The translations under genes were made by a program, and so were the position numbers. DNA of 64,000 nt from Desulfosporosinus sp. (GTDB lineage Bacteria; Campylobacterota; Campylobacteria; Campylobacterales; Arcobacteraceae), in assembly GCA_020719775.1 (NCBI GenBank), contig DYPS01000001.1:1-64000 (forward strand). Direction: 5' to 3'. Under the pieces are notes generated by a model that worked only from the letters and a program-made list of their open reading frames with translations, was not told where the DNA came from and did no database searches. Positions 1 to 64,000 of this stretch are shown here, one piece after another. Each line of letters begins with the position of its first letter. The first letter of the stretch is position 1.

Positions 1-1254
1 AAATTTGCTTGGGTAAATGTTTGTAATCCATATCAAGATAGTGCTAGTGCATCTCACTGGATAAAAGCAGCTAGAGAGATGGATAACTTCATCGTAACTT
101 CAGATGGATACCCAGGAATCTCTGCAAAAGTTTCCGATCTTATCTTGCCATCAGCTATGATCTATGAAAAATGGGGTGGATATGGAAATGCTGAAAGACG
201 AACACAACTTTGGAGACAACAAGTTCTACCTGTAGGGGATGCGATGAGTGATACATGGCAGTGGATTGAGCTTTCAAAAAGATTTACAGTTAAAGATGTT
301 TGGGGTGAACAACCGCTTCGTGGGAAAGATGCAAATGGAAATCCAAACAAACTTCCAAGTGTAATAGAAAAAGCAAAAGCTATGGGATACAACGAAAATA
401 CGACTATGTATGAAATTTTATTTGCAAATAAAAGAGCAAAAAGTTATCAGCTTGATCAAAAAGATCCAACGCAAAGAGGATATGATAACTCTGAAGGATA
501 TGGAGATAGTAGAAATGTAGTTGGAAGTGATGGTCAAGTATTTAAAGGTTATGGTTTCTTTATCCAAAAATATCTTTTTGAAGAGTATGCAGATTTCGGT
601 AGAGGACATGCGCACGACTTGGCACCATTTGATGTGTATCATAAAGTAAGAGGACTTAAATGGCCAGTTGTTGATGGAAAAGAGACACAATGGAGATTTA
701 ATGCAAAATATGACCCATATGCTAAAAAATATGGTGCAGCTACAGGTCATACAGAATTTGCATTTTATGGAACTCTTGCAAAAGAATTACCATTTGGAAA
801 TCTTACTGGGGTGACAAATAAAACAAAAACTGCTTTAAAAAATAAAGCTAAGATTTTTGCAAGACCATATATGGATCCACCGGAAATGCCAGATGCTAAA
901 TATCCAGTTTGGCTTTGTACAGGAAGAGTTCTTGAACATTGGCATAGTGGAACAATGACTATGAGGGTACCTGAACTTTATCGTGCAGTTCCAGAAGCAC
1001 TTTGTTATATGCATCCAAAAGATGCCGATACTTATGGTGTAAAACAAGGGGAACTTTGTTGGGTAGAATCACGAAGAGGAAAAGTAAAAGCAAGGGTTGA
1101 AACAAGAGGAAGAAATAGACCATCTCGTGGACTTGTATTTGTACCATGGTTTGATGAAAAAGTATTTATTAATAAAGTATGTCTTGATGCAACTTGCCCA
1201 CAATCTGGTCAAACAGATTATAAAAAATGTGCCGTTAAAATATACAAAGCATAA
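1..1254 (+). CDS. napA: Periplasmic nitrate reductase catalytic subunit NapA, C-terminal part
   Basis: The reading frame is open from the first base, so the gene is truncated by the window edge and about 417 C-terminal residues are present. NapA carries Mo-bis-MGD and a [4Fe-4S] cluster and reduces nitrate to nitrite in the periplasm; those N-terminal elements lie outside the window. The visible part has the molybdopterin-oxidoreductase stretch [20 protein letters not shown] (identified in families as MGD-binding) and the C-terminal dinucleotide-binding region around [19 protein letters not shown]. It is followed 30 bp later by napG, then the rest of a classical epsilonproteobacterial nap operon. 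Identity is very secure from sequence and context together. Confidence 0.97.
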
Positions 1255-1284
1255 TTTTAATAATAAAAATATAAAGATAAGAAG

Positions 1285-2076
1285 ATGAGTGAATCAATAA
1301 ACGAAAGAAGAAGATTCTTTTTAACAATCGCAAGAGCAACAGGATTAGCTGCTCTTGGTGGACTTATTTGGAGTGCTTATGTGGATGAAGCAACAGCCAA
1401 TAGATTGTTACTTCGACCACCTGGAGCTTTAAAAGAGGAAGATTTTTTAAAAACCTGTATCAAGTGTGGGATGTGTGTTGAGGCTTGTCCTTTTGATACT
1501 CTTAAACTGGCAGCTCCTGGAGATAATAAACCTGTAGGAACACCTTATTTTATACCTCGGGATATTCCTTGTTATATGTGTAAAGATATCCCTTGTGTTC
1601 CTGTGTGTCCAAGTGGCGCACTTGATATTACAAAAGTAAGCACAAATAATAAGCTTGATATCAATAAAGCAGAGATGGGAACGGCAGTGATCGATGAGAA
1701 AAACTGTATTGCTTTTTGGGGTATTCAATGTGATGCTTGTTATCGAGCTTGTCCTCTTATGGATCATGCTATTAAAATTGAATATGCTAAAAATGACAGA
1801 ACTGGAAAACATGCTTTTTTAACTCCACATATTGATAGTGATATTTGTACTGGATGTGGACTTTGTGAAAGAGCATGTGTAACAGAAAAAGCTTCAATTA
1901 TTATACTTCCAAGTGAATTAGTACTTGGAAAGGTTGGAAGTCATTATGTTAAAGGTTGGGATGAAGCAGATGAAGCAAGAGTTGCAGATGCAAAAGCTGA
2001 AACTACAACTACAAAATTAAGCAAAGAGACAGCGATTGATTCGCTTAACGATGCAGAGGGGCTATTCAATGATTAA
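1285..2076 (+). CDS. napG: NapG, MauM/NapG-type ferredoxin of nitrate reductase
   Basis: This is a 263-aa iron-sulfur protein that passes electrons from NapH (quinol side) towards NapB/NapA in the periplasm. The N-terminus has a twin-arginine-like motif ERRRFFLTI (residues 7-15) followed by a hydrophobic segment, so Tat export is expected. Four [4Fe-4S] cysteine groups are visible: CIKCGMCVEACP, a group around CYMCKDIPCVPVCP, one around CIAFWGIQCDACYRACP, and CTGCGLCERAC. The start has a modest AAG-rich ribosome site just upstream. It overlaps napH by 8 bp, which suggests translational coupling. Confidence 0.96.
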   Translation: MSESINERRRFFLTIARATGLAALGGLIWSAYVDEATANRLLLRPPGALKEEDFLKTCIKCGMCVEACPFDTLKLAAPGDNKPVGTPYFIPRDIPCYMCKDIPCVPVCPSGALDITKVSTNNKLDINKAEMGTAVIDEKNCIAFWGIQCDACYRACPLMDHAIKIEYAKNDRTGKHAFLTPHIDSDICTGCGLCERACVTEKASIIILPSELVLGKVGSHYVKGWDEADEARVADAKAETTTTKLSKETAIDSLNDAEGLFND

Positions 2077-2875
2077 AAATAAGTATTTAATTTTACGAAG
2101 ATTTACTCAAATATCTTTGATGGTACTCTATTTTGGTGCAAATGCTTGGGGTTGGAACCTTATAGTTGGGAACTTGAGTTCATCACTTATTTTAGGAGTT
2201 ATTCCAATGAGTGATCCTTATGCTGTTCTTCAAATGTTTGCTGCTGGTGCTTTAATCACAGTAGATATTTTTATTGGCGCGATTATAGTACTCTTTTTTT
2301 ATGGAATTATTGGTGGAAGGATATTTTGTAGCTGGGTATGTCCTATTAATCTAGTGACAGATGCTGCAAACTATACAAGACGAAAATTTGGATTCAATCA
2401 AATCCAAAAAAAACAACCAGCTTCAAGAAATATGCGCTATTGGGTTTTGGTGATAAGTTTGATTATCTCGTTTTTGATGGGGATTACCGCTTTTGAATTT
2501 ATTTCACCTATTTCAATGGTTCATAGAGGGATTATTTTTGGACTTGGATTTGGAGTTGCAGCGATTGTTGTTATTTTTCTTTTCGATTTATTTGTTTTAA
2601 AAAATGGTTGGTGTGGACATATTTGTCCACTTGGTGGATTTTATTCACTTGTTGGAAAGTATTCATTAATCAGAGTAAAACATGAAGAGGAAAAATGTAC
2701 TCTTTGTATGAAATGTAAAGAAGTTTGTCCTGAAAATCAGGTTCTTTTTATGGTTGGAAAATCAACAGAACAAGTTCTAAGTGGTGAATGTACAAATTGT
2801 GCAAGATGTATTGAAGTGTGTGATGATGATGCTTTAAATTTCTCTTTACGAGATTTTATAGCAAAGAAAAAATAG
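2069..2875 (+). CDS. napH: NapH, membrane quinol-oxidising ferredoxin-type protein
   Basis: This 268-aa protein is the membrane partner of NapG and oxidises menaquinol for the nitrate reductase. Four hydrophobic segments are visible. The two family CX3CP motifs are present (CSWVCP and CGHICP), and two [4Fe-4S] groups sit near the C-terminus (CTLCMKCKEVCP and CTNCARCIEVC). The start chosen is the ATG at 2069 (MIKNKYLILRR...), preceded by an AGAGGGG ribosome site inside the end of napG. A frame extension to 2036 is possible but lacks support. Confidence 0.95.
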   Translation: MIKNKYLILRRFTQISLMVLYFGANAWGWNLIVGNLSSSLILGVIPMSDPYAVLQMFAAGALITVDIFIGAIIVLFFYGIIGGRIFCSWVCPINLVTDAANYTRRKFGFNQIQKKQPASRNMRYWVLVISLIISFLMGITAFEFISPISMVHRGIIFGLGFGVAAIVVIFLFDLFVLKNGWCGHICPLGGFYSLVGKYSLIRVKHEEEKCTLCMKCKEVCPENQVLFMVGKSTEQVLSGECTNCARCIEVCDDDALNFSLRDFIAKKK

Positions 2876-2897
2876 TTAAAACTATATATTTAGGTGA

Positions 2898-2938
2898 AGC
2901 AAGAGGAACTCGTTTCTCCCTTCAGAGTTTGCTTTTTT
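2898..2938 (+). terminator. Possible intra-operon attenuator after napH
   Basis: The segments AGCA and AACTC (2898-2911, with a 5-nt bulge) can pair with GAGTT and TGCT (2925-2933). A run of six T follows (2933-2938). This has intrinsic-terminator shape but contains a bulge, so read-through into napB is likely. It may lower expression of napB and later genes relative to napAGH. Confidence 0.35.
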
Positions 2939-2983
2939 AGATGTAGCTTTTGCTATATCGTTTAAAAAAGTTATGAATAAGAA

Positions 2984-3012
2984 GTCCCTTTAAAATGGGA
3001 CATTTTAAAAGG
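2984..3012 (+). promoter_or_regulatory. Structured napB leader with possible ribosome-site masking
   Basis: GTCCC (2984-2988) can pair with GGGAC (2997-3001). Alternatively CCTTTAAAAT (starting at 2987) can pair with ATTTTAAAAGG (3002-3012), which contains the start of the napB ribosome site AAAAGGAG. The two pairings exclude each other. Whether either controls translation is unknown. Confidence 0.3.
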
Positions 3013-3020
3013 AGATAGAT

Positions 3021-3662
3021 ATGACAAAAGTATTTTCAAAAATTGGATTGAGTGCTGTGTTAGTGAGTGTATTATTTACTGTAACACTTAGTTCTGCAAA
3101 AGAGCCATCTATAAAACTTATAGATGCTGATTCAATTGGTCTTAGAAAAACAACGACGGAAGGTGAAGATAATACAACACCAGAAAAAACAAATTATTCA
3201 AAAAAAGCAGCGGGAACTAGTAAAAAAATCAAAAGAGCATTTCAAGATGCACCACCTATGATTCCACACGACACAGAGGGGATGCTACCGATTACTATCA
3301 ATGACAATCAATGTATTATGTGTCATATGCCAGCTGCTGCAAAAGAGATGGGGATGGGAGCTACACCAGTTCCAGTGTCACATCTTACAAACTTTAGACC
3401 TTATCACAAACTTGATGGTGAAGGTTCGAATGAAGAATTTACAAAAATTACAGATGATATGAATAATGATACAAAAATTGAGAAAAAAGATGTACTTGTA
3501 GGTGCAAGATTTAACTGTAGTGCTTGTCATGCTCCACAAAGTAGTGGACAATTAGTTAACAATAACTTTAAAGCAAAATTTACAGACAAAAATGGTGCTA
3601 AAAAATCAAGCTGGAATGGTAAAAAATTCACAGAAGGTCTTGATACTGTTAATGGAAAATAA
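3021..3662 (+). CDS. napB: NapB, diheme cytochrome c subunit of nitrate reductase
   Basis: This 213-aa protein donates electrons to NapA in the periplasm. It has a Sec signal peptide (hydrophobic residues about 8-26, ending near SSAKEP) and two heme c sites, CIMCH and CSACH, as expected for NapB. The pattern IPHD...LPI before the first heme site is also family-like. A strong ribosome site AAAAGGAG lies upstream. It is separated from napH by 145 bp of structured DNA and from napF by a hairpin, so it may be expressed at a different level from its neighbours. Confidence 0.96.
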   Translation: MTKVFSKIGLSAVLVSVLFTVTLSSAKEPSIKLIDADSIGLRKTTTEGEDNTTPEKTNYSKKAAGTSKKIKRAFQDAPPMIPHDTEGMLPITINDNQCIMCHMPAAAKEMGMGATPVPVSHLTNFRPYHKLDGEGSNEEFTKITDDMNNDTKIEKKDVLVGARFNCSACHAPQSSGQLVNNNFKAKFTDKNGAKKSSWNGKKFTEGLDTVNGK

Positions 3663-3674
3663 TCTTTTGAAAGT

Positions 3675-3704
3675 GGGAAAAAAAATAACTTTTTTTCCCC
3701 TTTT
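3675..3704 (+). terminator. Hairpin with T tail between napB and napF
   Basis: GGG plus eight A (3675-3685) pairs with seven T plus CCC (3690-3699) across a 4-nt loop, followed by TTTT. It looks like a weak, AT-rich intrinsic terminator inside the operon, perhaps setting a higher napB dose than napF-napD or protecting the 3' end of a processed transcript. Confidence 0.5.
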
Positions 3705-3723
3705 AAAATTACTAGAGTCATAA

Positions 3724-4224
3724 ATGGAAAGAAGAGATCTTTTTACTTACTTTTTTAAGCCAAAGCAAAAAGAAGTTAAGGAAATAATTATAAGACCTCC
3801 ATATTTTGGAGATGAATTTTCTTTTAATAAAGATTGTCAAAATTGTGAAGGAATTTGTGCCAATTTTTGTCAAGAGAAGATAATAGTAATTCAGGATGAC
3901 AAAACACCAAAAATAGATTTTAGTTTTGGTGGATGTACCTATTGCGATGAATGTGCAAAAGTTTGTCCACTTGGAGTGCTTAGTATTGAAAATAAGAGTA
4001 TTATCAAAGCAACTGTTAAGATTGAAAATGATAAATGTATGAGTTGGAATAATGTGATGTGTTTTTCTTGTAAAGATCCTTGTTTGGAAGATGCAATTAA
4101 ATTCAATGGGATTTTCCGACCTACGATTGATGAAGAAAAATGTACAAGTTGTGGTTTTTGCATAGGTGTTTGTCCAAGTCTAGCAATTACAGTTAGCGAA
4201 GTAAAAAATAACAGTAAGAAGTAA
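3724..4224 (+). CDS. napF: NapF, cytoplasmic ferredoxin-type accessory protein
   Basis: This 166-aa protein is rich in iron-sulfur ligands. The groups are CQNCEGICANFC, CTYCDECAKVCP, a looser group ending CFSCKDPC, and CTSCGFCIGVCP. It has no signal peptide, so a cytoplasmic role is expected. NapF proteins are linked to maturation of NapA before export; the exact role in this phylum is less certain. It sits in the usual nap position and is followed by a small unknown gene rather than directly by napL. Confidence 0.9.
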   Translation: MERRDLFTYFFKPKQKEVKEIIIRPPYFGDEFSFNKDCQNCEGICANFCQEKIIVIQDDKTPKIDFSFGGCTYCDECAKVCPLGVLSIENKSIIKATVKIENDKCMSWNNVMCFSCKDPCLEDAIKFNGIFRPTIDEEKCTSCGFCIGVCPSLAITVSEVKNNSKK

Positions 4225-4239
4225 AGGAGAAAAATATCT

Positions 4240-4503
4240 ATGGCAGTAGAGTTTAGAGCAAATATAGAAGAAGATTATACTGGGGGATGGTTTATTAGAT
4301 TAACAGATACTTTAGGTGACGAGTCGGTTGTATGTGAAAATATGGTAGATTTTAGTGATAAGATTGAAGACCTAGGAGCAAAATATGCAAATGATATTCA
4401 AGTACTTTGGAGTAAAAATAGTGATTTAACACCTGAACATTTTAAAGAAGTTTATCAAGCAATAGAGATGATGAAAAGTGAAATGGATGAACCGTCAATA
4501 TGA
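4240..4503 (+). CDS. Small protein of unknown function in the nap operon
   Basis: This is an 87-aa acidic soluble protein with no signal peptide or membrane segment. I do not recognise a family. It has a good ribosome site (AAAGGAGAAAAA) and its stop overlaps the napL start in an ATGA arrangement, so it is a real, co-translated operon member. Its place between napF and napL suggests a role in NapA assembly or electron transfer, but that is inference only. Confidence 0.85.
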   Translation: MAVEFRANIEEDYTGGWFIRLTDTLGDESVVCENMVDFSDKIEDLGAKYANDIQVLWSKNSDLTPEHFKEVYQAIEMMKSEMDEPSI

Positions 4504-5453
4504 AAAAAGTATTATTAATTTGTGTTATTGTTGTCTTTTCTTATGGTGTACAAACATTAAAGCCATCTAAATCATTTCATGCAAGTGGAAATGTCCAAAC
4601 TATGGTGGTTAAAGATAATCTTTTATATAGCGGAACAAGTAATGGTGCTGTTGATATTTTTAATTTGTCTACTAAGGGTAAACTCAACACAATACAACTT
4701 CCTAAGATTAAAGATTTTACAGGAGATACTATTAAAGCCAAAGTTTATTCTGTTGATTTTTTAAAAGATTCTTTATTGATAACTTCACAAGGTGAAAATG
4801 GGTATAACAATATTTTTGTATATAAAGAGAAAAAACTAGAGCAAATTATAAATACAAAAAATAAGTTATTAGTTCAAAAAGCAAATTTTATTACAGAAGA
4901 TTTGATTCTAATAGGATTGCTTAGTAATCAAGTAGGACTTTATGATATTAAAAATAAAAAACATATCTATCTTACTCAATTAAGTATGTCTTCTTTCTCT
5001 CATTTTATGGTGAGTGAAGATAAACAAACTTTTATATCAACAGATGAAAGTGGAGTAATTAGAATAGTAAACACAAAAAATGGACAGGTTCTTAAGAAAT
5101 TACCAGCGATTAATCTTGATAAAATTTATCAGTTGGATTATAAGAATAAGGTAGTATTAACTGCTGGACAAGATAGAAAATCAGTTGTATATAAAAATAA
5201 TGGAACTTATAGTTTGGATTTTGATTTCTTACTTTATAGTTGTGCACTGAATCCAAAAGGTGATATTGGGGCTGTTGCATATAATGAAAAAAATGAAGTT
5301 TTGGTTTTTGATATTAATTCAAAAAAATATCTTTTCAATTTAGTAGGACAAGAAGCAACAATGACACAAATTTTATTTATTAATGAAAATGAATTGTTAG
5401 TAAGTAGCGATAGTAATAAAATAAATTATTTTAAATTAGGAGGAAAAAAATGA
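4500..5453 (+). CDS. napL: NapL, WD40-like nitrate reductase accessory protein
   Basis: This 317-aa protein starts with a signal-like hydrophobic stretch (VLLICVIVVFSYG) and then has repeated beta-propeller-like units, for example NLLYSGTSNGAVDIFNLSTK and later TFISTDESGVIRIVNTKNG. This matches NapL, a poorly understood periplasmic protein found in nap operons of Campylobacterota. It overlaps both neighbours by 4 bp (ATGA), so translation is coupled through napL into napD. Confidence 0.85.
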   Translation: MKKVLLICVIVVFSYGVQTLKPSKSFHASGNVQTMVVKDNLLYSGTSNGAVDIFNLSTKGKLNTIQLPKIKDFTGDTIKAKVYSVDFLKDSLLITSQGENGYNNIFVYKEKKLEQIINTKNKLLVQKANFITEDLILIGLLSNQVGLYDIKNKKHIYLTQLSMSSFSHFMVSEDKQTFISTDESGVIRIVNTKNGQVLKKLPAINLDKIYQLDYKNKVVLTAGQDRKSVVYKNNGTYSLDFDFLLYSCALNPKGDIGAVAYNEKNEVLVFDINSKKYLFNLVGQEATMTQILFINENELLVSSDSNKINYFKLGGKK

Positions 5454-5833
5454 ACATTTCAAGTATTGTAGTAAAAACTGTACCAAAATATTTAGATGAA
5501 GTTGTGGAGGCTTTAAAAAATTGTTCGGTGTGTGATTATCATCTTCATGATGAGCAAGGAAGAATTATTATCACAATTGAGGGTGAAGGTGTTAAGGAAG
5601 AACTTGAAAAATTAAGAGTGATTGAAGCAATTCCTCATGTCATAAGTGCAGATATGCAAATGGCATACAGTGAAGATGAACTTGATGCTCATATGGAAGT
5701 GATTAATGATGCTGATTTAGTCCCAAAAATGTTAAATGATGATACGATTGATCCATCACAAATAATTTACAGGGGAGATCTTAAGAAAAAAGATCTTGAA
5801 AGTTTTGCTGCTGAATTCGATAAAAAAGACTAA
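5450..5833 (+). CDS. napD: NapD, Tat-signal-binding chaperone for NapA
   Basis: This 127-aa protein begins with the NapD fold sequence (SSIVVKTVPKYLDEVVEALK) and has the IEGEG region and VISADMQMAY strand of the family. NapD binds the Tat signal of pre-NapA and prevents premature export. The domain covers about residues 1-80; the remaining acidic tail is longer than in enteric NapD (about 90 aa) and resembles the longer epsilonproteobacterial forms. It ends the nap operon. Confidence 0.92.
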   Translation: MNISSIVVKTVPKYLDEVVEALKNCSVCDYHLHDEQGRIIITIEGEGVKEELEKLRVIEAIPHVISADMQMAYSEDELDAHMEVINDADLVPKMLNDDTIDPSQIIYRGDLKKKDLESFAAEFDKKD

Positions 5834-5844
5834 AGGAAAGTAAT

Positions 5845-6291
5845 ATGGAATTTAATGAAAGTGAATTTTTAATAGAAACTATTGTTCCTTCGGAAGAGCT
5901 TATTATTTCAAGAACTGATCTTAAGGGGAATATCACTTATGCAAATGAAACATTTGCAAATATAAGTGGCTATAAAGTTGATGAACTTATTGGAAAGTCA
6001 CATAATATTGTAAGGCATCCAGATATGCCAAAAATTATTTTTGAAGAGATGTGGCAGAGTCTAAAAGCTAATAATAGATGGGAAGGAATCGTTAAAAATC
6101 TTCGTAAAGATAAAGGGTATTATTGGGTAAATGCCGTAGTTAGTGGTGTTTATAAAGATAATGTTTTAGTTGAGTATAAGTCTCTACGAACACCTATTTC
6201 ATTTGAAGAGAAAGTAAAATTTCAAAAAATGTATGATGAAATGAGAAGCTTACATGGGGAAAATATTAGACAAATCATTTATAAAAATTAA
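5845..6291 (+). CDS. PAS-domain sensor protein (Aer/CetB-like)
   Basis: This 148-aa protein is essentially one PAS domain. It has the Aer-type sequence LIISRTDLKGNITYANETF and ISGYKVDELIGKSHNIVRHP, which in known proteins often binds FAD and senses redox or energy state. No output domain is present, as in the CetB-type partners of Campylobacter energy taxis. It starts 11 bp after napD with a good ribosome site (AAGGAAAG), so it may be co-transcribed with nap and report on respiratory flow; that link is inferred. Confidence 0.85.
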   Translation: MEFNESEFLIETIVPSEELIISRTDLKGNITYANETFANISGYKVDELIGKSHNIVRHPDMPKIIFEEMWQSLKANNRWEGIVKNLRKDKGYYWVNAVVSGVYKDNVLVEYKSLRTPISFEEKVKFQKMYDEMRSLHGENIRQIIYKN

Positions 6292-6309
6292 TTTAATTTA
6301 TAAAAAATC

Positions 6310-6323
6310 TTGATACATATCAA
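6310..6323. promoter_or_regulatory. Perfect FNR/DNR-type operator upstream of nnrS
   Basis: TTGAT (6310-6314), spacer ACAT, ATCAA (6319-6323): an exact match to the FNR-family consensus TTGAT-N4-ATCAA. One further C/G pair extends the symmetry. Its centre is 41.5 bp before the start expected from the downstream -10 element, which is the class II activator position. Confidence 0.8.
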
Positions 6324-6345
6324 GACAGAGAAGAGGGGATTTATA

Positions 6346-6351
6346 TACAAT
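6346..6351 (+). promoter_or_regulatory. -10 element of the nnrS promoter
   Basis: TACAAT lies 22 bp after the end of the FNR-type box, with no good -35 sequence of its own. A start about 7 bp further (near 6358) would put the box at -41.5. The leader to the ATG would be about 25 nt. Confidence 0.6.
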
Positions 6352-6382
6352 CAGCAAGTTATATTAAATTAAAGGCTTCGCT

Positions 6383-7546
6383 ATGAATTTCTCAACTTCT
6401 TATGATTTTATCCCAATCAAACCACAAAGTTGGTGGGAAAAATTCACTTCACAATCTCATCAACTTTTTTTCTCGTCTGCTATTCTTTTTGCTATTGGTA
6501 TTATGTTAGCAACTTTTATTTCACTTGTTAAAACTGTTTCATTTGATTTTACCCTTATACATGGTTTTGGACTTATATTTGGTGTTTTTGCAAATGCTTT
6601 TTTTGGCTTTTTAATTACCGTTATCCCGAAGTATACAGCAGGTATAGTTATAGATAAACAAAAGTATCTTATTCCCTGGATGATCTTTCAAATAGGATTG
6701 ATTTTTACTGTTTTTGGAGTAGAAGATATTGGAAAGCTTATTGTTGCTAGTGTTGTGTTTTATTTTAATATTATTTTTTTTATTACAATTCGAAAAGGAA
6801 AAGCTTTTGATAAGAAAGAGAGTATAGCTTTGAATTTAGTATTATTTTTAGGGGGATTTTTCCTTCTTTTGGAGGTTTTATCGGGACAAAATTTGACATT
6901 ATTAATATTCTTTGGTTACCTTCTAAGTTTGGTTTTTATTGTTGCACAAAGGATGATACCAGCATTTTATAGTGTAAATTTACAAATTATTCCTTGGGAA
7001 AAACCAAAATTTTTACAAGAAATATCAATAAGTTTATTTTTAATACTTGGGGTGATGATTCAATTTGATTTTGTTATGGGATTTAAAATTAGCTCGTTAT
7101 TTGCTATGTTATTTTTTGGATATATTATTTTTAATTTAAATATTTATAGAAAAGCACCAGCCATATTAAGTATTTTGATGATAGCATTTATATGGCTAGA
7201 AATAGGTTTTATCGTATTATTTTTAGAAGCTCTTTTGGAAGTAACAACTTTAAAATTAGCACTTCATATTTTTGCTATTGGTTTTGTTGCTAATTTACTT
7301 ATTGGATTTGGAAGTAGGGTGGTTATGGGTCATGCTGTGCCAGCTCAAAGAATTGAAGCCGACATGCTCACTAAGTATCTTTTTATCCTTACACAAATCA
7401 TAGTTATTGCGCGAGTTGTTGCATCTGTATTATTTTTGAATAATTCATCATTTTTTATGGGATTTTTACACATAAGTGCTTGGCTTTGGATAGTTTTGTT
7501 TATAGGTTGGATTGTTAGATATGGAAAAACACTTTTAAGAGTTTGA
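6383..7546 (+). CDS. nnrS: NnrS family heme/copper membrane protein
   Basis: This 387-aa protein is strongly hydrophobic, with about twelve membrane segments. Family signatures include IHGFGLIFGVFANAFFGFL with the following IPKYT, the AQRMIPAFYS motif, and LHIFAIGFVANLLIGFGSR followed by VVMGHA; the histidines in these segments are likely heme or metal ligands. NnrS proteins occur with denitrification and nitric oxide response genes and help cells withstand NO stress. The neighbouring nap operon and the FNR-type box upstream fit this. The exact reaction is not known for the family. Confidence 0.93.
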   Translation: MNFSTSYDFIPIKPQSWWEKFTSQSHQLFFSSAILFAIGIMLATFISLVKTVSFDFTLIHGFGLIFGVFANAFFGFLITVIPKYTAGIVIDKQKYLIPWMIFQIGLIFTVFGVEDIGKLIVASVVFYFNIIFFITIRKGKAFDKKESIALNLVLFLGGFFLLLEVLSGQNLTLLIFFGYLLSLVFIVAQRMIPAFYSVNLQIIPWEKPKFLQEISISLFLILGVMIQFDFVMGFKISSLFAMLFFGYIIFNLNIYRKAPAILSILMIAFIWLEIGFIVLFLEALLEVTTLKLALHIFAIGFVANLLIGFGSRVVMGHAVPAQRIEADMLTKYLFILTQIIVIARVVASVLFLNNSSFFMGFLHISAWLWIVLFIGWIVRYGKTLLRV

Positions 7547-7620
7547 ATAAATATTTTGAAATCCTAATTTATTGAACTATTACTTATTGGATTTTCTCTT
7601 TTATTAAATTTTTTTAGTTA

Positions 7621-7658
7621 CACTTCATTTATTAAAAAAATTAAATAAGTTTGAAGTG
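7621..7658. repeat. Inverted repeat before rmuC
   Basis: CACTTCA (7621-7627) and TGAAGTG (7652-7658) are perfect inverted arms; inner TTTATT/AAATAA can extend the stem with a 3-nt bulge. It lies between nnrS and the rmuC ribosome site. It may end the nnrS transcript or shape the rmuC leader. Confidence 0.35.
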
Positions 7659-7672
7659 AGGGAATATAAACA

Positions 7673-9091
7673 ATGGAGATTATAGTTTTAATTGGCACAA
7701 TGGTCTTTTTTTTTGCTGGAGTGTTATTTTTTCAATATAAACAAAATCAATTACAAAAAGAAGAACTTAAGGAATTGGAAACTACCCTTTCATTCACAAA
7801 TAAATTGAAACAGCATCTTGATGTAGAGGTGGCGACACTTTTAGAAAGAGTTCAAAACCTTTCAAAACTTGATATTCAAACGGAAAAATTGAAAAATGAT
7901 TTAAAAAGTATTCAACAAGAAAATCAAGAATATTTGATTGCAAAACAAGATGAAATTATAAGATTAAAAGAGGAAAATGCAACATTAAGAACTTCTCTTG
8001 CGGAACAAAATAAATCAATGAATGAACGATTTAACGATTTGAAAATAAATGGAGAAAAACTAAAAGTAGAATTTCAAAATTTGGCAACCGAAATTTTTGA
8101 TAGTAATAGTAAAAAATTTAGTGAACAAAATCAAGAAAGTCTAGGGCTTATTTTAAATCCGATGAAGCAACAACTGAATGATTTTAAGAAAAAAGTAGAA
8201 GATGTATACGATAAAGAAGCAAAAGATAGAAGTGTATTGCAGCATGAACTCAAAATGCTTCAAGAACTTAATCAAAAAATGAGTATCGAAGCTTACAATC
8301 TTACAACAGCATTAAAAGGACAAAACAAAACCCAAGGAAGTTGGGGTGAAATGGTTCTTGAAAGAGTACTTGAGAGCTCAGGACTTAGAAAAGGGGAAGA
8401 ATACATAAGAGAAGAAACCTTGGAAGATAATGAAGGGGTAAAATATAGACCAGATGTGATAGTGAATCTTCCAAATGATAGACAAGTGATCATTGATGCA
8501 AAAACATCCTTAACTGCTTATGAACAATATGTTTCACATGAAGATGAAAAAGAAAAGCAAATATATCTTAAGGCACATATTCTATCTATAAATACTCATA
8601 TAGATACTCTATCGGATAAACGATATGAAAGTTTAAAAGGGATCAATACCCTTGATTTTATTTTTATGTTTATTCCAATAGAGAGTGCTTTGATGATTGG
8701 ACTTGAAAATGACAAGGAATTATTTGATAAAGCATTTAAAAAGAAAATTGTTCTTGTTTCACCCACTACACTATTGGTTGCCCTTAAGGCTGTTGAAAAT
8801 AGCTGGAGATATGAAAAGCAAGCACAAAATACAACAGAAGTAATACGGCTTGCTGAAAAACTTCATGCTAAAGTGAGGGGATTTGTTGAAGATTTTGAAA
8901 AAGTTGGTAAAACACTTGGAATGGCTCAAAAAGTTTACGACGATGCTTTTGGAAAACTTTCACGGGGAAAAGATAACATAGTTCGTCAAATTGAAATTTT
9001 CAAAGATAAATCTAATATTAGCCCTACAAAACTTATAAGTCAAGAGATTGTTGATAGAGCAATGATTGAAGATGAAGATGAGATAAATTAA
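7673..9091 (+). CDS. rmuC: DNA recombination protein RmuC
   Basis: This 472-aa protein has an N-terminal membrane anchor (residues about 2-22), a long coiled coil to about residue 220, then the conserved RmuC domain. The family hallmark GSWGEMVLERVLESSGLRKG is present, followed by the nuclease-like DVIVNLPNDRQVIIDAKTSL, which resembles a PD-(D/E)XK core. RmuC limits rearrangements at inverted repeats in E. coli. The start is supported by GAGGG upstream. The gene overlaps the convergent pgeF by 4 bp. Confidence 0.95.
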   Translation: MEIIVLIGTMVFFFAGVLFFQYKQNQLQKEELKELETTLSFTNKLKQHLDVEVATLLERVQNLSKLDIQTEKLKNDLKSIQQENQEYLIAKQDEIIRLKEENATLRTSLAEQNKSMNERFNDLKINGEKLKVEFQNLATEIFDSNSKKFSEQNQESLGLILNPMKQQLNDFKKKVEDVYDKEAKDRSVLQHELKMLQELNQKMSIEAYNLTTALKGQNKTQGSWGEMVLERVLESSGLRKGEEYIREETLEDNEGVKYRPDVIVNLPNDRQVIIDAKTSLTAYEQYVSHEDEKEKQIYLKAHILSINTHIDTLSDKRYESLKGINTLDFIFMFIPIESALMIGLENDKELFDKAFKKKIVLVSPTTLLVALKAVENSWRYEKQAQNTTEVIRLAEKLHAKVRGFVEDFEKVGKTLGMAQKVYDDAFGKLSRGKDNIVRQIEIFKDKSNISPTKLISQEIVDRAMIEDEDEIN

Positions 9092-9768
9092 TCGTTTCGT
9101 AACATAATGATTCCACTGAAGCGACCACATTTTGGATCTTTTCTATATGAAAAATAGTTTTTATTTGAGCATTTGGTACAGACTTTTGATATGGTAATAT
9201 TTTTTTGTGGAATTTCACATTTTAGAAGTTGTTTTTCGTTTATTAACTGTAAGTTAATAAATCTTCCATTTACTACATCTTTTCCAAAATTATTTTTTGT
9301 AATTTCAGCTAATTCTTCTGAAACTTCATAACAACAATGCTGGATACTAGGACCCATTGTTACTTGGATATCAGAGGGGTGACAGTGAAATTTATTTATC
9401 ATTAACTTAACCATATTTGAGGATATCGCTTGATATGTCCCATTTCTACCTGCATGAACAACACCTATAACATTTTTTATCGTATCCCAAAATAAAATAG
9501 GGATGCAATCAGCTACTACGACTAACAGTGGTGTATTTGGTAAGTTTGTAATAAGCCCATCGCATTTATATAGATTTATCTCTTCTGTTACTATTTCGAT
9601 GATATTGGAGTGAATTTGCTCCATATATTTTAGTTTAGATTTATTGTAGTTGTATTTCATTGCAAGACTCTCTCTTCTCTTGTCAATGATTATGGAATCA
9701 TCCATTAAATGATAAGCTAGATTTTCCTCATCAATTGTAGTAAAAATTTTAAAAATTTTATTTTTCAT
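9088..9768 (-). CDS. pgeF: PgeF/YfiH family purine nucleoside phosphorylase (laccase domain)
   Basis: This 226-aa protein belongs to the multicopper-polyphenol-oxidase-like family now known to act as purine nucleoside phosphorylases or peptidoglycan-editing factors. Visible motifs are LVVVADCIPILFWD, IGVVHAGRNGTYQAI and MGPSIQHCCYEVSEE, which supply the zinc-binding His and Cys residues. It is somewhat short for the family (about 240-260 aa). It follows the biotin carboxylase gene on the same strand across a 98-bp gap with a hairpin. The precise substrate cannot be told. Confidence 0.88.
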   Translation of the reverse strand: MKNKIFKIFTTIDEENLAYHLMDDSIIIDKRRESLAMKYNYNKSKLKYMEQIHSNIIEIVTEEINLYKCDGLITNLPNTPLLVVVADCIPILFWDTIKNVIGVVHAGRNGTYQAISSNMVKLMINKFHCHPSDIQVTMGPSIQHCCYEVSEELAEITKNNFGKDVVNGRFINLQLINEKQLLKCEIPQKNITISKVCTKCSNKNYFSYRKDPKCGRFSGIIMLRND

Positions 9769-9817
9769 AGAATTGTTTCAAGAGTTAAAATTTACTTAAC
9801 CCTTATAATAAATTTGG

Positions 9818-9852
9818 AAGAGATTTCTATTTTTAAAGAATAAAAATCTCTT
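9818..9852 (-). terminator. Hairpin after the biotin carboxylase gene
   Basis: AAGAGATTT (9818-9826) and AAATCTCTT (9844-9852) are perfect inverted arms of 9 bp just beyond the stop of the upstream minus-strand gene. The tail on the minus strand is only moderately T-rich, so termination may be partial. Confidence 0.4.
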
Positions 9853-9866
9853 TTACTTATTTAATT

Positions 9867-11318
9867 TTAGTTTCTAACTACTAATTTATGTGATTTAATC
9901 TTCTCAATAAATTTCATAATTTTCAACATTTTTTCCTCTTCATCTTTAATACTTCTTTCGCTATTTAAATTAAATATATCCATTTTCTTATCAAGATATT
10001 GAGTTGTAAGATTTCCATTTATAAAATCTTCGTCTCTTACGATTTCTCTATGAAGCGAGATATTTGTAGGGAATCCATCAATATAAAATTCATCTAGTGC
10101 TCTTTTTGCTTTTTTAACAGCACCTTCCCAATCCAATGCTGAAACTATTAGTTTACCAACCATTGAATCGTAGTTTGATGGTATTTTGTATCCCGCATAT
10201 GCACTTGTATCAAGTCTAACACCAGGACCGCCTGGAGTTAAATAATTTGTAATCGTTCCAACTGAAGGCATAAAGTTTTTTTGTGGATTTTCAGCATTGA
10301 TTCTGAACTCGATTGCATATCCTCTAAAATTAATCTCTTCTTGTAAGAATTTTAATTTATCACCTTCTGCAATTTCAATCATTCTTTGAATGATATCTAT
10401 TCCACTAATAACTTCAGTTACAGGATGTTCAACTTGAACTCTTGTATTCATCTCTATGAAGAAAATATTATCTTGCTCATCAACTAAGAATTCTACAGTT
10501 CCAACACTTTCGTATCCAAGTTTGAACATCGCTTTTGTTGAGATTCTATAAAGCTCTTTTCTAGTTTCAGGATTTAATCTTGGAGATGGAGCAATTTCGA
10601 TAACTTTTTGATGTCTTCTTTGGATTGAGCAATCTCTTTCTCCTAGATGAACAACATTTCCATACTTATCAGCTACAATTTGAATTTCAATATGCCTTGG
10701 ATTTTCAACATATTTTTCGATAAAACATTCACCTTTTCCAAAATATTTAATAGCTTCATTTGTCGCACTTTCAAACAATGAATCAAATTCACTCTCTGTT
10801 CGTACAATTCTCATTCCTCTTCCTCCGCCACCAAAAGCTGCTTTGATGATCACAGGAAAACCTATCTCTGCTGCAATTTTTGCACCTTCAGCTTTACTTG
10901 CAACTGGTTCATCTGTCCCTTCTAAAACAGGAACACCAACAGCTTTCATAGCTACTTTCGAAGCCATTTTATCTCCAAAAAGTGCAATATGTTCTGGTTT
11001 TGGACCAATAAAAATAATTCCATTATCAGCACAAGCTTGTGCAAATTCAGCACTTTCACTTAAGAATCCATATCCTGGATGAATAGCATCACATGATGCT
11101 TTTTTTGCTAATGAAATAATTGTTTCATAGTTTAAATATGCTTGCATAGGATCACCCATGATTGGATAACATTCATCAGATTTCTTTATCCAAACACCTT
11201 CTGTATCCACTTCTGAAAAAATAGTTACACTTGTAATTTCAAGTTCTTTACATGCTCTTACGATTCTTAAGGCAATTTCACCTCTATTTGCAATTAATAT
11301 CTTTTTAATTTTTTGCAT
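9867..11318 (-). CDS. accC: Biotin carboxylase (AccC or pyruvate carboxylase subunit A)
   Basis: This 483-aa protein carboxylates biotin using ATP and bicarbonate. All domain marks are present: IANRGEIALRI at the N-terminus, the ATP-grasp loop KAAFGGGGRGMR, the ERDCSIQRRHQKVIEIAPSP strand, EMNTRVQVEHPVTE with the catalytic Arg, and the C-terminal domain to about residue 450. The protein is about 30 residues longer than E. coli AccC, a size also seen for the PycA subunit of split pyruvate carboxylases in Campylobacter. No biotin carrier gene is adjacent, so AccC versus PycA is undecided. Confidence 0.9.
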   Translation of the reverse strand: MQKIKKILIANRGEIALRIVRACKELEITSVTIFSEVDTEGVWIKKSDECYPIMGDPMQAYLNYETIISLAKKASCDAIHPGYGFLSESAEFAQACADNGIIFIGPKPEHIALFGDKMASKVAMKAVGVPVLEGTDEPVASKAEGAKIAAEIGFPVIIKAAFGGGGRGMRIVRTESEFDSLFESATNEAIKYFGKGECFIEKYVENPRHIEIQIVADKYGNVVHLGERDCSIQRRHQKVIEIAPSPRLNPETRKELYRISTKAMFKLGYESVGTVEFLVDEQDNIFFIEMNTRVQVEHPVTEVISGIDIIQRMIEIAEGDKLKFLQEEINFRGYAIEFRINAENPQKNFMPSVGTITNYLTPGGPGVRLDTSAYAGYKIPSNYDSMVGKLIVSALDWEGAVKKAKRALDEFYIDGFPTNISLHREIVRDEDFINGNLTTQYLDKKMDIFNLNSERSIKDEEEKMLKIMKFIEKIKSHKLVVRN

Positions 11319-11347
11319 AATAATTAATTCCTTTTTGATTTTTTATG

Positions 11348-11353
11348 ATTATA
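11348..11353 (-). promoter_or_regulatory. -10 element for the biotin carboxylase gene
   Basis: On the minus strand this reads TATAAT preceded by TGA, an extended -10. A start near 11341 gives a leader of about 23 nt. Confidence 0.5.
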
Positions 11354-11411
11354 TCATAGGATAAATAAAAAACTCAGGAAATAATCTACTGGAATAATTA
11401 TGAAAAGTCGA

Positions 11412-11450
11412 AAAATAGAATTCAAATTCTTTACGGAACTATTCTATTTT
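11412..11450. repeat. Inverted repeat between accC and hrcA
   Basis: AAAATAGAAT (11412-11421) and ATTCTATTTT (11441-11450) are perfect 10-bp arms with a 19-nt spacer. The repeat lies between divergent promoters. Function is not clear; it is unrelated in sequence to the CIRCE elements beside it. Confidence 0.4.
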
Positions 11451-11463
11451 ATGGAAGTTTGTT

Positions 11464-11490
11464 TTAGCACTTGAATAAAAAGAGTGCTAA
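11464..11490 (+). promoter_or_regulatory. CIRCE operator 1 of the heat-shock operon
   Basis: TTAGCACTT, 9-nt spacer, GAGTGCTAA. This differs from the consensus arms TTAGCACTC/GAGTGCTAA at one base. It lies 15 bp upstream of the -35 element. HrcA binds such sites as repressor. Confidence 0.93.
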
Positions 11491-11505
11491 AACAAGTAAA
11501 TTATC

Positions 11506-11534
11506 TTGACAATTTAAAATTCATTTGATACAAT
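11506..11534 (+). promoter_or_regulatory. Sigma-70 promoter of hrcA-grpE-dnaK
   Basis: TTGACA (11506-11511), 17-bp spacer, TACAAT (11529-11534). Consensus -35 and one mismatch in the -10, so this is a strong promoter that would need repression. A start near 11541 falls inside the second CIRCE element. Confidence 0.85.
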
Positions 11535-11537
11535 TCA

Positions 11538-11564
11538 TTAGCACTTAGATATTTTGAGTGCCAA
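11538..11564 (+). promoter_or_regulatory. CIRCE operator 2 of the heat-shock operon
   Basis: TTAGCACTT, 9-nt spacer, GAGTGCCAA; two mismatches to the consensus arms overall. It covers the expected transcription start, so HrcA bound here would block initiation. Confidence 0.92.
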
Positions 11565-11585
11565 TTAATTTGAGATGGTAGAGAA

Positions 11586-12371
11586 ATGATAGATAAAAAA
11601 GAGTTTTTGTTACATTCAATCATTAGAGCTTATATAGAAAATCTTGAACCAATTGGTTCAAATCAATTAAAATCTATGTACGATTTATCGTTTTCACCTG
11701 CAACTATCAGAGGTTATTTTAAAAAGCTAGGCGATGAGGGATATTTAGAACAAGAGCATATTAGTAGTGGAAGAATTCCTACTATTGAAGCATTGAAAGA
11801 ATATTGGCGAGATAAACTTACTTTTGAACTTTTAAGTGTTGATTATGAAAACTTAAAAACACTTTCTCATAATATGGGACTGAGCGTTTTTATTTTACAA
11901 CTACAATCAAAAAAGCTTCAAAGAGTGCTTAATATTGAAAATGCTTATATGATTTTGGAATTTGAATCTTTTGTAATCACAGTGAAATATACTTCTGCTT
12001 TATATAGATTTTTGACCGATATGATAGGACTTGATGCGGATGATATTTTGGATGTAGCAAAACAAGTTGGTGCAACACAACTTTACGAGGAACTCAATCG
12101 GTATTTACAAAAAAGTGAATTTGGTATGATTAATATCAAATATTTTTTGAAATTTGCTGTGAGATATGATTTGAGTGAAGATGCAATAAGTAGATTTATG
12201 CATGGAAATGTGATGCAAAATATAAAAGAGGGAGTTTATTTTGAAAATTTACTCCCTTCTGGATTTATGGGTGTTTGCCATAAAACAAAAATTGGAAGTG
12301 AAAATGTGAAGATTTTAGTTGTTGGTGAACTTAGCAAAGATTACGATTATTTTTATAGGGAGATAATTTGA
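11586..12371 (+). CDS. hrcA: HrcA, heat-inducible transcription repressor
   Basis: This 261-aa protein has the HrcA winged-helix start (LHSIIRAYIENLEPIGSNQL, then SPATIRGYFKKLGDEGYL and QEHISSGRIPT). It represses chaperone genes by binding CIRCE; GroEL usually modulates it. Two CIRCE sites lie just upstream, so it controls its own operon. The length fits the short HrcA forms of Campylobacterota rather than the 340-aa Gram-positive type. The stop overlaps the grpE start as TTGA. Confidence 0.95.
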   Translation: MIDKKEFLLHSIIRAYIENLEPIGSNQLKSMYDLSFSPATIRGYFKKLGDEGYLEQEHISSGRIPTIEALKEYWRDKLTFELLSVDYENLKTLSHNMGLSVFILQLQSKKLQRVLNIENAYMILEFESFVITVKYTSALYRFLTDMIGLDADDILDVAKQVGATQLYEELNRYLQKSEFGMINIKYFLKFAVRYDLSEDAISRFMHGNVMQNIKEGVYFENLLPSGFMGVCHKTKIGSENVKILVVGELSKDYDYFYREII

Positions 12372-12952
12372 AAGAAGAAACAATAAATGAAGAGTTAGTT
12401 GAAGAGACGATTCAATCAGTTGATATGGAAGATGTGAAAGAGGAGATTGAAGAGAAGTTTGCTTCTTTAGAAGAGGAATATAAGCTTCATATGGAGGGGA
12501 AAGTTCTGGATGCTGAAAATAGAGCAAAAGAATCTGAAGATAAATTTTTAAGAACCCATGCTGATTTTGAAAATATCAAAAAAAGACTTGAAAGAGAAAA
12601 GTACCAAGCTATAGATTATGCAAGTGAAAAGTTTGCAAAAGATTTGTTAAGTACAATTGATACTTTAGAGATGGCTTTACAATCAGCTTCTTGTGATGCA
12701 CCTGCTGAGGAATTGTTACCAAAAATTAGAGAAGGAATTGAGCTAACACTTAAAAATTTAATAAATTCTTTTGAAAAAAATAATATTTCAGCTGTAGAAT
12801 CAGATGAATTTGATCCAGAACATCATAATGCTGTGATGCAAGTTGATAGCGACGATCATGAACATGGAGCGATAGTTCAAGTACTTCAAAAAGGGTATAA
12901 ACTTAAGGATAGATTGCTAAGACCAGCGATGGTTTCTATCTGTCAAAAGTAG
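12368..12952 (+). CDS. grpE: GrpE, nucleotide exchange factor for DnaK
   Basis: This 194-aa protein has a long acidic N-terminal coiled coil followed by the GrpE core: FLRTHADFENIKKRLEREKY, AKDLLSTIDTLEMAL, and the C-terminal HNAVMQ and GYKLKDRLLRPAMVSI. It releases ADP from DnaK. The start used is a TTG that overlaps the hrcA stop by 4 bp; the first in-frame ATG is about 20 codons later. The TTG start is supported by the coupling and the GGGAG sequence before it. Confidence 0.95.
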   Translation: MKEETINEELVEETIQSVDMEDVKEEIEEKFASLEEEYKLHMEGKVLDAENRAKESEDKFLRTHADFENIKKRLEREKYQAIDYASEKFAKDLLSTIDTLEMALQSASCDAPAEELLPKIREGIELTLKNLINSFEKNNISAVESDEFDPEHHNAVMQVDSDDHEHGAIVQVLQKGYKLKDRLLRPAMVSICQK

Positions 12953-12991
12953 CGAATAACAGTTTTAGGAAGTGAAAACTTTCTGTGAAAA

Positions 12992-13008
12992 GTAGATTTC
13001 TTATCTAC
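12992..13008 (+). repeat. Small hairpin between grpE and dnaK
   Basis: GTAGAT and ATCTAC form a 6-bp stem with a 5-nt loop in the 168-bp grpE-dnaK gap. There is no T tail, so it is more likely a processing or stability element than a terminator. Confidence 0.25.
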
Positions 13009-13120
13009 CTTGAACCCTTCTGAAAATAAAATTATTTTGTTGAAAGAAAATACTTTGAGCGAAATCTCATTAAACTATTGAAGAAGTTAAAAATTAAATA
13101 TAAAAAATTAAGGATATACA

Positions 13121-15010
13121 ATGAGTAAAGTAATAGGAATAGATTTAGGAACAACAAATAGTTGTGTGGCAGTATATGAAGGTGGTGAAGCGAAAATCAT
13201 CGTAAATAAAGAGGGTAAAAATACAACTCCTTCAGTTGTAGCATTTACAGATAAAGGGGATGTTCTTGTTGGAGATCCTGCAAAAAGACAAGCGGTAACA
13301 AATCCAGAAAAAACAATATATTCAATCAAAAGAATTATGGGTCTTATGATGGATGAAAAACATGCAAAAGATGCTATGAGTAAAGTAGGGTACAAAATCG
13401 TAAATAGAAATGGAGCAGCAGCAGTTGAGATAGCTGGAAAAGTATATACTCCACAAGAGATTTCTGCAAAAATTTTAACAAAATTAAAAACAGATGCAGA
13501 AAGCTACCTTGGACAAACTGTAACAGATGCAGTTATTACGGTACCTGCTTATTTCAATGATGCTCAAAGAAAAGCAACTCAAGAGGCGGGAACAATCGCA
13601 GGATTAAATGTACTTAGAATTATCAATGAACCAACAGCAGCTTCACTCGCATATGGTTTAGAGAAAAAAGGGGAAGAGAAAGTTATCGTTTACGATTTAG
13701 GTGGGGGAACATTTGATGTTACTGTACTTGAGATTGGTGATGGGACATTTGAAGTTCTTTCAACAGATGGAAATGCATTCTTAGGTGGAGATGATTTTGA
13801 TAATAGAATTATAGATATGCTTGTAAATGATTTTAAATCAGATACAGGAATAGATCTTAAAAATGATAAAATGGCGATGCAAAGACTTAAAGATGAAGCT
13901 GAAAAAGCTAAAAAAGAATTAAGTTCTACAAATGAAACTGAAATAAATCTTCCATTTATTACAGCAGATGCAACTGGACCAAAACACTTGGTAAAAGGTT
14001 TAACAAGAGCAAAATTTGAGTCTATGACAGATGATTTAATCTCTGAAACATTAGCACACATCAAAACAGCTTTAAAAGATGCTGGACTTGATAAAGGTGA
14101 GATTAAAGAGGTAATCATGGTTGGGGGAAGTACAAGAATCCCTAAAGCACAACAAGTTGTAAAAGAATACTTTGGAAAAGAGCTTAACAACTCTGTAAAC
14201 CCAGATGAGGTTGTAGCAGCTGGTGCAGCTATCCAAGGTGGAGTTCTTAGAGGAGATGTAAAAGATGTTCTTTTACTTGATGTTACACCACTTTCTTTAG
14301 GAATTGAGACTATGGGTGGAGTTATGACTAAACTTATCGAAAAAGGGACAACTATCCCTGTGAAAAAATCGCAAGTGTTCTCAACAGCTGCTGATAATCA
14401 ACCAGCTGTTTCAATCGTAGTAGCACAAGGGGAGAGAGAATTTGCAAGAGATAATAAATCTTTAGGACAATTTGAACTAAGTGATATTCCAGCAGCTCCA
14501 AGAGGTGTTCCTCAAATCGAAGTAACATTTGATATTGATGCAAATGGTGTACTTAATGTAAGTGCAAAAGATAAAGGGACTGGAAAAGAGAATAAAATCA
14601 CAATTTCAGGAAGTTCAGGATTATCTGATGATGAAATCGCAAAAATGGTAAATGAAGCAGAAGCAAATAAAGAAGCTGATATGAAAAGAAAAGAGTTAGT
14701 TGAATCTAAAAACCAAGCCGAAGCACTTTTACACCAAACTAAAAAATCTTTAGAAGAAAATAAAGGTGTGGTAAGTGAAGATGAAGAGAAAGCTATCATT
14801 GATGCAGCTGCAGATGTTGAAGAGGCACTTAAAAATGATGCTATCTCAAAAGATGAACTTGATGCAAAAGTAAAAACTTTAACGGAAACAAGCCATAAAT
14901 TAGCAGAAGCTATGTACAAAAAAGAGCAAGGTGGATGTGAAACTGGAAATTGCGGAACTGAATCTAAAAAGAAAAAAGATGATGATGTTATCGATGCTGA
15001 AGTTGAATAG
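13121..15010 (+). CDS. dnaK: Chaperone DnaK (Hsp70)
   Basis: This 629-aa protein is a full-length Hsp70. The N-terminal ATPase starts [19 protein letters not shown], with [10 protein letters not shown] and the [17 protein letters not shown] loop; the linker [19 protein letters not shown] leads into the substrate-binding domain. The C-terminus has an unusual cysteine-bearing stretch ([16 protein letters not shown]) before the conserved [10 protein letters not shown] end. It works with GrpE and a DnaJ protein, and is last in the CIRCE-controlled operon, 168 bp after grpE. Confidence 0.98.
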
Positions 15011-15030
15011 ATTTTAAAATTTAGAAAACT

Positions 15031-15065
15031 AAAAATGGTTAGGGAATAATCTCTGGCCATTTTTT
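15031..15065 (+). terminator. Intrinsic terminator after dnaK
   Basis: AAAAATGG (15031-15038) pairs with CCATTTTT (15058-15065), and AGGGA/TCTCT can extend the stem inside. The 3' side runs into TTTTTT. It ends the heat-shock operon. Confidence 0.75.
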
Positions 15066-15126
15066 ATTTAAGTAGATAAAAGTTTGATATTTTTTATAAT
15101 TTAAGAAATATTTAATATGTTTCTGT

Positions 15127-15132
15127 TATAAT
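15127..15132 (+). promoter_or_regulatory. Promoter -10 of tRNA-Gly
   Basis: TATAAT preceded by TG and one base (extended -10), 13 bp before the tRNA 5' end. Confidence 0.7.
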
Positions 15133-15145
15133 CCCACTCACAAAA

Positions 15146-15222
15146 GCGGGAGTAGCTCAGTTGGCTAGAGCTTCTGCCTTCCAAGCAGATTGTCGCGAGT
15201 TCGAGTCTCGTCTCCCGCTCCA
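15146..15222 (+). tRNA. tRNA-Gly (anticodon TCC)
   Basis: A complete 77-nt cloverleaf. The acceptor stem GCGGGAG pairs with CTCCCGC, the discriminator base is T (usual for bacterial tRNA-Gly), and CCA is encoded. The anticodon arm TCTGC-CTTCCAA-GCAGA places TCC at positions 34-36, which reads glycine GGA/GGG codons. D-arm GCTC/GAGC and the TTCGAGT T-loop are present. Confidence 0.97.
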
Positions 15223-15357
15223 CTTTTGAAACTATTCATAAAATATAAATCAACACATAGTCGTTACAATTTTATCAGCTATCTTTTTTGCTTGCAAGCT
15301 TCTTTTGTTAAAGTTAAATATAATATCTTTTTGTCAGCATTAATTGGCGAGTATCTT

Positions 15358-15828
15358 TTATACCACTTTGAATAAGTTAAAATTCTGTCTTATTGCATCA
15401 TAGATGATTATAGAAACACTATTTGCTATGTTTAAACTTCTAGCTTCATCTACCATAGGAATTGTAATACAAGATTGAGTACTTTTCATTAATAACTCTT
15501 CAGGTAAGCCAGCATCTTCTCTCCCAAAATAAAAGTAATCATTTTGATTATATTGAATATCAAAATATACTTGTTTTGTTTTTGTTGTTGCAAGGAAGTG
15601 TCTATCTCCAAAAGGATGTTTGGCCCAAAAATCTTCTATATTTTCGTATTCATGTACTTCAAGGAATTGCCAATAATCAAGACCAGCTCGTCGTACTTCC
15701 TTTTCTGTGATATCGCCAAATCCATAAGGTTTAATAAGATGTAAAACTGAATTAGTTGCGTAAGCAAGTCTTCCTATGGTCCCTACATTTCCTGGCATTC
15801 TTGGTTCTAATAAAACTATATTAAACAT
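15358..15828 (-). CDS. trmL: TrmL-like tRNA (cytidine/uridine-34 2'-O)-methyltransferase
   Basis: This 156-aa SPOUT-family protein methylates the ribose of the wobble base of tRNA-Leu in E. coli. Signatures are NIVLLEPRMPGNVGTIGRLAY, FGREDAGLPEELL, and the knot segment CITIPMVDEARSLNIANSVS. The start is placed at 15828, where GAGGGAAAG forms a good ribosome site; a longer frame to 15885 would overlap purU. It directly follows purU on the same strand and is probably co-transcribed with it. Confidence 0.92.
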   Translation of the reverse strand: MFNIVLLEPRMPGNVGTIGRLAYATNSVLHLIKPYGFGDITEKEVRRAGLDYWQFLEVHEYENIEDFWAKHPFGDRHFLATTKTKQVYFDIQYNQNDYFYFGREDAGLPEELLMKSTQSCITIPMVDEARSLNIANSVSIIIYDAIRQNFNLFKVV

Positions 15829-15841
15829 ATTTTCTTTCCCT

Positions 15842-16675
15842 CTATAAAATAACAGTTTTATTTCCATAAATAAACACTTTATCATTTAAAAGTAAATTTA
15901 AAGCATTTGAAAGGACAACTTTTTCTACATTTCGACCAGCATCCCTCATATCTTGCCAAGAATATGTATGGTCAACTCTTACAATGTCTTGAGAAACAAT
16001 AGGACCCTCATCAAGATCACTTGTAACATAATGAGCTGTTGCCCCTATGATTTTAACACCTCTCTCCCAAGCTTGCTTGTACGGATTAGCTCCTATAAAA
16101 GCTGGTAAAAAGCTATGATGTATATTTAAAATTTTATTTTTAAAGTGATCTACAAAAAGAGGATTGAGTATTCTCATATATTTTGCTAGAACTATTAGAT
16201 CTGGATTAAAATTATCAATAGCTTCAATCATCATCTTTTCGTGAGTTTCTCTTTCTACCCTTTCATGAGATATACAGATAAATGGAATTTCAAATTTTTC
16301 TACTAAATCTTTAAGGGTATCGTGATTCGCTATAACTGCTATGATATTTCCATCTAGCTCTCCACTCATATGTCTAATAAGAATATCCCCTAAACAATGA
16401 GCTTCTTTTGTTACAAGAATAATAATATTTTTTTTTGTATTTTTGGAAAGTTTTATAGTTGCATCTTTAGGAAGAGTAGAATGTAATTGCTCTAACAATA
16501 TTGTTTTGTCAAAATCACCACTGATTACAGTTCTCATAAAAAATTTATTTACATCTTTATCAACATATTCTGAGTTTGTTTCTATATTAAGATTATGGTT
16601 GAAAAGTATTTTTGAAATGTTATAAACTAACCCTTTTTCATCTGTTGTATCTATTAAAAGTTTGTATTCGTTCAA
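15842..16675 (-). CDS. purU: Formyltetrahydrofolate deformylase PurU
   Basis: This 277-aa enzyme hydrolyses 10-formyl-THF to THF and formate. It has an N-terminal ACT domain (about residues 3-80) and a formyltransferase domain with ILNIHHSFLPAFIGANPYKQ and GATAHYVTSDLDEGPI, including the catalytic His and Asp. The N-terminus (MNEYKLLIDTTDEKGLVYNI) is typical. In this setting it balances one-carbon pools. It is divergent from mqnD across a 171-bp gap. Confidence 0.95.
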   Translation of the reverse strand: MNEYKLLIDTTDEKGLVYNISKILFNHNLNIETNSEYVDKDVNKFFMRTVISGDFDKTILLEQLHSTLPKDATIKLSKNTKKNIIILVTKEAHCLGDILIRHMSGELDGNIIAVIANHDTLKDLVEKFEIPFICISHERVERETHEKMMIEAIDNFNPDLIVLAKYMRILNPLFVDHFKNKILNIHHSFLPAFIGANPYKQAWERGVKIIGATAHYVTSDLDEGPIVSQDIVRVDHTYSWQDMRDAGRNVEKVVLSNALNLLLNDKVFIYGNKTVIL

Positions 16676-16846
16676 GTTTTATCCTTATTTTTTTAATTCC
16701 AAAGCTCATATTAATTAATTTTTTGGGAATTAAGTTTTGTTATGATGTTTTACGAGACTTGGATGAAAAATGATACAAGATTATATCAAAGTGGTGGTTA
16801 AACAATTATTTGATAGAATCAAACACTAGAGAAAAAAGGATTAAAA

Positions 16847-17710
16847 TTGAATAAAATAATTGTAGCTCATTCACCAGATGCGGATGATATTTTTATGTAT
16901 TATGCAATAAAGTTTGGATGGATTGATCTACCAAATGTTGCTTTTGATAATATAGCACTTGATATAGAAACACTAAATCAAGCAACACTCAAAGGAGTTT
17001 ATGATATTTGTGCTATTAGTTTTGCTTTGTATCCATTTGTAAAGAATGATTTTGCACTTTTGAAAACAGCCGTAAGTTTTGGAAATGGTTATGGACCAAA
17101 GCTTGTGAAGTTGAAAGATAAAAAACTTAAACAAAACTTCAAAGTAGCTCTTAGTGGTCAGTACACTACAAATGCTCTTCTTTTTAAGATCAAATATCCA
17201 AAAGCAAGAATTACTTATATGAATTTTTTAGATATTGAACAAGCTGTGATTGATGGAGTTGTCGATGCTGGAGTTTTGATACATGAATCTATCTTGACTT
17301 ACAATCAAGAGCTTGAGGTAGAGGCTGAGATTTGGGATATTTGGCAAGAGTTTGCAGGAAAAGATTTGCCACTTCCACTTGGTGGCATGTGTTTACGAAG
17401 AAGTATCCCTTTGAATAAAGCTATTGAATATGAAAATGCTTTAATTAAAGCTGTAAGAATTGCGAATAATAATAAGGTGCTTTTGTCTAATATGCTTATT
17501 GAGAGAGATTTGGTAAGAGTTGATTATGATACTTTACAAACTTATCTTGGGCTTTATGCAAATGATGACTCTATTGAGTTAAATGAGCTTCAGTATAAGG
17601 CACTTGATAAATTATATTCACTTGGATTTGAGCATGGTTTCTATGAACAATTAATCAAATCACAAGATTATCTGATTCCAACTGAATATGCACAGATAAG
17701 GAACTCATAA
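16847..17710 (+). CDS. mqnD: MqnD, 1,4-dihydroxy-6-naphthoate synthase
   Basis: This 287-aa protein converts cyclic dehypoxanthinyl futalosine to 1,4-dihydroxy-6-naphthoate in the futalosine route to menaquinone. It has the periplasmic-binding-protein-like fold of the family, with AHSPDADDIFMYYAI at the start (family form of SPCPND), GNGYGPKLV, and the later DVGVLIHESIL-like segment (DAGVLIHESILTYN). It begins with TTG preceded by an AAAAGGA ribosome site. MqnC is encoded at 25103-26167, so two steps of the pathway lie in this window. Confidence 0.92.
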   Translation: MNKIIVAHSPDADDIFMYYAIKFGWIDLPNVAFDNIALDIETLNQATLKGVYDICAISFALYPFVKNDFALLKTAVSFGNGYGPKLVKLKDKKLKQNFKVALSGQYTTNALLFKIKYPKARITYMNFLDIEQAVIDGVVDAGVLIHESILTYNQELEVEAEIWDIWQEFAGKDLPLPLGGMCLRRSIPLNKAIEYENALIKAVRIANNNKVLLSNMLIERDLVRVDYDTLQTYLGLYANDDSIELNELQYKALDKLYSLGFEHGFYEQLIKSQDYLIPTEYAQIRNS

Positions 17711-17866
17711 GAGTTTTTTATCTTTTTTGTTTTTTAAAATATTTCCAAGAAGTAATCCAATAAAAAAAATGGCAATTACTCCGTTTACTATACTATTTAC
17801 AAAACTTCCATTAAGATAAAAACTATAAGAAAGATAGGCAAATAGAAAACTGATAATTAGGCACAT
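17705..17866 (-). CDS. Predicted 53-aa membrane microprotein
   Basis: A short open frame begins with ATG at 17866 and ends with TGA at 17705. The product is MCLIISFLFAYLSYSFYLN, then a second hydrophobic segment (VNGVIAIFFIGLLLGNIL), and a lysine-rich end (NKKDKKLL). Two membrane segments with a positive C-terminus are plausible. It lies 18 bp after the 67-aa protein gene in the fbp operon and overlaps the mqnD end by 6 bp on the other strand. The ribosome site is weak. I know no function; the evidence is hydrophobicity pattern and operon position. Confidence 0.5.
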   Translation of the reverse strand: MCLIISFLFAYLSYSFYLNGSFVNSIVNGVIAIFFIGLLLGNILKNKKDKKLL

Positions 17867-17884
17867 TATTATTTTTTCTTAAGA

Positions 17885-18088
17885 CTAGAATTCAAATCCA
17901 CCAGTACTCCCTTTATTCATACTTGCATAAACAGCATTTATATACTCTTTTCTTATCGAACAGTGCAAAATTTCTTGACATAACATACAACTTTTAATTT
18001 GTTTTTGTTTTTGACATTCTTTTAAAAATTTTATTTGAATCTCAAGAGCTTCTCCCCATTTGTCAAGAATTTCCTTATCATTATGCAT
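17885..18088 (-). CDS. Small Cys-rich conserved-type protein after fbp
   Basis: This is a 67-aa soluble protein with four Cys ([15 protein letters not shown]) and the end [16 protein letters not shown], which has the look of a conserved functional tail. I do not recognise a named family, although similar short proteins occur in Campylobacterota as far as I recall. Its start overlaps the fbp stop by 8 bp, so it is translated with fbp. The cysteine pairs may bind zinc. Confidence 0.75.
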
Positions 18089-18926
18089 GGGATTTATATA
18101 CTTCTAAAACTTTTTGTATTTCGTTAATACTTCCAAAAAAACATGGAGTAGTATCATGTATATGATTAGTTTCGATTTCAAGTAACTCTTTGTAGCCATC
18201 AATTGCTCCACCACCTGCACATTTATAAGTCAGAGCAAAAGGAAAGACCTCAAAAAGTTGTCTAAGCTTTCCTTTTGGAAGATCAGAAGTCGCAGGATAA
18301 GAAAATAATCCACCACCTTTAAGTAAGATTTGATGCAAATCTGGAACCATCCCCCCGCTGTATCTTAATCTGTATCCATCTTCAAAAAAACTATTGATCA
18401 TTACTTTATGATGTGGATACCAACATTGTTGTGTTGAACCTGGTGCTTTAAGATTTCCTTGTTTTTTAAGTTTTATATCTTTAATATAATTGAAAACACC
18501 ATCTTGAAGTCTATACATCTTGACAGTTTGACTATCACAGTAAACAAGCTCTACTCTTGGGCCAAATACTACATAAACTGATGCTACTATATTTTTCCCA
18601 TTAAAGTCATTTTTGTAAATCCCATATATTGATCCAACGGAAAGATTTACATCTACCAAGCTACTCCCATCAAGAGGATCATAAGCGATTAAATACTCTC
18701 CATTTTCGTTAATTGGGATAATATTTTCTTGCTCTTCACTTATGATAGCTTTTACATTTGATAACTCTTTAAAATATTTTTCTATGATAATATCGCTAGC
18801 AATGTCAAGTTTAAGCTGAGTATCTCCTGTGCTATTTTGATTTTCACTTTTACTTGTATCACCTGTTTCTATTAAGTGTTTTATCTCAATAGTAGCTTCT
18901 TGTATCGCTTTTATAATATTTTCCAT
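18081..18926 (-). CDS. fbp: Fructose-1,6-bisphosphatase class I
   Basis: This 281-aa enzyme removes the 1-phosphate from fructose-1,6-bisphosphate in gluconeogenesis. The metal site [20 protein letters not shown] is clear, with the upstream ISEEQE acidic residues and the later [20 protein letters not shown] substrate region. It is shorter than the E. coli enzyme (332 aa) but near the size of other epsilonproteobacterial forms. Class II aldolase at 43821 works in the same direction. It leads a small operon with two short proteins. Confidence 0.95.
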
Positions 18927-18974
18927 AGATATTTCCTTCGGATTTTATTTTTGAGTATTTTATCTAAGTTATAC

Positions 18975-18980
18975 TATAAT
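18975..18980 (+). promoter_or_regulatory. -10 element of the lipoprotein gene
   Basis: TATAAT in the divergent fbp-lipoprotein gap, 35 bp before the lipoprotein ATG. Confidence 0.45.
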
Positions 18981-19015
18981 GAGGGTAAATTTAGTAGGAA
19001 TATTGGTGGTTTAAT

Positions 19016-19510
19016 ATGTTGAAAAAGTTAACTTTTACAGTTTTTTTATTGTTTTTAGTTGGTTGCTCTAGTAAATCAGCTTCAAGTGTTTTTAGTGGTG
19101 ATTTGCTATATGAAAAAGGGATGGAGTATAGTAAGGTTGGAGATATCATAAACTCTTTTGAAACAAAAGCTATTTTAAATGCTACATATCTTAACTCAGC
19201 AGATAATATGAAATATGATGATAACTTTCAAAATTTTTTGGTTGGTATTTATATAGCAGAAGATAATAAAGAGGAAAAAAATAAGTTTTTAAATAATACA
19301 AAATATCTTTTAACACTCAATGGAGCAAATATAGATAAATTAGAAGAGCTACAAACTACCCACTATTTATGGGAACACATACCTCTTAAGAATCCACATG
19401 CAAAATATTATATTATCTCTTTTAAAAAGCAAAAAAAGGTCAACGCCCTTTTGCTTGAATATTCAAATTTAACTCTTGGTAAGGTGACTTTATCATTTCA
19501 AGGAGAGTAG
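19016..19510 (+). CDS. Predicted lipoprotein of unknown function
   Basis: This 164-aa protein has a short signal peptide ending in the lipobox LVGC, with cysteine about residue 17, so it should be lipidated and exported. The rest shows a helical, TPR-like N-terminal half and a short strand-rich end; I do not recognise a family. It overlaps the convergent lytic transglycosylase gene by 71 bp at the 3' end. Lipidation is directly supported by sequence; function is unknown. Confidence 0.8.
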   Translation: MLKKLTFTVFLLFLVGCSSKSASSVFSGDLLYEKGMEYSKVGDIINSFETKAILNATYLNSADNMKYDDNFQNFLVGIYIAEDNKEEKNKFLNNTKYLLTLNGANIDKLEELQTTHYLWEHIPLKNPHAKYYIISFKKQKKVNALLLEYSNLTLGKVTLSFQGE

Positions 19511-21125
19511 AGAGTTTTATTTTCTCTTTACTTAGATTATTGTAATACATTAAGTAATTTAAAAGTACTTTTTTCCCATAGATTCTTGATTCATCATAAT
19601 TAATTAACTCCATGCTTAAGTAAGGCTCAAAAGGACCTTTCTTAAATAAACCACTTTGTAACATTCTTGTTGTAAATCCAATTCCACCATTATATGCATA
19701 TGAGACAAAAAGAACATTTGCAAGTTTTTCTTCAAGATAGTTAAGATGGTGGTTTGCATATCTTAAGTTTGTTTTTACTTCAAATTGTTTGGAAATATCA
19801 TAAGGTTCATGTAATTCTTTTGCAATTGCTTCACTTAAAAATGGCATGATTTGCATAACGCCCATTGCATATGATGAAGATAATGCAGCTTGAATAAATC
19901 GACTTTCTTGTTTTGCAAGAGCATTGATGAGTGATTGTCTATGCGTTGAATAGTCTTGTAAATGCTCTTTGAATGGATTTGGAAAAAAACCAGTTTTAAA
20001 ATTACTATTTCTTTCTTCCAAAACAGCTAAATGACCTAGCGTTTCCTGTGTATTAAAAATATTTCTATATTTTTCAAGTTTTTCATTATTAAAATCTTTT
20101 CTTATATCTTCTAGGACAGATTTCCATAAAAAAGGATCACTGACATCGAATGAAGTAGCATTTTGATCAACTAATATCTCTGTATTATTTTGAGGAACTG
20201 GAGCTTGGAGATCAAAAATTGCATTGTCGATAGGAAGACCAAGTTCCTCTTTTGCCAAAACAGAATAGATATTTATATCCCAACTAGCAGCAAGATTTTG
20301 TAAAATATTTTTATCATTTGTTAATTTGTATTGCCAAAACAAAACATTATCTTTATCAAATTTTAAAAAAGCTTTTGATTTTGCTAATTCTAAATATTTA
20401 AGAGCTACACTTTTTCTTTCATGCTTTATTGCATTTATTGCCAAATAAAATAGATCTTGAAAATCTAAATTTTTTCCATCAATTTCAAATAAAGATTGTT
20501 GAATTGTTGTAATTTGAGGTGTAGTGACGATTGTTTTTATCATTTTTTTAAATTTTGGTTTATCTTCTTGGAGCTTATTGATAATATCCTGCGGTAAGAC
20601 AGCATTAAAATATTGAATTCTAAAATTTGTTCCAACTTCATTAAAAGTTCCAAAAAATACATCATTTGAAGAAGTACTAATAAGTGATTGAAAGGGATCT
20701 TTTGAATTGATAATAGTTAATTTTTCACTTTTTTGAGCATAACTTTCTTTTATTTTATTAATTACAGAAGAGAGTTGTTCTCCTCTTAAATTTGTAGATT
20801 CTAAAATACTAAGACCAATATTGAGGCACTCGCCATCTGTTTTTACAAGATCACTTGTAGACAAATTTAAGCAATTTAAAGCAAAATTTGTTGGATCATT
20901 TTGGGAAGATGTTGTGTATTTGAAGAATATTTTATGATTTGCATTGTTTGCTTCACTTAATGCCCAAATGATATCTTCACTATTGTTTTTATTTTGTTCG
21001 ATATATCTCCATAAATAAAAATCCTTTACATACCCTTTTGGTTTTTCTTTAAGCCATTCTTTTTTAAGAGTATTTTCAGCATATAAACTAACAAATAATA
21101 AACACAAGACTATGATTTTGTACAT
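19440..21125 (-). CDS. slt: Soluble lytic murein transglycosylase
   Basis: This 561-aa secreted protein cleaves peptidoglycan glycan strands. It has a signal peptide (VLCLLFVSLYA), a long alpha-helical region to about residue 390, then the transglycosylase domain with ALAKQESRF (catalytic Glu about 407), SSYAMGVMQIMPF and FVSYAYNGGIG. This arrangement is typical of Slt in Campylobacterota. Its last 71 bp overlap the convergent lipoprotein gene. Confidence 0.93.
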   Translation of the reverse strand: MYKIIVLCLLFVSLYAENTLKKEWLKEKPKGYVKDFYLWRYIEQNKNNSEDIIWALSEANNANHKIFFKYTTSSQNDPTNFALNCLNLSTSDLVKTDGECLNIGLSILESTNLRGEQLSSVINKIKESYAQKSEKLTIINSKDPFQSLISTSSNDVFFGTFNEVGTNFRIQYFNAVLPQDIINKLQEDKPKFKKMIKTIVTTPQITTIQQSLFEIDGKNLDFQDLFYLAINAIKHERKSVALKYLELAKSKAFLKFDKDNVLFWQYKLTNDKNILQNLAASWDINIYSVLAKEELGLPIDNAIFDLQAPVPQNNTEILVDQNATSFDVSDPFLWKSVLEDIRKDFNNEKLEKYRNIFNTQETLGHLAVLEERNSNFKTGFFPNPFKEHLQDYSTHRQSLINALAKQESRFIQAALSSSYAMGVMQIMPFLSEAIAKELHEPYDISKQFEVKTNLRYANHHLNYLEEKLANVLFVSYAYNGGIGFTTRMLQSGLFKKGPFEPYLSMELINYDESRIYGKKVLLNYLMYYNNLSKEKIKLSTLLEMIKSPYQELNLNIQAKGR

Positions 21126-21193
21126 CTATGAAGTACCCCTTTTTTAAGATATTTTCACTTATTTTATCATAACCTTCCATAGAAAAATATTAA

Positions 21194-21233
21194 TAAATAT
21201 ATTATCTTCGCTTATTCTAAGATAATATATTTA
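21194..21233. repeat. Perfect 15-bp inverted repeat between slt and gltX
   Basis: TAAATATATTATCTT (21194-21208) and AAGATAATATATTTA (21219-21233) are exact inverted arms with a 10-nt spacer. It lies between two divergent genes, where a terminator is not expected. It could be an operator or a cruciform-forming site. Confidence 0.8.
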
Positions 21234-21298
21234 AACTTAGTTCTATTGATGGGAAGCAGTTTATTATTATTTTCAGCAATTTTACGATCAGTTTTTGC

Positions 21299-21304
21299 TA
21301 TAAT
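21299..21304 (+). promoter_or_regulatory. -10 element of gltX
   Basis: TATAAT preceded by TGC (extended -10). A start near 21311 gives a leader of about 48 nt to the chosen TTG start. Confidence 0.55.
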
Positions 21305-21358
21305 CATAACTTAGCATTGTGCTTAAAAATAATATATAACCATAATAAGGAAATAATT

Positions 21359-22660
21359 TTGCTACGATTTGCACCAAGTCCAACGGGTGATATGCATATA
21401 GGGAACTTACGAGTTGCTATACTTAACCATATCATCTCAAGACAGAAAAAAGAAGATTTAATAATACGAATAGAAGATACAGATAAAGAGAGAAATATCG
21501 AGGGAAAAGATAAGGAGATACTTGATATCCTTAATCTTTTTGCTATTGATTACAAGCAAGTAATTCTTCAAAGTAACAATCTAAAATACCATCAACAAAT
21601 TGCTATGCAACTTTTGATTGATAAAAAAGCATTTAATTGTTTTTGTAGTGATGAAGCTCTTGAAAAGGATAGGGAAGAGCTTAAAGCTGCTGGAAAGCCT
21701 TATAGATATAGTAGTTTTTGTGAAAACTTAAGTGATGAAACTGTGATGAATTGTGATGCACCTTCAACTGTACGAATTAAAAAGCCGACTCACGATATCA
21801 GTTTTAAAGATGTTGTAAAAGGTGAGTTTACTTACAAGCCTTTTGATGTAGATAGTTTTGTGATTTTACGAACGAATAAAACTCCAACCTATAATTTTGC
21901 TTGCGCTGTTGATGATATGCTTATGAATATAAGTACTGTTATAAGAGGAGAAGATCATCTTTCAAACACACCAAAACAAATTCATATACGAGAGCAAATT
22001 GGTTATACTCAAGAGATAGAATATATTCATTTACCAGTTATCACAAACAAAGAAACTGGAAAAAAAATGAGTAAAAGAGATGATGCTTCAAGTGTTAAAT
22101 GGCTTGTAAGTGAAGGATATCTCCCATCTGCTATTGCTAATTATCTCGTTCTTCTAGGATACAATCCTCCTTGTGAAATATTTACTTTAGAAGAAGCGAT
22201 TGAATGGTTTGATATAAGTAAAATTTCGAAAAGTTCAGCAAAATTTGATATTGAAAAATTAAAATTTATCAATCGTGAACATATTAAAATCTTAGACAAT
22301 ATGAGATTATCTAAGATTTTGGGCTATGCGGATGAAGATCTTGGAGCATTGGCAAAAGTTTTTATGGAAGAATCAAATACTATTAATGATTTAAAGTTTA
22401 AAATTAACCTTATTTTTGGAGAAAAAAGTTCATTAGATGGATTTGAAAATGAGTTGAATTTAGTTAATGATTGTTTATCTCATGCTCCATTTATGGATAA
22501 CTTTGAAGAGTTGAAAAAATATGTTGGGGAAAAAACATCACTCAAAGGAAAAAATCTTTTTATGCCACTACGATTTGCTTTAACAGGCGCAGAACATGGC
22601 CCGAATTTGAGTGAAATATATCCATACATTAAAAATTATTTAGGAGAAATTATCAAATGA
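21359..22660 (+). CDS. gltX: Glutamyl-tRNA synthetase, GltX2-like
   Basis: This 433-aa class I synthetase charges tRNA with glutamate. It has the [20 protein letters not shown] start with the HIGH-type motif [14 protein letters not shown], and the KMSKR motif in [12 protein letters not shown]. The GDMHIGNLR form is, from memory, that of the second Campylobacterota synthetase (GltX2), which in Helicobacter acts on tRNA-Gln with later amidation. The start is taken as TTG at 21359, with TAAGGA 7 nt upstream; a longer frame to 21317 adds 14 unlikely residues. The stop overlaps the next gene as ATGA. Confidence 0.93.
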
Positions 22661-22935
22661 TAGATTCGTTGTTACTTGCTTTTGGGTCCATGTTGCTTAC
22701 TGTTATCACTCTATATAAGTGGGTGATAATCATTTCTGCATTACTTTCCTGGGTGCAACCAGATCCATATAATCCAATAGTACAAATGATTTATAGGCTT
22801 ACAGAACCAGCTTATGTTTTCGTACGAAGATTTATTCCAACCGTAATTGGCGGGATGGACTTATCTCCTCTTGTGCTTATCTTTGGATTACAATTTTTAG
22901 AGATATTTTTAGGCTCACTTTTTAGAATTGCTTAA
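22657..22935 (+). CDS. YggT family membrane protein
   Basis: This 92-aa protein has two hydrophobic segments and the YggT signature [28 protein letters not shown], followed by [18 protein letters not shown]. YggT proteins are linked to osmotic tolerance and, in some bacteria, to cell division; the biochemical role is unknown. It overlaps gltX by 4 bp and is likely translationally coupled. Confidence 0.92.
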
Positions 22936-22964
22936 CTAGGTAATCTCTTTTTTAGAATTAAGCA

Positions 22965-23000
22965 AAGTAGATTGGCAAATTTTATCAGCGCGATCTACTT
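22965..23000. repeat. Inverted repeat in the convergent YggT / outer-membrane gene gap
   Basis: AAGTAGAT (22965-22972) and ATCTACTT (22993-23000) flank a 20-nt loop. It may be a shared terminator, but no T-run is adjacent. Confidence 0.35.
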
Positions 23001-23036
23001 GATGAAATAGCTTTAACTCCATAGGTCTATTTAATA

Positions 23037-23774
23037 TTAAAAATGGAAAAATACTCCACCGTAAATACCTTTTGTATTAATATCTCCATATGTATCATCG
23101 ATATTATTTAAAGTAATATTTTGTTTTCTATATCCAAGTGTTGCTCCTAATCCAAAAGGTGTTTGATACACAATACCCCCTTTAATATCTGATGTAGAGC
23201 TTCCGCTAAGTCCAGAATAGCTTCCATCAGCTTCGATACTAAGTCCAGTGAAAGGAAGATCAATTCTAGCTTTTGCATACGCCATTGGTAAAATAACACT
23301 AAAATCTGTATCAGTATGTTTATTTTCAGATGCAGAATCTATTTTAATATTTCCAGCAATATTTCTAATGTTAACTCCAATATCAAAATTGATCCAGTTA
23401 TCTAAGATTCTCCAATAAGGGATAATATCTGTTTGTTTTAAAGTTAGTTCAGAAGTTACTGCACTATTAAATGTTTTCCCAGCAAAAGTTGCATTTAATG
23501 TGCTCATTCCATTATCACTAAAATTTGTTTGCTGTACTTTAAGATTTGGTATAAGTGGGATTGGATGATCAAAAGAAGCATAAAAGAAGTTATTCATTTG
23601 GTCGTTTCCGTATCCTAAATCTTTTTGAAATTCGATACTGTCACCATTTTTTTTGATATTTCCATCAATTTTAGTATTCCACGAAGCAATACCAACCTCA
23701 GCACCCAAAAAATCAGCATTTAATGATGTCGTTAACATCAAAGTAACAATTGAACTTAAAATTATTTTTTGCAT
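23037..23774 (-). CDS. Outer-membrane beta-barrel protein (TIGR04219-like)
   Basis: This 245-aa protein has a signal peptide ending at LNADFLG, then alternating strands and a terminal Phe (GGVFFHF), the classic mark for BamA-dependent outer-membrane insertion. The start DFLGAEVGIASWNTKIDG and the DNWINFDIGVNIRNIAG segment match a small family of barrel proteins common in proteobacteria. Function is unknown. bamA lies in the same strand cluster just upstream. Confidence 0.85.
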   Translation of the reverse strand: MQKIILSSIVTLMLTTSLNADFLGAEVGIASWNTKIDGNIKKNGDSIEFQKDLGYGNDQMNNFFYASFDHPIPLIPNLKVQQTNFSDNGMSTLNATFAGKTFNSAVTSELTLKQTDIIPYWRILDNWINFDIGVNIRNIAGNIKIDSASENKHTDTDFSVILPMAYAKARIDLPFTGLSIEADGSYSGLSGSSTSDIKGGIVYQTPFGLGATLGYRKQNITLNNIDDTYGDINTKGIYGGVFFHF

Positions 23775-23817
23775 CTATTTCCCTTTATGGTTAGTTTTTT
23801 AAATTCTAGCAGAGAAA

Positions 23818-25110
23818 CTATTTAGTTACGATTGAAAAAGAAAGATTTTCAATCTCTTTGTGTAGTTTTATAAAGCTATTAAGCTCAGCTAGGGTTAAAT
23901 CATCAATTAATTGTAACTCTTTTTTGGAATAATCTTGATCAAGACCTTTATAGAAAAGATTAAAAGCAAGTCCCAATCTTTGACTAAAAGTTTCATTGCG
24001 AAGAGGCTCACTTCCACTTAAGAACTTTTTAGCACTTTCGAGTTCCTCTAATGTTACTCCATTTTCAACAAAATCTTTTAGTGTTTTGATAACTAAATTT
24101 TTTGCTTTTTCTTCATTTTCAAGTTTTGTTTGTAGATATCCTGTAAAATAACTATGAGATTTATTGATAGATGTATATCCATAAGCAGAGTAAGCAAGTC
24201 CATTTTTTACCCTTATTTCCTCCATAAGTCTACTTCCAAAACCACTTCCACCAAGAATAAAAGAAGCTACTTTTGCTTTATAGGTTTCTGTTGCATTATA
24301 ATCCATTTTAAAATCACTTCCAAAATAGATATAAGCTTGTTCAGTGTTTTTTTTGATTCTTGTTGTTGCTTGTTGTTTAGAAATTTTAATTTTTGGAGTT
24401 AAGGTTTCCCCTTGTGAATGAAATAATTTTGTAGTATTTGTTATATCAACTTTAAATTTTTCTAAATCAATTTTTCCGCCAACGACAATAATAAGATTAT
24501 TGAGATTTAAAACTTTTTTTATTTGTTGTTTTACCTCTTGAAGATTAATTGTTTCAATTGATGTAATTTCACCATTGCTACTATTTTCTAAAAGTGTATT
24601 TTTCCAGATTATCTTATTAAGATTTTTTCTTGCTACATCATCAAAATCATTTTCTTTTTGTTTTAATTTACTTATTTGAAGATTTTTAATTTTTAATAAA
24701 GTGTCTTCCGTTAGATTTGGATCTTTAAGAAGTTGATTGAGAAGTTTTAAAGATTGTTCGTATTCACTTACTAAACAACTTATCTCTATAACAAAAGTTT
24801 CAAAACCATTGCTACTATGAAGGGAAATTGCTCGATTTTCTAACTTACTAGCAAAAACAATAGCGCCATCTTTTTTTGTTCCCTCGTTGAGAATTTTTGA
24901 AGTAATTGTTGTTAAGCCACTTTTATTACCATCTAGCATAGAGCCACTATTTTTAAAAATTAGTTGAAGATTAAAAATTGGTAAAGTTTCACTTTTTTCA
25001 AATATTACAGGAATTTCCATCCCCTTGATATTTAAAGTATCTATGGTTGCTGCCATTATTGTTCCTTGAGTTAAAGTTATAAAAAAGATAAACTGGAAAA
25101 TTTTATTCAT
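23818..25110 (-). CDS. M16 peptidase-like periplasmic protein without zinc motif
   Basis: This 430-aa protein has a signal peptide and the two-domain M16 (insulinase/PqqL) fold. The C-terminal half has VASFILGGSGFGSRLMEEIRVKNGLAYSAYG, a typical M16 feature. At the place where active M16 enzymes carry HXXEH, it reads GLTTITSKILNEGTKK, so the zinc ligands are missing. It is therefore probably a non-catalytic subunit or a chaperone-like partner. It overlaps mqnC by 8 bp, in a cluster also seen with bamA in Helicobacter. Confidence 0.9.
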   Translation of the reverse strand: MNKIFQFIFFITLTQGTIMAATIDTLNIKGMEIPVIFEKSETLPIFNLQLIFKNSGSMLDGNKSGLTTITSKILNEGTKKDGAIVFASKLENRAISLHSSNGFETFVIEISCLVSEYEQSLKLLNQLLKDPNLTEDTLLKIKNLQISKLKQKENDFDDVARKNLNKIIWKNTLLENSSNGEITSIETINLQEVKQQIKKVLNLNNLIIVVGGKIDLEKFKVDITNTTKLFHSQGETLTPKIKISKQQATTRIKKNTEQAYIYFGSDFKMDYNATETYKAKVASFILGGSGFGSRLMEEIRVKNGLAYSAYGYTSINKSHSYFTGYLQTKLENEEKAKNLVIKTLKDFVENGVTLEELESAKKFLSGSEPLRNETFSQRLGLAFNLFYKGLDQDYSKKELQLIDDLTLAELNSFIKLHKEIENLSFSIVTK

Positions 25111-26167
25111 AGTATTTTTCTAAAATATTATATGCTGTGTCTCTTTTTGCAGGATTTTCACCAATATCTTTTATAAGTTTTATCATCTCGTTTTGATTCA
25201 TTCTATTTGTTGCTCCTGCTGCACTTACAACATTTTCTTCCATCATTGTGCTTCCAAGGTCATTTGCCCCAAATTTTAAAGCCATTTGCCCAATATAACT
25301 TCCTTGAGTTACCCAGCTACTTTGGATGTTTTGAAAATTATCAAGATAAAGTCTTGCAACCGCTAGAAGTCTGAGATATCTATTTGAACTTTGTGGTGGA
25401 ATATAGAGTTCCTCGGCTAGTTTTGTATGAGCTGATTGGAAACTCCACATTATAAAAGCTCTAAATCCACCAGTTTCATCTTGTAATTCTCTTATTTTTT
25501 CCCAATGCTCGATAATTTGTTTATCAGTTTCGATAGTTCCAAACATCATTGTAGCGGTTGATTTTATGTCATTTAAATGAGCTAGCCTATGAACCTCAAG
25601 CCACTCTTTCGTATCCATCTTTTTAGGTGCAATAATATCTCTAACTTTATCATTGAGTATCTCAGCACCAGCTCCAGGAATAGATGATAAACCTTTATTT
25701 TTAAGTCTTATCAGAACTTCTTCAACACTAATTTTTGATAATTTAGCTATAAAATCTATTTCAATTGAACTAAATCCATGAATTGTCACTTGTGGATATT
25801 TTGTGTGAATATGATCAACCAACTCTTCATACCATTCAATTTTAAGTTTAGGATGAACACCACCTTGAAATAATATTTGTGTTCCACCAATTTCAAGTAA
25901 CTCATCTATTTTTTGATCTATATCTTTATGGGTTAATACATAAGCATCATCATCTTTTGCATGCCTATAGAAAGCACAAAATTTACAATCAACCCAGCAG
26001 ATATTGGTATAATTTATATTTCTATCAACAACAAATGTCGTTATTTTTTCAGGATGAATTTCTTGTTTTCGTTCACTTGCCATTAGGCTTAAATCCAATA
26101 AAGAAGTATTTTGAATCAAATCCAAGGCCTCTTCATTTGTCAATCTTTTAAAATTTTTATTTTTCAT
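25103..26167 (-). CDS. mqnC: MqnC, cyclic dehypoxanthinyl futalosine synthase
   Basis: This radical SAM enzyme cyclises dehypoxanthine futalosine in menaquinone synthesis. The cluster motif CWVDCKFCAFYR (CX3CX2C) is present, with TQILFQGGVHPKL, SIPGAGAEIL and SSWVTQGSYIGQMALKFGANDLGSTMMEENVVSAAG, all family marks. The start is uncertain: ATG at 26167 is used (354 aa), while a GTG at 26179 adds four residues. It follows bamA within about 20 bp. Confidence 0.93.
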   Translation of the reverse strand: MKNKNFKRLTNEEALDLIQNTSLLDLSLMASERKQEIHPEKITTFVVDRNINYTNICWVDCKFCAFYRHAKDDDAYVLTHKDIDQKIDELLEIGGTQILFQGGVHPKLKIEWYEELVDHIHTKYPQVTIHGFSSIEIDFIAKLSKISVEEVLIRLKNKGLSSIPGAGAEILNDKVRDIIAPKKMDTKEWLEVHRLAHLNDIKSTATMMFGTIETDKQIIEHWEKIRELQDETGGFRAFIMWSFQSAHTKLAEELYIPPQSSNRYLRLLAVARLYLDNFQNIQSSWVTQGSYIGQMALKFGANDLGSTMMEENVVSAAGATNRMNQNEMIKLIKDIGENPAKRDTAYNILEKYYE

Positions 26168-26186
26168 AATTATATTCACTCATTCA

Positions 26187-28388
26187 CTAAAATGATGTAC
26201 CTAAACTAAATTCAAAGCTAGATGTTTTATCGGTTGGATCTGGACTTATTGCTCTACTAAAGATAAATTGGAGTGGACCAACAGGTGATTGCCATTCTAC
26301 AAGCCCCCCATAACCAGCTTTTGTAATTTCTGTAAAGTTATTTTCTCCAATCATTCCATAATCAAAAAATAAACCCCATCTCATATTTGCTTTTGGTATC
26401 ATTGGAAAACTCAGCTCAAATGTATTTGTAAGATATCTTGTGTATGGATGAGTTTCATCCTCTGGTTGAAATGCATAAGATTGATATCCTCTAACACTTG
26501 TAGGCCCACCCAAATAAAATGTTTTTCCTTCTGGAACTTTACCCAAGTCTTGAAGAATTTTAAGAGTTGTTTTGTATCTAAAAATTGCATCATAATCTAT
26601 TAAATCATTGAATCCATAGAAATATTTAAGAGTTGCTGTGTTAAGAAGATATTTTGCATTCCCACCAAGTCCAGCAAATTGTAAGCTTTCACTAGCAATT
26701 ATTCCTCGTCTTGGGGTATAAAAACTATCCGTATTATTAAAGTTTATATATGGTGTAATTGAGCTTGTTAAATAATTTGTATTAGCCGCTGTATTAATAC
26801 TATAAGTCACAATACTTTTGTCAAGAGCATAGATTGCTCCAACTCTTACATGTCTTCCAATACTTCTTCCTACTCCAATACTTCCTCCAGCTACATCTGT
26901 TGTTTTATCTCCAGTTATAAGATCATCTGTTGAGGCTTCGATAATTGATTGGTCTTTGTAAATACTAAAGCTTCCATTGTAGATTCCATCATTTAAAGCC
27001 GGATTACTTAGTGATAGTTTTGCTGTATCTTTTTTGCTTGAGTGATCAAGTGAAAATCCTAAATCAAGTCCACTTCCAAAAATATTTTTATCATTTACAC
27101 TAGCATTGATCATCCAACCATCATAGCTTCCATAACCACCACCAAAAATTAAATTCCCAGTTGGTGCCTCACTTACTTCGACGATTAAATTCATAAGATT
27201 CGGAGAAACTTTTCTTTGCTTAATTTCTGCTTTTTGGAAAAATCCAGTTCGATTTAATGCCCCTTTAGAGTCTTCAAAATCAGTTAGACTGAAAAGATCT
27301 TTTGGAGCTAGGTAAACATTTCGTCTGATTACTCTATCAAGCGTTCTTGTATTTCCTGTTATAATTACATCATTGATGTAAACTTTTTCACCTGGTGTTA
27401 CATTGAAAATGATATCAGCTGTTTGATTTTCTTTATTTTTTTTAATATCATAGTTTACTTCAGCAAATGCATACCCTTTATTTGCAATCTTAGTTTTAAT
27501 GAATTCAACATCTTTTCTCAATAAATTGATATTGAATACTTTATTTTTTTGTTCTTTAATTCCAGCCATGAGTTCATCAAGAGGTACAATTGTTTCATCT
27601 GTGTAGATGATAATATCGTTTAATTTATATTTTGGGCCTTCTTGAATTGAAAAATCAATCTCAGCTGTATTTGTATTGAAGTCAATTTTTGAAAAACCAC
27701 TATCAACCTTAGTATCTAGAAAACCATTTTGTAGGTAAATATCTTTGATTCGATAGCTATCATACTCAACTTGATTAAATTGCATTACTCCATCACTATG
27801 ACCAAACCACCAAGAGATAGTATCCTCCTCTTTGTTTGCAGTATTTTCAATAAATTGCTCTTTTCCTAATTTTTTTGCACCAAGATAGTTTATTTTTTTG
27901 ATGATTACTTCGGTACCTTTGTTGATTATGAATTTTACTGTCATATTTTGAGGAGTTAAAAAAGTTTTTTCTATCTCTATTACAGAATTAATATATCCCT
28001 CTTTTTTAAGTTCAGCTAACAAAATAGTTTTAGCCTCATTAATTCGTTTTTCTGTGTACATAGAGCCTTTTTTGATTTTCATCATTTTGTGAAGCTCTTT
28101 TAGATCTTCCTCTCTTGTTTTGTATCCATTTATTTCAATATTAACAATAAAAGGTTTTTCTATAAAATTTATATTAATTGTATTGTTGTCATCTATAACA
28201 TCAATATTGCTAAAATATCCCATTTTATAGAAATTTTTAATTACTTGATTTAAGTCGTCTTTGTTTGAATTTATCATTTCGAATGCAAGTTTTTCTGATA
28301 TTTGAGTCAGGCCATTGAGTTTTATCTCTTGGTTGGATCCTGCATATGAAATTGTGGACACTAATAATATAGAAAATAATCTTTTCAA
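26187..28388 (-). CDS. bamA: BamA, outer-membrane protein assembly factor
   Basis: This 733-aa protein folds and inserts outer-membrane proteins. It has a signal peptide, five POTRA-like repeats (about residues 25-390, for example IVNIEINGYKTREEDLKELH and YINDVIITGNTRTLDRVIRR), and a C-terminal barrel with FYLGGPTSVRGYQSYAF (the VRGF-type loop) and a terminal Phe (EFSLGTSF). It is divergent from tyrA, matching the Campylobacter order known to me. Confidence 0.96.
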   Translation of the reverse strand: MKRLFSILLVSTISYAGSNQEIKLNGLTQISEKLAFEMINSNKDDLNQVIKNFYKMGYFSNIDVIDDNNTININFIEKPFIVNIEINGYKTREEDLKELHKMMKIKKGSMYTEKRINEAKTILLAELKKEGYINSVIEIEKTFLTPQNMTVKFIINKGTEVIIKKINYLGAKKLGKEQFIENTANKEEDTISWWFGHSDGVMQFNQVEYDSYRIKDIYLQNGFLDTKVDSGFSKIDFNTNTAEIDFSIQEGPKYKLNDIIIYTDETIVPLDELMAGIKEQKNKVFNINLLRKDVEFIKTKIANKGYAFAEVNYDIKKNKENQTADIIFNVTPGEKVYINDVIITGNTRTLDRVIRRNVYLAPKDLFSLTDFEDSKGALNRTGFFQKAEIKQRKVSPNLMNLIVEVSEAPTGNLIFGGGYGSYDGWMINASVNDKNIFGSGLDLGFSLDHSSKKDTAKLSLSNPALNDGIYNGSFSIYKDQSIIEASTDDLITGDKTTDVAGGSIGVGRSIGRHVRVGAIYALDKSIVTYSINTAANTNYLTSSITPYINFNNTDSFYTPRRGIIASESLQFAGLGGNAKYLLNTATLKYFYGFNDLIDYDAIFRYKTTLKILQDLGKVPEGKTFYLGGPTSVRGYQSYAFQPEDETHPYTRYLTNTFELSFPMIPKANMRWGLFFDYGMIGENNFTEITKAGYGGLVEWQSPVGPLQFIFSRAISPDPTDKTSSFEFSLGTSF

Positions 28389-28518
28389 GTTTTTCCCCGT
28401 TATAAAAATAGGTTGGAGTATATCCTAAAGATCATAATAGTAACTTAATGTAAACTTGATACCAATTTGGGATTAAACTACTATAAGATAAAATTCAAAA
28501 AAAAACGAGGAATGTAAA

Positions 28519-29349
28519 GTGAAAATAGGAATAGTTGGTTTAGGATTAATGGGTGGTTCTTTGGGAAAAGCTTTGAGAAAATATAATCTTGTTTCAACAC
28601 TTGTTGGCTACGATCACAATTCCTATCATCAAAAAGAGGCTATAGAACTTGGATTGGTTGATGAGATAGTGGAGATTGAACAACTTGTGAAATGCGATAT
28701 GATAGTACTTTGTATTCCTGTTGATGCAATTATCACTTTTTTGCCCAAATTGATTGGATGTGCTCATCATAATACCACGATTATTGATTTTGGAAGCACA
28801 AAAGAGATGATAGTTCAAAGTATTCCAAAAGAACTCATTAGTAATTTTATTCCAGCACATCCAATGACAGGAACTGAAAGATTTGGTCCAAGTGCAGCCA
28901 TTGATGGACTCTATGAAAATAAAACAATGGTTTTATGTAATCTTGAAAATGCAGGAGAAATACATAAAGATAGAGCAATTAAAATATTTGAAACTTTAAA
29001 AATGAAACTTATTTTTATGAATGCTAAAGAACATGATATTCATGCATGTTATATGTCTCATCTTCCTCATGCCATCTCTTTTGCATTGGCAAATATGGTG
29101 ATGAATCATGAATCTCCAGGAGATATTATTTCTCTTGCTGCTGGTGGATTTAAAGATATGAGTAGAATCGCAAAAAGTTCTCCAAATATGTGGAGTGATA
29201 TTTTTAGACAAAATAGAATAAATTTATTAGAAAGTTTAAATATTTATGAACAACAAATAGTAAGTCTTAGAAAAATGCTAGAAGATGAAGAGTATAAAAA
29301 TATACAACAATGGATGGAGAAATCAAATACTTTACATGACATTCTTTAA
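28519..29349 (+). CDS. tyrA: Prephenate dehydrogenase TyrA
   Basis: This 276-aa enzyme makes 4-hydroxyphenylpyruvate for tyrosine synthesis. The NAD-binding loop GIVGLGLMGGSLGKALR is at the N-terminus, followed by IDFGSTKEMIVQSIP, the substrate motif HPMTGTERFGPSAA, and LPHAISFALANM. It starts with GTG behind a CGAGGA ribosome site. No ACT or chorismate mutase domain is fused. Confidence 0.94.
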   Translation: MKIGIVGLGLMGGSLGKALRKYNLVSTLVGYDHNSYHQKEAIELGLVDEIVEIEQLVKCDMIVLCIPVDAIITFLPKLIGCAHHNTTIIDFGSTKEMIVQSIPKELISNFIPAHPMTGTERFGPSAAIDGLYENKTMVLCNLENAGEIHKDRAIKIFETLKMKLIFMNAKEHDIHACYMSHLPHAISFALANMVMNHESPGDIISLAAGGFKDMSRIAKSSPNMWSDIFRQNRINLLESLNIYEQQIVSLRKMLEDEEYKNIQQWMEKSNTLHDIL

Positions 29350-29489
29350 AACTAAAGATTTATTTTAATAATGATAGATGAACTGTACTTAGATATTAAT
29401 TATTCATATATTGGATGGGCTCTTAAAGTAAAATTTGGATAAAATTAATAATATGAAAGTATTATTTTAGAAAAAACCTAAGGAAATTG

Positions 29490-31052
29490 ATGATAAAAAT
29501 AGCATTAATAGGACAACCAAATGTTGGCAAAAGCTCATTATTTAACAGAATAGCGAAAAAAAGAGTAGCAATAGTTAGTGATTTGGCTGGGACTACAAGA
29601 GATGTAAGGAGACGAGAAGTAAAAATTCTTAACCGTGAAGCTATGATGCTTGATACAGGTGGGATTGATGATACAAATGATGCAATATTTTCAAATGTAA
29701 AAAGAAAAGCAATTGAAACGGCGAAAGAGGCTGATATTATTCTTTTTATGGTTGATGGGAAAAAAATTCCTGATGAGAAAGATAGTGAACTTTTTTATGC
29801 ACTTCAACGACTTGGAAAAAATTTAGCACTTGTGGTAAATAAAATCGATAACGATAAAGAGAAAGAAAATCTTTGGGAGTTTTATAGTTTTGGGATAGAT
29901 GAGGAGCGAATGTTTCCAATTTCAGTAACTCACAATCGAGGAACTGTAAGATTATTTGAGTGGCTTCATGAACAACTTCCTATGAGTGAAGAGGAGATTT
30001 TAGCAAATGAAATCGCTCTCAATAAAGAGGATGAGGAAGATGAAGATTTTAGTGAAAACGAGAAAACACCACGAAGAAAAAGAAAAGAACAAGAGGTTAT
30101 AGTAAAAAAAGAGATTGATCCAAATCATATCAAAATAGCGATTATTGGAAAACCAAATGTTGGGAAAAGCTCTATTTTAAATGCAATTATTGGAGAAGAA
30201 AGAAGTGTCGTAAGTCCAATAGCTGGAACCACAATAGATCCAGTTGATGAAACATTTATTTATCAAGATAAGAAAATCACTTTCGTTGATACAGCAGGTT
30301 TAAGACGAAGAGGAAAAATTCTTGGAATTGAAAAGTATGCTTTGATGAGAACAGAAGATATGCTTAAGCAATCAAATATAGCTCTTGTTGTTCTTGATGC
30401 GAGTGTTCCAATAGCTGATCAAGATGAAAAAGTTTCTGGACTTGTTGATAAATTTGGTTTGGGTGTGATTATTATCCTTAATAAATGGGATGAAAATATG
30501 GATACTTACGAAAAAGTAACAAAAGAAGTAAGGGATAGATTTAGATTTTTGTATTATGCTCCAATTATGGCAATTTCTGCAAAAACTGGACGAAATATTG
30601 ACAAGCTTAAAGATAAAATTATTACTATTTTTGAAAATTACAATAAACGAATCTCCACCTCTGTCTTAAATGCAACGATTAAAAAAGCGATTCAAAGACA
30701 TGCGCTTCCAAGCCCAAATGGAAATAGATTAAGAATATATTTTGCAACACAATTTAATACAAATCCTCCAACAGTGGCACTTGTAATGAATAAACCATCA
30801 ATGCTTCACTTTAGTTATAAACGATACCTTATCAATATTTTAAGAGAATATCTTGATTTTGAAGGTGTTCCTATCCGTATTGTTGCTAGAAAAAAAGGGG
30901 AACGAATTGATGATGATGAACTTAATGTTGTTTATCAAGAGTTGATGGTTCCAAAAGAGCTTTATATCGAAAGCGATGATGGCTTTGAAGATGATGACTT
31001 CTATGACGATGATGAAGAGTATATTGATGATGAATATGAAGATGGAGAGTAG
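29490..31052 (+). CDS. der: GTPase Der (EngA)
   Basis: This 520-aa protein has two GTPase domains in tandem and a C-terminal KH-like domain and is needed for 50S ribosome assembly. P-loops are GQPNVGKSS and GKPNVGKSS; switch regions include DLAGTTRD/DTGGI and IAGTTIDPVD/DTAGLRRR. NKID and NKWDE are the specificity motifs. The inter-domain linker is acidic and then basic (RRKRKE), and the C-terminus is strongly acidic. ATG at 29490 is preferred over TTG at 29487, with TAAGGA upstream. Confidence 0.96.
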   Translation: MIKIALIGQPNVGKSSLFNRIAKKRVAIVSDLAGTTRDVRRREVKILNREAMMLDTGGIDDTNDAIFSNVKRKAIETAKEADIILFMVDGKKIPDEKDSELFYALQRLGKNLALVVNKIDNDKEKENLWEFYSFGIDEERMFPISVTHNRGTVRLFEWLHEQLPMSEEEILANEIALNKEDEEDEDFSENEKTPRRKRKEQEVIVKKEIDPNHIKIAIIGKPNVGKSSILNAIIGEERSVVSPIAGTTIDPVDETFIYQDKKITFVDTAGLRRRGKILGIEKYALMRTEDMLKQSNIALVVLDASVPIADQDEKVSGLVDKFGLGVIIILNKWDENMDTYEKVTKEVRDRFRFLYYAPIMAISAKTGRNIDKLKDKIITIFENYNKRISTSVLNATIKKAIQRHALPSPNGNRLRIYFATQFNTNPPTVALVMNKPSMLHFSYKRYLINILREYLDFEGVPIRIVARKKGERIDDDELNVVYQELMVPKELYIESDDGFEDDDFYDDDEEYIDDEYEDGE

Positions 31053-31066
31053 GGGATAGGTTTTGT

Positions 31067-32494
31067 ATGGAAATCCTAAAAAAAGAGCTTGAAGAACTCT
31101 ATAAAGAGAAACTCAAGATTGAAAATAAAATCAAACATCTTGAAGAGAAAATAGAAAAAAACTCCGTCTTCTCTTTTGTTTTAAAAGATAGTATCTATAT
31201 CCCTACAAAAAATCTCTCCACGCCACTTATAAATGAACTAAAAAACTTAGCCATTTTTCCAAATCCACAAATCAAAATATTACAAAATTTACGCAAACCT
31301 ATTTACAATATTCCCACAAAGATTTTTGCTTTTGAGCTTAAAGAGAATATTTTAAAACTTCCACGAGGGCTTATGCGAGATCTGATAACTACTTTAAATA
31401 ATGTAAAGATTAAATATCAAATAAAAGATGAGAGATTTGAGAAAAAAGAGGAGTTTCCAACTTTAAAATTTAATTTGAGAGATGAACAAAAAACATCTAT
31501 TGAAGTGATTAAAAAGAAAGATTTTTCGATTTTTGTAGCACCTCCAGGATTTGGTAAAACTCTGATAGCTTCGCAGATGATATCGCTTAGAGGTGTAAAT
31601 ACTCTTGTAATAGTCAATAAAAATATATTACTTGATCAGTGGATCGAGAGATTTAAAGAGTATCTTGGATTAGAAAAAGATGAGATAGGAATCTTGGGAA
31701 AAAGTAAAAATACTCTTAATAATCGTCTGGATATTGCAACCATACAAAGTTTAAAAAACAATCCACAAATAATTCAAAATTACTCTTTTGTGATAGTTGA
31801 TGAGTGCCATCATATTCCGGCACTTACTTTTGAAAATATTATTAAATCATTTTATGGTAAATATATTCTAGGACTTAGTGCAACACCAAATAGAAAAGAT
31901 GAGATGGAGCCGATACTTTTTCAGCAACTTGGAAATATCTCTTACGAAATAAAATCTCAAAAAACGAATAAAAAAATAGTAGAGATTATTAAAAGTGAAT
32001 TTGAGAGCGAATGTGATAATTTTGGTGATTTAATAAATCAGATTATTAATAATGATGAACGAAATCAACTTATAATAGAGCAAATCAAACTCCATAAAAA
32101 AAGAAAAATTCTTATCTTAACAGATAGAATTGAGCATATCAATAATCTTACCTTCTTGCTGGATAAAGAAAAAATTACCTATGTTGCAATTCATGGAAGT
32201 TTGAATAAAAAAGAGAAAGAGAGAAATTTACAACTTATTGAAGATTCTAGTGTAGTTCTTGCAACCTCCTCTTATTTTGGTGAGGGGATAGATTTCCCCC
32301 ATCTTGATACGATTATTTTTGCAACACCAATATCATACAGTGGACGACTTATTCAGTATCTTGGAAGAATAGGGAGAAAAGGGGATGATTGTTTAGCTCT
32401 TGATATTTTAGATGTAAAGAATAATTTTGCAAAGGGCACTTTTAATAAACGAAAAGAGGGATACCGCGCTCTTCATTATAAGATAAAGTTTTAA
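31067..32494 (+). CDS. SF2 helicase related to the TOTE conflict-system helicase
   Basis: This 475-aa protein is a superfamily 2 ATPase. Order: N-terminal coiled coil (about 1-32), a domain with the LKLPRGLMRDLITTLNNVKIKYQIKDER segment split over residues 97-123, then Walker A APPGFGKT (158-165), DECH (245-248), SAT (271-273), and a motif VI LGRIGRKGDD. The pre-helicase segment and helicase resemble the C-terminal half of TOTE primase-helicase proteins as I recall them, but the primase is absent. It follows der by 14 bp. Role may be DNA repair or defence; this is unresolved. Confidence 0.85.
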   Translation: MEILKKELEELYKEKLKIENKIKHLEEKIEKNSVFSFVLKDSIYIPTKNLSTPLINELKNLAIFPNPQIKILQNLRKPIYNIPTKIFAFELKENILKLPRGLMRDLITTLNNVKIKYQIKDERFEKKEEFPTLKFNLRDEQKTSIEVIKKKDFSIFVAPPGFGKTLIASQMISLRGVNTLVIVNKNILLDQWIERFKEYLGLEKDEIGILGKSKNTLNNRLDIATIQSLKNNPQIIQNYSFVIVDECHHIPALTFENIIKSFYGKYILGLSATPNRKDEMEPILFQQLGNISYEIKSQKTNKKIVEIIKSEFESECDNFGDLINQIINNDERNQLIIEQIKLHKKRKILILTDRIEHINNLTFLLDKEKITYVAIHGSLNKKEKERNLQLIEDSSVVLATSSYFGEGIDFPHLDTIIFATPISYSGRLIQYLGRIGRKGDDCLALDILDVKNNFAKGTFNKRKEGYRALHYKIKF

Positions 32495-32601
32495 AATTAA
32501 AGAGATATCTCATACAATTCATGATAAATTTGTATAAGATTTTAAAAATGAATATTTAACGCTTGATATGGTTGATGAACCAGCGAAATTTATCGCCAAT
32601 T

Positions 32602-34020
32602 TTATAGATTACTTAAATCTTTTAGTGTTGCAATATTTGCAGCTAATTTATTTGTTACTTCTAAAAATTCCAATTCATCAATACTGTCAGCAACTATTCC
32701 GGCACCTGCTTGAAATATAATTGTATTGTCTTTAATAAGTGATGTTCTAATTGTTATAGCACTATCCATGTTACCATCGAACCCAAAGTAAGCAATACTT
32801 CCGCTATAAAAACTTCTTTTAATTCCTTCAAATTCTGCAATCAATTCCATGGCTCGTATTTTTGGAGCTCCAGTCATCGTACCAGCTGTAAAAACAGAAG
32901 CAAATAAGTCAAACATATCGTATTTGCCATCTAATTCTGACTCAACATCGCTTACGAGATGCATAACATGAGAATATCGTTCAACTCTCATTTTATCAGT
33001 AACTTTGACAGTTCCAATTCTAGAAACTCTTCCAACATCATTGCGTCCCAAGTCTATAAGCATAACATGCTCTGCTAATTCTTTAGGATCATTTAGAAGT
33101 TCATGCTCCATTTCTAAATCTTTTACAATTGTATTTCCTCTTTTTCTAGTTCCAGCAATTGGTCTTAAGAGTATTTTGTTATCCTTTAATCTTACCATAA
33201 CTTCAGGGCTACTTCCTGCTATTGCAAAATCTTCATATTCAAGTAAAAAAAGATAAGGAGATGGGTTTTTACTTCGTAAAGCCCTATAAAAACTAAGGGT
33301 ATCTATTTCAACTTTTTGAGTATATCTATTTGTCATTAAGATTTGAAAGACATCTCCGCTTCTTATCATCTCCTTTGATTTTTTAACCATATTGAAGAAA
33401 TCTTCTTTTGTGTGCGCAAATTTTCCCTCATTCAATAGGGTGGCTTTTTTTAGTGGTAAATATACGCTTCCTTCTTGAATAGCTTGCTCAATAATATCTA
33501 GAAAATGGAAGAAAGGCCTATATGATGTAACAAGAGTTAATTTAGAATTTTTATGAGAATATCCAAGGACTATTTTTGGACGAATGAGATCAAAATCTGC
33601 TATTTTGATCTCATCTTTAAGATTCGACATATATTTTTTTAGAGTTGGTTCAAATTCTTTAACCATATCATATCCAACATTTCCTATGAAGCCATCAATT
33701 AATTCAATACCTAACTTATTAGATAATTCTTTATATGCTGATGTATTTAAATTGTTGTAATACTCTTTAAGAAATACAAAAGGGTTATTATCTATTTTGT
33801 GTTTTAGTCCACTTTCATCAATATAATGGCTAGTCTCATCTTGATGAATAACTCTTTCTCTGGCGCCAATGATAATGTAACTAAAATTTCCATCACTGCT
33901 ATTAATGGAAGATTCAAAGAGAAATTTAATCTCATTTGGAAAAATTTCTTCTATTTTTTGATAAATTGAAACAGGAGTAAATTGATCTAAAAAAAGTTGT
34001 TTCGATAAGAAGTCAATCAT
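32602..34020 (-). CDS. trpE: Anthranilate synthase component I (TrpE), chorismate-binding
   Basis: This 472-aa enzyme has the full chorismate-binding domain: PYLFLLEYEDFAIAGSSPEV, RPIAGTRKRG, LIDLGRNDVGRVS, the VMHLVSDVESELDG segment and FTAGTMTGAPKIRAMELI. The N-terminal FLFESS (near residue 35) resembles the LLES motif of tryptophan feedback, favouring TrpE over PabB. No trpG or other trp gene is adjacent. It overlaps the SPOR gene by one base (TAATG), an unusual operon partner. Confidence 0.88.
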   Translation of the reverse strand: MIDFLSKQLFLDQFTPVSIYQKIEEIFPNEIKFLFESSINSSDGNFSYIIIGARERVIHQDETSHYIDESGLKHKIDNNPFVFLKEYYNNLNTSAYKELSNKLGIELIDGFIGNVGYDMVKEFEPTLKKYMSNLKDEIKIADFDLIRPKIVLGYSHKNSKLTLVTSYRPFFHFLDIIEQAIQEGSVYLPLKKATLLNEGKFAHTKEDFFNMVKKSKEMIRSGDVFQILMTNRYTQKVEIDTLSFYRALRSKNPSPYLFLLEYEDFAIAGSSPEVMVRLKDNKILLRPIAGTRKRGNTIVKDLEMEHELLNDPKELAEHVMLIDLGRNDVGRVSRIGTVKVTDKMRVERYSHVMHLVSDVESELDGKYDMFDLFASVFTAGTMTGAPKIRAMELIAEFEGIKRSFYSGSIAYFGFDGNMDSAITIRTSLIKDNTIIFQAGAGIVADSIDELEFLEVTNKLAANIATLKDLSNL

Positions 34021-34994
34021 TATTTATCTTTAGGGATAAAAGCACTTGGATTGATCTCTTGTCGTATCTTAATAAGATCTTCAAGTGCCTGATCTTTTGT
34101 TTTATAACTACCTACAAGAAGCTTAGAATATTCTTTTCCATCTTTATCAAGTTTTTGTAGAGTATATTGAAAATTATTTTTTTGAAGTTTTTCAATCAAA
34201 GCTTTATCAGGAGCATTTGAAAATACACCAATTTGAATATAAAAAGGTTCAGTTGAAACTTGAATATCTTTTGATATTTTACTAGATGTAGTTTTTACTT
34301 CTTTTCCAATTTCCGGTTTTGGTGTATCAAATTTTTTAATAATATCTTTTTTTAACTCTTTTTGAGCTTTTGGTTTTATTAGTGTTTCTTTAATGATGAT
34401 AGATTCTTTGATTGTTGCTTTTTGTGTCTGAATATTTGGTTTTTCTATCTTTTTGGGTTCAATATTTTGTTCAGTTAAAACGGTAACTGCTTCCTGATCT
34501 TTTGCGATACCAAAAATATCCTCTTCACCTTGTTTTGCACTTTCTGATTGAATACTATTTGTCTCTGGTTGAATAACTTTATCAGCTTCTAATATTTGAG
34601 TATCATTCTTATCGATTGGTTGGATAGAATTTATATTTTGAATTTCATTTTCCATTTGTTTTTCATTAATTGGAGTATTGTTTTCTTCAAAAGCAATACC
34701 ACCTTTGGGTTCTGAAATAATTTTAATCGTAACAATAGTGATAAGAAATAACAATACAAGAATAAATCCTAAAAGAATATATTTTTGTTTATTAGATGCA
34801 TTTTTATTTAACCTAATATCATCAAGCTCTTGATAATTTATTATGAATTCTGGTTCTTCATTTTTGTATCTATCGCTTGCTTTGGTGTATGATTGAGTTT
34901 TTTGTGACATCAATTCTTCTTTTTGTCTTTCAAGTTCAGCTCTTTCTTGCTCGATTTCTAAATTTCTTAAAAACTTTTCATCATTAATTTGCAT
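34020..34994 (-). CDS. SPOR-domain membrane protein
   Basis: This 324-aa protein has a cytoplasmic N-terminus rich in charged residues, one membrane segment (about residues 72-92, YILLGFILVLLFLITIVTI), a long low-complexity periplasmic linker, and a C-terminal SPOR domain (FYIQIGVFSNAPDKALIEKL ... KLLVGSYKTKDQALEDL). SPOR domains bind denuded peptidoglycan at division sites. It sits between glyA and trpE in a chain of closely spaced minus-strand genes. Confidence 0.9.
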   Translation of the reverse strand: MQINDEKFLRNLEIEQERAELERQKEELMSQKTQSYTKASDRYKNEEPEFIINYQELDDIRLNKNASNKQKYILLGFILVLLFLITIVTIKIISEPKGGIAFEENNTPINEKQMENEIQNINSIQPIDKNDTQILEADKVIQPETNSIQSESAKQGEEDIFGIAKDQEAVTVLTEQNIEPKKIEKPNIQTQKATIKESIIIKETLIKPKAQKELKKDIIKKFDTPKPEIGKEVKTTSSKISKDIQVSTEPFYIQIGVFSNAPDKALIEKLQKNNFQYTLQKLDKDGKEYSKLLVGSYKTKDQALEDLIKIRQEINPSAFIPKDK

Positions 34995-35010
34995 AGGAAA
35001 CCTTTAACTT

Positions 35011-36273
35011 TTAGTATGTACTTTTTATATAAACTACAAATTTACTTGCTAACTCTTCAAGTTCTTTGCTTATTTTTTCTTGAAGTTCAGTATTATTGAT
35101 ATCATCTAAAATATCTGCTATTTTATTTGCAATTAATTCAAATTCAGCCTCTTTCATCCCTCTGCTTGTAAGTGCTGGTGATCCAATTCTAACACCACTT
35201 GTCACAAATGGACTTCTAGTTTCTCCTGGAACTGTATTTTTATTAACAGTGATTCCAGCATTTCCAAGAGCTGCATCAGCATCTTTTCCACTAAATGGCT
35301 TATTGATAAAGCTTACAAGTACTAAATGATTATCGGTTCCACCACTAACAAGATCATATCCTCTTTTTACAAGAACTTCTCCTAAAACTTTTGCATTTGC
35401 TTTTACTTGTTTTGCATAGTCTATCCAAGCTGGTTGTAAGATTTCACCAAATGCTACAGCTTTTGCAGCGATTACATGGACAAGTGGTCCACCTTGAAGT
35501 CCTGGGAAAATAGCACTATTAATTTTTTTAGCAATCTCTTCATCATTACACATGATAGCTCCACCTCTTGGTCCTCTTAGCGTTTTGTGAGTTGTTGTGG
35601 TAACAACATCAGCATAAGGGAATGGACTCATATGTTCACCAGCTGCAACAAGTCCAGCGATATGCGCAATATCAGCGAATAAAATAGCACCAACACTATC
35701 AGCTATCTCTCTAAATTTTTTAAAGTCAATCTCTCTGGCATATGCACTTGCTCCACAAACTATAATTTTTGGTTGAGTGATTTTTGCAATATCCGCAACT
35801 CTTTCATAATTTATTCTTCCATCAAGTTCTACACCATAATAAAATGCATGGTAGTTTTTACCAGAAAATGATGGTTTACTACCATGTGTTAAATGTCCAC
35901 CATGACTTAAATCCATTCCTAAAATTTTATCACCTGCTTGAAGTAGGGCTGCATACACTGCACCATTTGCTTGACTTCCTGAATGCGGTTGAACATTTGC
36001 AAAGTTGCATCCAAATATTTTACAAGCTCTGTCTATCGCTAATTGTTCAACTTGATCCGCAAATTCACATCCACCATAGTATCTTTTATAAGGGTAGCCC
36101 TCTGCATATTTATTCGTAAATACACTCCCCATAGCTTCCATAACTGCTGGTGATGTAAAATTTTCACTTGCAATCATCTCAAGATGATTTGTTTGTCTAT
36201 GAAGCTCATTTTCTATCATTCCGAAAACTTCTGCATCTGCTGTTGCTAGATTATTATTACTTAAAAAACTCAT
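35011..36273 (-). CDS. glyA: Serine hydroxymethyltransferase GlyA
   Basis: This 420-aa PLP enzyme interconverts serine and glycine and feeds the one-carbon pool. It shows [11 protein letters not shown], the PLP lysine region [15 protein letters not shown], and the tetrahydrofolate region [12 protein letters not shown] and [16 protein letters not shown]. It lies between lysS and the SPOR gene, an order shared with Campylobacter and Helicobacter as I recall. It supports PurU-linked folate metabolism. Confidence 0.97.
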
Positions 36274-36299
36274 TTATAATTCCTTTATTTGATTTAATT

Positions 36300-37820
36300 T
36301 TATTTATTATCTTCTTCGCTATGTAAGTCTATCTCTTTTAAGACAGGTTTCATCGCTGGAAACAATAATACATCTCTTATGCTATGCTCATTTGTAAGCA
36401 TCATTACAAGCCTATCTATCCCTATCCCTTGTCCCGCAGTTGGGGCCATCCCATAAGAAAGAGCATTTACAAAATCTTCATCCATCTCATGCGCTTCATC
36501 ATCTCCACACTCTTTGGCTGCCATTTGTCCTTGAAATCTTTCTAATTGATCAAGTGGATCATTAAGCTCACTAAATGCATTTGCTATCTCTTTACCAGCT
36601 ATAAAAAGCTCAAATCTATCTGTTAAATGAAATTTTTCATCATTTCTTCTAGCAAGTGGAGATATCTCAACTGGATATTCTGTGATAAATGTTGGATTGA
36701 TAAGTTTGTCTTCAACATACTCATCAAAAAGTTCCCCTTGAAGTTGTCCAAGATTGAGATTTGGCTTTACATTTACATTATTTTCTTTTAAATACGCATA
36801 AATTTTTTCAATATCTTCTACGATTTCACTTGGTACTCCACCAATTTCAGTTAAAGATTTGATAAGTGGAATCTCTGTAAATTTTGAAAAATCTATATTG
36901 AATTCACCATAAGGCAACACAGTAGGTAACTCTAAATGATCAAATAGGTATTCAAAATACTCTTTTGTAAGAACTATTAAATCTTTATATGTTTTATATG
37001 CCCAATAAAATTCAATACTCGTAAATTCAGGGTTATGTGTTGCATCCATTCCTTCATTTCTAAAATTTCTATTGATTTCAAATACAGCTTCAAATCCACC
37101 AACTATAAGTCTTTTTAAATAAAGTTCAGGGGCAATTCTTAGATATCTATCAATTCCTAAAGCATTATGATGGGTTACAAAAGGTTTCGCATTTGCACCA
37201 CCTGCAATTGGATGCATCATCGGTGTTTCAACTTCTAAAAATCCTTTTTCCTCAAAAAATCTTCTTGTAAGGCTAATTACTTTACTTCTTATTTGAAATG
37301 TTTTTCGAACCTCACTATTCATGATAAGATCAAGATATCTTTGTCTATATCTTAGTTCCTTATCTGCAAGACCGTGATATTTTTCAGGAAGTGGTGAAAT
37401 TGCTTTTGTAAGTATTCTTACTTTATTTGAATGAAGTGAAAGTTCCCCATGACCAGTTACAAATGGATAGCCCTCAATTTCTACAATATCGCCTACTTCT
37501 ATATTTTTCTTGAATACTTCATTATAAAAATCACCTTCAAGATTATCTCTTGCGATATAAATCTGTAACATACCACTCTCGTCTTCAATTTTAATAAAGC
37601 TAGCTTTACCCATAAGTCTATAAAATTTAATTCTTCCAGCAACTATGTATATTCTGTTTTCGCTTCTTTTGTTTTCAAGCTTCTCAACATCACTATTGAT
37701 ATTTAAAAATTTTTCAATTGAAGTATTTCTATTTGATTCATTTGAATATGGATTAATGCCTATATCTCTTAAATTATTGGCTTTTGTTATTCTTTGTTGT
37801 ATAAATTTATTGGTAAACAA
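36300..37820 (-). CDS. lysS: Lysyl-tRNA synthetase, class II
   Basis: This 506-aa synthetase has an N-terminal OB fold ([19 protein letters not shown]) and the class II motifs: [39 protein letters not shown] and [20 protein letters not shown]. It charges tRNA-Lys. The gene follows cvpA by 17 bp and precedes glyA by 26 bp. Confidence 0.97.
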
Positions 37821-37837
37821 TATCTCTTTTCCTTCAT

Positions 37838-38386
37838 TTATTTTTTTAAATTAGTAGTTTCTGTACTATTTAATTGATTTTTTACAGTTTCCTGCAGATC
37901 TTCGTTTTTGATCTTCATTATGTACCCACCACTACTTACAAGAAGGGGATACATAAAACTTTTTGTTTTTAAATTTTCCATTTTTTTATTAATTATTTCA
38001 ACATTTGATAGTGCAAATATTATGACAGAAAAAAGTAAAAAAACTTTTCCTGCTCCAAATGAAAATCCAAGAGCTCTATCAAATATTCCTAAACCACTTA
38101 ATGAAAACATTGTGCTAAGGGCAATACCTGCAAAATAAGCTAGAGTCCAAATTAATGATAAAGAGATGATAAAACCAATAAAGAGCATAGTGTTTGGATT
38201 TTCAATATGAATAATTGCATCAATTATGCCACCTACATTCGAAGAGATTCTCGAAGCAATAAATACACCACCTATAATTCCAAATATAGCAAATAGTTCT
38301 CGTATAAATCCTCTTAAAAGTCCTTTTAAACCTAAAAATATTATTAATCCAAGAATAATAATATCAAAGCCACTAAAATTTTCCAT
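37838..38386 (-). CDS. CvpA family membrane protein
   Basis: This 182-aa protein has four hydrophobic segments and the CvpA start [20 protein letters not shown] with [14 protein letters not shown]. CvpA proteins affect colicin V secretion and envelope stress in enterics; the molecular role is unclear. It begins the lysS-glyA gene block and is divergent from ispG. Confidence 0.9.
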
Positions 38387-38448
38387 ATTTCCACCATTTG
38401 TTGAATTTTTGTGGATTATTATAGCTTTATTTAGATAAAATAAACTTT

Positions 38449-39522
38449 ATGATTAATAGATACAAAACTAAAAAAATATATGTAGGTAATGTTGCTATAG
38501 GGGGTGATGCCCCAATTAGCGTTCAGTCAATGACTTATACAAAAACACAAGATGTTCAAGCAACAGTTGAGCAGATTAAATTACTTCATTTTGCTGGAGC
38601 AGATATAGTGAGAGTCGCAGTTCCTGATATGGAGGCTGCATTTGCTCTAAAAGAGATCAAGCTACAAACTTCCTTACCGATAGTTGCTGATATACATTTT
38701 AATTATAAATTAGCACTTGAAGCAGCTAAGTGGGTAGACTGTATTCGATTTAATCCTGGAAATATTGGGGAACAAAACAGAATTAGAGAGATAGTTAAAG
38801 CTTGTAAAGAAAGAGCTCTCCCTGTTAGAATCGGAGTAAATTGTGGTAGCCTAGAAGCGCAATTTGAAGATAAATATGGACAGAGTGCAAAAGGGATGGT
38901 TGAAAGTGCTCTTTATAACATTAAATTTTTGGAAGATTTAGATTTTACAGATATAAAAGTGAGTCTGAAAGCAAGTGATGTTGAGAGAACCGTGGATGCT
39001 TATAGAATGCTTCGTCCTTTAAATGAATACCCATTTCATTTGGGTGTAACTGAAGCTGGAACACTTTTTCATAGTACAATTAAATCTTCTATTGCACTTG
39101 GAGCACTTTTGCTTGATGGAATAGGGGATACACTTCGAGTATCTATTACTGGTGAACTTGAAAAAGAGATAGAAGTTGGTCGTGCAATCCTAAAAGATGC
39201 TGGTGTTATTAAAAATGGAGTTAATATTATCTCTTGTCCAACTTGCGGAAGAATAGAAGCTGATCTTGTGAGTGCAGTAGCTGAAGTTGAAAAAGCTACA
39301 GCACATATCACTACACCTTTAAATTTATCTGTAATGGGATGTGTTGTAAATGCTATTGGGGAAGCAAAAAGTGCTGATGTTGCTATCGCTTATGGAAATG
39401 GAAGTGGTTTGATTATTAAAAAAGGGGAAGTGATAGAGAAACTTCCTACTGATAAATTATTAGCTAGATTTTTAGAAGAGGTTGAAAAAGAAGCTTTGAG
39501 ACAAAGTAATGAAAATTTATAA
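38449..39522 (+). CDS. ispG: 4-hydroxy-3-methylbut-2-enyl diphosphate synthase IspG
   Basis: This 357-aa iron-sulfur enzyme acts in the MEP isoprenoid pathway. It has [26 protein letters not shown] and the cluster cysteines in [12 protein letters not shown] and [18 protein letters not shown]. Isoprenoids made by this route supply the menaquinone side chain. A clear hairpin overlaps its stop codon. Confidence 0.96.
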
Positions 39523-39547
39523 AGCCTAGATAAAAAATCTAGGCTTT
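39521..39547. terminator. Terminator hairpin after ispG
   Basis: AAAGCCTAGAT (39521-39531) and ATCTAGGCTTT (39537-39547) form a perfect 11-bp stem with a 5-nt loop. It begins within the ispG stop codon and serves both ispG and the convergent rhodanese gene. Confidence 0.8.
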
Positions 39548-39572
39548 ATAAGTGAGAAAAAAATAAAATTAA

Positions 39573-40088
39573 TTATTTTGCACAAAATGCAGCTTTAACT
39601 TGTCCAAATTTTTGTTTTGTTTTTTTATCTAATTCTGTAGGAGTGTAAAAATTATCTACAGGATTACATTCATTCATCCATGTTTCAATTCCATAGATTT
39701 TTACAGTTTTAAATCCCATTTGTCTGAATGCTTGAGCCTCAATAGCTGCTCTTGATGCTGTATTACAAACTACAATTATATTGTCTTTTATAAATTTATC
39801 ATTATCATCCAATACTATACTTTCTAAAGCTTTTTCAGGAGTCTCTCTTCCAATTCTTACTGAACCAGCAATTCTCGCAGCTTGCCATTCAACCATTTCT
39901 CTTACATCTACAACAGCCCAATCTTTTGAAGCTAATGCGGCTTTAACTTCGTCAGTTGATGCAATTTCTCCATTTTTCTTTGCATTATCTTTTAATGCAT
40001 GTGTTAATTTTTTATAATCAACGAATCCCTCTGCACTCGCAACACCAAAACATAAACTAGCAGCTAAAATTACTTTTCCTAATTTCAT
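39573..40088 (-). CDS. Exported rhodanese-domain protein
   Basis: This 171-aa protein has a signal peptide (ILAASLCFGVASA) and one rhodanese domain with VVDVREMVEWQAARIAGSVRI and the active-site loop VVCNTASRAAIEAQAF, where the Cys is followed by a rhodanese-like loop. Such proteins can move sulfane sulfur in the periplasm. The natural substrate is unknown. It is divergent from the CoA-binding gene. Confidence 0.9.
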   Translation of the reverse strand: MKLGKVILAASLCFGVASAEGFVDYKKLTHALKDNAKKNGEIASTDEVKAALASKDWAVVDVREMVEWQAARIAGSVRIGRETPEKALESIVLDDNDKFIKDNIIVVCNTASRAAIEAQAFRQMGFKTVKIYGIETWMNECNPVDNFYTPTELDKKTKQKFGQVKAAFCAK

Positions 40089-40204
40089 ATAAAAACCCCT
40101 TATTTTAAATTAATTTTTTTTCATAACTTCTCAAAGTTAATTTTGAAGTATAACATCAAAAAGAAGAAATAATCAAGTTTTTTTAAAAAAAATATTAAAA
40201 AATG

Positions 40205-40262
40205 ATATAAGTTTATATAATAATATAATAATAATAATTCCCTATTATATAAGTTTTTATAA
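40205..40262. repeat. Two near-identical 16-bp direct repeats in a divergent promoter region
   Basis: ATATAAGTTTATATAA (40205-40220) and ATATAAGTTTTTATAA (40247-40262) differ at one base and start 42 bp apart, about four helical turns. They lie between the rhodanese and CoA-binding genes and may be regulator sites; simple AT-rich drift is the alternative. Confidence 0.4.
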
Positions 40263-40337
40263 GTATAATTTTAGTCATTAAGATAATTTATAGTAAGATT
40301 TTGATTAAGTTATAAAAAAGAAAAGAAGGAATTTAAA

Positions 40338-40772
40338 ATGGAGTGTGAGTTTCCAACGGTTAATACACCAAAAAGTGAATTTAAGGAGATATTTCAAAAT
40401 ACGAAAACTATAGCAATAATTGGTTGTAGTCCGGATGCTTCAAAAGCTAGTAATAAAGTAGCTTCCTATCTAATAGAAAATGGATTTACCGTGTTACCAG
40501 TCTATCCAAAAGAGGATTTTATTCTTGGACAAAAAGTTTATAGAAGCTTGAGTGATATTGAGGTTAATGTTGATTTAGTAGATATTTTTAGAAAACCTGA
40601 TGTTATTGCAAGTGTTGTAGATGAAGCTATTCAAAGAGGTGATGTGAAATGTGTATGGTCTCAATTGGGTCTTGTAAATAATGCAGCAATGGAAAAAGCT
40701 GAGAAACATGGGATAAAAGCTGTGCAAAATTTTTGTACAAAAATTGAACATATGATGATTAAAGAAGATTAG
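40338..40772 (+). CDS. CoA-binding domain protein
   Basis: This 144-aa protein is a CoA_binding_2 family member: TIAIIGCSPDASKASNKVASYL near the N-terminus, GFTVLPVYPKEDFILGQKVY, DLVDIFRKPDVIASVV and VWSQLGLVNNAAMEKAEKHG. These small Rossmann-fold proteins bind CoA or similar nucleotides; function is unknown. A good ribosome site (AGAAGGAA) precedes it. Confidence 0.9.
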   Translation: MECEFPTVNTPKSEFKEIFQNTKTIAIIGCSPDASKASNKVASYLIENGFTVLPVYPKEDFILGQKVYRSLSDIEVNVDLVDIFRKPDVIASVVDEAIQRGDVKCVWSQLGLVNNAAMEKAEKHGIKAVQNFCTKIEHMMIKED

Positions 40773-40790
40773 AAATTACATCATCAAAAA

Positions 40791-40823
40791 TAAACTAAAA
40801 TAATTGCAAATTATTTTAGTTTA
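40791..40823. terminator. Bidirectional terminator between CoA-binding gene and histidine kinase
   Basis: TAAACTAAAATAATT (40791-40805) and AATTATTTTAGTTTA (40809-40823) are exact 15-bp inverted arms with a 3-nt loop. The repeat overlaps the last codons of the kinase gene and ends both convergent genes. Confidence 0.75.
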
Positions 40824-42106
40824 CATGTCGGATTTGTTTGTAAGGTAAGTGTTGCTATTGATCCGTTGATTCCATCTTTTCTATTATTTATCGTAATATC
40901 GCCACCAATTGCATCTGCAGCACTTTTTGCCAAAAACAATCCCAAACCAGCACCTTGTTCTTTACCAAGTCTTTTGAATGGAGCAAATAGGTCAACACCC
41001 TCATCGATACCAATACCTTCATCAATCACTTCAATAACAACTAACAAATTGATTTTGTATATTTTAACAATAATTGTTTTTCCATTAGGGGTAAATTTTA
41101 TCGCATTTTGAACAAAATTTTGAAGAATTTGATTTAGAAGAGTAGGTTGAATAATTGTAATAAATGTTTCAATATTACATAATAATTCTAATTTTATTTT
41201 TTTCTCATTGGATAAAAGTCTATAATTATTTACACGATTTTCAACAAATTTTACAACATCTACTTCTGTTGGGTTTTCAAATTGTGCACCTTCTTGTCGA
41301 CCAACATCTAAAATAGAGCTAACCATTTTATCCATACCATTTATTTCATTAATAAATAATCTTAATGTTTCTTCATATTTTTCAGGATCCCTCTTCTTTA
41401 GAAGCATAACTTCACTTTTTAGTTTCATAACTGCCAATGGAGTTTTAAGCTCATGTGCAGCACCAATAAATAATTCTTTTTGATATTTAACATACATTTC
41501 TATTTTTTTTGTAAGATTATTGATGGAATTGGCAAGAGGGTGAAATTCAACAGGAAGTATTGTTGGTTCTATTCTCACTAAAGAATTTTCATTCATGTGA
41601 GATAATTTTTGTGTGATATTTAGGATAGGGGCAAGGAGATTTTTAGAAACGGCTAAAGCATAAAGTACAACCATTACGAGTCCACCTAGAGATAAAATAA
41701 AAACATTATTAAATATTTTTCTTAACATTTCATCGGTATTATTTACATTTTTTGTTATTTTAATAAAACTTTGTTTTGATTGTTCAAAAGGATAAAGTAA
41801 CTCTATGAAATGATCTTTATCTTTATGATATTCTCGAAAACTATACTCTTGTAAATTTTGGATTTTTACTAAGCTAACTGTTAATTTATCTTCTGTAATA
41901 AATTGTAAATTTTGATGATTAACGATATTTTGAATACTAGCTTGTTGAATAATGTTTGCTTTTTTTAAAAGATTATCTGTTATTTCCCCATAGAGTGTAG
42001 CTTTAGTAAAGCCATAAAACATAAAAGATATTATGACTATAAATAATGAAGTAGCAATAATAAGTTTTTTAGAAAACTGTTCATAAATACTCTTAGTGCT
42101 ATTCAT
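40811..42106 (-). CDS. Sensor histidine kinase, partner of the HsrA/CosR-like regulator
   Basis: This 431-aa membrane kinase has two membrane segments (about 15-33 and 135-155) around a periplasmic sensor, then a dimerisation domain with the phospho-accepting His about 218 in AAHELKTPLAV. The ATPase domain has NFVQNAIKFTPNG (N box), DEGIGI (G1) and GAGLGLFLAK (G2). It is 24 bp after the response regulator gene and almost certainly its partner. The signal sensed is unknown; the sensor region shows no clear known ligand domain. Confidence 0.93.
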   Translation of the reverse strand: MNSTKSIYEQFSKKLIIATSLFIVIISFMFYGFTKATLYGEITDNLLKKANIIQQASIQNIVNHQNLQFITEDKLTVSLVKIQNLQEYSFREYHKDKDHFIELLYPFEQSKQSFIKITKNVNNTDEMLRKIFNNVFILSLGGLVMVVLYALAVSKNLLAPILNITQKLSHMNENSLVRIEPTILPVEFHPLANSINNLTKKIEMYVKYQKELFIGAAHELKTPLAVMKLKSEVMLLKKRDPEKYEETLRLFINEINGMDKMVSSILDVGRQEGAQFENPTEVDVVKFVENRVNNYRLLSNEKKIKLELLCNIETFITIIQPTLLNQILQNFVQNAIKFTPNGKTIIVKIYKINLLVVIEVIDEGIGIDEGVDLFAPFKRLGKEQGAGLGLFLAKSAADAIGGDITINNRKDGINGSIATLTLQTNPTCKLK

Positions 42107-42130
42107 TATTAAAAATTCTTCATATAAAGA

Positions 42131-42820
42131 TTATTCTTCTATGTATTCATTCTCTTTTGGCGGATAACAAAATCTATATCCTCTTCTTCTAATAGTTTCA
42201 ATCGTTGAAATATTAAGAGGTTTATCCATTTTTTGTCTAATTTGATTGATTGCAACTTCAATAACATTTGGAGTTACAAGCTCTGGTTCTTCCCAAATAG
42301 CATCCAAGAGTTGTTCTTTTGAAACAATTTGATCTCTATGTCTAGCAAGATGAGTTAGTACCTCAAAAGGTTTTCCTTTTAACTCAATTTCAACATCGTT
42401 GTAAGTGATTTTTTCCTCATCTGGATTGATAGTAAGAGCATCAATTTTAATTGTACTTGTACCACCAAATCTAAGTCTACATTCAATTCTAGCAAGTAAA
42501 ACATCAAAATCAAATGGTTTTTTAATATAGTCATCAGCACCAGTTTTAAGAGCTTTTATTTCACTTTCTTTATCATCTCTTGCACTAACTATAACAACAG
42601 ATGTTCTAGAACTTCTATTTTTGACAATTTTTGTCAACTCAATTCCATCGCCATCTGGAAGCATCCAGTCGGTTAAAACTAAATCATAATTCCTTATGTC
42701 TATAAAATACTCCGCATCCTTAAAATTTTCTGCTACATCAACTTGATATCCAAAATCTTGTAAACCCTCTTGAAGTGTTCTGTTTAATGTACTTTCATCT
42801 TCCACTATTAATATTCTCAT
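42131..42820 (-). CDS. hsrA: OmpR-type response regulator of the HsrA/CosR family
   Basis: This 229-aa regulator has a receiver domain (residues 1-120) with acidic pocket E7/D8, phospho-acceptor D51 (LVLTDWMLPDGDG), S79 and K101, and a winged-helix DNA-binding domain. The DNA-binding half (KGKPFEVLTHLARHRDQIVS and following) is nearly identical to Helicobacter HsrA/Campylobacter CosR as I recall them. Those proteins are orphans lacking a usable Asp, whereas this one keeps the Asp and has an adjacent kinase. HsrA/CosR control core metabolism and oxidative stress. Its own targets here are unknown. Confidence 0.92.
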   Translation of the reverse strand: MRILIVEDESTLNRTLQEGLQDFGYQVDVAENFKDAEYFIDIRNYDLVLTDWMLPDGDGIELTKIVKNRSSRTSVVIVSARDDKESEIKALKTGADDYIKKPFDFDVLLARIECRLRFGGTSTIKIDALTINPDEEKITYNDVEIELKGKPFEVLTHLARHRDQIVSKEQLLDAIWEEPELVTPNVIEVAINQIRQKMDKPLNISTIETIRRRGYRFCYPPKENEYIEE

Positions 42821-42984
42821 AAGTATATCCCTTTATATAATTTTTTATTCAAATTTTAAAATTGGAGTATAACATAAAAAAAAGATATTTTAAAGAGTTT
42901 TTAAGTTAATAATTAAAGTTTTTGATTATTATAAGGTATGTTAAGATAAAATTGGAGAATTTTTATAACAATTAAGGAAAAAAT

Positions 42985-43809
42985 ATGACAAATCAAAAAA
43001 TAGTTTTAAGTGTTTTTGTTGCTATGCAACTTTCGGTGATGAGTTTGTTTGCTACGACTGATAAAATTTTAGCAACAGTTGGCAATCAAAACATTACTAA
43101 AGAAGATGTTAATATTGTACTGAAAGGGCAAAATTTATCTTATGATAAATTAAAAGAGAAAGATCAGCAAAATATCATAAACCAACTTATTGATAGAAAA
43201 ATTTTAAGTATGATAGCTTATAAAACAGATATCATTAACAGTAAACTTTATAAGGAAACATTAGAGAAGGTAAAGCAAGATTTGGCATTGCAATTATGGA
43301 TGTCTAATATGGCAAAAACAGTCCAAGTTTCAGAAGCTAGTATGAAAAATTATTTTGATGCTAATAAAGAAAAATTCAAAAAACCTTTAGAATTAAAAGC
43401 AAGGCATATTTTAGTTAAATCTCAAAAAGAAGCTAAAGATATTATCGCATCTTTGAGTAAAGCGAAAGATTTAAAAGCAGAATTTATAAAGATGGCAAAA
43501 ATAAAATCAACAGATGGAGCAGCTACAAATGGTGGGGATCTTGGTTGGTTCACATTAGATAAGATGATACCAGAATTTAGCTTAGCAGCATCATCACTTA
43601 AAGTAGGGGCAATCACAGAAGAACCCGTCTCTACAACTTTTGGATATCATGTGATTTACCTTGAAGACAAAAAGGAATCAGCATTACTTGAATACAATGA
43701 AATTAAAAATGATATAAAACAATTTTTATTAAATGATCAGTTTAATAAACAAGTTGAACATATTATTAAAGTAGAAAAGCCAAAATTAAATATTCTAATT
43801 AAAAAATAA
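42985..43809 (+). CDS. PEB4-like periplasmic peptidyl-prolyl isomerase
   Basis: This 274-aa protein has a signal peptide, a SurA-like N-terminal chaperone region, and a parvulin domain (KARHILVKSQKEAKDIIASL ... TNGGDLGWFTLDKMIPEFSLA ... TTFGYHVIYLEDKK). It helps outer-membrane proteins fold, as PEB4 does in Campylobacter jejuni, where the gene also precedes fba. Ribosome site TAAGGAAA lies upstream. Confidence 0.93.
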   Translation: MTNQKIVLSVFVAMQLSVMSLFATTDKILATVGNQNITKEDVNIVLKGQNLSYDKLKEKDQQNIINQLIDRKILSMIAYKTDIINSKLYKETLEKVKQDLALQLWMSNMAKTVQVSEASMKNYFDANKEKFKKPLELKARHILVKSQKEAKDIIASLSKAKDLKAEFIKMAKIKSTDGAATNGGDLGWFTLDKMIPEFSLAASSLKVGAITEEPVSTTFGYHVIYLEDKKESALLEYNEIKNDIKQFLLNDQFNKQVEHIIKVEKPKLNILIKK

Positions 43810-43820
43810 AAGGGATTAAA

Positions 43821-44888
43821 ATGAGTATCTTAAATATTGTAAATGCAGGTGTTTTAACAGGTAGCGAAGCAAAAAAAGTTTTTGATTATGCAAAAGAGAA
43901 TAATTTTGCAATTCCAGCAATGAATGTGGTCAACACAGAAACAGTGAATGGTCTTTTGGAAGCGGCGGCGAAAGTAAATTCTCCAGTGATTTTACAGTTT
44001 TCAAATGGGGGAGCTCAGTTTTTTGCAGGAAAAGGATGTAAAGCTCCTAATGCTGCTGTTTTAGGTGGAATTAGTGGTGCACAACATATTCACATGATGG
44101 CAAAAGCTTATGGTGTACCTGTTATTTTACATACAGATCATGCTGCAAAAAAGCTTCTCCCGTGGATAGATGGACTTATAGAAGCAGGGGAACAATATTT
44201 TAAAGAAACAGGGCGACCACTATTTACTTCACATATGCTTGATTTAAGCGAAGAGAGCATGGAAGAGAATCTTGATATTTGTGTAGAGTATTTCACTCGA
44301 ATGGCAAAATTAGACATGATGATAGAGATAGAGCTTGGGATTACAGGTGGTGAAGAAGATGGTGTTGATAATAGTGATGTTGATAATTCTTTACTTTATA
44401 CACAACCAAGTGATGTATTGTATGCATTTGAGAGATTAAACGCAATTGGTCCAAATTTTACAATAGCAGCTTCTTTTGGAAATGTCCATGGTGTTTATAA
44501 GCCGGGAAATGTTGTCCTTAAACCAATTATTTTAAATAATTCGCAAAAATATATAGAAGAAAAACTTGATATAGAAGCAAAACCTGTCAATTTTGTATTT
44601 CATGGGGGAAGTGGAAGTTCTGAGTCTGAAATTAAAGAAGCTATCTCGTATGGTGTAATCAAAATGAATATAGATACGGATACACAATGGGCATTTTGGG
44701 ATGGTGTAAGAAAATTTGAAAAAGTAAATCATGATTATCTTCAAGCTCAAATTGGAAATCCAAATGGAGAAGATAAGCCAAATAAAAAATATTATGACCC
44801 TAGAGTTTGGTTAAGAGAGGGTCAAAATAGTTTAATAGAACGACTTGAGGTAGCATTTAATAATTTAAATTGTACAAATAGATTATAA
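43821..44888 (+). CDS. fbaA: Fructose-bisphosphate aldolase, class II
   Basis: This 355-aa zinc aldolase has GVLTGSEAKKVFDYAKENNF at its start, the metal His in VILHTDHAAKKLLPW and FGNVHGVYKPGNVVLKP, and VFHGGSGSSESEI. It makes or cleaves fructose-1,6-bisphosphate and works with fbp at 18081. It follows the PEB4-like gene by 11 bp. A hairpin follows the stop. Confidence 0.96.
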   Translation: MSILNIVNAGVLTGSEAKKVFDYAKENNFAIPAMNVVNTETVNGLLEAAAKVNSPVILQFSNGGAQFFAGKGCKAPNAAVLGGISGAQHIHMMAKAYGVPVILHTDHAAKKLLPWIDGLIEAGEQYFKETGRPLFTSHMLDLSEESMEENLDICVEYFTRMAKLDMMIEIELGITGGEEDGVDNSDVDNSLLYTQPSDVLYAFERLNAIGPNFTIAASFGNVHGVYKPGNVVLKPIILNNSQKYIEEKLDIEAKPVNFVFHGGSGSSESEIKEAISYGVIKMNIDTDTQWAFWDGVRKFEKVNHDYLQAQIGNPNGEDKPNKKYYDPRVWLREGQNSLIERLEVAFNNLNCTNRL

Positions 44889-44897
44889 GTGTAAAAG

Positions 44898-44928
44898 TTT
44901 AGGGGGAAGATATTGTTTTCCCTCTAAA
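44898..44928 (+). terminator. Terminator after fba
   Basis: TTTAGGGGGAA (44898-44908) pairs with TTCCCTCTAAA (44918-44928), one G-T wobble. It separates fba from xerH, though the T tail is poor. Confidence 0.6.
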
Positions 44929-44949
44929 ATAATGTTTAATTATTATAGT

Positions 44950-44969
44950 TTGGAAATTCTAGTTTCCAA
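44950..44969. other. Candidate difH chromosome-dimer resolution site
   Basis: TTGGAAA (44950-44956), a 6-bp centre TTCTAG, and TTTCCAA (44963-44969). Short inverted arms around a 6-bp spacer are the layout of dif sites, and it is 37 bp before xerH, as in other Campylobacterota where difH is near the recombinase gene. I could not compare it with a difH consensus directly. Confidence 0.5.
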
Positions 44970-45006
44970 TACAAAGTAAAGATATTTTTGAGCAAGGATT
45001 GTATTT

Positions 45007-46062
45007 ATGCGATTTCCATTGGACTGTGAAAATCAGTTTAGTAAGACATTTCTTTTTTGGTTAAGCAGATTTCTTAGAAATAAAATAACTTCACTATCAA
45101 ATAGACAAGTTACAAACAAAGATAGACTTGCTGAAATCATACAAGAATTTATTAAAGGTTTTGACTCTATTGATGATTTTAAAAATATTATAAAAGAAGT
45201 TAGAAATATTGGAATTAATAGCATCCATGTTTATTATCTACCTTTAGAAAAACTTTATCGTTATCTTATCCGTTTTGGTGCTGGTAGTATGCGTGAAATC
45301 GATGAAGAACTTTTAAGTGACTTTCTAGCTAGCGAAACGGCAAATCTATCTGATGCAAGTAAAAAAAACCATAGAATCGCTCTCATCTCTTTTTTTGGAT
45401 ATATAGATAAACAAAATGAAGAGGAAAATGGAAATGCTTATAGATATGGCATTGAACTAAAGAACTGGGGTGGATTAGCTGGAAAAAGTGGATCAAAACT
45501 CCCCTCTTTTATGAATAAAGAGGAGGTAAATAGATTTATAAATGCTATTGAAGAGTATCCTTATAGAAATCATATTATAGGTGCAAGAAATCGTTTGATC
45601 TTGAAAACTATACTTTACACAGGAATAAGGGTTGGAGAAGCAATCAATATTAAAATAAAAGATTTTATAAAAGATAAAGATGCATTTATGATTCAAGTAC
45701 GAGGAAAAGGTAATAAACCACGAATTGTTATGATAAAAGAAAATATTATCAAAAATGATTTAATGGTTTGGTTGGATCATAGAACTTGTGACGAGAATTT
45801 GTTTTTTTGTAATCAAAAGAACACCAAACTTACACAAGCATACATAGGAAGATTGGTTGAACAAATATTATTAAGTATTGGTATTCGTAAAGAAAAAAAT
45901 AGTGCTCATATGCTTAGGCATACTTTTGCTACATTACTCTATCAAGAAAGCCATGATTTAATTTTGGTTCAAGAATCACTTGGTCATAGCGATATAAATA
46001 CCTCAAGGATTTATACCCATTTTGATCAAGCACGGTTACTACGAACAACTGATATATTCTAG
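45007..46062 (+). CDS. xerH: XerH tyrosine recombinase
   Basis: This 351-aa protein resolves chromosome dimers as the single Xer recombinase of Campylobacterota. The catalytic set is complete: R208 (ILYTGIRVGEA), K234, H301 and R304 (HMLRH), H327 (LGHSDI) and nucleophile Y336 (SRIYTHFD). Length and N-terminal domain match XerH rather than XerC/D (about 300 aa). A dif-like repeat lies upstream. It is not next to phage genes, so a phage integrase is unlikely. Confidence 0.93.
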   Translation: MRFPLDCENQFSKTFLFWLSRFLRNKITSLSNRQVTNKDRLAEIIQEFIKGFDSIDDFKNIIKEVRNIGINSIHVYYLPLEKLYRYLIRFGAGSMREIDEELLSDFLASETANLSDASKKNHRIALISFFGYIDKQNEEENGNAYRYGIELKNWGGLAGKSGSKLPSFMNKEEVNRFINAIEEYPYRNHIIGARNRLILKTILYTGIRVGEAINIKIKDFIKDKDAFMIQVRGKGNKPRIVMIKENIIKNDLMVWLDHRTCDENLFFCNQKNTKLTQAYIGRLVEQILLSIGIRKEKNSAHMLRHTFATLLYQESHDLILVQESLGHSDINTSRIYTHFDQARLLRTTDIF

Positions 46063-46079
46063 GAGGAAAATTATATAAT

Positions 46080-46850
46080 ATGAAAAATCAAATAAATATC
46101 GTTATTATTGGCTTCTTTCTGTTGTGCAATAACTCTTTTCTAGCTGGTTCTGAATCTATTGTACCAAAACAATGGAGCGAAAATGTAAGTGGTGTCGTTA
46201 CGAAATTTCACACTACAAAAAAAGAGGTAGCACTAACTTTTGATGCTTGTGGAGGAAGTCAATTTAGTAAGGGTTACGATCGAGAATTGATTGAGTTTTT
46301 AATTGCAAATAATATTCGAGCTACTTTATTTTTAAATTATCATTGGATAGATGCAAATATAGATACTTTTAAAGAACTTCAAAAAATTTCGCTTTTTGAA
46401 TTAGCAAATCATGGAACGAAGCATAAACCTCTTTCTGTCAATGGTAAAAGTATATATGGAATAATTGGAACCAATTCTAAAGAAGAAGTTGTTGAAGAAG
46501 TTGAAAACAATAATAAAAAATTTCAATATTTAAATCAAATAAGACCTTTATTTTTCCGCTCTGGAACAGCATATTATGATGAAATTGCCGTTGATATTGT
46601 ACGAAAAGATTTAGGGATGGAAATTGCTGGTTTTAGTGTAAATAGTGATCAAGGAGCAACTCTTGGTAAGGATGAAATTACAAAAAGAGTTTCAAATGCA
46701 AAAAGTGGAGATATTATTATAGGTCATATGAATCATCCAAAAAGCTTTACGGCTGAAGGTTTTATGGAAGGATTGAGAAGCTTAAAAGAAAAAGGTTATA
46801 GTTTTGTAAAACTTAGTGATATTAAAAACAATCTTATCTATATACCTTAA
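46080..46850 (+). CDS. Polysaccharide deacetylase, exported
   Basis: This 256-aa protein has a signal peptide (hydrophobic residues about 7-22) and a NodB-type deacetylase domain. The catalytic ALTFDACGG (D55), the metal motif NHGTKH, and FFRSGTAYYDE are present. It may deacetylate peptidoglycan or another glycan in the envelope; the substrate is not indicated. It begins 17 bp after xerH, with GGAGGAAAA as ribosome site, so it is likely co-transcribed with it. Confidence 0.9.
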   Translation: MKNQINIVIIGFFLLCNNSFLAGSESIVPKQWSENVSGVVTKFHTTKKEVALTFDACGGSQFSKGYDRELIEFLIANNIRATLFLNYHWIDANIDTFKELQKISLFELANHGTKHKPLSVNGKSIYGIIGTNSKEEVVEEVENNNKKFQYLNQIRPLFFRSGTAYYDEIAVDIVRKDLGMEIAGFSVNSDQGATLGKDEITKRVSNAKSGDIIIGHMNHPKSFTAEGFMEGLRSLKEKGYSFVKLSDIKNNLIYIP

Positions 46851-46859
46851 GTGAGTTAA

Positions 46860-48860
<2,001 letters not shown>

Positions 48861-48864
48861 TATT

Positions 48865-49917
48865 TTGAGTGGATTTTTAGTTTTTATTTTAGTTTTGTCA
48901 GTATTGGTATTTGTTCATGAGCTTGGACATTTTAGTGTTGCAAGATATTTTGGCGTGACGGTGCATCAGTTTTCGATTGGGTTTGGACCAAAATTAGTGA
49001 GCAAATACTGGAAAGGGACAAATTGGAGCATCTCTCTTATTCCTCTTGGTGGATATGTACAGATGAAAGGGCAAGAGGATTTGGATCCAGCAAAAACAAG
49101 TACAGATAGCGATAGCTACGGGGTGTTGACACCAACAAAAAGGATTTTTATCCTCCTTGCTGGTCCATTTGCGAACTTTATCTTGGCATTTTTCTTATAT
49201 ATTTTTGTGGGACTTATGGAACACAACGAGCTTGGAAGCCAAATAGGTGGAGTTTTAAAAGGGAGTCCCGCTTATCAATGTGGTCTTAGAGATGGCGACA
49301 AAATCGTAACGATAAATGATGAGAAAATTGTGGTTTGGAGTGATTTACAATCAACTATTAAAAGCAATGAGGACGATAGACTTTATGTGACAGTTGATAG
49401 AAATGGAACAACACTTACTTTTCTTGTGATACCAAAAATCCTTGAAACAAAAAACATCTTCGGAGAAAATGAACACCGAAAAATGGTAGGGATTGCCCCT
49501 GGAAACATTATCCCCATATCTTATAATCTTATAGGAAGTATCGCTTATGGTTGGAATAAAACTGTAGAATCGAGTAAACTTATTTTTCAAGGACTTCAAA
49601 AGCTTCTCCAAGGGATAGTGCCTAGTAGTGAAGTTGGCGGGATGATTTCGATTGGAAAAGTTATCTCAGATGCTAGCGATACAGGGATAGTTTCCATTTT
49701 TATTATTGGGGCTTTGATTTCCGTGAATCTTGGAGTTTTGAATCTTCTTCCTATTCCAGCACTTGATGGTGGACATATAATGTTTAATCTTTATGAGCTT
49801 ATTACAAGACGGAAGCCTAGTCAAAATATATTACTAAACCTTACAATTGGTGGATGGATAATTCTTTTTGGACTTATGGCTTTGGGACTCTATAATGATA
49901 TAAATAGATTTTTTTAA
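48865..49917 (+). CDS. rseP: RseP-type site-2 zinc metalloprotease
   Basis: This 350-aa intramembrane protease has the zinc motif HELGH in VFVHELGHFSVARYFGV, one PDZ domain (GSPAYQCGLRDGDKIVTIND) and the C-terminal LLPIPALDGGH motif. Substrates may include anti-sigma factors or leftover signal peptides. The start is placed at TTG 48865, with GGAG 9 nt upstream within the end of ligA; an earlier TTG at 48850 is possible. Four membrane segments are visible. Confidence 0.94.
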   Translation: MSGFLVFILVLSVLVFVHELGHFSVARYFGVTVHQFSIGFGPKLVSKYWKGTNWSISLIPLGGYVQMKGQEDLDPAKTSTDSDSYGVLTPTKRIFILLAGPFANFILAFFLYIFVGLMEHNELGSQIGGVLKGSPAYQCGLRDGDKIVTINDEKIVVWSDLQSTIKSNEDDRLYVTVDRNGTTLTFLVIPKILETKNIFGENEHRKMVGIAPGNIIPISYNLIGSIAYGWNKTVESSKLIFQGLQKLLQGIVPSSEVGGMISIGKVISDASDTGIVSIFIIGALISVNLGVLNLLPIPALDGGHIMFNLYELITRRKPSQNILLNLTIGGWIILFGLMALGLYNDINRFF

Positions 49918-49963
49918 ATAAAAAAGAATTAAGAACAAGAAAATTTTTGCTAAAATAATTTCT

Positions 49964-50323
49964 ATGAATATAGAAGATTTAATTACAGATAAAAAGATTA
50001 AACTAACAGTTGCTAGAATGAAGATTCTTGAAATACTAAAAGATGCCGTAAAACCAATTAGTTATGATGAGATAAAAGGTGATTTACCTATGGATAAAGC
50101 AACTTTTTATCGCAATATTTTAAAATTTGAATCAGAAGGAATACTTAATTCTTTTGAAGCAAATGATCGAAAAAGATATTTTGAGCTAAAAAAGAATCCA
50201 CATGCTCATTTTGTTTGTATTATTTGTAATCAAGTTGAGTGTATAGAAAAAATTAATTTGAATCTTGAAAAATATCAAATATCAAATGTTATCATTAATG
50301 GAATTTGTCCAAAATGTCAATAA
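49964..50323 (+). CDS. Short Fur-family regulator
   Basis: This 119-aa protein has a winged-helix domain (KLTVARMKILEILKDAVKPI ... DKATFYRNILKFESEGIL) and a small dimerisation domain with structural zinc cysteines (CIICNQVEC and CPKC). The family also includes PerR, Zur and Nur. The protein is shorter than Fur (about 140-150) and lacks the usual HHDH-like motif; it has HAHF. The metal or signal sensed cannot be assigned. It is not next to an obvious target gene. Confidence 0.85.
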   Translation: MNIEDLITDKKIKLTVARMKILEILKDAVKPISYDEIKGDLPMDKATFYRNILKFESEGILNSFEANDRKRYFELKKNPHAHFVCIICNQVECIEKINLNLEKYQISNVIINGICPKCQ

Positions 50324-50330
50324 TTTGTTA

Positions 50331-51287
50331 TTAATGAGATGTTAGAGACGTAGCTGTTAAAAATGGATAAGTTTTCCCACTTATTGAGACTCGGAATTTT
50401 TTTTGTTGAAGGTATTTTTTACAATAATAAACATCTTTAAAAAGTAAAGTCATTTCGCTAAAATTATAATTTGGAGCCTTTGCACCATATATCATCTCCC
50501 CATCAATCCATCTACAGTTTGGAAATCCGAGTATCATAGCACCATCTTTTTCTAAATATTTTTGTACCAATCCATTAAAAAGAAGCTTAAACTCAACCCC
50601 ACTACTTTGTAAAGTTCCAATTGTGATAATAAGATCAAACTTACCAAGTGCTAGTTCATCTAATTTATTGATATCATGGCTAAAAAACTTAAAATTTTGA
50701 GTAGGAAATCTTTTTTTTGCTTCCTCAATACTACTTGTGGATATATCAATTCCAACGAACTCTATTTTGTTATGATTTTGACACAATCTTTCTATTACTT
50801 GAAATTCATCGCCACTATTTATTCCAAGGTTGAGTATCTTTTTTTTACTGCAAACATTTACATTTCTTAAAGCTCTTAAATAATATTCTAAAAAAGCTGG
50901 TTCTTCATTTTTATGTATTTGTGCAAACTCAGAGGTAACACCATATTTTTCATCTTTATTCTCTAAAAAATCTTTATTTTTTGTATGAAAAGAGCTCTTT
51001 TGATTTAATTTTTGGAACTTTAAAATAATAGTATGCGGTTTATATATAATAGGTGTAGTGATTTTACAATAAAGTATCTCAGCTAAATCAACCCAATTTT
51101 TATACCCTCTATAGATAAATCTCTCACCTTCAATTTCTAACTCTTTTCCAGCATAACAATTTGAACAAAAATCTGGATTCAAAACCTCTAAAGTAACTCC
51201 ATTTTGATTTTCATTTGATAGTTTAACTTTTAAAACAAGAAGAATCTCCTGCATGGATTCTTTTGTAAAACTATATTCAATAAACAT
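50331..51287 (-). CDS. SAM-dependent methyltransferase
   Basis: This 318-aa protein has an N-terminal half of unknown type with Cys (NPDFCSNCYAGKELEIEGER) and a class I methyltransferase domain: KKILNLGINSGDEFQVIERL (motif I), EFVGIDISTSSIEEAKKRFP (motif II) and KFDLIITIGTLQSSG (motif IV). The substrate is unknown. It is last in a four-gene operon with three small proteins, separated from the 68-aa gene by 3 bp. Confidence 0.85.
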   Translation of the reverse strand: MFIEYSFTKESMQEILLVLKVKLSNENQNGVTLEVLNPDFCSNCYAGKELEIEGERFIYRGYKNWVDLAEILYCKITTPIIYKPHTIILKFQKLNQKSSFHTKNKDFLENKDEKYGVTSEFAQIHKNEEPAFLEYYLRALRNVNVCSKKKILNLGINSGDEFQVIERLCQNHNKIEFVGIDISTSSIEEAKKRFPTQNFKFFSHDINKLDELALGKFDLIITIGTLQSSGVEFKLLFNGLVQKYLEKDGAMILGFPNCRWIDGEMIYGAKAPNYNFSEMTLLFKDVYYCKKYLQQKKFRVSISGKTYPFLTATSLTSH

Positions 51288-51290
51288 AAG

Positions 51291-51497
51291 TTATGAGCAT
51301 TTGGAAAAAATCTCATCCAAATAATCATTATTATCTTTTTTGAAATCCTCACTATTTTTTATAAGTCCATCTCTTACATCGATCAAATCTTCTAATTCAA
51401 AAAATTCTAAATAATTTGGATTTATATCTGTTGTATTAGAACCATTTTTATTTATAAGCTCCAAAATCTCATCTATAAATAATTTTTTATCTTCCAT
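51291..51497 (-). CDS. Small acidic protein in the djlA-methyltransferase operon
   Basis: This 68-aa acidic protein is all-helical by eye, with no signal or membrane segment and no recognised domain. It lies 1 bp after the BFD-like gene and 3 bp before the methyltransferase, so it is an operon member. Function is unknown. Confidence 0.75.
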   Translation of the reverse strand: MEDKKLFIDEILELINKNGSNTTDINPNYLEFFELEDLIDVRDGLIKNSEDFKKDNNDYLDEIFSKCS

Positions 51498-51498
51498 T

Positions 51499-51723
51499 TT
51501 ATCTATCCAATTTTTTTAATATTTCATCAATATAGAGTTCCCGTTTTCGTTCACCAAAATCATCTGCTCTATTTCTGCACCGACCACAAGCAGTTGTAGC
51601 ACTTGTAATACTTGCTAATTTTTCTATATCATTAGCTTCTTTCTCATTTATGGCATAAATGATTTCCCCCAAAGTTACCTTTTCACATTCACAAATGATA
51701 CAACTATATGGAAATTGAGCCAT
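51499..51723 (-). CDS. BFD-like [2Fe-2S] protein
   Basis: This 74-aa protein has CECEKVTLGEIIYAI, then ACGRCRNRADDFG. The CXC...CX2C arrangement matches the bacterioferritin-associated ferredoxin (BFD-like) [2Fe-2S] domain. Such proteins accept electrons in iron release or NAD(P)H oxidoreductases. It overlaps the upstream DnaJ-type gene by one base (TAATG), so it is coupled to it. Confidence 0.85.
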   Translation of the reverse strand: MAQFPYSCIICECEKVTLGEIIYAINEKEANDIEKLASITSATTACGRCRNRADDFGERKRELYIDEILKKLDR

Positions 51724-52484
51724 TAGGCACCTTTTTTTGTTTTTATTATTTCGTAGGCTTCATTTATCTCTTGAAGTTTATTAGTCGCTTTATCAATTGT
51801 CTCTTGGTTCGCACCTTGTCCTGTTATCACATCTGGATGGTATTGTTTGACAAGTTTTCTATATTGTTTTTTTATCTCTTCATCTGAAGCTGTTTGTGAA
51901 ATTTCCAAAATCTCATATGCTTTTGCCAAATCCATTTTCGCTTGATTTTTCTTATTATTTACATAAGCTTCAAACTGAGCAATAATATTTTCCAAGTCAG
52001 CTCTTTTAATCTCTATTGCATTTGCAATATCCTCAATAATCATATATTCTGCTTTGCTAAACTCTCCATCAATAAATGCAAGATTTAAAAGATATTGCAT
52101 CACCATTGATCTTTTTTTATAATCATTTTTAGTGAGTTTAAAATATTTCTTTGAAATCTCTATCGTATTTTCAAAACTCTCTTTTTCTTGACTATAGACT
52201 TTTTTCAGCTCTTCTCGTATCTCTTTATCATTTTCAAAAACAAGTGAGATATCTGTAAAAATATTGCTTAAAAGTTCTGCTTCCAGTTCACATACATTTC
52301 CATCAGCTTTTGCAACCTTTGCCATCAAAGCTATCAAGAGTCCTGCTTCATGCTCTTTTAGATCACCTTGAAGTTTTTGTTTTACGTTAATATTAATATG
52401 TTTAAAATCTTGTTTGTGATAATCCTTATTTAGCAATACAAATACAATCACAACAATAATAAATATAATTATTTCCATTTTCAC
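51723..52484 (-). CDS. DjlA-like membrane co-chaperone (TerB plus J domain)
   Basis: This 253-aa protein has an N-terminal membrane anchor ([14 protein letters not shown]), a TerB/DjlA-type helical domain ([20 protein letters not shown] ... [18 protein letters not shown]), and a C-terminal J domain with the essential HPD ([10 protein letters not shown]). It should stimulate DnaK at the membrane. It leads a four-gene operon and is divergent from tatB. Confidence 0.9.
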
Positions 52485-52573
52485 ACCTTTTGAAAATTTT
52501 GGTAAATTTTATCCAAAATAAGATAAAATCATATCTTTATAAAAAATAATATAAATAAAAAAGGTTAAATAAG

Positions 52574-52891
52574 ATGTTTGGTTTAGGAATTATGGAAATT
52601 TTTGTTATTTTAGTTGTAGCTATCATAGCTTTGGGACCAGAGAAGTTACCTACTGTGGCAGTGGATGTTGCTAGGTTTTTAAAAAAACTAAAAAGTGGTG
52701 TAGAGGATGCAAAATCAGTCCTTGATAACGAACTTAATTTATCAAATCTCAAAGAGGAAGCTACAAATTTAAAATCACATATGAGTTTTGATAGATTGGC
52801 TGATTTGGATTTTGATGAGCCAAAAAAATCTGAGCCAAAAAAAGAAGAAACGGCTCAAGTGCAATCTAAAAACGAGGAGATAAAAGGATAA
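52574..52891 (+). CDS. tatB: TatB, twin-arginine translocase subunit
   Basis: This 105-aa protein has the TatB start MFGLGIMEIFVILVVAIIAL with GPEKLP hinge, one membrane segment, an amphipathic helix, and a charged, low-complexity tail. The Glu after Gly-Ile-Met in the membrane segment fits TatB rather than TatA. It begins two bases before its operon partner ends, with tatC starting one base into its stop. It is needed for export of NapA and NapG. Confidence 0.93.
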   Translation: MFGLGIMEIFVILVVAIIALGPEKLPTVAVDVARFLKKLKSGVEDAKSVLDNELNLSNLKEEATNLKSHMSFDRLADLDFDEPKKSEPKKEETAQVQSKNEEIKG

Positions 52892-53634
52892 TGTTTGAAG
52901 ATTTAAAACCACATTTAGCCGACCTTCAAAAAAGACTAATCATCATAGCATTAACTTTATTAGTAATGTTTTTCGTATGTTTTTCGTATTATGAACCTAT
53001 TTTAAATTGGATACTCGCTCCAATTGAGGCTACTTTACCAACTGGATCTAAAATGATTGCAATTGAATTGGGCGAAACATTTTTTACCGCACTGATGGTG
53101 TCAGTTTTTGCTGCTTTTTTCATCTCATTGCCTGTTATTTTTTGGCAATTATGGTTATTTTTAGCTCCAGCATTATATTCAAACGAGAAAAAAATTTTAG
53201 TGCCTTTTGTAATGGGAGCTACCATTATGTTTGTGATGGGAGCTATGTTTTCTTACTATATTGTTGTTCCTTTGGGATTTGAATTTTTGGTTGAATTTGG
53301 TTCAACTGTAGTATCTATAACACCTAGTATTGGAGCTTATGTATCTTTTTTTATTAAGATTGTATTTGGTTTTGGTATCGCTTTTGAGCTTCCAGTTATC
53401 ACATTCTTTCTGGCTGTGATTGGTGTTGTAAATGATCAAATGTTAAAAGATTTTTTTAGATACGCAATTGTTCTTATTTTTATTATTGCTGCTGTGCTAA
53501 CTCCTCCTGATGTTGTAAGCCAACTGTTAATGGCTGCACCGCTTATTATACTTTATGGGATTTCAATTATTATTGCTAAAATTTTTAATCCAGCAGATAA
53601 AGAGGAAAAATATGAAGAAGAAGATGAGGAGTAA
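52891..53634 (+). CDS. tatC: TatC, twin-arginine translocase core subunit
   Basis: This 247-aa membrane protein has six hydrophobic segments and the TatC start MFEDLKPHLADLQKRLIIIA (signal-peptide receptor), the LWLFLAPALYSNEKK segment, and FGFGIAFELPVITFF. The C-terminus is an acidic tail. It directly precedes queA, whose ribosome site overlaps its last codons. Confidence 0.96.
   Translation: MFEDLKPHLADLQKRLIIIALTLLVMFFVCFSYYEPILNWILAPIEATLPTGSKMIAIELGETFFTALMVSVFAAFFISLPVIFWQLWLFLAPALYSNEKKILVPFVMGATIMFVMGAMFSYYIVVPLGFEFLVEFGSTVVSITPSIGAYVSFFIKIVFGFGIAFELPVITFFLAVIGVVNDQMLKDFFRYAIVLIFIIAAVLTPPDVVSQLLMAAPLIILYGISIIIAKIFNPADKEEKYEEEDEE
53626..53631 (+). promoter_or_regulatory. Strong ribosome site deciding the queA start
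   Basis: GAGGAG lies within the last codons of tatC and 6 nt before ATT at 53638. No other ribosome site serves a start that would keep the conserved QueA N-terminus. Confidence 0.75.
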
Positions 53635-53637
53635 AAG

Positions 53638-54681
53638 ATTACTGCTTCGTTAGATCCAACAAAAACATCGAGTTATGATTATTTTTTACCAAAAGAACTC
53701 ATAGCTTCTTACCCACTAAAAAATCCAAGTGATGCAAAATTACTTATCTATAGAAGAACTACAAAAGAGATAGTTCACTCCGATTTTTATCATCTTTTGG
53801 ATTTTATTCCAAACGATGTAAATATCTTTCTCAATGATACAAAAGTTATCAAAGCTAGAATTTATGGAGAAAAACAAAGTGGTGCTAAAATTGAATTACT
53901 TTTAAATAAGCCATATATTGAAAATAGCTTTGCAGTTTTTATTAAAGGGAAAGTGAAAGTTGGTACGATTTTGCTATTTGAACAATCTTTATGTGCTGAA
54001 GTTTTAGAGATTGTAGAAGATGGGAGTAGAATTGTTTTCTTTTATCTATCAACAGATGTATTAAAAAATAGACTCAATTTTAATAATCTAATAGAGATTT
54101 TAAATACTATTGGTCATATTCCTCTTCCTCACTATTTAAACAGAGAAGATGAAAAAACAGATGAAAGTGACTACCAAACGCTTTTTGCTAAAAACTATGG
54201 AGCAGTAGCAGCACCAACTGCATCACTTCACTTTACTCCTGAGATTCTTGAAGCTTTGGAACAAAAATTTGATATCCATTATCTTACTTTACATGTTGGT
54301 GCTGGTACTTTTAAGCCTGTAGATTGTGCTGATATTTTAGCCCATCCGATGCATAGTGAATATTTCAATATCCCAAAAGATTCAAAAGAAGCAATACAAA
54401 GCGATAAAAAAATATTAGCAGTTGGTACAACTGTAACAAGAACTATAGAGTATTTTCATAAAACAAAAGAGGAAAACGGTGAAGCTAATATCTTTTTAAA
54501 TCCACTTAATGTTCCTAAAAGAGTTGACTGTCTTCTAACAAACTTCCACCTTCCAAAATCGACTCTTATTATGCTTGTAGCATCATTTATTGGATTAGAA
54601 GAAACACTAAGAATTTATAAAGAGGCTATTAAAAATGAGTATAGATTTTTTTCTTATGGAGATGGGATGTTGATTATTTAA
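53638..54681 (+). CDS. queA: QueA, S-adenosylmethionine:tRNA ribosyltransferase-isomerase, ATT start
   Basis: This enzyme makes epoxyqueuosine in tRNA. The family N-terminus SSYDYFLPKELIASYPLKNP is clear in the frame, but no ATG, GTG or TTG occurs upstream of it; the first conventional start (TTG at 53797) would drop about 53 residues. An ATT at 53638 lies at ideal spacing after GAGGAG, giving 347 aa, the normal size. Other motifs: IFLNDTKVIKARIYG, TASLHFTPEIL and LHVGAGTFKPV. The gene follows tatC by 3 bp. A sequencing error (ATG read as ATT) is the alternative. Confidence 0.88.
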   Translation: MTASLDPTKTSSYDYFLPKELIASYPLKNPSDAKLLIYRRTTKEIVHSDFYHLLDFIPNDVNIFLNDTKVIKARIYGEKQSGAKIELLLNKPYIENSFAVFIKGKVKVGTILLFEQSLCAEVLEIVEDGSRIVFFYLSTDVLKNRLNFNNLIEILNTIGHIPLPHYLNREDEKTDESDYQTLFAKNYGAVAAPTASLHFTPEILEALEQKFDIHYLTLHVGAGTFKPVDCADILAHPMHSEYFNIPKDSKEAIQSDKKILAVGTTVTRTIEYFHKTKEENGEANIFLNPLNVPKRVDCLLTNFHLPKSTLIMLVASFIGLEETLRIYKEAIKNEYRFFSYGDGMLII

Positions 54682-54698
54682 ATAAAGGAGAAGATCGT

Positions 54699-55244
54699 TT
54701 ATTTTCTAAAATAATCCCTCACGTATTCATATCCAGAGTAGAGTGTTAGAATAACTGCCAGCCAAAGTAATTCTTCTCCAAACGGCCAATTCATGAGTAA
54801 AAATCCAATTGCGATCATCTGTACAACTGTTTTTATTTTACCTGCCATCGTGGAAGAGACATCTCTCCCTTCACTCACGGCTACAACTCTAAGACCTGTG
54901 ATAAAAAATTCTCTTGAAAGTATCAAAAATATTGCAAATGCACTCGCACGGTCAAGTACAATAAGTCCAATAAATCCAGCCAAAACAAGCATTTTATCAG
55001 CTAGTGGATCTAGAATTGAACCAAGTTTTGTCATCTGATTCCAATTTCGTGCTATAAATCCATCAAAAAAATCCGTAACAGAAGCTATTACAAAGATGAG
55101 ACCAGCGAAATAATCAAGCCAACTATGATCCCATCCTATAAAAATGGTATTATCTCTATCGATCATAAACCATAACATCAATGGGGCTAAAAGTATCCTA
55201 AACATCGCTAAGATATTTGGAAGATTTAAATTTTTTTTATTCAC
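54699..55244 (-). CDS. pgsA: PgsA, phosphatidylglycerophosphate synthase
   Basis: This 181-aa membrane enzyme of phospholipid synthesis has the CDP-alcohol phosphotransferase motif DX2DGX2AR...GX3DX3D seen in SVTDFFDGFIARNWNQMT and GSILDPLADKM. Four or more membrane segments are visible. It makes PGP from CDP-diacylglycerol and glycerol-3-phosphate. It is convergent with queA. Confidence 0.95.
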   Translation of the reverse strand: MNKKNLNLPNILAMFRILLAPLMLWFMIDRDNTIFIGWDHSWLDYFAGLIFVIASVTDFFDGFIARNWNQMTKLGSILDPLADKMLVLAGFIGLIVLDRASAFAIFLILSREFFITGLRVVAVSEGRDVSSTMAGKIKTVVQMIAIGFLLMNWPFGEELLWLAVILTLYSGYEYVRDYFRK

Positions 55245-55292
55245 TTCGCCTCCACGATTTCACTTTATTTCTACCATTTCAACTCTGAAACT

Positions 55293-55318
55293 AAAAAAGT
55301 AAAGCAAGTTACTTTTTT
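55293..55318 (-). terminator. Terminator after the enoyl reductase gene
   Basis: AAAAAAGTAA (55293-55302) and TTACTTTTTT (55309-55318) form a 10-bp stem with a 6-nt loop. It follows the minus-strand fabL gene, before pgsA. Confidence 0.65.
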
Positions 55319-55326
55319 TTCACTTC

Positions 55327-56094
55327 TCATTTTTTAAACGTTGTCCCACCATCAACGATTAAAGTAGCACCTGTTATCCATGAAGCTTCATCATTACATA
55401 AAAACCAACAAGCTCCAGCTAAATCTTCAGGTTGTCCCATTCTTCCAAGAGGAGAAAGTGCTGCTGTTTTTGCTGCAACCTCTTCATAGTTTGTGAATGC
55501 TTTGAGTGCATCTGTATCTATTGGTCCACCACTCACTGCGTTGACTCTAATTCCTTTTTCACCAAGTTCAGTTGCTGCATATCGTACCATTGCTTCGACG
55601 GCTGCTTTATTTGTCCCATGACCTGCATAGTTTTCTATATAAACAAGATTTCCAGTTGAACTAAGACTCACAATTGCTCCACCACCATTTTTTTCCATTC
55701 TTTTTGCAGCTTCTTGAGAACCACAAACAAAAGCATCAACAGTTGCCGTATATATGTTATTTAATCCTCTTGGTTTGAGTTTCATGAATTTACCGTAACC
55801 ACCAACAACTGCTCGTCCATATATCATAGCATTTGAAATAAAATAATCAACTCTATCAAAATCCTTATCAATACTTGCAAATAACTCTTTTGCTGATTCT
55901 GGTTCCAAAATATTAAAAGGATAATATACTGCTTTTATCCCAAATTTTGCTTCCAAATCAAGTGCTATCTCTTTTGCTGATTCTTCATTTGAATTGTATG
56001 TGAAGGCTATATCTATCCCTTCTTTAGCAAATCTATAAGCACAAGCTTTTCCTATCCCTTTTGTTGCTCCAGTGATAACCAGTGTTTTAGCCAT
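55327..56094 (-). CDS. fabL: FabL-type enoyl-ACP reductase (SDR family)
   Basis: This 255-aa short-chain dehydrogenase has the NADPH loop GATKGIGKA and the active-site pair Y156 and K163 spaced Y-X6-K (NYAGHGTNKAA), which marks enoyl-ACP reductases rather than ordinary SDRs (Y-X3-K). The following VNAVSGGPIDTDALKAFTN closely resembles Bacillus FabL as I recall it. It would carry out the last reduction in fatty-acid elongation. Whether a FabI also exists in this genome is unknown. Confidence 0.85.
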   Translation of the reverse strand: MAKTLVITGATKGIGKACAYRFAKEGIDIAFTYNSNEESAKEIALDLEAKFGIKAVYYPFNILEPESAKELFASIDKDFDRVDYFISNAMIYGRAVVGGYGKFMKLKPRGLNNIYTATVDAFVCGSQEAAKRMEKNGGGAIVSLSSTGNLVYIENYAGHGTNKAAVEAMVRYAATELGEKGIRVNAVSGGPIDTDALKAFTNYEEVAAKTAALSPLGRMGQPEDLAGACWFLCNDEASWITGATLIVDGGTTFKK

Positions 56095-56103
56095 GAAATC
56101 TCC

Positions 56104-56445
56104 TTATTTAATTCCTAAAATATAATAAACTTCTTTATTTGGTATAATTTTCAAAATAAGATGATATTTATCACCCCATTTTTTTACAGCTTCATGAAAT
56201 TCTTTAAGCATAGCTTCATTTTTATTCTCAGATTTTATTTTAAAATAAGCTTCATTATTTGATAAAGCTACATAAGCATTCATATGTTTTAAGTGGTCAT
56301 TGAGGCTTATAAGATGTTTTGCAAATTGTTCAAATCCTTTTGTATTATTTATTGCTTTTTCTGCTTGTTCTAAAGATGATGAATTAACTGTATATTCTAA
56401 TTGTGAAAGAATCATTTCTGGTGTAATTTCTATTTGCATTTGCAA
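56104..56445 (-). CDS. Protein of unknown function before fabL
   Basis: This 113-aa mostly helical protein has no signal peptide, membrane segment or recognised motif. It ends 9 bp before fabL, with which it probably forms an operon. The start may be ATG at 56445 or 56439. The C-terminal LILKIIPNKEVYYILGIK is strand-rich. Confidence 0.75.
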   Translation of the reverse strand: MQMQIEITPEMILSQLEYTVNSSSLEQAEKAINNTKGFEQFAKHLISLNDHLKHMNAYVALSNNEAYFKIKSENKNEAMLKEFHEAVKKWGDKYHLILKIIPNKEVYYILGIK

Positions 56446-56555
56446 CCCCCGATTGTTAAATATTTGTTGACATAAAATTTAATGAAAATTATTTTATCTA
56501 AACAAAACTAAAAAAAGGTATAATCAACGTAATTTTCACTTTCAAAGGATTTTTT

Positions 56556-57659
56556 ATGGATATTATTGAACTATTTCAAAAATTACTTAGATTTAAATCT
56601 ATTACACCAAATGATGATGGAGCATTTGATTTTATTGATGAGTATTTGGGAGAAGAATGGTGTTTGATAAAAATCGATATTGAAAATACAAAGAATAGAT
56701 TTTATTATAAACAATTTAATGATCTATCAAAAGAGCATCTCTGTTTTGCTGGACATATAGATGTTGTCCCTGCTGGTGCTGGATGGAGTGTGGATCCTTT
56801 TGAGGCAAACATTATTGACGGAAAGATAATTGCTAGAGGAACGCAAGATATGAAAAGTGGAGTTGCTGCATTTTTATATGCTTGCAAACATACTTCACAT
56901 TTCAATGGTATTTTATCTATTCTTTTGACTTCTGATGAGGAAGGAGAGGGAACTTATGGGACCATAAAAGTTCTCGAACATCTTAAGAATATTGATTTTT
57001 TACCAACAAGTACGATAGTCGCTGAACCAACTTGTGAAGTAAATTTTGGAGATGCTATTAAAATTGGAAGAAGAGGAAGTATTAACGGATATCTTGAAAT
57101 ACAAGGAAAACAAGGACATGCTGCATATCCAGAACAAAGTATTAATCCAATAGAACAAATTGCACCCATATTAGAAAAAATAGCGGGAGTAAATCTTGAC
57201 GATGGAGATGAATACTTTGCTCCAAGCAAATTGATTATCACTGATATTCGATCTGGTATGCAAGTAACGAATGTAACCCCAGATAAATTAAATCTTATGT
57301 TTAATGTAAGAAATTCTACAAAAACAACTCAAAAAGATATTCAAGAATTGATTGCAAAAGAATTTGAAGGAATTAATTATAGATTAAAAATCACTCAAGG
57401 ATCATACCCATTCATGACAAATAAAGAGAGTAAGGTTGTAAAAATATTAAGTAATTCTATAAATAATATCCTTAATATTAAAACTAAAAATAGTACAGCA
57501 GGAGGAACAAGTGATGCAAGACACTTTGGTTCATTTGGGATAGATACTGTTGAATTTGGGGTAATTAATGATACGATTCATGCAATTGATGAAAATACTT
57601 CAATAAAAGAAGTTCATAATCTTAAAAATGTGTTTGTAGATGTGATTAAAGTATTTTAA
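56556..57659 (+). CDS. dapE: Succinyl-diaminopimelate desuccinylase DapE
   Basis: This 367-aa zinc hydrolase acts in lysine and diaminopimelate synthesis. Metal ligands lie in CFAGHIDVVPAG (His, Asp), GTQDMKSG (Asp), TSDEEGEG (Glu pair) and VAEPT (Glu); the last His is in GVINDTIHAIDE. The dimerisation region RRGSINGYLEIQGKQGHAAYP is present. ribosome site AAAGGA lies upstream. Confidence 0.96.
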   Translation: MDIIELFQKLLRFKSITPNDDGAFDFIDEYLGEEWCLIKIDIENTKNRFYYKQFNDLSKEHLCFAGHIDVVPAGAGWSVDPFEANIIDGKIIARGTQDMKSGVAAFLYACKHTSHFNGILSILLTSDEEGEGTYGTIKVLEHLKNIDFLPTSTIVAEPTCEVNFGDAIKIGRRGSINGYLEIQGKQGHAAYPEQSINPIEQIAPILEKIAGVNLDDGDEYFAPSKLIITDIRSGMQVTNVTPDKLNLMFNVRNSTKTTQKDIQELIAKEFEGINYRLKITQGSYPFMTNKESKVVKILSNSINNILNIKTKNSTAGGTSDARHFGSFGIDTVEFGVINDTIHAIDENTSIKEVHNLKNVFVDVIKVF

Positions 57660-57689
57660 ATTTGGAATGAGCAAAAAATTTAGATAAAA

Positions 57690-57708
57690 ACTGATTTTGT
57701 TAATCAGT
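57690..57708 (+). terminator. Hairpin after dapE
   Basis: ACTGATT/AATCAGT, 7-bp stem with 5-nt loop, 31 bp after the dapE stop. The T tail is not immediate, so termination may be weak. Confidence 0.4.
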
Positions 57709-57749
57709 AAGGAATAAATTTTTACATCATATTTTATAAACACAAAACT

Positions 57750-57778
57750 TTGACAAAAATAATTTTTTAAGCTAAAAT
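57750..57778 (+). promoter_or_regulatory. Sigma-70 promoter upstream of the zinc-ribbon gene leader
   Basis: TTGACA (57750-57755), 17-bp spacer, TAAAAT (57773-57778). Start expected near 57785, at the first arm of the AGCATT/AATGCT stem. Confidence 0.7.
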
Positions 57779-57791
57779 ATGGTCAGCATTA

Positions 57792-57819
57792 AAATGATCA
57801 TTAATCTTAATAATCATTT
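57792..57819. repeat. 28-bp near-palindrome downstream of the promoter
   Basis: AAATGATCATTAA (57792-57804), 2-nt centre, TTAATAATCATTT (57807-57819). The arms match except for one position. It lies about 7 bp after the expected start, an operator-like position, or forms an RNA hairpin. Confidence 0.6.
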
Positions 57820-58002
57820 GGGAAAAGATAGAATGCTAAAGATTTATTAATTAGGGATTCGAAATTTTTTATTTTGATAGAAGTGTATAGTTATTATGTA
57901 CATTTTAGATATATTGATATTTACTGTATTTATATGGTAAGTAGCACAACTTACTATAAGTTTCCCCCTAAAATAAAAATAAAAATAAAAAAGGTTCAAG
58001 AG

Positions 58003-58278
58003 ATGTCACATTGTCCATTTTGTAAGAAAAAAATAGCAATGAGTAAAGCTTTTTGCTCAAGAAACTGCAAAGAAAATTATTTTCAACTTATAGCAATACA
58101 AATTCCAAAACTTTTTATGAAAAGAATTAATACATTTTGTAGCGAAGAAGAAAGGGAAACTGAGATAGAAAAATTTGCATATCGACATAAATGGAGAATA
58201 GATTTACTAAAAAATAAGATTGAAGAAGAGTCTATTAAACTAGGTTATAAAGAAACAAAAAAAAACGAAGAGGAATAG
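58003..58278 (+). CDS. Small zinc-ribbon protein of unknown function
   Basis: This 91-aa protein starts MSHCPFCKKKIAMSKAFCSRN, with CPFC and CSRNC forming a likely zinc ribbon; a mid-region CSEEERETEIEKFAYRHKW is charged and helical. The rest is basic and lysine-rich. The start is ATG at 58003 with AAGG 8 nt upstream; a longer frame from 57874 adds a low-quality stretch and is not used. The family is not known to me. It has its own promoter and long leader. Confidence 0.75.
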   Translation: MSHCPFCKKKIAMSKAFCSRNCKENYFQLIAIQIPKLFMKRINTFCSEEERETEIEKFAYRHKWRIDLLKNKIEEESIKLGYKETKKNEEE

Positions 58279-58300
58279 TTTCTTTCTTAAATTATAGATC

Positions 58301-59119
58301 CTATCTTATTTGTTGTCTTCTTGTAATATATAATATTAATCCTAGAAAGATAAAAAAACTCGAAACTAAAATCCCCATAGTAAGCCATGATGTTCCAGCT
58401 AAAAATCCAAGTTGGATATCTGGCTGCCTGTAATTTTCAGCTATGATTCTTGTTAATGAGTAAAGAATTATATAGAAAATTCCCAATTCCCCATCAAATT
58501 TTTTGTAATTTCTATAGAGATAAATAATGATAAATATTAAAAATCCTTCCAAAAATGCTTCATAGAGTTGTGATGGATGCCTTAAAATTCCATTAACATA
58601 AATTCCCCAGCTCATCTCTGTAGCTCTTCCTATAAGCTCTTGATTAAGAAAATTTCCAATTCTTCCAAAGATATACCCAAGAGGAACAGCGATGGCTGCG
58701 ATGTCAGAAATTAACCAAAAAGAAACTTTATGTTTTTTACAAAATAAAATAGTAGAGATGATAAATCCAGCTAAAGCTCCATGGTAACTCATACCTGAAA
58801 TTCCAACGAAAGTACCATCCATAAAAGGATTAAATATTTGCCAAGGATGTGTTATATAATAATTTGTATGAGGATCATAAAATAAAATATATCCTAATCT
58901 TGCACCTAAAATGACACCTATTTCTGCCCAAATAACATAATCATTGAAAAGTTCTTTACTAATTTTAAGCTTGTCTTTATCAATAAGCCAATTAGCAAAT
59001 ACAACAGCAACAATAAATGCTAAAGCATACATTATTCCGTACCAATGAACTTTTATTCCAACTAAATCAAAAGCTACAGGATTAAAGTATAGATAAATAT
59101 TCTGCCATAGATCAATCAT
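58301..59119 (-). CDS. lgt: Lgt, prolipoprotein diacylglyceryl transferase
   Basis: This 272-aa membrane enzyme adds diacylglycerol to the lipobox Cys of lipoproteins. Signatures: VKVHWYGIMYALAF-like start (IKVHWYGIMYALAF), SYHGALAG, GRIGNFLNQELIGR and HPSQLYEAFLEG. Seven membrane segments. It overlaps the upstream Fe-S protein gene by 4 bp (ATGA). Confidence 0.95.
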   Translation of the reverse strand: MIDLWQNIYLYFNPVAFDLVGIKVHWYGIMYALAFIVAVVFANWLIDKDKLKISKELFNDYVIWAEIGVILGARLGYILFYDPHTNYYITHPWQIFNPFMDGTFVGISGMSYHGALAGFIISTILFCKKHKVSFWLISDIAAIAVPLGYIFGRIGNFLNQELIGRATEMSWGIYVNGILRHPSQLYEAFLEGFLIFIIIYLYRNYKKFDGELGIFYIILYSLTRIIAENYRQPDIQLGFLAGTSWLTMGILVSSFFIFLGLILYITRRQQIR

Positions 59120-60444
59120 AATTTTGCTTCTTTAACTTCTAATAGTGAAGCAGCTATGAGCTCGATTGGATTTTTAAAGATTACATTATCAACTTTTGCA
59201 TTATGTAAAGAGTTGGTAATCTGCATTCGACAAGCGCTACATTCAGCGCTAACAATTTGAGCTTTTGTTTCAGCTATCATAGCTGCTTTTGGGATACCTG
59301 CTGCTTTCGCAAAATGGTATTTTTCACTTTGCATAGTTACTCCACCAAATCCACAACAACGATTACTATCACTCATCTCTTTTAAAACATAGTTATTTGA
59401 AAGTAATGTTCTAGGCTCCTGAAAAACACCTTGCATTTTTTTTGCATGACAAGGATCATGATATGTAACAAGCTCACTAAATCTTTTTCCAGTTTGTTCT
59501 AGAAGTTCATTCAGACTTGTATTGTTTTCAAGCCACTTTGTGGCCATGTGAACTTTAGGCGCAACTTTTTTAGCTCTTTCTTTCCATTCTGGTTGGTTGT
59601 GTAGATAATGCTCCCAATCAATATTTATCATTGCACTACAAGTTGCTTCCGGAATTATTATTGCATCTACATCATCCAAGAACGTTTCGAAATACTCAAT
59701 ATTTTTTTTAACTAAATAATCAACAGTATCAAAATCTCCAGTAAAATAAGCAGGGGCTGAACAACAAAGTTGATCTTTTGGTATAAATGCATCAAGTCCT
59801 AGTTTGTCTAAAATCACAAGTAGACTATCGCCAATATTTGTATATGAATAATTTCCCATACACCCAATAAAAATAGCAACTCGTTTATTTGGAAGACTGT
59901 ATGATTCGCTCACAACAGATGAAGCTTTAATATTTTCTTTGTGTTTGTTTAAAAAACTGATTCTTTTTGCAAAAGGTAGTGCCCTATCTTGAATCATTTG
60001 AATTGGAAGATTGATTCTAAAAGTAGCTTTTTCTTTTGCTTCATCAATTTTTATTCCACAAGTTTGGAAAACCCAACCTAATTTGGCCATAAAATCCATA
60101 ATTTTTCTATGTCTGAGTAAAAAGAAGAAAGCTCTTTTATACCATGCTATACCGTATTTTTTTGCAATGTCACTTCTAACTTGTTCAATAATCATATCTG
60201 TTGGCAAACTATTTGGACAAACTTCAACACAGTTTGTACATAAAAAACAGCTTTCGAAGATATCTTTTGCAACCAAATCCAGTTCGAGTTCATCTCTTTT
60301 GTATGCACCTAGTAAATCAATAAAACCTCTAGGAGAAGTTGCTTCATCTTGGTTGATATTAAATATAGTACAAACAGGTTTACACTTTCCACACTTTATA
60401 CAGTCATCACTAACTTCTTCATAATTAAATTTATTATTTGTCAT
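59116..60444 (-). CDS. GlcF/GlpC-like Fe-S oxidoreductase subunit
   Basis: This 442-aa protein has two [4Fe-4S] ferredoxin groups (CIKCGKCKPVC and CFLCTNCVEVCP) and two CCG-type cysteine-rich domains (CMGNYSYTNIGDSL ... CCSAP, and HDPCHAKKMQG ... RCCGFGG). Such proteins are electron-transfer subunits of glycolate, lactate, glycerol-3-phosphate or heterodisulfide-type dehydrogenases. No flavin subunit is adjacent, so the partner is unknown. It is coupled by ATGA overlap to hemN upstream and lgt downstream. Confidence 0.85.
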   Translation of the reverse strand: MTNNKFNYEEVSDDCIKCGKCKPVCTIFNINQDEATSPRGFIDLLGAYKRDELELDLVAKDIFESCFLCTNCVEVCPNSLPTDMIIEQVRSDIAKKYGIAWYKRAFFFLLRHRKIMDFMAKLGWVFQTCGIKIDEAKEKATFRINLPIQMIQDRALPFAKRISFLNKHKENIKASSVVSESYSLPNKRVAIFIGCMGNYSYTNIGDSLLVILDKLGLDAFIPKDQLCCSAPAYFTGDFDTVDYLVKKNIEYFETFLDDVDAIIIPEATCSAMINIDWEHYLHNQPEWKERAKKVAPKVHMATKWLENNTSLNELLEQTGKRFSELVTYHDPCHAKKMQGVFQEPRTLLSNNYVLKEMSDSNRCCGFGGVTMQSEKYHFAKAAGIPKAAMIAETKAQIVSAECSACRMQITNSLHNAKVDNVIFKNPIELIAASLLEVKEAKL

Positions 60445-61808
60445 ATTGTCTTGCTAAATCTTCGTTTATCTTCTGGTATTTTATGCAAATACGCATCAAA
60501 AGGCATAGAAATATTTCGAATAAGCATCTCTCCAGTTGAACTAACTTCAATTTTACTATCATTTACTTTTATTAAATCTGCATCTTCAAATTCCTTAAGC
60601 ATCTCTAATGCATCTGTAAAATATTCTCTAAAATTAATTCCAAATTTGTCTTCAACTTTTTTTATATCAAGGGCAAAATTACTCATAAGCTCCATAATTA
60701 CATATTGTCTTAAAATATCATCATCGCTTAGACTATATCCTTTAAAAACAGGTAGATGACCATTATCTAGTGCTAGTTCATAAGTTTCTAAATCTTTAAA
60801 ATTTTGCACATAATAATCGACTCCATCTCCAATGGATGTGAGACCTATTCCTATCAAATCCGCACCACCTTTTGTGGTGTATCCTTGAAAATTTCTATGT
60901 AATTCTCCTTTTTTTATAGCCATAAAAAGCTCATCATCAGGTTTTGCAAAGTGATCCATCCCTACCATGTTATAACCATTTAAGGTAAAAAATTTAATAG
61001 TATCTTTTAAGATTTCAAGTTTTGTAGCAGGTGGTGCAAATGTTGTTTCATCAAATTTTCTTTGAGTTTTCATCATCCATGGGACATGAGCATAATTAAA
61101 GACAGCTAATCTGTCAGGATTTAATGTAATAATTTGCTCTATAGTTTTCCTAAAAGTCTCTTTGGTTTGATAAGGAAGCCCATATATAAGATCTATATTG
61201 ATAGAATTAATTCCAGCATCCCGTGCTATTTTAACTACATTTTTAGTTGTTTCAAATGGTTGAATTCTATGTATTGTTTCTTGAACTTTAGGATCAATAT
61301 CTTGTACACCAAAACTAAGTCTATTTGCTCCGCCTTTTTTTAAAACTTCCATATGTTCAGCTGTAAAATATCTAGGATCAACTTCACAAGAAATTTCTGC
61401 ATCATTATCGAAATTTGGAAAAATTTGCTTGATAGTTGTTATTACATCATCAAGTTGCTCTGGAGATAAAAATGTAGGAGTTCCCCCTCCAAAATGCATT
61501 TGTGTAACCATTCTTTTTGTATTTAGATGAGTCGCAAGGATTGCTAGTTCTTTTTTTAAATATTCTATATATTTTGTTTTTTTATCTTCTTTACTTGTAA
61601 AGATTACATTGCACCCACAAAAATAACAGGCACTTCTGCAAAATGGTATGTGAATATACAAAGACAATGCTCTATCACTGCTTTGATTTTTGTATCGATT
61701 GATTAAATCCACTTCTGTGAAATTGGTATTAAATTCTGGAGCTGTTGGATAACTTGTGTATCTTGGTCCTGGCTTACTATATTTTTCAAATTTTTTAAAA
61801 TCTATCAT
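60441..61808 (-). CDS. hemN: HemN, oxygen-independent coproporphyrinogen III oxidase
   Basis: This 455-aa radical SAM enzyme makes protoporphyrinogen in anaerobic heme synthesis. The cluster motif CRSACYFCGCN (CX3CX2CXC) and KYSKPGPRYTSYPTAPEF are present, with QMHFGGGTPTFLSPEQLD and NRLSFGVQDIDPKVQ. The start is placed at ATG 61808, because MIDFKKFEKYSKPGPR matches the family; a frame to 61850 adds 14 residues. Heme made here supplies NapB and NnrS. Confidence 0.95.
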   Translation of the reverse strand: MIDFKKFEKYSKPGPRYTSYPTAPEFNTNFTEVDLINRYKNQSSDRALSLYIHIPFCRSACYFCGCNVIFTSKEDKKTKYIEYLKKELAILATHLNTKRMVTQMHFGGGTPTFLSPEQLDDVITTIKQIFPNFDNDAEISCEVDPRYFTAEHMEVLKKGGANRLSFGVQDIDPKVQETIHRIQPFETTKNVVKIARDAGINSINIDLIYGLPYQTKETFRKTIEQIITLNPDRLAVFNYAHVPWMMKTQRKFDETTFAPPATKLEILKDTIKFFTLNGYNMVGMDHFAKPDDELFMAIKKGELHRNFQGYTTKGGADLIGIGLTSIGDGVDYYVQNFKDLETYELALDNGHLPVFKGYSLSDDDILRQYVIMELMSNFALDIKKVEDKFGINFREYFTDALEMLKEFEDADLIKVNDSKIEVSSTGEMLIRNISMPFDAYLHKIPEDKRRFSKTI

Positions 61809-61904
61809 TCTGTATCTTTGTAATAATTTTTTAAGTCTAAATTTTACCATCTTATTGCTTTATTGAGAATCAAAATAAAAAATTATTTAACATATCGAAT
61901 ATTT

Positions 61905-64000
61905 TTAGAGTTTTACCACCTTAGCCCCAAATCCACCTTGGTTTGGCATAGCATCACTATATCCAGTCACCCTTGGGTGAGTATCCAAAAACTTCTTCAC
62001 AGCATAAGAGAGCTTCCCCGTCCCTATTCCGTGATACACAAGCACCTCTTGAAAACCATTTATCAAACAATCGCTGATAAATCTATCAAGATTTTCTATC
62101 GCTTCATCAGCTCTTTGTCCGTGAAGGTCTATTTTGATATCTCCAGTTTTTGGTTTTTCTATATCTACTTTGATTTTTTGTTTCACTTTGATTGGATTTC
62201 CACTTGCTTTTAGGCTACTCATTGGAACATGAAGCTTCATCCCCTCATCTGTTTCTATATAAGCTTTATCACCCCGTAAAGATAATACAACACCTTTTGT
62301 ATTATTGTATTTTGCCCTATCACCCGCTTTGAACTCTTTTTTCTCTTCAACCTTTTGCACTTCGATTTGGGCTACTTTTTGATGAGCAACATTAAGATGT
62401 CTATGGGATTCTTGGTACATTTTTGCTTTTATCGCAAGTTTTGCTTCCTCTTTGACATCTTTGTACTCTTTGTGAAGTTTTGATTTCTCCTCATGAATAA
62501 GATTATCAAGTGATTCTTTTTGCTCGTTTAGATTTCGTTTGAGTCTTTCGTTATTTTCTATCTTCTCATCGAGTTCTTTGATTTTTCGCTTGTATTCAAG
62601 CTCCAAAGAGCTACTTTTAGCTATCAAACTACTAAGCTTATCCTTATCGTCCCCATACACCTCTTTAGCCTGATTTACCACATCAAGAGGTATTCCGTAT
62701 CTCAGAGCCGTTTCAAAAGCATAACTCATCCCAATCGTACCATTTAAAAAATCATAAGTTGGTCTTCTATTGGCTTCATCATAGAGTGCTGCGATTAGCT
62801 CCACATCGTCATAAGTAGCAAGTAAAGAAGCGAGCCTTTTATGGTGTGTTGTGATGATGATTTTCATATCTTTTTTCATCAACTTTTCGATGATAACCTT
62901 AAACAAACTAGCAGCTTCATCACTATCAGTTCCAAGTTCAATCTCATCAACCCCAACAATAGCACTCTCTTTAGCAAACAGATGGCTAAACTCCACCATC
63001 CTTCCAGCAAAAGTAGAGATATCATTTTTCACACTTTGCGGGTCATCCAAAATAGCTAAAATATCTTTGTAATGCCCTACTTTTGTACTTTTATGAGCAT
63101 TATAAGGAATAAGATATTTAGAAAGGAAAACAGCACTCAAAATTGATTTAAGCAACATCGTTTTTCCACCAGCATTAACCCCCGTTATCATTATTACAGA
63201 TTTACTAAAGTCAATCGTAACAGACTTCCCATTTTTAAGTGCTGGATGGGTGAATTCGACAAGTTTTTGAATCTTTTTATTTTGGCTTGGGAGTATAAAG
63301 TTTTTATCCCCTATTTTAGCGAATATTACCCTCGCAAGATAGTGGTCAAATCTATCAAATTCTTTGTCTAAAAAACTCAAAAATAAGATATTTGCATTTA
63401 AGGTATTTGAAAATTCTCTACAGAGTTTTAAGAGTATCTCCTCTTTGAGTTCAAATAGTTCATCTTGTTTATCTCGAAGCTCTTTTACACTTTCAGGAAC
63501 TACATAAAAAAACCCACTTCCACTTCTATCAATCACTTTAGCTTTTAAGATATGATTAAACCCACCTCGCACCATAATAGACTGCTGACCGTGTACAAGA
63601 TGTACTTGGTGGTCAACAAGATAGGGTTGAAGCTTTTGATTGTTCATAGCTCTTTGAAGAGCCTCTTTTATCTGAACCTTATTTCTGTAGATATTTTCAT
63701 TTATCCTATCAAAATCCTCATTTTGCCCAAGTTTGAGATTTCCATCTTCATCAAATTTAAAAGCCAAATCATCTATCTGTTTTGGGATGATAATTTTATC
63801 AATCCACTCTTTGAGTCTATTTTCTAAACTAAATCGTTTGATATATTTAAAATACTCCACAATCTTGATAAATTCATAAATTTCATAGAGTTTGAGCGTC
63901 CCTTGTTTTTTGAGATGATTGATTTGATTTGTTACATCGGAAGTTTTTTTAGGGGAATTAAAATTATACAAACCTATCTCATCGATAAGTTTAGAGTGTA
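61905..64000 (-). CDS. mutS2: MutS2 ATPase with Smr domain, N-terminus missing at window edge
   Basis: The frame is open to the last base on the minus strand (upstream residues HSKLIDEIGL continue before the TTG at 63971), so the N-terminus lies beyond the window; about 698 residues are visible. Domains: helical core, Walker A GVNAGGKTMLL, the DEIELGTD ABC motif, coiled coil, and a C-terminal Smr nuclease domain (IDLHGQRADEAIENLDRF ... HGIGTGKL). MutS2 acts in recombination control or ribosome rescue. Confidence 0.95.
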   Translation of the reverse strand, partial: HSKLIDEIGLYNFNSPKKTSDVTNQINHLKKQGTLKLYEIYEFIKIVEYFKYIKRFSLENRLKEWIDKIIIPKQIDDLAFKFDEDGNLKLGQNEDFDRINENIYRNKVQIKEALQRAMNNQKLQPYLVDHQVHLVHGQQSIMVRGGFNHILKAKVIDRSGSGFFYVVPESVKELRDKQDELFELKEEILLKLCREFSNTLNANILFLSFLDKEFDRFDHYLARVIFAKIGDKNFILPSQNKKIQKLVEFTHPALKNGKSVTIDFSKSVIMITGVNAGGKTMLLKSILSAVFLSKYLIPYNAHKSTKVGHYKDILAILDDPQSVKNDISTFAGRMVEFSHLFAKESAIVGVDEIELGTDSDEAASLFKVIIEKLMKKDMKIIITTHHKRLASLLATYDDVELIAALYDEANRRPTYDFLNGTIGMSYAFETALRYGIPLDVVNQAKEVYGDDKDKLSSLIAKSSSLELEYKRKIKELDEKIENNERLKRNLNEQKESLDNLIHEEKSKLHKEYKDVKEEAKLAIKAKMYQESHRHLNVAHQKVAQIEVQKVEEKKEFKAGDRAKYNNTKGVVLSLRGDKAYIETDEGMKLHVPMSSLKASGNPIKVKQKIKVDIEKPKTGDIKIDLHGQRADEAIENLDRFISDCLINGFQEVLVYHGIGTGKLSYAVKKFLDTHPRVTGYSDAMPNQGGFGAKVVKL

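Follow-up and report, generated by a model that had tools for sequence, protein, structure and literature searches.

What switches on nnrS, and is this switch peculiar to the gene? This is the question raised by the 64-kb stretch of DNA analysed here (“the window”; 64,000 nucleotides), which carries an nnrS gene directly behind genes of nitrate reduction. NnrS is a membrane haem-copper protein tied to NO stress (PMC1274295). The nnrS gene of the window (6383..7546, plus strand; 387 aa) was correctly named in the original prediction, its product matching PF05940 with an E-value of 6.6e-39. The gene order is napA (3′ part)-napG-napH-napB-napF-napL-napD-PAS-box-nnrS-rmuC, with the nap genes at 79..5833 and a PAS-domain gene at 5845..6291, both on the plus strand. 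Between the PAS gene and nnrS, the original prediction placed a class II FNR-type promoter and assumed that control by nitric oxide or oxygen may be specific to nnrS, as opposed to the adjacent PAS gene.

The element in question spans positions 6310-6358 on the plus strand. It comprises an FNR/Nss-type operator, TTGATACATATCAA (6310..6323), which is read directly from the sequence and kept in relatives, and, exactly 22 nt further on, the −10 element TACAAT (6346..6351). The latter is the best among several overlapping AT-rich registers, which leaves an uncertainty of a few bases in the −10 register. The box ends 59 nt before nnrS, and TACAAT ends 31 nt before the nnrS ATG at 6383. If 6 nt are assumed between the −10 hexamer and +1, the geometry alone predicts a transcription start at 6358; with this start, as inferred from the −10 element, the box extends from −48 to −35 and is centred at −41.5, and the predicted geometry thus holds. 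The wording “no good −35” was fair, given that there is just a weak AAGACA (4/6 match, spacer 18). A palindrome of the TTGAT-N4-ATCAA type centred at −41.5 from the inferred start, exact −10 spacing and a weak or absent −35 hexamer characterize class II promoters of the CRP/FNR family. At class II promoters of Escherichia coli, FNR uses a TTGAT-N4-ATCAA box centred at −41.5, which it reads with an E-x-x-S-R helix; box sequence and centre at nnrS are like those. This kind of promoter is already known, and the nnrS site is a fresh instance of it.

Could the box nevertheless be a chance palindrome in AT-rich DNA, with nnrS owing its transcription to a standard promoter or to read-through out of nap and PAS? 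When the window was modelled by dinucleotide shuffles, perfect boxes appeared with a mean of 0.58 per 64 kb and at least once in 41% of the shuffles, and the box alone was dropped as evidence because of this expectation. The genome, examined through pattern matches and selected stretches, contains perfect boxes in 36 places versus 7 for the reversed control, and most of them lie within ORFs, which is also what chance would produce. In the window itself, there is no perfect box besides that at 6310, as had been foreseen, and none is gained when TTGAY-N4-RTCAA is allowed. The combination of box, 22 nt and TANNNT on the plus strand was found in 1% of the window shuffles, and the composite pattern TTGAY-N4-RTCAA-N22-TANNNT has 12 matches in the genome versus 1 for the reversed pattern. 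The gap is 22 in 12 of the 32 same-genome matches with gaps of 20–24 (binomial p 0.017), a preference that is modest unless one also weighs gene function and location between genes. On a wider scale, the composite pattern occurs 343 times in 37 genomes of the family (49 for the control) and 105 times in 23 genomes from other families of the order (12 for the control).

More telling against coincidence is the recurrence of box and exact spacing before nnrS genes elsewhere. Relatives were considered at an NnrS identity of at least 38%, with a box of at most one mismatch and a site within 200 nt of nnrS; on these terms, 12 of 15 other genomes with nnrS have the box at a distance of exactly 22 nt from a downstream [TC]A...T hexamer; the 15 genomes partly share a genus and are, hence, not fully independent. 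The layout arises in 0–1.3% of the shuffles of each relative’s nnrS upstream region. In relative G056, a perfect box is followed by a weak −10 hexamer, and no box was found directly before nnrS in G001 and G039. More distant nnrS genes are often preceded by TTGTN-N4-RTCAA boxes, with a gap of likewise 22 nt. The genes upstream of nnrS vary by genome—nap with an inserted stretch, a divergent napA or several unrelated genes—and in G007/STC79 the box stays by nnrS though nap-PAS is 3 kb away. Since the upstream neighbours differ between genomes in this way, the box travels with nnrS. A close relation is “Arcobacteraceae bacterium STC_79”, with an NnrS identity of 73%.

The second line of evidence against chance comes from the denitrification operons of the same genome. 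Exact-geometry sites precede nnrS, napA, norC, nosZ, a cytochrome c-nirJ-nirF operon, a YgbA_NO gene, a DUF2249 gene and one 178-aa gene. The norC operon promoter consists of TTGACCATGGTCAA with TATAAT, and the ATG of nosZ (PF18764) follows its box at about 68 nt, while the cytochrome c-nirJ-nirF operon and a divergent Glycos_trans_3-like gene have one shared box. The YgbA_NO gene (PF11756; L099 2796-3179, minus strand), beside a mobA-like gene, follows TTGATCACAGTCAA-N22-TATAAT, and a further site fronts a gene that resembles DUF2249 below the Pfam cut-off, together with a 410-aa membrane protein that belongs to no Pfam family (L103 2470-4140). The 178-aa gene, which has no Pfam match, has its box about 55 nt upstream (L106 223-829); by eye, its sequence is FmdE-like. 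A second nnrS (PF05940, E 1.2e-69) sits in an operon with an ABC transporter, and its promoter carries TTGATATAGATCAA, then TATAAT at 23 nt. Three of the 12 exact matches (C36, C123:9250 and C170) lie inside an ORF or are without a suitable gene downstream. The 225 nt upstream of nirS contain no box of the nnrS-type layout, and the nor promoter may drive nirS transcription.

Almost all denitrification operons of this genome, like the nnrS genes of the relatives, are preceded by this switch at an unchanged spacing, which makes it apparent from the sequence that the nnrS site belongs to a whole control circuit and is not peculiar to nnrS. Given this recurrence, a chance origin of the box is highly improbable, and it is very likely that the DNA before nnrS genuinely serves as a switch by which an FNR-type activator protein turns the gene on.

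With the circuit in view, the predicted specificity for nnrS falls, and so does the contrast drawn with the PAS gene. The window starts at the beginning of contig C14, within napA, the 5′ part of which closes contig C25; there, the napA promoter carries the same motif (L047 3775-3816). The joining of both contigs is supported by relative G007, which carries the whole nap-PAS-nnrS set on a single contig: regulator B (discussed below) is divergent from napA-G-H-B-F-L-D-PAS, and nnrS follows 3 kb past PAS. The overlap of napL and napD and the gap of 11 nt between napD and the PAS gene make the latter look like the end of the nap operon. As the last gene of nap, an operon with a box of its own beyond the window, the PAS gene lies outside the control of the box at 6310. 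In the search for a terminator between PAS and nnrS none was found, and nap read-through may, therefore, additionally transcribe nnrS, a point shared with the chance explanation.

Which protein would read the box? The original prediction had called for a genome search for CRP/FNR regulators, and this search yielded two, and only two, CRP-type HTH proteins. Regulator A (212 aa; L048 3833-4471) is encoded just upstream of the nor operon, and regulator B (217 aa; L047 3016-3669) divergently from napA, where its neighbours also include moeA/mobB-like genes and one for a PilJ-type sensor-domain protein. Both combine the cNMP-type domain PF00027 with the Crp HTH PF13545, which, together with the linkage to the nap and nor clusters, fits regulators of the Nss type. 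Like E. coli FNR, both have an E-x-x-S-R recognition helix, ETISR in A and ETLSR in B, kept in the homologues of each and invariant among the regulator B homologues read; the B homologue of G001 was left out of the helix and cysteine comparison. Regulator B is widespread in the family, mostly at 50–71% identity, whereas close relatives of A are rare. A box is also present in the promoter region of regulator B itself (L047 3745-3788, minus strand), and the exact 22-nt layout precedes regulator B in the relatives G001, G003, G005, G006 and G007, which suggests that B is autoregulated. Taken together, the conservation of box and spacing, the same layout at other denitrification genes and the two E-x-x-S-R regulators strongly support, at the level of sequence, a class II promoter for an FNR-type activator at nnrS.

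It is a different matter whether a genuine FNR, whose iron-sulphur cluster is oxygen-labile, acts here, in which case the promoter would report oxygen. Although a TTGAT-N4-ATCAA box at −41.5 is what textbooks show for FNR, the genome search returned only the two CRP-type HTH regulators, and, unlike E. coli FNR, neither of these nor any of the homologues examined carries the clustered iron-sulphur cysteines (CX2C-X3-7-C). Furthermore, Campylobacterota lack an FNR orthologue according to a review (PMC6682613). Control by oxygen through FNR itself is, hence, very unlikely; of the earlier reading, the promoter class and the regulator family stand, while the specificity for nnrS does not and an oxygen signal through FNR is improbable. 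As a separate observation, nearly all of the B homologues examined (L137-L162) share cysteines 92 and 139 of B, outside of any iron-sulphur motif; a redox or NO site at these positions is possible.

The two-regulator arrangement matches that of NssA and NssB in Wolinella succinogenes and Nitrosophilus labii, with one Crp/Fnr gene by nap, one by nor, and the same box. W. succinogenes uses NssA, NssB and NssC to respond to nitrate, NO and N2O, which thereby control the nitrogen-oxide reductases (PMC6682613); according to the same source, butzleri is without a CRP/FNR homologue. In N. labii, the Crp/Fnr gene at nap is 44.8% identical to NssA and that at nor 50% to NssB, and the first base of the TTGA-N6-TCAA box lies at −49 for napA and at −48 for norE and nosB (PMC11539149), a layout exactly matched by the box at −48 to −35 before nnrS. 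In the present genome, B is NssA-like and A NssB-like by gene position. In Proteobacteria, NO acts through the FNR-like activators of the DNR/NnrR regulons to turn on nir, nor, nos and nnrS (PMC1274295); the box analysed here differs from the NnrR site, TTGcg-N4-cgCAA, and A and B match solved DNR structures weakly (3dkw, E 5.6e-7 and 6.4e-6).

The comparison with N. labii raises a further alternative, namely that the box serves repression or a dual role, with, for example, the nap-linked regulator acting negatively there; in that organism, the nap-linked Crp/Fnr gene and nosZ are reported to be negatively related (PMC11539149). We give this little credence considering that the fixed −41.5 position and the weak or absent −35 are the arrangement of an activator.

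Our preferred reading, to which we assign a probability of about 0.88, is that 6310-6358 is a class II promoter at which an activator of the Nss/DNR kind switches nnrS on in response to nitrogen oxides, and that it is one copy of a regulon-wide layout. A dimeric CRP/FNR-family protein, for which B (by napA) and A (by the nor operon) are both candidates, would bind TTGAY-N4-RTCAA centred at −41.5 and contact RNA polymerase, thereby substituting for a good −35. The trigger for nnrS transcription would be nitrogen oxides derived from nitrate (nitrate, nitrite or NO), and the same arrangement would serve nap, nir, nor, nos, the second nnrS operon and the YgbA_NO gene. Induction of nnrS together with an NO-producing pathway makes sense given the link between NnrS and NO stress.

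In the literature searched, no description of nnrS as a regulatory target in Campylobacterota was found, and, unlike here, nnrS is unmentioned as a target in the N. labii account (PMC11539149). We tentatively propose, at somewhat less than even odds, that both nnrS copies are part of the core of an ancestral Nss regulon of the Arcobacteraceae, with a near-invariant promoter layout and the same box being read by a nap-linked nitrate-type and a nor-linked NO-type sensor, and that YgbA_NO, DUF2249 with its membrane partner and the Pfam-less gene are included. Candidate targets can be found by a simple pattern owing to the fixed layout, and genes of unknown role are thereby placed in the nitrogen-oxide response.

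A minor observation concerns the assembly itself. Contigs C13, C155 and C174 (G000; L020, L022-L025, L027) are open only if TAA and TAG are translated as glutamine; for C13, the longest frame is 69 aa by table 11 versus at least 708 by table 6. These contigs encode eukaryotic-type cNMP-binding and MCM-like proteins and are ciliate nuclear DNA in the bin, perhaps from a ciliate associate.
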